Assembly: GCA_025355255.1 (NCBI GenBank)
Contig: JANYAA010000302.1
Span: forward strand, 1 to 15,548
Source: Chloroflexota bacterium
GTDB taxonomy: Bacteria > Chloroflexota > Limnocylindria > Limnocylindrales > CSP1-4
DNA length: 15,548 nt
Direction of reading: 5' to 3'
This document shows positions 1-15,548 of the stretch, piece after piece. A model generated the notes under the pieces. That model had not been told where the DNA came from. It made no database searches and worked only from the letters and a program-made list of their open reading frames with translations. Positions within the stretch are counted from its first letter, which is position 1; the number at the start of each line of letters is the position of its first letter. A program made the position numbers and the translations under genes.

Positions 1-1
1 C

Positions 2-262
2 CCGGCCGTGCTTGAGGTTGCCGTGGTGTCCGCGCCGGACGAGAAGTTGGGCGAGGCGCCCGTAGCGCTGGTGGTGCTCAAGCCAGGCGCCAAAGCGACC
101 GAGCAGGAGATCAAGGCGCACTGCAAGGAGCTTGTCGCCCGCTTCAAGGTGCCGCGCGAGGTCCACTTCCGCGATGCGCTGCCCAAGGGCGGGACCGGCA
201 AGATCCTCAAAGGCGAGCTCCGCGAGCCGTTCTGGGCCGGGATGACGGAGCGCGTGCACTAG
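2..262 (+). CDS. AMP-forming acyl-CoA synthetase, C-terminal end (5' truncated)
   Basis: The gene enters from the left edge, so only about 86 residues of the C-terminal mobile domain are present. The visible part reads LEVAVVSAPDEKLGEAPVA, then a helix and KVPREVHF, and ends with LPKGGTGKILKGELRE. This matches the C-terminal AMP-binding domain of the ANL superfamily. The Lys in GGTGKIL is the position of the invariant lysine that adenylates the carboxylate substrate (family knowledge). The enzyme would activate a fatty or other carboxylic acid with ATP and load it on CoA in the cytoplasm. The substrate cannot be told because the pocket-forming N-terminal domain lies outside the window. It ends in TAG at 260-262, and no terminator hairpin with a T-run follows. 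Confidence 0.85.
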   Translation, partial: PAVLEVAVVSAPDEKLGEAPVALVVLKPGAKATEQEIKAHCKELVARFKVPREVHFRDALPKGGTGKILKGELREPFWAGMTERVH

Positions 263-293
263 GTTGACCTGCGCGTGCGGCGACATGGCGCCC

Positions 294-303
294 CGTCATG
301 ACG
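294..303. promoter_or_regulatory. 10-bp palindrome with GTCATGAC core, possible operator
   Basis: CGTCATGACG is a perfect 10-bp palindrome in the 135-bp gap between the acyl-CoA synthetase and the eRF1-like gene, about 95 nt before the latter's GTG. The same 8-bp core recurs at 3600-3607 upstream of the YceI operon. Binding of a regulator is inference only, and a BspHI-like palindrome can arise by chance. Confidence 0.2.
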
Positions 304-397
304 CCACGCCAGGCCGGTGCGAGGCTGAGACAGCTCGGACCCTGTCCGCGCCGTATCGGCCGTGCGCGCACGCTCCCGGCCCCGAAAGGACGCACCT

Positions 398-814
398 GTG
401 ACGATCGATCCGCACGCCACCGCCGTCTGGCTCTCAGCCGCCTCCGCAACGATCGTGGTCTGGACCAACGAGACGGTTCGGGAACAGCACATCGAGTCTG
501 AGGTCCCGCCGCGCCACCGCTCCACGGGGCATGCGCCCACGGAGCACCGACCATCTGGTGAGGGACACCAGGACGAGCACATGCGCTCGTTCTTCGCGGC
601 AATCGCGCGGGCGCTGCCAGCTGACGACGACCTGCTGCTGCTGGGCGACGGGGAAGTTGTTGGTCATTTTGCTCAGAAGGTCCGCGCCGACGACGCTGCG
701 CAAGACCGACAGCGCCGGGTTGAGGTTGAGCGCTGCGCTCCGCTCACTGAGGGCCAGCTCCATGCCCGGGTCCGGGTGTTTGCCGGGGCGCCGCCGAAGC
801 GCGGTCTGAGCTGA
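398..814 (+). CDS. Small bacterial eRF1-like (translational-machinery-type) protein
   Basis: The GTG start at 398 is chosen because GAAAGGA (383-389) sits 8 nt upstream; an in-frame GTG at 362 has no such site. The 138-residue product begins with a strand-rich segment (TAVWLSAASATIVVW), has a His/Arg-rich middle (PPRHRSTGH, GHQDEH), then FFAAIARALPADDDLLLLG and ends with VEVERCAPLTEGQLHARVR. This order (short N-terminal beta region, D/E-H-FF helix, LLLxG strand, then a T-x-x-Q-L helix) is what I recall of the small bacterial proteins related to archaeal release factor eRF1 domains, often annotated translational machinery protein. No catalytic motif is visible and the cellular role is unknown. 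It stands alone on its strand, 135 bp after the acyl-CoA synthetase. Coding status is supported by the SD and domain pattern; family assignment is from memory. Confidence 0.6.
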   Translation: MTIDPHATAVWLSAASATIVVWTNETVREQHIESEVPPRHRSTGHAPTEHRPSGEGHQDEHMRSFFAAIARALPADDDLLLLGDGEVVGHFAQKVRADDAAQDRQRRVEVERCAPLTEGQLHARVRVFAGAPPKRGLS

Positions 815-844
815 GCGTCGGGCCAGGGCTGCCGCCTGCCTGGC

Positions 845-2971
845 CTACTTGATCGCCGGCAGCAGAGCCTGTTCCAGTGCCCCGCGCAGCGACATCACGA
901 ACGTCGCGGTGAGGTGCCAGGAGTCCCGGTACACGATCATCCCGTCTTTCACCACCGGGCACGGGTCGCCCGGGCAGATGAGCGGTGTCAGGTCGATCAG
1001 CGTGGCCCCGAGGGCCGCGGCGGCCGTTGTCTCCGGGACCCCGGAGTACGGCCCCAGGGCCCGGATCCGCGACGTCTGGCACGGCCGGACATCTGAGCGG
1101 TGCCCAGAGAGACAACTCGGCACGTTGTACTTGGAGGTCGGCGCGTCCACCATGATCGCCTTGGCCCCCGGCAGCTGTCCGACAAGTCGGGCCATGGCCT
1201 GGCCCTGGTGGGCCGGGTCAGGATCGGCCGCGGTGGAGGTCACCTTGTCCTTGATCACGATGACGATGACGAGGTCCGGCTTGACTTGGCGCAGCTTGTC
1301 CACAACAAGCCCGCGCCATGTGTCGCACTCCGTGTAGGTGCGCTGGTACCAGTACGAGTACAGCGACATGTCAATGAAGCGGCAGGACAGTTTGATGTAC
1401 GGCAGGAGCTTCCAGCCTCGGTCGTTGGCGATGGCCTCGATGGCCGGGAACCACTGGGCGGCGTGCGAGTCGCCCACGAGCGCGACGGTATAGCTGCCGC
1501 TCTTGTTGCCGTACACGCAATTGCGCAGCTGGATCTGCGGCTGGCCCAGCAGGCAGCCGTCAGCCTCAAGCGGATCGGCATCGCCCGCGGCTCGGCCAAG
1601 CGATGGGCGCACGTTCGCGGGCAGCGGCTGGGGACCGTCGGGCGTGGGCGCCGGCGTTTCGCCCGATGGTGTGGGCGCCGGCGTTTCGCCGGCGGGGGTA
1701 GGGGTGGGCGCGGCGGTTGCCGTCGGGTCAGGCTCGAAGGACCCGCTGGGGTCCGCGCTGGGATCGGTGACGATGCCAGTGCCCGGGCCCCCGCCGCCGT
1801 CAAGCTGGGCAGACGCGGCGAGGCCGATGCTGCCGGAGAAGACCACCACCAGCGCAATCGCCGCGCCCGCCACGGCGAACGTCCGCCGAGCCGTGGCCCG
1901 AAAGCGCACGCCCCGGTGGATGGGCTGCTCCACGAGACGGAAGCTTGCCCAGCCCGCCACGACCGACAGGGCAGCAAGCCCCAGGCGCACCCCGATGGGG
2001 AGCTGCTGCCCGATCTCCAGCGTTGCAGCGGGGAGCACCAGGATTGGCCAGTGGACGAGATACAGCGAGTACGAGATGCGCCCGAGAAACCGAAGCGGCG
2101 GGACGGCCAGCACCGTTGCCACAGACCACGGGCGGTCGCCGGCCACGACCACGGCCGCGCTGCCAAGCGTGGGCAGCAGCGCCGCGACACCCGGGTATGG
2201 CGTACCCGGCGTGATGACCACCAGCGACGCCAGCACGGCCGCAAGCCCGGCCCAGCCCAGCGGGACGGCGATGGCGGGACGGAGGCGGGCCACGCGGTCC
2301 GAGCCCACGGCAATCAGGCCGCCGAGTCCCAACTGCCAGGCGCGCGTTGGCAGCGAATAGAACGCCCAGCCGGGGGCGGCATCTGTGAGCACGAACGCCG
2401 CGAGAAACGAGGTGACGGCGAGCGCGGCGAGCACGATGGCGGCGGCTACGCGCGGGCGATGGTTGCGTGTGGCCAGGATCAGCACCGCGGGCCAGAGCAG
2501 ATAGAACTGCTCCTCCACACCCAGCGACCAGTAGTGGATCACCGGGGACGGGGCGAGATCCGTGCCGAAGTAGTCCGTGGCGCCCGCCGCAAAGCGGATG
2601 TTGCCAACCGACAGCGCCGACGCCACGGCGTCGCCAGCCACCCGCGGCAGATCAAGCGGCGCCATCAGGAACCAGGCGAACACCATCGTGATCGCCAGCA
2701 CCACGGTGGCGGCGGGCAGGATGCGGCGCACACGGCGGATGTAGAACGCCTTCAGGTCGATATGCCCTGTGCGCTCGCGCTCACGTACGAGGAGCCCGGT
2801 GATAAGGAAGCCGGACAGGACGAAGAACACGTCAACGCCCACGAACCCGCCCTCGGTGCCCGGCACCTTGGCGTGGAAGAGGAGCACGAGCAGGATGGCG
2901 ATGCCCCGGAGGCCCTCGAGATCGGGTCGGAACTCGCCGCCCGTGACGCGACGGGCGCCCTGATAGCGCAA
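845..2971 (-). CDS. OafA/YrhL-type membrane acyltransferase with C-terminal SGNH domain
   Basis: The N-terminal part is an acyltransferase-3 (AT3) domain. It has RPDLEGLRGIAILLVLLFHA with the conserved His, then GGFVGVDVFFVLSGFLIT, the Arg-rich RRVRRILPA loop, WSLGVEEQFYLLWP, and about ten hydrophobic segments. A Pro/Thr/Gly-rich linker follows (about residues 390-450, with GETPAPTPS/D repeated). The C-terminal SGNH-hydrolase-like domain contains VGDSHAAQW (nucleophile Ser, around residue 500) and DSWHLT near the end (catalytic Asp/His). By family knowledge such proteins O-acetylate or otherwise O-acylate cell-envelope polysaccharides or lipids. The AT3 domain carries the acyl group across the membrane and the SGNH domain acts outside. 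The TTG at 2971 is preferred because GAGGGG lies 6 nt upstream; an alternative TTG at 3004 would add 11 residues but has a poorer SD. The acceptor sugar is unknown, and no glycan assembly genes adjoin it. Confidence 0.93.
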   Translation of the reverse strand: MRYQGARRVTGGEFRPDLEGLRGIAILLVLLFHAKVPGTEGGFVGVDVFFVLSGFLITGLLVRERERTGHIDLKAFYIRRVRRILPAATVVLAITMVFAWFLMAPLDLPRVAGDAVASALSVGNIRFAAGATDYFGTDLAPSPVIHYWSLGVEEQFYLLWPAVLILATRNHRPRVAAAIVLAALAVTSFLAAFVLTDAAPGWAFYSLPTRAWQLGLGGLIAVGSDRVARLRPAIAVPLGWAGLAAVLASLVVITPGTPYPGVAALLPTLGSAAVVVAGDRPWSVATVLAVPPLRFLGRISYSLYLVHWPILVLPAATLEIGQQLPIGVRLGLAALSVVAGWASFRLVEQPIHRGVRFRATARRTFAVAGAAIALVVVFSGSIGLAASAQLDGGGGPGTGIVTDPSADPSGSFEPDPTATAAPTPTPAGETPAPTPSGETPAPTPDGPQPLPANVRPSLGRAAGDADPLEADGCLLGQPQIQLRNCVYGNKSGSYTVALVGDSHAAQWFPAIEAIANDRGWKLLPYIKLSCRFIDMSLYSYWYQRTYTECDTWRGLVVDKLRQVKPDLVIVIVIKDKVTSTAADPDPAHQGQAMARLVGQLPGAKAIMVDAPTSKYNVPSCLSGHRSDVRPCQTSRIRALGPYSGVPETTAAAALGATLIDLTPLICPGDPCPVVKDGMIVYRDSWHLTATFVMSLRGALEQALLPAIK
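1644..1690 (-). repeat. In-gene tandem repeat in the Pro/Thr linker
   Basis: A 20-bp sequence beginning GTGGGCGCCGG is present exactly at 1644-1663 and again at 1671-1690, a period of 27 bp. It encodes two copies of the nonapeptide GETPAPTPS/D in the linker between the AT3 and SGNH domains. The exact DNA identity suggests recent duplication or slippage. The linker length is therefore likely variable between strains. Confidence 0.75.
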
Positions 2972-3099
2972 ACCTGACCCCTCGCAGCGGAAGTGGCGGG
3001 CCAAGTCTAGGGCGCATCCCGCCTGATGACCTCGGCGCCGGACATGCCGCGCCGTCGGTCAACCCGCGGATCCCGGTCTCCGGCGATGCGCCGCGGCGC

Positions 3100-3486
3100 T
3101 CAGGCCGGGGTGAAGTGGTCGCCCTCGTCCCCGTCAGCGTCTGCCTTGGTGCGGTGGACGGTGCCCGGGGCGTGCTGCGGCGGCGCGTAGACCGTGTACA
3201 GCCGCAGGTCCACCGCGCCGGTGTTGACGATGTTGTGCTGCGTGCCAGCCGGGACCTGGACCAAGTGCCCGGCACTGACAGCGCTCTCCTCGTCGCCGAG
3301 AAGAGCGGTGCCCACACCATCAACGAATGCCAAAACCTGGTCGAGGTGACCGTGGGTTTCAAGCCCGATCTCACCTCCGGGCGGGATGCTCATCACCACA
3401 ATCTGCGTGTTCCGGCCGGTGGCAAGGACCGCGCGGAAGTTGGTATTCGCACGCGCCGCCGCAATGATGTCGACGTTGAAGGCCAT
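3100..3486 (-). CDS. Small single-domain cupin protein
   Basis: A 128-residue cupin. The ATG at 3486 is chosen because MAFNVDI begins the conserved domain and a purine-rich AGAGAGCGGG precedes it; upstream in-frame codons encode no recognisable sequence. Motif 1 is GGEIGLETHGHLDQVLAFVDG (E43, H45, H47, Q50). Motif 2 is AGHLVQVPAGTQHNIVNTG (H84). The C-terminal tail YAPPQHAPGTVHRTKADADG with an acidic end is typical of a widespread family of about 115-130 residues related to the mannose-6-phosphate isomerase type II cupin fold. Metal binding by the His/Glu set is expected. Substrate and reaction are unknown. It lies on the same strand 128 bp upstream of the acyltransferase and diverges from the YceI operon, sharing the 3487-3725 control region. 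Confidence 0.85.
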   Translation of the reverse strand: MAFNVDIIAAARANTNFRAVLATGRNTQIVVMSIPPGGEIGLETHGHLDQVLAFVDGVGTALLGDEESAVSAGHLVQVPAGTQHNIVNTGAVDLRLYTVYAPPQHAPGTVHRTKADADGDEGDHFTPA

Positions 3487-3598
3487 CTGTTGACCCGCTC
3501 TCTCTGGGCATGTGGCGCTGGCAGGCGCCCGACTGGTGCCTGGCGACATGCCGCCTTGATGATTATCGCGTGCGGCTGGCTGGCGCCTCATGACGGTC

Positions 3599-3608
3599 GG
3601 TCATGACC
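3599..3608. promoter_or_regulatory. Palindrome GGTCATGACC between divergent cupin and YceI genes
   Basis: A perfect 10-bp palindrome, preceded at 3588-3594 by a direct copy of TCATGAC with a 13-bp period. It lies in the 239-bp region between the divergent cupin (start 3486) and YceI (start 3726) genes, so it could act on either. The core GTCATGAC is shared with 295-302. The rest of 3487-3725 shows an AT-richer patch (TGATGATTATCG near 3557) but no promoter I would defend. Confidence 0.25.
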
Positions 3609-3725
3609 CCGAGGCGCGCACGACGCAGACTCGCGACGGGTCCACATGGGCCCCGCCCTTGGCACGAGCTCCCTTGCGGGGGACCCACTCACTCGTCACA
3701 AGGGACCTCCCGACAAGGAGACGCG

Positions 3726-4298
3726 ATGACACCCTGGCAACTCGACCCCGCCCACTCGGCGATCCAATTCGCCGTGCGCCACATGATGGTGACGAACGTG
3801 CGCGGCAGCTTCCGCACGTTCACCCTCGACGTGGTGTTCGACCCGCAGCACCCCGAGCTCGGCAGCGTCCTGGCGACCGTCGAGGCCGCATCAATCGACA
3901 CTGGCCAGGAGCAGCGTGACGCGCATCTGCGCTCGGCGGACTTCCTGGGCGTTGAGCAGTTCCCGAGGCTTACCTTCCGGAGCACCAGCGTCGAGCCGCG
4001 CGGCGGCGACACGTTCGCGATCACCGGCGAGCTCACGATGCACGGCGTCACGCAGACGGTTGTCTTTGACGCTGAGTACGCCGGCGAGGTTGCCAACCCC
4101 AGAGGCGGCCGCAGCGCCGGGCTCTCGGCCAGCGCACGCCTCAATCGGAAGGACTGGGGTCTCGAGTGGAACGTGGCCCTCGAGGCCGGCGGCCTGACGG
4201 TGGGCGACGAGGTAAAGGTTGAGGTCGAGATCGAACTCACCCAGGCCGCCGAGGTTGAGGCATCGCCGCCCGTCCTCGCCAGCCCTTCCGTCGCATGA
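3726..4298 (+). CDS. YceI-family lipid-binding protein
   Basis: A 190-residue YceI domain. The ATG at 3726 has a strong AAGGAG (3715-3720) 5 nt upstream. The sequence opens with WQLDPAHSAIQFAVRHMMVTNVRG and continues through TVEAASIDTGQEQRDAHLRSADFLGVEQFPRLTFRS, GELTMHGVTQTV and LNRKDWGLEWN, the standard order of the family. YceI proteins are lipocalin-like barrels that bind polyisoprenoid chains such as quinones (family knowledge). Here there is no signal peptide before the barrel, so the protein is probably cytoplasmic, unlike the periplasmic E. coli protein. Its stop overlaps the next start as ATGA (4295-4298), indicating translational coupling to the DksA-like gene. Its role in this operon is unknown. 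Confidence 0.93.
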   Translation: MTPWQLDPAHSAIQFAVRHMMVTNVRGSFRTFTLDVVFDPQHPELGSVLATVEAASIDTGQEQRDAHLRSADFLGVEQFPRLTFRSTSVEPRGGDTFAITGELTMHGVTQTVVFDAEYAGEVANPRGGRSAGLSASARLNRKDWGLEWNVALEAGGLTVGDEVKVEVEIELTQAAEVEASPPVLASPSVA

Positions 4299-4723
4299 CC
4301 GCGACACGCGACACCATGCCGAACGACACGATCGCCAGACGCCTTGTCGCCCGGGAGCGGGCCCGTATCGAGGCGGCCCTCCTGGATCTTGACGCCGCTG
4401 CGCTTGCCGAGGCTGAACTGGTGAGCCAGCAGGCCGGCGACGCGGCAGAGTCGAGCACCGCTGTGGCCACAGCCGTGGCCAGAATCATTGGCGATGGCCT
4501 GCGCGTCCGCTTGCGGGAGGCCAGCCGAGCGGAGCAGCGGCTGGCAGCCGGCACGTACGGCCGCTCCGTCGACAGTGGGCTCCCGATCCCCCTAGCACGG
4601 CTAGCGGCGAATCCATTCGCGGAACGGACGGTTGAGGAGCAGGCCGCCGTTGATCGCGCGAGCCGTGCGCGGACGGCAATGCGCCAAGCACGACAGATCA
4701 CACGCGAGGAGCTCAACCCATGA
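4295..4723 (+). CDS. DksA/TraR-like protein lacking all zinc-finger cysteines
   Basis: A 142-residue protein with a long N-terminal helical hairpin (residues ~14-80, rich in Ala/Arg/Glu with the AGDAAESS turn). It ends in RLAAGTYGRSVDSGLPIPLARLAANPFAERTVEEQA. That last part is the DksA/TraR C-terminal signature (GTYGxCxxCGxxIxxxRLxAxPxAxxCxxCQ), but the four zinc-ligand cysteines are replaced by S91, S94, T112 and E115. Family members bind RNA polymerase through the secondary channel and modulate transcription, often with ppGpp. Cysteine-less functional relatives are known (P. aeruginosa DksA2 has reduced Cys content). Whether this one binds polymerase is inference. It starts by ATGA overlap with YceI and ends by ATGA overlap with the next gene. 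Another in-frame ATG at 4316 is possible. Confidence 0.75.
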   Translation: MTATRDTMPNDTIARRLVARERARIEAALLDLDAAALAEAELVSQQAGDAAESSTAVATAVARIIGDGLRVRLREASRAEQRLAAGTYGRSVDSGLPIPLARLAANPFAERTVEEQAAVDRASRARTAMRQARQITREELNP

Positions 4724-5010
4724 TTGACCGTCTGCCCGCCCACGAGACTGTCGTGGAGGAATCAGTAGCCGACGACGGAGCCGAGCGGCGCGAGGATCTC
4801 CGGGTTGAGTACGCGCACCAGGACGGGAAGGCCGGGGGCGCCATCGGCGGGGCAGTCGTTGGCGCCGGGCTCGGCGCGATCGTGGCCGGGCCGGTCGGGG
4901 TGGCCGTCGGGCTCCTCGTTGGCGCCGTTGCCGGAGAGGTGGCCGGTGTGGCCGCCAAGTCGGGTGAGCAACCTGCCGCCGACCCCACTCCGGACGGTCT
5001 CGACCGGTAG
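4720..5010 (+). CDS. Small glycine-zipper membrane protein
   Basis: 96 residues. The N-terminus is acidic and charged (residues 1-37). It is followed by one long Gly/Ala/Val segment (residues ~38-79: GGAIGGAVVGAGLGAIVAGP, then GVAVGLLVGAVAGEVAGVAA) with Gly every fourth position, typical of glycine-zipper helices that pack in membranes. A short Pro-rich tail closes it. The ATG at 4720 overlaps the previous stop (ATGA), with GAGGA at 4706-4710 as SD, so it is the third gene of the YceI/DksA-like operon. No enzyme motif is present. A role in membrane stress or as an inner-membrane partner is conceivable but not shown. Confidence 0.75.
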   Translation: MIDRLPAHETVVEESVADDGAERREDLRVEYAHQDGKAGGAIGGAVVGAGLGAIVAGPVGVAVGLLVGAVAGEVAGVAAKSGEQPAADPTPDGLDR

Positions 5011-5042
5011 GCGCGAGGGGGCTGGACGAGCTGCGCCTAGCT

Positions 5043-5054
5043 GCCTCTAGAGGC
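5043..5054. other. 12-bp perfect palindrome after the YceI operon
   Basis: GCCTCTAGAGGC is self-complementary with no loop and lies 33 nt after the stop of the glycine-zipper gene. There is no following T-run, so it is a weak candidate for a terminator. An operator half-pair or chance is equally possible. Confidence 0.25.
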
Positions 5055-5103
5055 GTCGGGGCCTGACGTGGGTATGCGCGACGACGCTAAATGACAACAT
5101 ATT

Positions 5104-5119
5104 GAAACCAATCGAAACC
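5104..5119 (+). promoter_or_regulatory. Direct repeat GAAACC x2, 10-bp spacing, upstream of the dehydrogenase operon
   Basis: GAAACC occurs at 5104-5109 and 5114-5119, exactly one helical turn apart, in an AT-richer patch (AACATATTGAAACC, from 5096). It is 43 nt before the leader ORF at 5162. Such same-face direct repeats are typical of activator binding, but no regulator can be assigned. They do not match the CG-centred sites found around the lacI-type gene. Confidence 0.25.
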
Positions 5120-5161
5120 CCTGTCATCATGCAGTTGGACCACCATCGGCACGGAGCGGGG

Positions 5162-5296
5162 ATGCAGTACGCAGTAATCGATCTAGGCGCCGAGTGCGGC
5201 CGAGTGGTCCTGGGTTCCCTTGACGGGCAGACAGCCTGGCCCTGCCCGTCACGGCGGCCAAGTGATGCTCCCCTGACCCCGAAGGACCACCCGTGA
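5162..5296 (+). pseudogene. N-terminal remnant of a rhamnulokinase-like FGGY kinase, now a leader ORF
   Basis: The ATG at 5162 has GGAG (5153-5156) 5 nt upstream. The first ~23 codons read MQYAVIDLGAECGRVVLGSL then DGQ. This closely resembles the start of rhamnulokinase-type FGGY kinases (pattern VDLGAxSGRVxLGxxDG, the first ATP phosphate-binding strand-loop). After Q23 the reading frame continues for 21 codons with no kinase similarity and stops at TGA 5294-5296, overlapping the GTG start of the next gene (GTGA). A full kinase is about 450-490 residues, so more than 90 percent is missing. The similarity ends at about 5230, exactly the end of the left arm of the hairpin 5221-5251. I infer an internal deletion that left the kinase's promoter, SD and start, which now may drive translation of the dehydrogenase by coupling. 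A chance 20-residue match is less likely but possible. Confidence 0.5.
5221..5251 (+). other. Hairpin with 10-bp perfect stem in the dehydrogenase leader
   Basis: TGACGGGCAG (5221-5230) and CTGCCCGTCA (5242-5251) are exact reverse complements separated by 11 nt. No T-run follows, so it is not a standard intrinsic terminator. It lies within the leader ORF and ends 41 nt before the GTG of the long dehydrogenase. It could act on mRNA stability or translation, or be a protein site with two widely spaced arms. It also marks the breakpoint of the kinase remnant. Confidence 0.6.
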
Positions 5297-6930
5297 CCGA
5301 TCTGCCCGCCACCCAGCACGCCATTCAGTTCACCGGTCCCGGCACGCTCGTGCACAACGCCGCCAAGCCCGTGCCGGCCCCTGGCCCCACACAGGTGGTG
5401 CTCAAGGTGGAGGCGACAGGGCTCTGCTTCTCGGACACCAAGCTCCTCCACGCCTGGACCAGCCACCCGCGCAAGGGTCCGGTGCTGGCCGGCTTGCCAG
5501 GGGAGGTACTGGCTGAGATCCCCTCGTACACGCCGGGGGAACTCCCCGGCACGCCTGGCCACGAGTGCTGCGCCCGGGTCGTGGCCGTTGGCTCAGCCGT
5601 GGCACACCACGCGGTCGGCGAGCGGGTCCTCGTCCAGACCGACTATCGCCACCTGGCCACCGCCGGTTCCAACGCGGCCCTCGGCTACAACTTCGAGGGC
5701 GGCCTCGCCGAGTTCATCCTGCTTGACGAGCGGATGATCCTAGACCCGGCGACCGGGGAGCGGTTCCTGATCCCCGTACGCGAGGACCCGTCCGGCAGCG
5801 CGGTCGCCCTGCTTGAGCCGTGGGCGTGCGTGGAGAAGTCGTACGCCACCTCTGAGCGTCGGGCGCCGCTCGTGGGCGGGAGACTGCTTGTGGCCGTGGA
5901 GCCGGGTGCAGCACTCGCAGGCGTCGAGGCGATGGCGGCCGTCGCGGCGCCAGTCGAGCTGGTGCGTCTGGAACCCGTCGACGACGCGGCGCTCGCAGCG
6001 CTAGCCGGCCGCCGGTTCGACGACATCGTCTACGCGGGCGCCAGCGCGGACCACATCGAGGCGCTCATCGAGCTGCTCGGCCCGGGAGGCGTGATCGACA
6101 TAGTCCTCGGCGGGCGGCGCGTGGAGCGTGACGTGGCCGTTGACGTGGGCCGGATCCACTACGACCCCATCCGCCTGACCGGCACAACGAGCGCGATCGC
6201 TGCTCACGGCTACGCGCGGATTCCGCCCGACGGCGAGCTGCGCGACGGCGACGCGGTGGCGATCGTGGGCGCCGCGGGGCCGATGGGCTTCATGCACACG
6301 GTGCGCGCGGCGACGATTGGCCGTCAGGGTCTCAGCGTGGCTGCAATCGACATCGACGACAGCCGGCTCGCCCACCTTGCCGAGGTCGCCGGGCCCGTGG
6401 CAGCCGGCAACGGCGTCGCTGCGACCTTCACCAACAGCCGTGTGGCGCCGCCAACCGAAGGCGCCTACTCGTACGTCGGGGTCATGGTTCCGGCGCCTGC
6501 GCTGGTGGTGCAGGCCGTCGCGATGGCCGCGCCGGGCGCGCGCATCAACTTGTTCGCTGGCTTCGCCGTGGGCACCAAGGCGAAGCTCGATCTCAACGCA
6601 ATCGTCGGGCGCGGGCTGTACCTCTTCGGCACAAGCGGCTCGGAGATCCGGGACATGCGCGCCGTCCTCGCGCGGCTGGAGTCCGGCCAGCTCGACACAA
6701 ACATGTCCGTGGATGCGGTATGCGGGCTGGAAGGCGTCGGAGCGGCGCTCGCCGCCGTTGAGGCCCGAAGCTCCGGCGGCAAGATCGTCGTTTACCCGGC
6801 GCTCCACAATCTCGGCCTGGTCCGGCTCTCCGAACTCGCGGAGCGCTTCCCGACGGTGGCGGCCAAGCTGCGGGACGGCCGCTGGACCGCCGAGGCCGAG
6901 GCCGCGCTGCTCACGGAAGCCTCGCGGTGA
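5293..6930 (+). CDS. Long medium-chain (zinc-type) sugar/polyol dehydrogenase, SorE-like, with two Rossmann segments
   Basis: The GTG at 5293 has GAAGGA (5281-5286) 6 nt upstream. The 545-residue protein begins as an MDR enzyme: GLCFSDTK (C45), GTPGHECCARV (H90, E91) and LLEPWACVEKSY (E175) supply the catalytic-zinc ligands. The four-cysteine structural zinc loop is absent. LGYNFEGGLAEF and the LLEPWACVE block resemble sorbose-1-phosphate-reductase-like members (from memory). Usual length is 340-410. The excess comes from a first Rossmann-like half at about residues 195-275 with a degraded loop (LLVAVEPGAALAG). The canonical nucleotide-binding domain comes later, at about 320-430 (IVGAAGPMG, then AIDID; D353/D355 suggests NAD). 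It is coupled by GTGA to the kinase remnant and, at its own stop, to the next dehydrogenase. Substrate is unknown; a ketose/polyol phosphate or sugar alcohol is likely. Confidence 0.85.
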   Translation: MTDLPATQHAIQFTGPGTLVHNAAKPVPAPGPTQVVLKVEATGLCFSDTKLLHAWTSHPRKGPVLAGLPGEVLAEIPSYTPGELPGTPGHECCARVVAVGSAVAHHAVGERVLVQTDYRHLATAGSNAALGYNFEGGLAEFILLDERMILDPATGERFLIPVREDPSGSAVALLEPWACVEKSYATSERRAPLVGGRLLVAVEPGAALAGVEAMAAVAAPVELVRLEPVDDAALAALAGRRFDDIVYAGASADHIEALIELLGPGGVIDIVLGGRRVERDVAVDVGRIHYDPIRLTGTTSAIAAHGYARIPPDGELRDGDAVAIVGAAGPMGFMHTVRAATIGRQGLSVAAIDIDDSRLAHLAEVAGPVAAGNGVAATFTNSRVAPPTEGAYSYVGVMVPAPALVVQAVAMAAPGARINLFAGFAVGTKAKLDLNAIVGRGLYLFGTSGSEIRDMRAVLARLESGQLDTNMSVDAVCGLEGVGAALAAVEARSSGGKIVVYPALHNLGLVRLSELAERFPTVAAKLRDGRWTAEAEAALLTEASR

Positions 6931-7931
6931 AGGTGGCCCGCCTCCACGGCGCTGGTGACGTGCGCGTCGCCGATGAAGCTGAGCCGGTTGCCGGGTCGGG
7001 CGAGGCCATTGTCCGCATCACTGCTGTGGGAATCTGCGGCTCCGACCTCCACTGGTACGAGGAGTCCGCGATCGGCGAGGCCGCGCTGACCGCGCCGCTG
7101 TGCCTGGGCCACGAGGCCGCCGGCGTCATGGAGACTGGGCCACGCGCTGGCCAGCGCGTGGCGATCGACCCTAACCTCGCCTGCGCCCGCTGTGACACCT
7201 GCGTTCGCGGGCTGCCGCACCTCTGTCCCAACGTCCGGTTTCTTGGCCACAGCACGACCGACGGCGCGATGCGCGAGCGGATCGCTTGGCCGGAGCGCGC
7301 CCTCGTCCCCATCCCCGACGACATGGACGACCTCGCGGGCGCCATGCTCGAGCCCCTCGGCGTGGCGATCCACGCCCTGCGGCTCGCAGCGCTGCGCCCC
7401 GGGGACAGCATCGGCATCTTCGGCGCGGGGCCGATCGGCCGGCTGCTCATCCGGCTCGCCCTCGCGTCCGGCGCCTCGACGGTTGTGGCAACCGACCGGC
7501 TGCCGCACCGCGTGGAGGCCGCCCGTTCCGACGGCGCGTTCGCCGTGCTGGTTGACGGCGGGCGCGAGTTGGCTGCGCTCCAGGAGGCACTCGGCGGGCG
7601 CCCGCTCGATACGGCAATTGAGATCGCAGGCGAGGCCGACGCCGTCCGCACGGCCGCACTGCTCGTTCGACCGGGCACCCGCGTGGTGGTGGCTGGCATC
7701 CCGGTCCACGACGAGATTGAGCTGCCCGCGTCGCTGCTTCGCCGCAAGGGCCTCGACCTGCGCTTCGCGCGCCGCATGAACCGCGTCCACGAGGAGGCAA
7801 TCGCGCTCGCCGGCCGGATCCGTCCCGCCGAGGTGGTGACGGCCGTCTACCCGCTTGAGGCGGCACCCGAGGCGATGGCCCAGGCGGCGCGCCGCGCCGG
7901 CTCGAAGGTGGTTGTCCGCCCTGCGCCCTGA
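6927..7931 (+). CDS. Zinc-dependent medium-chain dehydrogenase (sorbitol/threonine dehydrogenase-like)
   Basis: A 334-residue MDR of normal length. The GTG at 6927 overlaps the upstream TGA (GTGA), giving translational coupling. Catalytic-zinc ligands are C37 (GICGSDLHWY), H62/E63 (LGHEAAG) and E142 (AMLEPLGVAIHA). Structural zinc is held by C86, C89, C92 and C100 (CARCDTCVRGLPHLC). The Rossmann loop is GAGPIG (166-171), with D190 at the end of the second strand favouring NAD over NADP. It would oxidise a secondary alcohol of a sugar, polyol or sugar acid in the cytoplasm. Pairing with the upstream long dehydrogenase and closeness to the L-sugar island suggest a carbohydrate substrate. In some non-phosphorylative L-fucose/L-rhamnose routes a 2-keto-3-deoxy acid is oxidised at C4, and this enzyme is a candidate for that step (inference). 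It converges with the next gene with a 22-bp gap and no clear terminator. Confidence 0.9.
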   Translation: MKVARLHGAGDVRVADEAEPVAGSGEAIVRITAVGICGSDLHWYEESAIGEAALTAPLCLGHEAAGVMETGPRAGQRVAIDPNLACARCDTCVRGLPHLCPNVRFLGHSTTDGAMRERIAWPERALVPIPDDMDDLAGAMLEPLGVAIHALRLAALRPGDSIGIFGAGPIGRLLIRLALASGASTVVATDRLPHRVEAARSDGAFAVLVDGGRELAALQEALGGRPLDTAIEIAGEADAVRTAALLVRPGTRVVVAGIPVHDEIELPASLLRRKGLDLRFARRMNRVHEEAIALAGRIRPAEVVTAVYPLEAAPEAMAQAARRAGSKVVVRPAP

Positions 7932-7953
7932 GGTTTGTCGCTGAGCCTTCGCG

Positions 7954-9045
7954 CTACCCCTTCGCGATCTTGCCCGCGTCCCAGCGCTCGGCGGCGGTCT
8001 TGACCTCCTGGGAGGCGCCCGCGGCCGCGACCAGGATCACGTCGCCTGCGTCCACCACGATCACGTCGCGCAGGCCGATGGTGACGATGGGCCGGTCCTT
8101 CGCCAGCACCAGCGTGCGCTCTGAGCCGAGGTCGGCCCGCGGACCGCTGCCGGTCACGCCGGACGCGGCCGTCCCGCCAGGGGCTGAGGCGGCGTCCCGC
8201 TCCGCGAGCGCGGTCCGGAGCGAGCTCCAGCTGCCAAGGTCGCTCCACCCCACGGCGGCGCGCAGCATGGCCACCCGGCCCTCGCGCGCGGCGGGTTCCA
8301 GGACCGCGTAGTCGATCGATGTCGCGCGCACGCGTGCGTACGCTGCTCCGAGTTCCGCCGAACCGGCTGCGACGCCGGCTCGGACGTCCGCGAGAATGTC
8401 CGGCGAGCCGGTCTGGAAGGCCGCCAGCAGCGCGTCGATCCGCCACAGGAAAATGCCCGCGTTCCACGCGACGGGGGCGGGTCCGTCAAGCAGGATGCGC
8501 GCCTCGGCCGCGGAAGGCTTCTCCGTAAACCGCTCTACGGCAACCGCGCCCTCGTGCCCCGAGACCGGATCGCCCGCCACGATGTACCCAAAGCCCGTCT
8601 CCGGGCCGTCCGGGGCGATGCCGAGGGTGACCAGGGGGCCGTGCGCCTCGGCGGCGAGGGCCGCAGCCCGGCGCAACAGCGCGCGGAACGCAGGCTCGTC
8701 GGCGACGAGGTGGTCCGCCGGCAGCACAACCATCACCTCGTCGTTCGGGCGGCCTAGGGAGGTCGCGGCGAGCGCCACCGCGGCGGCCGTGTTGCGGGCC
8801 ACCGGCTCCGCCAAGAGCATGTCTGCGCACAGGGCAGGGAGCTGCGCTTGGACCAGGCCCGCATACCGGCGGTCGGTCACCACGGCCACATCGGCGGCAT
8901 CCACGAGGCCCGGCACGATGCGGTCCCACGTGCGCTGCAGCAGGGTCCGATCCCCCACCAGCGACAGGAACGGCTTGGGGCACTCCGGCCGCGACAACGG
9001 CCAGAGTCTGGTGCCACCGCCACCGGCGAGAATGACTGCGAGCAC
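7954..9045 (-). CDS. manC: Mannose-1-phosphate guanylyltransferase (GDP-mannose pyrophosphorylase)
   Basis: A 363-residue, single-domain ManC-type enzyme lacking the fused phosphomannose isomerase cupin of long forms. The GTG at 9045 has a perfect AGGAGG (complement of 9051-9056) 5 nt upstream. Signatures are VILAGGGGTRLWPLSRPECP with KPF, EPVARNTAAA (80-89), LPADH (108-112, metal-binding Asp), PETGFGYI (148-155), FTEKP (173-177) and WNAGIFLW (194-201). It makes GDP-mannose from mannose-1-phosphate and GTP in the cytoplasm. That is the direct substrate of the divergent GDP-mannose 3,5-epimerase, 157 bp away. The two share an intergenic region with an 18-bp palindrome, so co-regulation is likely. 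Assignment to mannose rather than another hexose-1-phosphate rests on these motifs and the neighbour. Confidence 0.94.
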   Translation of the reverse strand: MLAVILAGGGGTRLWPLSRPECPKPFLSLVGDRTLLQRTWDRIVPGLVDAADVAVVTDRRYAGLVQAQLPALCADMLLAEPVARNTAAAVALAATSLGRPNDEVMVVLPADHLVADEPAFRALLRRAAALAAEAHGPLVTLGIAPDGPETGFGYIVAGDPVSGHEGAVAVERFTEKPSAAEARILLDGPAPVAWNAGIFLWRIDALLAAFQTGSPDILADVRAGVAAGSAELGAAYARVRATSIDYAVLEPAAREGRVAMLRAAVGWSDLGSWSSLRTALAERDAASAPGGTAASGVTGSGPRADLGSERTLVLAKDRPIVTIGLRDVIVVDAGDVILVAAAGASQEVKTAAERWDAGKIAKG

Positions 9046-9078
9046 GGGTTCCTCCTGGGGAGTGGCAGCCGAGCCGAC

Positions 9079-9092
9079 GTGTCTACTGACAC
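9079..9092. promoter_or_regulatory. Short inverted repeat GTGTC-N4-GACAC upstream of manC
   Basis: A 5-bp inverted repeat with a 4-bp centre lies 34 nt upstream of the manC start in the manC/epimerase divergent region. It may be a second regulator site or part of the manC promoter. Its sequence differs from the CG-centred palindrome at 9119-9136, and at this size chance is quite possible. Confidence 0.2.
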
Positions 9093-9118
9093 ATGAGGGC
9101 TAGACAGGCCTGCGAGTG

Positions 9119-9136
9119 CGTGGTAACGTTACCACG
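9119..9136. promoter_or_regulatory. LacI-family operator, perfect 18-bp palindrome (site 1)
   Basis: CGTGGTAACGTTACCACG is a perfect 18-bp palindrome with a central CG step, the hallmark of LacI/GalR-family operators (the hinge-helix leucine intercalates at the central CpG). It lies 66 nt upstream of the epimerase ATG and 73 nt upstream of the manC GTG, so it can control both divergent units. Core TGGTAACGTTACCA (9121-9134) matches the sites at 11955-11968 and 14208-14221. The likely binder is the LacI-type regulator encoded at 12002. Confidence 0.8.
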
Positions 9137-9202
9137 ACAAGTCGACAATGCTTCTCTTCCGCCGACGTGCCGGCGCTGCCGGACGCACAGAGGTAATCCC
9201 CG

Positions 9203-10264
9203 ATGACCGCCCAGTACACCGACACGATCCCCGGCTCCGAGGTGAAGCGCGGGCTCGCCAAGGACGACCTGATCGTCATCGCCGGGGCTGGCGGCTTCAT
9301 CGCAGGCTCCCTCACGCGGTACTTCACCGAGCAGGGCTACACGAACATCCGAGCGATCGACCGCAAGCCGCTCCCGGACTGGTACCTGCGGGTCCCGGGC
9401 GTTGAGTCCATCTCCATGGACCTGTCCCACGAGCAGAACGCCATCGAGGCGGTCCGCGGCGCGAAGGAGGTCTACAACCTCGCTGCCGACATGGGCGGCA
9501 TGGGCTTCATCGAGAACTTCCGCGTTGAGTGCCTGCGCAGCATCCTCGTGAACACGCACCTGACCGAGGCATCCTACCGCGCCGGCGTGTCGCGCTACTT
9601 CTTCTCCTCCTCAGCGTGCGCCTACAACACGGACCTGCAGAAGTCGCCCGAGGTCATCGCGCTCAAGGAGTCCGACGCCTACCCAGCCATGGCCGAGCGG
9701 GGCTACGGCTGGGAGAAGCTCATCTCCGAGATGTTCTGTCAGGAGTACTGGGCGGAGCGGGGGCTCGAGACCCACATCGCCCGCTTCCACAACATCTACG
9801 GCCCCAACGGCACCTGGTTCGGCGGCCGCGAGAAGGCGCCGGCGGCCATGTCCCGCAAGGTGCTCGAGGCGCTTGACTCCGGCGACATGCGGATTGAGAT
9901 CTGGGGCGACGGGACCCAGACGCGCTCGTTCTGTTACATCGACGACTGCGTCCACGGCATCGACCTGATCATGCACACCCCTGCGCTGATCGCGACGCCG
10001 ATCAACCTCGGATCGTCCGAGCTCGTCTCCATCAACGAGCTCGTCTCCATCGTGGAGGAGATCGGCGGCGTCAAGCTCGAGCGCAGCTACAAGCTGGATG
10101 CGCCCAAGGGCGTCGCGGGCCGCAATAGCGACAACACGATGATCCAGCAGGTCCTCGGCTGGGAGCCCAACACACCGCTTCGTGATGGCATGGCTGCCAC
10201 GTACGCCTGGATCGCCGAGCAGTTTGCGGCCCGCAAGGCCGGCAAGCGCGTCGTCGAGGGCTGA
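9203..10264 (+). CDS. gme: GDP-mannose 3,5-epimerase (extended SDR)
   Basis: A 353-residue extended SDR; the ATG at 9203 has AGAGG (9189-9193) 9 nt upstream. It reads like the plant enzyme: IAGAGGFIAGSL (NAD loop, 27-38), YNLAADMGGMGFIENF (91-106, diagnostic), SSSACAY (135-141), KESDAYPA, YGWEK (Y168, K172), RFHNIYGPNGTWFGGREKAP (194-213), WGDGTQTRSFCYIDD and GRNSDN. Relative to Arabidopsis GME (Cys145, Tyr174, Lys178, Lys217, recalled from the literature), C139, Y168, K172 and K211 all match with a constant offset of -6. The reaction is GDP-D-mannose to GDP-L-galactose, with GDP-L-gulose as the 5-epimer product, using bound NAD for transient C4 oxidation. It is first in an operon with the GHMP-like and nucleotidyltransferase genes (5-bp gap, then GTGA) and diverges from manC, the source of its substrate. 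Confidence 0.92.
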   Translation: MTAQYTDTIPGSEVKRGLAKDDLIVIAGAGGFIAGSLTRYFTEQGYTNIRAIDRKPLPDWYLRVPGVESISMDLSHEQNAIEAVRGAKEVYNLAADMGGMGFIENFRVECLRSILVNTHLTEASYRAGVSRYFFSSSACAYNTDLQKSPEVIALKESDAYPAMAERGYGWEKLISEMFCQEYWAERGLETHIARFHNIYGPNGTWFGGREKAPAAMSRKVLEALDSGDMRIEIWGDGTQTRSFCYIDDCVHGIDLIMHTPALIATPINLGSSELVSINELVSIVEEIGGVKLERSYKLDAPKGVAGRNSDNTMIQQVLGWEPNTPLRDGMAATYAWIAEQFAARKAGKRVVEG

Positions 10265-10269
10265 CCACG

Positions 10270-11085
10270 ATGACCGGGCCGGTCACCGCCTCCTCTGCGG
10301 CCAAGGCCAGCCTCAAGGGGGCAATTGGCACCCTCCCGTACCGCCTGCAGCTCGCGGGTGGCTGGATCGACCAGCCGTTTATCTCGTCGCGCAACCCTGA
10401 GCCGCCGGGATCGATGGTCGTGGTGTCGCTCCAGCCCGTGGTCCGCTACATGGACCGCTGCGGGATGGCCACCGGCACCCGCGTTGTCGCCCGGGGGCTA
10501 TGGGGCGAGTCGCTGCCGGCTGGCGGGGCGCCCGCAAGCCTTGTTCGCGAGCTCTACGCCGCCGAGAACGCCAACCTGGTTGAGCCCTCCGGCTCGCAGG
10601 ACATGTGCGGCCTTGTTTACCCCGGGATCAGCCGGCTGGACTACGACGCCAACGTTGACGGGGGCTGGTTTCCCTCGGAGGTGACGTCCACCACAGATCC
10701 GGAGGTTGTCGCCTGGCTGGGGCGGGTCATCCACCTGGTGCCCGTCATGCAGCGACCGGTGGGATATGGACCGCTCGGGATCAAGCGGCTTGATCCTGGC
10801 TGGATCACGCGGCTGTCGGCCAGCGGCCGCGCCTGCTATGACGCGATTGTGGGCATGGACATCGCGGCGCTCGGCGAATCCTTCAACGAGTGCTCGCGGG
10901 CGTGGGACGCCATTCTGCCCCAGGTGTTCGTGCATCCGACGATCAACGTCGACCTCAAGGGGCTGCTCGCCGCCTACGCCGCGGACTCCGCCGGCGCCAT
11001 GATGTCGGGGTGCGGCGGCGGGTATGTGATCGTTGCCTCGGAGACGCCGCCGCCAGGCTCGTCCCGCGTGGTCGTGCGCACGTGA
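10270..11085 (+). CDS. GHMP-superfamily (fucokinase/heptose-kinase-like) protein lacking the central ATP motif
   Basis: The ATG at 10270 has GAGGG (10256-10260) 9 nt upstream, and 5 bp separate it from the epimerase. The 271-residue protein has GHMP motif 1 in the fucokinase/HddA style (LPYRLQLAGGWIDQPF, residues 22-37), the PSGSQDMCGLVYPG block with Asp111 (base-like residue in GHMP kinases), and motif 3 (GAMMSGCGGGYVIVAS, 242-257). The usual motif 2 (PxxxGLGSSSA), which binds ATP phosphates, is not visible. Its place (about residues 68-95) reads GTRVVARGLWGESLPAGGAP. The protein is also shorter than typical kinases (300-350). It may phosphorylate an L-sugar at C1, feeding the next gene, or it may have lost kinase activity and act as a sugar-binding or isomerising relative. 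Kinase function is therefore only moderately likely. Confidence 0.7.
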   Translation: MTGPVTASSAAKASLKGAIGTLPYRLQLAGGWIDQPFISSRNPEPPGSMVVVSLQPVVRYMDRCGMATGTRVVARGLWGESLPAGGAPASLVRELYAAENANLVEPSGSQDMCGLVYPGISRLDYDANVDGGWFPSEVTSTTDPEVVAWLGRVIHLVPVMQRPVGYGPLGIKRLDPGWITRLSASGRACYDAIVGMDIAALGESFNECSRAWDAILPQVFVHPTINVDLKGLLAAYAADSAGAMMSGCGGGYVIVASETPPPGSSRVVVRT

Positions 11086-11906
11086 CGGCTGCCGTCCCAG
11101 CCGCAGTGGTTGTCGAGTTTGGCCTCGACAACCTCAAATCGGACGACGTGCGGTTCCTCGAGCAGGCCGCGGCGCTGGGGCCCCTGCGCGTTCGGGTCCC
11201 GTCTGACGCGCTGGCGGCGGCCCAGACCGGAGCGGCACCCCTGTTCCCAGCGGCCGAGCGCCTGTTCCTCGCCGAGTCCCTGCGGTTTGTCGACGCCGCG
11301 CAGATCGTGGACCGGCCGGTCGTCGAGGCGCTGGTGGACCTTGCTGCCGCCGGCGAGCGTCTCGCGGTGCGCGAGGAGGATGCCGACGCCGGCCTTCGCT
11401 CGGCCGCCGAGGCGCGTGGCGTGCCGGTGACCGAGATCAGCCTCCTGGCCCGCGCCGGGTTTCCGGTTCCAGACCCAGTTGACCCGCCGCCCGGCGCGCC
11501 GCGCGTTGTGATCACCGGCTGCTACGACTGGCTCCACTCCGGACACATCCGCTTCCTCATGGACGCCGCCGCTTACGGCGCCCTCTATGCGGTGGTCGGG
11601 AGCGACCGCAACGTTGCGCTTCTCAAGGGGCCGGGGCACCCGCTGCAGCATGAGGGGGAGCGCCGTTACATGGTGGGCGCGGTCAAGTCCGTCTACCGCT
11701 GCCTCGTTTCGTCAGGCACGGGCTGGATGGATGCTGAGCCCGAGATCGCCCAGATTCGGCCGACCCACTACGTCGTGAATGAGGATGGCGACCAGCCCCA
11801 GAAGCGGGAGTTCTGCCGCGAGCACGGCATCCAGTACGTCGTGCTCCAGCGCCTGCCGCACGCTGGGCTGCCCGCGCGAACGAGCACGGCGCTGCGCGGG
11901 TTCTAG
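11082..11906 (+). CDS. Tandem-domain HxGH nucleotidyltransferase (cytidylyltransferase fold)
   Basis: The GTG at 11082 overlaps the upstream TGA (GTGA), so translation is coupled. An in-frame upstream start at 10890 would run inside the kinase-like gene and is rejected. In the 274-residue product the C-terminal half (142-274) is a complete domain: VVITGCYDWLHSGHIRFL (HSGH at 152-155), VVGSDRNVALLKGPGHPL, EGERRYMVGAVKSV and RTSTALRG (266-273, the I-S-S-T-like motif). The N-terminal half (about 9-120) aligns to it as a second, degenerate copy without HxGH (FGLDNLKSDDVRFL; APLFPAAERLFLAESLRFVD; LAVREEDADAGLRSAAEARG). Such enzymes join a nucleoside monophosphate to a phosphorylated sugar or alcohol (HldE, TagD and PCYT2 relatives). 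Here it probably activates the product of the GHMP-like protein; nucleotide and sugar are unknown. It is last in the epimerase operon. Confidence 0.82.
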   Translation: MTAAVPAAVVVEFGLDNLKSDDVRFLEQAAALGPLRVRVPSDALAAAQTGAAPLFPAAERLFLAESLRFVDAAQIVDRPVVEALVDLAAAGERLAVREEDADAGLRSAAEARGVPVTEISLLARAGFPVPDPVDPPPGAPRVVITGCYDWLHSGHIRFLMDAAAYGALYAVVGSDRNVALLKGPGHPLQHEGERRYMVGAVKSVYRCLVSSGTGWMDAEPEIAQIRPTHYVVNEDGDQPQKREFCREHGIQYVVLQRLPHAGLPARTSTALRGF

Positions 11907-11954
11907 TGCTCGGGCAGGCGTCCTGAGCGTTCGCTGGACATCCTCCCCGTGCGT

Positions 11955-11968
11955 TGCTAGCGTTACCA
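11955..11968. promoter_or_regulatory. LacI-family operator upstream of the lacI-type gene (site 2)
   Basis: TGCTAGCGTTACCA has a central CG and one half-site (TTACCA) identical to the palindrome at 9119-9136; the other half matches 4 of 6. It lies 33 nt upstream of the regulator ATG at 12002, the expected place for negative autoregulation. Its asymmetry predicts weaker binding than site 1. Confidence 0.6.
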
Positions 11969-12001
11969 GACCAGCACGCTTGAAGGGCTCAGCAACAAAG
12001 C

Positions 12002-13024
12002 ATGTCGACCCTGCACGATGTCGCCAAGCGGGCGGGCGTTTCACCGATGACCGTGTCGAGGGTCGTCAACGGCTCCGACGCCGTCAGCCCCAAACTGCGG
12101 GCGCGTGTCGAGCGGGCGCTCACCGAGACTGGCTACATGCCCAACAAGCTGGCGCGCAGCCTGCGTGCGCGGCGGACCGACACGATCGCCCTCCTGCTGC
12201 CTGACATGACCAACCCGTTCTTCACCACCCTCGCGCACGGCGTGGAGACCGCGGCCCGCGAGGCGGGGCTCACGATGATCCTGGCCAACAGCGACGAGCG
12301 CGAGGACGAAGAGCTTCGCCTCGCTCAACTGCTCTTGGAGCGGCAAGTTGACGGGATCCTGGTGGTCCCGGCCGGGACGGGGGCGGCGACCATTCGGCTG
12401 TGTCGGGAGAACGACGTGCCCTTCGTCGCGGTTGACCGCCGGCCGGAGGGGGTCGAAGCAGATGTCGTGAGGACGGATTCCGAGGCGGGTGCGCGCCTCC
12501 TGGGACAGCTTGTGGTGGGGCTCGGGCACCGCAACACCGCCGTGCTCGCGGGTCCGGCAACTGTTCCAACGGCCGCCGACCGCGTGGCGGGCTTCCGGCG
12601 CGCCATCGTGGATGAGGCCGGCCTGCCGGAGCCGCTGGTCCTGTACGGCGCGTTCACCATCGACAGCGGCCGCGAGATGGCCATGCGGGCGTTGGAGTTG
12701 GCGCCTCGCCCAACCGCTGTGTTCGCGGCCAACAACTTCATCGCGATCGGCACCCTGCACGCCCTCGACGAACTCGGAGTCCGGGTGCCGGAGGATGTGG
12801 CGGTCGTGGGCTTCGACGACCTGCCTGAGGCTATGGTCACCTTCCCGTTCCTCACGGTCGTCGCCCAGCCCGCCTTCGAGCTTGGCCGGGAGAGCGTGGC
12901 GTTGCTGCTCCACCGGCTGGCCAACCCCGATGGGCCGGCGCGCGAGGTCGTCCTGCCCACGAGGCTGGTGATCCGGCGCTCCAGCGGGAGTCCGATCGAC
13001 GTCGCCGCGCTGCCAGCAGACTGA
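12002..13024 (+). CDS. LacI/GalR-family transcriptional regulator
   Basis: A 340-residue full-length LacI-family protein. The N-terminal helix-turn-helix is MSTLHDVAKRAGVSPMTVSR then VVNGSDAVSP (1-30). GYMPNKLARSLRARRTDTIAL contains the hinge helix with L54, the residue position that opens a central CpG step. The rest is the periplasmic-binding-like ligand domain (LLPDMTNPFFTTLAHGVE, VDGILVVPAG, VPFVAVDRR, VRTDSEAGARLLGQ, ITAG-like AVLAGPA, AVFAANNFIAIG, VPEDVAVVGFDDL, VVAQPAFELGR). Its effector is probably a sugar or sugar acid of the L-galactose/L-fucose type given the neighbours (inference). AAGGG is about 13-17 nt before the ATG, a poorly placed SD, so expression may be low, as usual for repressors. 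CG-centred sites at 9121, 11955 and 14208 are the likely targets. It converges with the dehydratase gene with a 27-bp gap. Confidence 0.93.
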   Translation: MSTLHDVAKRAGVSPMTVSRVVNGSDAVSPKLRARVERALTETGYMPNKLARSLRARRTDTIALLLPDMTNPFFTTLAHGVETAAREAGLTMILANSDEREDEELRLAQLLLERQVDGILVVPAGTGAATIRLCRENDVPFVAVDRRPEGVEADVVRTDSEAGARLLGQLVVGLGHRNTAVLAGPATVPTAADRVAGFRRAIVDEAGLPEPLVLYGAFTIDSGREMAMRALELAPRPTAVFAANNFIAIGTLHALDELGVRVPEDVAVVGFDDLPEAMVTFPFLTVVAQPAFELGRESVALLLHRLANPDGPAREVVLPTRLVIRRSSGSPIDVAALPAD

Positions 13025-13051
13025 TCGGTTGGGCGCCGCCGCCGCCTTGGG

Positions 13052-14158
13052 TCACGCGGCGATGGTCACCCTGGCTGTGGCGAGCCGCTCAATGGCGCCG
13101 AAGTCCCAGTCGATGCCCAGCCCGGGTCCGGTCGGCACGAGCGCGTAGCCGTCCTCGATAGCCAGGCGTGACGTGGTGATCGCGTCAAGCTGCGGGATGT
13201 GCTCGATCCACGCGGCGTTTGGCACGGCCCCCGCAAGGGACACGTGGAGCTCCATGAGGAAGTGTGGCGACACCGAAACGTTGAAGGCCTCGGCGAGGTG
13301 AGCCACTTTGAGCCAGGGTGTGATCCCGCCGATCCGCGCACAGTCCACCTGCACGATGGAGCAGGCATCCCGCTCCAGGTACTCCCGGAAGTGCGCCACG
13401 GAGTAGATCGACTCGCCAACGGCGATTGGCATGCTGGCCCGTGCGGCGAGCTCGACGTGGCCGCTGATGTCGTCCGCGGGAAGCGGTTCCTCAAGCCACG
13501 CGAGGCCGAACGGCTCGAAGGCGTGCGCCCGGCGGAGGGCCTCCGAAACGGTGAAGGCCTGGTTCGCGTCAACCATGATCTCGAACTCGGGTCCAACCGC
13601 GTCCCGCACGGCTGCGAGCCTGGCGACATCCTCGGCGACCCGCGGCCTGCCGACCTTCAGCTTCGCGCCGCGGAAGCCGGCGCCTTTGGCCAGGAGCGCC
13701 TCCTCGACCAGCTCGCTGGTGGAGAGGTGCAGCCAGCCGCCCTCGGTCGTGTAGACCGGGATACGGGTTTGGGCGCCGCCTGCCGCCAGCGCCAGCGATG
13801 TGCCATCGCGCCGACACCGCAGGTCCCACAGCGCCGTGTCGATGGCCGCCATCGCCAGGCTGGTGACGGCGCCCACGGCCGTGGCATGCGTCGCGAAGTA
13901 CAGGTCCCGCCAGAGGCGCTCGATCTCGCGTGCGTCGCGCCCGATCAGGCGCGGCGCGAGGTGGTCGCGGAGCAGGGCAACCACCGAGGAGCCCCCGGTG
14001 CCAATCGTGTATGCGTAGCCGACGCCCTCCGCCCCATCCGCGCACGTGATCCGGACGATCGGCGTCTCCTGTTTGACGAACGCCTGGATCGCATCCGTGC
14101 GGACGACCTTGGGCGGCAGGTCAACCTGGAAGATCTCCACACGCTCGATCAGCGCCAT
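13052..14158 (-). CDS. Mandelate racemase/enolase-superfamily sugar-acid dehydratase
   Basis: The ATG at 14158 is preferred because GAAGG sits 8 nt upstream and MALIERVEIFQVDLP begins the domain; an ATG at 14197 would start just downstream of the operator with no SD. The 368-residue protein carries the full mandelate racemase residue set with a constant +2 offset from the P. putida enzyme numbering I recall. These are K166/K168 (AKLKVG), metal ligands D197 (MVDANQ), E223 (WLEEP) and E249 (GES), the D272-H299 dyad (VDCARIGG; SPHF) and E319 (AWIEH). This places it in the mandelate racemase subgroup, whose dehydratases act on L-fuconate, L-talarate/galactarate, L-rhamnonate and related acids. 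With the divergent L-fucose/L-galactose-type aldo-keto reductase, an L-fuconate or L-galactonate dehydratase giving a 2-keto-3-deoxy acid is most likely. Exact substrate cannot be read from sequence. Confidence 0.88.
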   Translation of the reverse strand: MALIERVEIFQVDLPPKVVRTDAIQAFVKQETPIVRITCADGAEGVGYAYTIGTGGSSVVALLRDHLAPRLIGRDAREIERLWRDLYFATHATAVGAVTSLAMAAIDTALWDLRCRRDGTSLALAAGGAQTRIPVYTTEGGWLHLSTSELVEEALLAKGAGFRGAKLKVGRPRVAEDVARLAAVRDAVGPEFEIMVDANQAFTVSEALRRAHAFEPFGLAWLEEPLPADDISGHVELAARASMPIAVGESIYSVAHFREYLERDACSIVQVDCARIGGITPWLKVAHLAEAFNVSVSPHFLMELHVSLAGAVPNAAWIEHIPQLDAITTSRLAIEDGYALVPTGPGLGIDWDFGAIERLATARVTIAA

Positions 14159-14207
14159 CGGGATGGCCTTCGCGACGACGGACGGTTCACAGGTCATACC
14201 ACGGCAT

Positions 14208-14221
14208 TGATACCGATACCA
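14208..14221. promoter_or_regulatory. LacI-family operator between dehydratase and aldo-keto reductase (site 3)
   Basis: TGATACCGATACCA has a central CG and fits TGNTANCGNTACCA with the sites at 9121 and 11955. The flanks extend it to TTGATACCGATACCAA (14207-14222), in which 12 of 16 positions are self-complementary. It lies 49 nt upstream of the dehydratase start and about 170 nt upstream of the AKR start, suiting divergent control. Confidence 0.65.
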
Positions 14222-14390
14222 AAGAGCCGAAAATTGCAGGCATGGCTACCTCGAGCGACCTGATCGGTGTTCATCCTCGCACGAATTCCTTGTGGGTACC
14301 ATGAGCAATCGTTTATTCTCTGCGTCGCAGCGACGTCGTCACGCTCGGCGCACCTGCGGCAGAGGTCCAGACCAGCGTCAGGAGTGCAAG

Positions 14391-15461
14391 GTGGCGTTCG
14401 ACCCGTTCGAGACGGTGCCGCTTGGGCGCACGGGCATCTCGGTGACGCGCCTTGGGTTTGGCAGCGCAACCATCGGCGGCCTGTTCCGGGATGTTCCAGA
14501 GGCAGAGGCCGTGGAGACGGTGCGCCACGCCGAGCAGGCGGGTGTCCGCTACTTCGACGCCGCGCCCCTGTACGGCTACGGGGCCGCAGAACGGCGGGTT
14601 GGGGCGGCCTTGGCGCCTGTGCCCCGGGACTCCTACGTCCTCTCCACCAAGGTTGGGCGCTTGATTGTCCGCCGTGACCAGATCACCCCCGACATGGACG
14701 TGGACCACCAGCGGATCGACGGCCAAGACGACTACTACTACCGATCCGACGCAACCGTCCGCCCGGTGTTCGACTACAGCCGCGACGGTGTCCTGCGCTC
14801 CGTTGAGGCGAGCCTCCAGCGGTTTGGCCTCGACCGGATCGACATCCTGTATCTCCATGACCCGGATCACCACTGGGAGCAGGCGATTGCCGGCGCCTAC
14901 CCGGCTCTTGAACAGCTGCGCGCAGACGGCGTGGTGCGCGCCATCGGGGTGGGCATGAACCAGGTGGCGATGCTGACCCGGTTCGCCCGCGAGACGGATG
15001 TCGACGTGCTGCTGGCCGCCAACCGCTACACGCTTCTGGAACAAGAGGCGAGCGTCGAGCTGTTCCCCGTCTGCCAGACCCGGGGGATCGCCGTGGTCCT
15101 CGGCGGCGTGTTCAACAGCGGGGTGCTCGCGGACCCGCGCCCGGGGAGCCGATTCGGCTATCTGCCGGCGGACGACATCGTGATCGAGCGGGTTCATCGC
15201 CTCCGGCGTGTCTGCGAGCGGCACGGGATCCCGCTGCGGGCCGCCGCGATCCAGTTCGCGCTGGCGCATCCGGCGGTCACGTCGATGCTGGCCGGCGTCC
15301 GGTCCTCTGCCCAGTTGGACGACTACCCCGCGCTCATGCGCCTCGACATCCCGGCTGGCCTGTGGGGCGACCTCAAGGCCGAGGGCCTGCTCCCAGCAGA
15401 CGCCGTCACCCCCGACAGCGTCTCATCGCAAGCGGCGCCGGCTGCGCCACCGGAGGATTGA
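14391..15461 (+). CDS. Aldo-keto reductase, L-fucose/L-galactose (D-threo-aldose) dehydrogenase type
   Basis: The GTG at 14391 has AGGAG (14380-14384) 6 nt upstream and begins VAFDPFETVPLGRTGISVTR. The longer in-frame start at 14292/14301 adds a non-conserved Arg-rich leader and is rejected. The 356-residue product has the AKR tetrad D56, Y61, K87 and H156 (YFDAAPLYGYG; LSTKVGRL; LYLHDPDHHWEQ) and the C-terminal LRAAAIQFALAHPAVTSMLA. The LGRTG-x-GFGSATIGGLF start, STKVGRL and the long insert VDHQRIDGQDDYYYRSD to VFDYS are typical of D-threo-aldose 1-dehydrogenase/L-fucose dehydrogenase, the bacterial relatives of plant L-galactose dehydrogenase. It oxidises the C1 hydroxyl of L-fucose or L-galactose to the lactone with NAD(P). 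It is divergent from the dehydratase that would use the hydrolysed acid, and is followed after 4 nt by a probable FAH-family gene. Confidence 0.88.
   Translation: MAFDPFETVPLGRTGISVTRLGFGSATIGGLFRDVPEAEAVETVRHAEQAGVRYFDAAPLYGYGAAERRVGAALAPVPRDSYVLSTKVGRLIVRRDQITPDMDVDHQRIDGQDDYYYRSDATVRPVFDYSRDGVLRSVEASLQRFGLDRIDILYLHDPDHHWEQAIAGAYPALEQLRADGVVRAIGVGMNQVAMLTRFARETDVDVLLAANRYTLLEQEASVELFPVCQTRGIAVVLGGVFNSGVLADPRPGSRFGYLPADDIVIERVHRLRRVCERHGIPLRAAAIQFALAHPAVTSMLAGVRSSAQLDDYPALMRLDIPAGLWGDLKAEGLLPADAVTPDSVSSQAAPAAPPED
14875..14919 (+). repeat. Source copy of 45-bp inverted repeat (inside the aldo-keto reductase)
   Basis: This stretch, encoding part of HWEQAIAGAYPALEQLR in the AKR, is the exact reverse complement of the last 45 bases of the window (15504-15548). 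In this copy the sequence fits its protein family, so it is the original one. Confidence 0.95.
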
Positions 15462-15465
15462 CGCA

Positions 15466-15548
15466 GTGCGGCTCATCACGTATCGGCGCGCTGGGCGCGG
15501 CGAGCAGCTGTTCAAGAGCCGGGTAGGCGCCGGCAATCGCCTGCTCCC
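15466..15548 (+). CDS. Start of probable fumarylacetoacetate-hydrolase-family gene, 3' part chimeric
   Basis: The GTG at 15466 has a strong GGAGG (15452-15456) 9 nt upstream and is 4 nt after the AKR stop, so it is the next gene of that operon. The first 13 codons read MRLITYRRAGRGE, which looks like the N-terminus of FAH-family hydrolases (MRLxTYRxxG, usually followed by RLGAL). From 15504 the sequence is an inverted copy of the AKR interior, so the residues QLFKSRVGAGNRL are not reliable. An FAH hydrolase would fit: 2,4-diketo-3-deoxy-L-fuconate/rhamnonate hydrolases belong to this family and complete the route begun by the AKR and the dehydratase. The identification rests on only 13 residues plus context. 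Confidence 0.4.
   Translation, partial: MRLITYRRAGRGEQLFKSRVGAGNRLL
15504..15548 (-). repeat. Fold-back 45-bp inverted copy at the window end, probable artefact
   Basis: The last 45 bases are exactly the reverse complement of 14875-14919, with 584 nt between the copies. The match begins abruptly at 15504 and continues to the very end of the window. A terminal fold-back of this kind is typical of amplification chimeras or assembly-graph errors rather than of a biological repeat. Confidence 0.9.

Follow-up and report, generated by a model that had tools for sequence, protein, structure and literature searches.

GDP-mannose 3,5-epimerase (GME) is known as the gateway to vitamin C in plants and as a glycan enzyme. 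The locus described here raises the question of what such an enzyme does in a bacterial operon together with a GHMP-like kinase and a tandem nucleotidyltransferase (NT), beside a ManC-type GDP-mannose pyrophosphorylase. The window, by which we mean the whole stretch of DNA analysed (15,548 nucleotides), coincides with the entire 15.5 kb contig C34 of a genome of 2.73 Mb and 83% completeness. An earlier note on this DNA had named these four genes, and we found all of them where it had placed them. GME, kinase and NT form one tight head-to-tail operon, with a gap of 5 bp between the GME stop and the kinase start and with the kinase stop and the NT start overlapping in GTGA, while ManC is divergent; operon and divergence had likewise been described correctly. 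In our proposal, to which we give about an even chance, these genes form the heart of a Leloir-type pathway that breaks down an L-galacto-configured sugar, with L-galactose the likeliest candidate; both the sugar and the direction are what we infer. The features of the window are:

7954..9045, minus strand: ManC-type GDP-mannose pyrophosphorylase without a PMI domain, divergent from GME (Pfam NTP_transferase 124 bits, ManC beta-helix 35 bits)
9121..9134: operator-like perfect palindrome TGGTAACGTTACCA, between ManC and GME (word match counts against expectation)
9203..10264, plus strand: GME, GDP-mannose 3,5-epimerase family (match to solved GME, invariant catalytic residues)
10270..11085, plus strand: minimal GHMP-fold kinase, probably a sugar 1-kinase resembling L-fucokinase (fold, motifs)
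11082..11906, plus strand: whole NT gene, tandem HxGH nucleotidyltransferase
11082..11500, plus strand: N-terminal degenerate nucleotidyltransferase domain of NT, KSDD replacing HxGH; boundary approximate
11501..11906, plus strand: C-terminal catalytic domain of NT, HSGH and R-x-S-T; boundary approximate (Pfam CTP_transf_like)
11955..11968: second operator-like site, 2 mismatches, before lacI
12002..13024, plus strand: LacI-family repressor, probable regulator of the module (Pfam LacI and Peripla_BP)
13052..14197, minus strand: enolase-superfamily sugar-acid dehydratase, possible oxidative branch (Pfam MR_MLE)
14208..14221: third, weaker operator-like site, 3 mismatches, between the divergent dehydratase and aldo/keto reductase genes
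14331..15461, plus strand: aldo/keto reductase (AKR), L-galactose-dehydrogenase-like, start uncertain (matches to solved relatives)

GTDB species genomes were scanned once with the kinase alignment and the patterns GGWIDQPF and PPGSMVVVS; of the 267 relatives returned, we kept the 80 best. Among these best 80 loci (numbered with L below), 71 have a GME within 2.6 kb upstream of the kinase on the same strand and 63 an NT within 2.7 kb downstream, so that the check proposed in the earlier note, whether the downstream genes are kept with GME, has an affirmative answer for most loci. Nine loci are without a counted GME: in L036 and L068 a GME is present but cut short by the end of the contig, L028, L045 and L080 start close to a contig end, and in L016, L042, L073 and L074 GME is absent locally. 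Identity to the window proteins is 69–85% for GME, 54–71% for the kinase and 36–60% for NT. By record title, the rows span eight phyla (Chloroflexota 24, Verrucomicrobiota 15, Acidobacteriota 9, Latescibacterota 7, Planctomycetota 7, Armatimonadota 3, Spirochaetota 3, Gemmatimonadota 1), and 11/80 bear no phylum. Because the gene set is conserved, we regard it as a system, hereafter the module; it is common to many uncultured soil and freshwater bacteria. The earlier note knew of no described operon of this make-up; by record title, the set occurs in all these phyla. The named relatives of the window kinase and NT are Chloroflexi, and the kinase groups with Chloroflexota rows in the tree, which is why we assign the genome to the Chloroflexota. 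Within phyla the spread is sparse, with a kinase match in 3/201 sampled genomes of the window's phylum (its own genome, one NT-kinase fusion and one partial match) and in 4/247 of the phylum of L026 (titled Bryobacterales; L026 genome included), a pattern pointing to transfer or frequent loss.

The five best solved relatives of the window GME are all GDP-mannose 3,5-epimerases (best E 3.8e-78); the solved relative 2c59 is presumably the Arabidopsis GME. S137, C139, Y168, K172, K211 and R241 are present in the window protein and in 67/67 full-length relatives (67 of at least 71 sequences were aligned, short fragments being dropped), and since the residues sit there, the catalytic numbering C139/Y168/K172/K211 given previously is right. 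The hallmarks reported for GM35E enzymes, namely catalytic Cys and Lys, YxxxK, an upstream Ser and an Arg instead of a Lys activating the Cys (PMC8787198, PMC6678494, excerpts), are all found in the window GME. Among module GMEs the median identity is 73%, whereas 11 GMEs from outside the module in the same phylum reach 51%. Module-specific residues lie near the active site, next to the catalytic Cys and Tyr. Judged by its sequence, the module GME is a separate subfamily. Bacterial GME is already known (PMC6678494, excerpt), and the equilibrium of the reaction is described as favouring GDP-mannose (PMC6678494, PMC8787198, excerpts).

The kinase matches no family of Pfam-A or NCBIfam at E <= 0.001, and a search of the PDB with the single sequence gave two chance matches only. 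Fold comparison reveals a GHMP fold over most of the chain, and by this fold and its motifs the protein is a GHMP kinase; its first motif resembles that of L-fucokinase, in keeping with the earlier label of a fucokinase-like GHMP protein. A stretch resembling the glycine-rich ATP loop (motif 2; GMATGTR at 65–71) keeps the motif shape with diverged letters and reads GMATSTR or GMASSTR in fusion proteins. The sugar-binding/catalytic residues of the kinase domain of FKP from Bacteroides fragilis are R592, W599, D601, G759, Q761 and D762 (PMC11982464, excerpt). Putative counterparts of the first three were located by a weak profile alignment (E 0.087) and those of the last three by G-x-Q-D spacing only; the six putative counterparts are kept across 45 rows, W32 and D34 partly by construction of the scan. 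The protein is probably a sugar 1-kinase. A dead kinase was rejected, as the general base D111, E99 and the ATP-loop-like stretch are kept. The family comprises 6,985 proteins at E <= 0.001 among 8,000 scored, and none of the 120 matches listed contains a Pfam domain.

Pfam recognises one domain in NT, CTP_transf_like at residues 144–255 in the second half, and the fold over the whole chain supports the tandem HxGH architecture that the earlier note had read from the letters. HxGH and RxS(S/T)T-type motifs occur together with the fold; in the C-terminal domain H152, G154, H155, R266 and S268 are invariant and S153 and T269 nearly so (42 rows). Compared with human ethanolamine-phosphate cytidylyltransferase (ECT), the degenerate domain of NT is the N-terminal one and the presumed nucleotide is GTP. 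GTP is proposed indirectly, from displacement of NT by fucose-1-phosphate guanylyltransferase (FPGT, PF07959), which was found in 15/16 genomes without NT vs 6/26 with NT (raw counts, uncorrected for kinship). The searches for PF07959 and NT covered 42/80 genomes, i.e. all 17 without a local NT and 25/63 with one; L061 was reassigned to the NT-bearing group since pieces of its NT were located on other contigs. "Single-domain" PF07959 frames were delimited at 660 aa, a limit set after the data had been seen. PF07959 matches occurred in 5/14 control genomes, in one of them above the cut-off. When kinship is corrected for, NT loss against PF07959 comes down to 8 changes on the best tree, with one well-supported independent pair. 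Because genomes without NT carry FPGT instead, NT probably makes a GDP-L-sugar. With a GDP-hexose as its product, NT would be the only HxGH-fold enzyme of this kind known to us.

Within 5 kb of the kinase, the 80 loci hold ManC (20), LacI (17), FucU (12), GH29 (10), AraC (10), ABC permease (8), NUDIX (7), ABC ATPase (7), PMM (5), FucI (4) and, most rarely, GH95-like proteins, FucP, FPGT and ManA (3 each); the GH95-like neighbour in L038 matches the GH95 Pfam family below cut-off. Alpha-L-fucosidase, mutarotase and importers are among the recurrent neighbours. In L012 and L044, importer genes, GME, GH29, kinase and NT stand in a row; the order in L013 is GME-kinase-FucU-PMM-ManA, and in L051 a FucP above the NCBIfam cut-off adjoins the kinase, followed by PMM. 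Domains were tallied in 113 of 223 candidate ORFs, hand-chosen as likely real. Taking the longest ORFs as neighbours easily misleads at high GC content, and numerous antisense shadow ORFs were disregarded. Among the top 25 of 85 families, these 113 proteins include LacI (17), NTP_transferase (13), fucosidase (8), FucU (8) and WecG-type glycosyltransferase (2). As control we took 27 hand-chosen ORFs around six non-module GMEs from other genomes of the window's phylum (L108–L113; 46–59% identical), of which 6/27 were group-1 glycosyltransferases and 4/27 O-antigen-ligase-like. By eye, 5/6 of these GMEs lie in polysaccharide-type loci; the nearest one, L108 (59%), has no recognisable neighbour of either type. 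Given such glycosyltransferase-type neighbours, most other sampled GMEs appear to serve glycan making, and the module GME does not look so. Two readings had been aptly set out in the earlier note, synthesis of GDP-L-sugars from mannose and salvage of an L-sugar. We favour salvage, in a catabolic-looking form, because what recurs beside the module is LacI, ManC, L-fucosidase, mutarotase and importers, seldom glycosyltransferases, and because NT is exchanged for fucose-1-phosphate guanylyltransferase.

The word TGGTAACGTTACCA has 3 matches at <=3 mismatches in the window vs 0.10 expected, and at <=2 mismatches 20 matches in the 80 loci vs 0–7 for six control palindromes; a chance origin in the window was therefore rejected. 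Fifteen of the 80 relatives have a site at <=2 mismatches, 14 of them at or just before lacI, GME or an importer operon, and the exact word precedes GME or LacI in L011, L022 and L037. In 11 loci GME is preceded, at a distance of up to about 2 kb, by a LacI 46–62% identical to that of the window. We suppose that a LacI repressor binding this palindrome probably controls the module. In the whole genome the word alone is not enriched, with 3 places at <=2 mismatches vs 2 for the reversed control word. Two of the three places are the ManC/GME and lacI sites. The third, on contig C190, is flanked by an FGGY kinase gene, itself downstream of L-fucose isomerase, and by the point where homology to a RhaM-type mutarotase starts; it may be chance, because the control word also has two places.

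The Leloir pathway of D-galactose consists of GalM, GalK, GalT and GalE. In the route that we propose, mutarotase and importer, whose genes adjoin the module in other genomes, would supply beta-L-galactose, which the GHMP protein, to judge from its fold and fucokinase-like residues, would phosphorylate at C1 with ATP. NT, or FPGT in other lineages, would then make GDP-L-galactose from GTP, as gene displacement suggests. GME, by the known chemistry of its family and in the favourable direction, would convert it to GDP-D-mannose; ManC could split this with the pyrophosphate released in the NT step, which can drive the reaction, into mannose-1-phosphate and GTP, and PMM and ManA would lead on to fructose-6-phosphate. 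The net cost would be one ATP, as in the D-galactose pathway. Mutarotase, GHMP anomeric kinase, nucleotide activation and nucleotide-sugar epimerase would be common to both, whereas an L-sugar, GDP instead of UDP, a double 3,5-epimerisation by GME and pyrophosphorylases instead of a uridylyltransferase would set the module apart. Genes for all the proposed steps from free sugar to glycolytic phosphate occur in one relative as two gene runs (L013, L125). The window has ManC-GME-kinase-NT only; in its genome the Pfam PMM domain occurs in three places elsewhere, the ManA match is marginal, the PMM of L013 used as query had no match and no GH29 was found. The best NCBIfam match of the window's ManC is GMP_PMI, at 239.5 bits below the equivalog cut-off of 373 and over profile positions 1–344 of 467 only. 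That all parts hold together, i.e. GDP-linked Leloir use of L-galactose through a reversed GME, a new L-galactokinase family and an HxGH GDP-hexose enzyme interchangeable with FPGT, seems to us slightly short of an even chance.

Kinase and NT or FPGT could also turn scavenged L-fucose or L-galactose into GDP-L-sugars for unlinked glycosyltransferases, while GME and ManC make GDP-L-galactose from mannose, for which ManC, PMM and ManA could work biosynthetically. FKP supplies fucosyltransferases with GDP-L-fucose and takes L-galactose as well (PMC11982464, excerpt); like the module it joins a GHMP kinase with an AGGWxDxP motif to a sugar-1-phosphate nucleotidyltransferase, but the module kinase is a stand-alone protein of 271 aa, the HxGH tandem transferase is unrelated, and both are coupled to GME and ManC. 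We consider such supply of glycan synthesis unlikely: the few glycosyltransferases beside the module contrast with their frequency at the sampled non-module GMEs, and LacI, importers and fucosidases point to sugar use.

More doubtful still is L-fucose as the sugar, with kinase and NT forming GDP-L-fucose and the GME subfamily turning this into GDP-6-deoxy-D-mannose as a nucleotide sugar to be used later. It would suit the recurrent FucP, FucU, FucI and GH29, the module-specific GME residues, the roughly 100-fold lower Km of FKP for L-fucose than for L-galactose (PMC11982464, excerpt) and the operator-like site by the fucI, FGGY kinase and mutarotase genes, the count of which is close to control. 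However, GDP-6-deoxy-D-mannose has no evident use, the AKR is nearest to L-galactose dehydrogenases, and PMM and ManA stand beside the kinase in L013, L051 and L052. These two enzymes would have a role only if the sugar carries a 6-hydroxyl, which favours L-galactose over L-fucose. The fucose-type neighbours, the possible fucI site, the module-specific GME residues and two genomes that have kinase and FPGT yet lack a module-type GME are the reasons why we hold the L-galactose reading no higher.

De novo synthesis of GDP-L-galactose or GDP-L-gulose, the first reading of the earlier note, with kinase and NT acting on another metabolite, is very unlikely. The divergent ManC would fit it and described bacterial GMEs are biosynthetic (PMC6678494, excerpt), but it would leave no need for kinase and NT, which most loci nevertheless keep together with GME. 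Moreover, FPGT replaces NT, and the GMEs sampled from other genomes of the phylum are distant and, by eye, mostly in polysaccharide-type loci. MfGM35E from Methylacidiphilum fumariolicum shares family and catalytic residues with the module GME; its context is lipopolysaccharide-like (PMC6678494, excerpt), that of the module GME, a separate subfamily, catabolic-looking. A route for heptose or another unusual sugar, suggested by the pairing of GHMP kinase and HxGH transferase as in ADP-heptose synthesis, is hardly credible given the fucokinase-like first motif and the FPGT displacement, which point to L-fuco/L-galacto sugars, and no GmhA or GmhB was recognised by eye among the neighbours listed. 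Vitamin C synthesis was rejected, as neither GDP-L-galactose phosphorylase nor lactone oxidase was recognised by eye.

The L-galactose catabolism that we found described is oxidative (Luteolibacter lgu cluster, Bacteroides BVU_0219/0222); unlike the module it works without nucleotide sugars, through sugar acids to a KDPG-type aldolase (PMC12632266, excerpt). The window shares with it an AKR of the L-galactose dehydrogenase type. As the five best solved relatives of this AKR are all L-galactose dehydrogenases (best E 2.6e-34), the window may also hold an oxidative L-galactose-type branch; the nearest solved relatives of the dehydratase include L-talarate/galactarate dehydratase and anhydro-L-galactonate cycloisomerase. 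In the parts of the open PubMed Central literature available to us, we found neither a nucleotide-linked or Leloir-type L-galactose route nor a catabolic, reversed role of GME.

If confirmed, the module would represent a new route of sugar metabolism, in which an enzyme of plant vitamin C synthesis is run backwards to lead L-galactose to mannose. The kinase family and the tandem NT would gain a function together, in phyla with few cultured members, and what becomes of the L-galactose in plant and algal polysaccharides could be tested directly.

Upstream of the module, which comprises GDP-mannose 3,5-epimerase, a GHMP-fold kinase and a tandem HxGH nucleotidyltransferase, the window encodes:
845-3004, a large SucT-related acyltransferase, whose 200 bits fall well short of the 1275-bit cut-off
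5293-6930, zinc-type dehydrogenase, unusually long at 545 aa, its two recognised domains separated by a long middle part
6927-7931, second dehydrogenase, next after it
No operator-like site, i.e. no match to the palindrome between ManC and the epimerase gene, was found near the two dehydrogenases.

In other genomes, six loci (L043, L063, L064, L065, L067 and L081), belonging to Latescibacterota and one record titled Gemmatimonadota, encode two proteins after the module, one conserved and 510 aa long (resembling PcfJ in L043), the other of ~348 aa, and no fucosidase was recognised with the module there. In L011 the module lies downstream of a GH65 family protein (5195-7573) and of a GH29-like protein that accompanies it. 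A NUDIX hydrolase is encoded within 5 kb of the module in L024, L033, L041, L050, L053, L070 and L085; ManC is absent nearby in five of these seven. The hydrolase could be one for GDP-mannose, standing in for ManC.

Stand-alone nucleotidyltransferase-kinase fusions of 380-385 aa occur on other contigs or genomes (L006, L100, L101, L102 and L104); each has a single nucleotidyltransferase domain, an ATP loop nearer the canonical form and no obvious operon partners.

The window's own genome holds a further locus, L117:
contig C190, 1-3863, in order: L-fucose isomerase (partial), FGGY kinase, operator-like site, RhaM-type mutarotase gene
The site, with two mismatches, follows the kinase gene and precedes the mutarotase gene; it is possibly a chance match, or the L117 genes possibly belong to the same LacI regulon.
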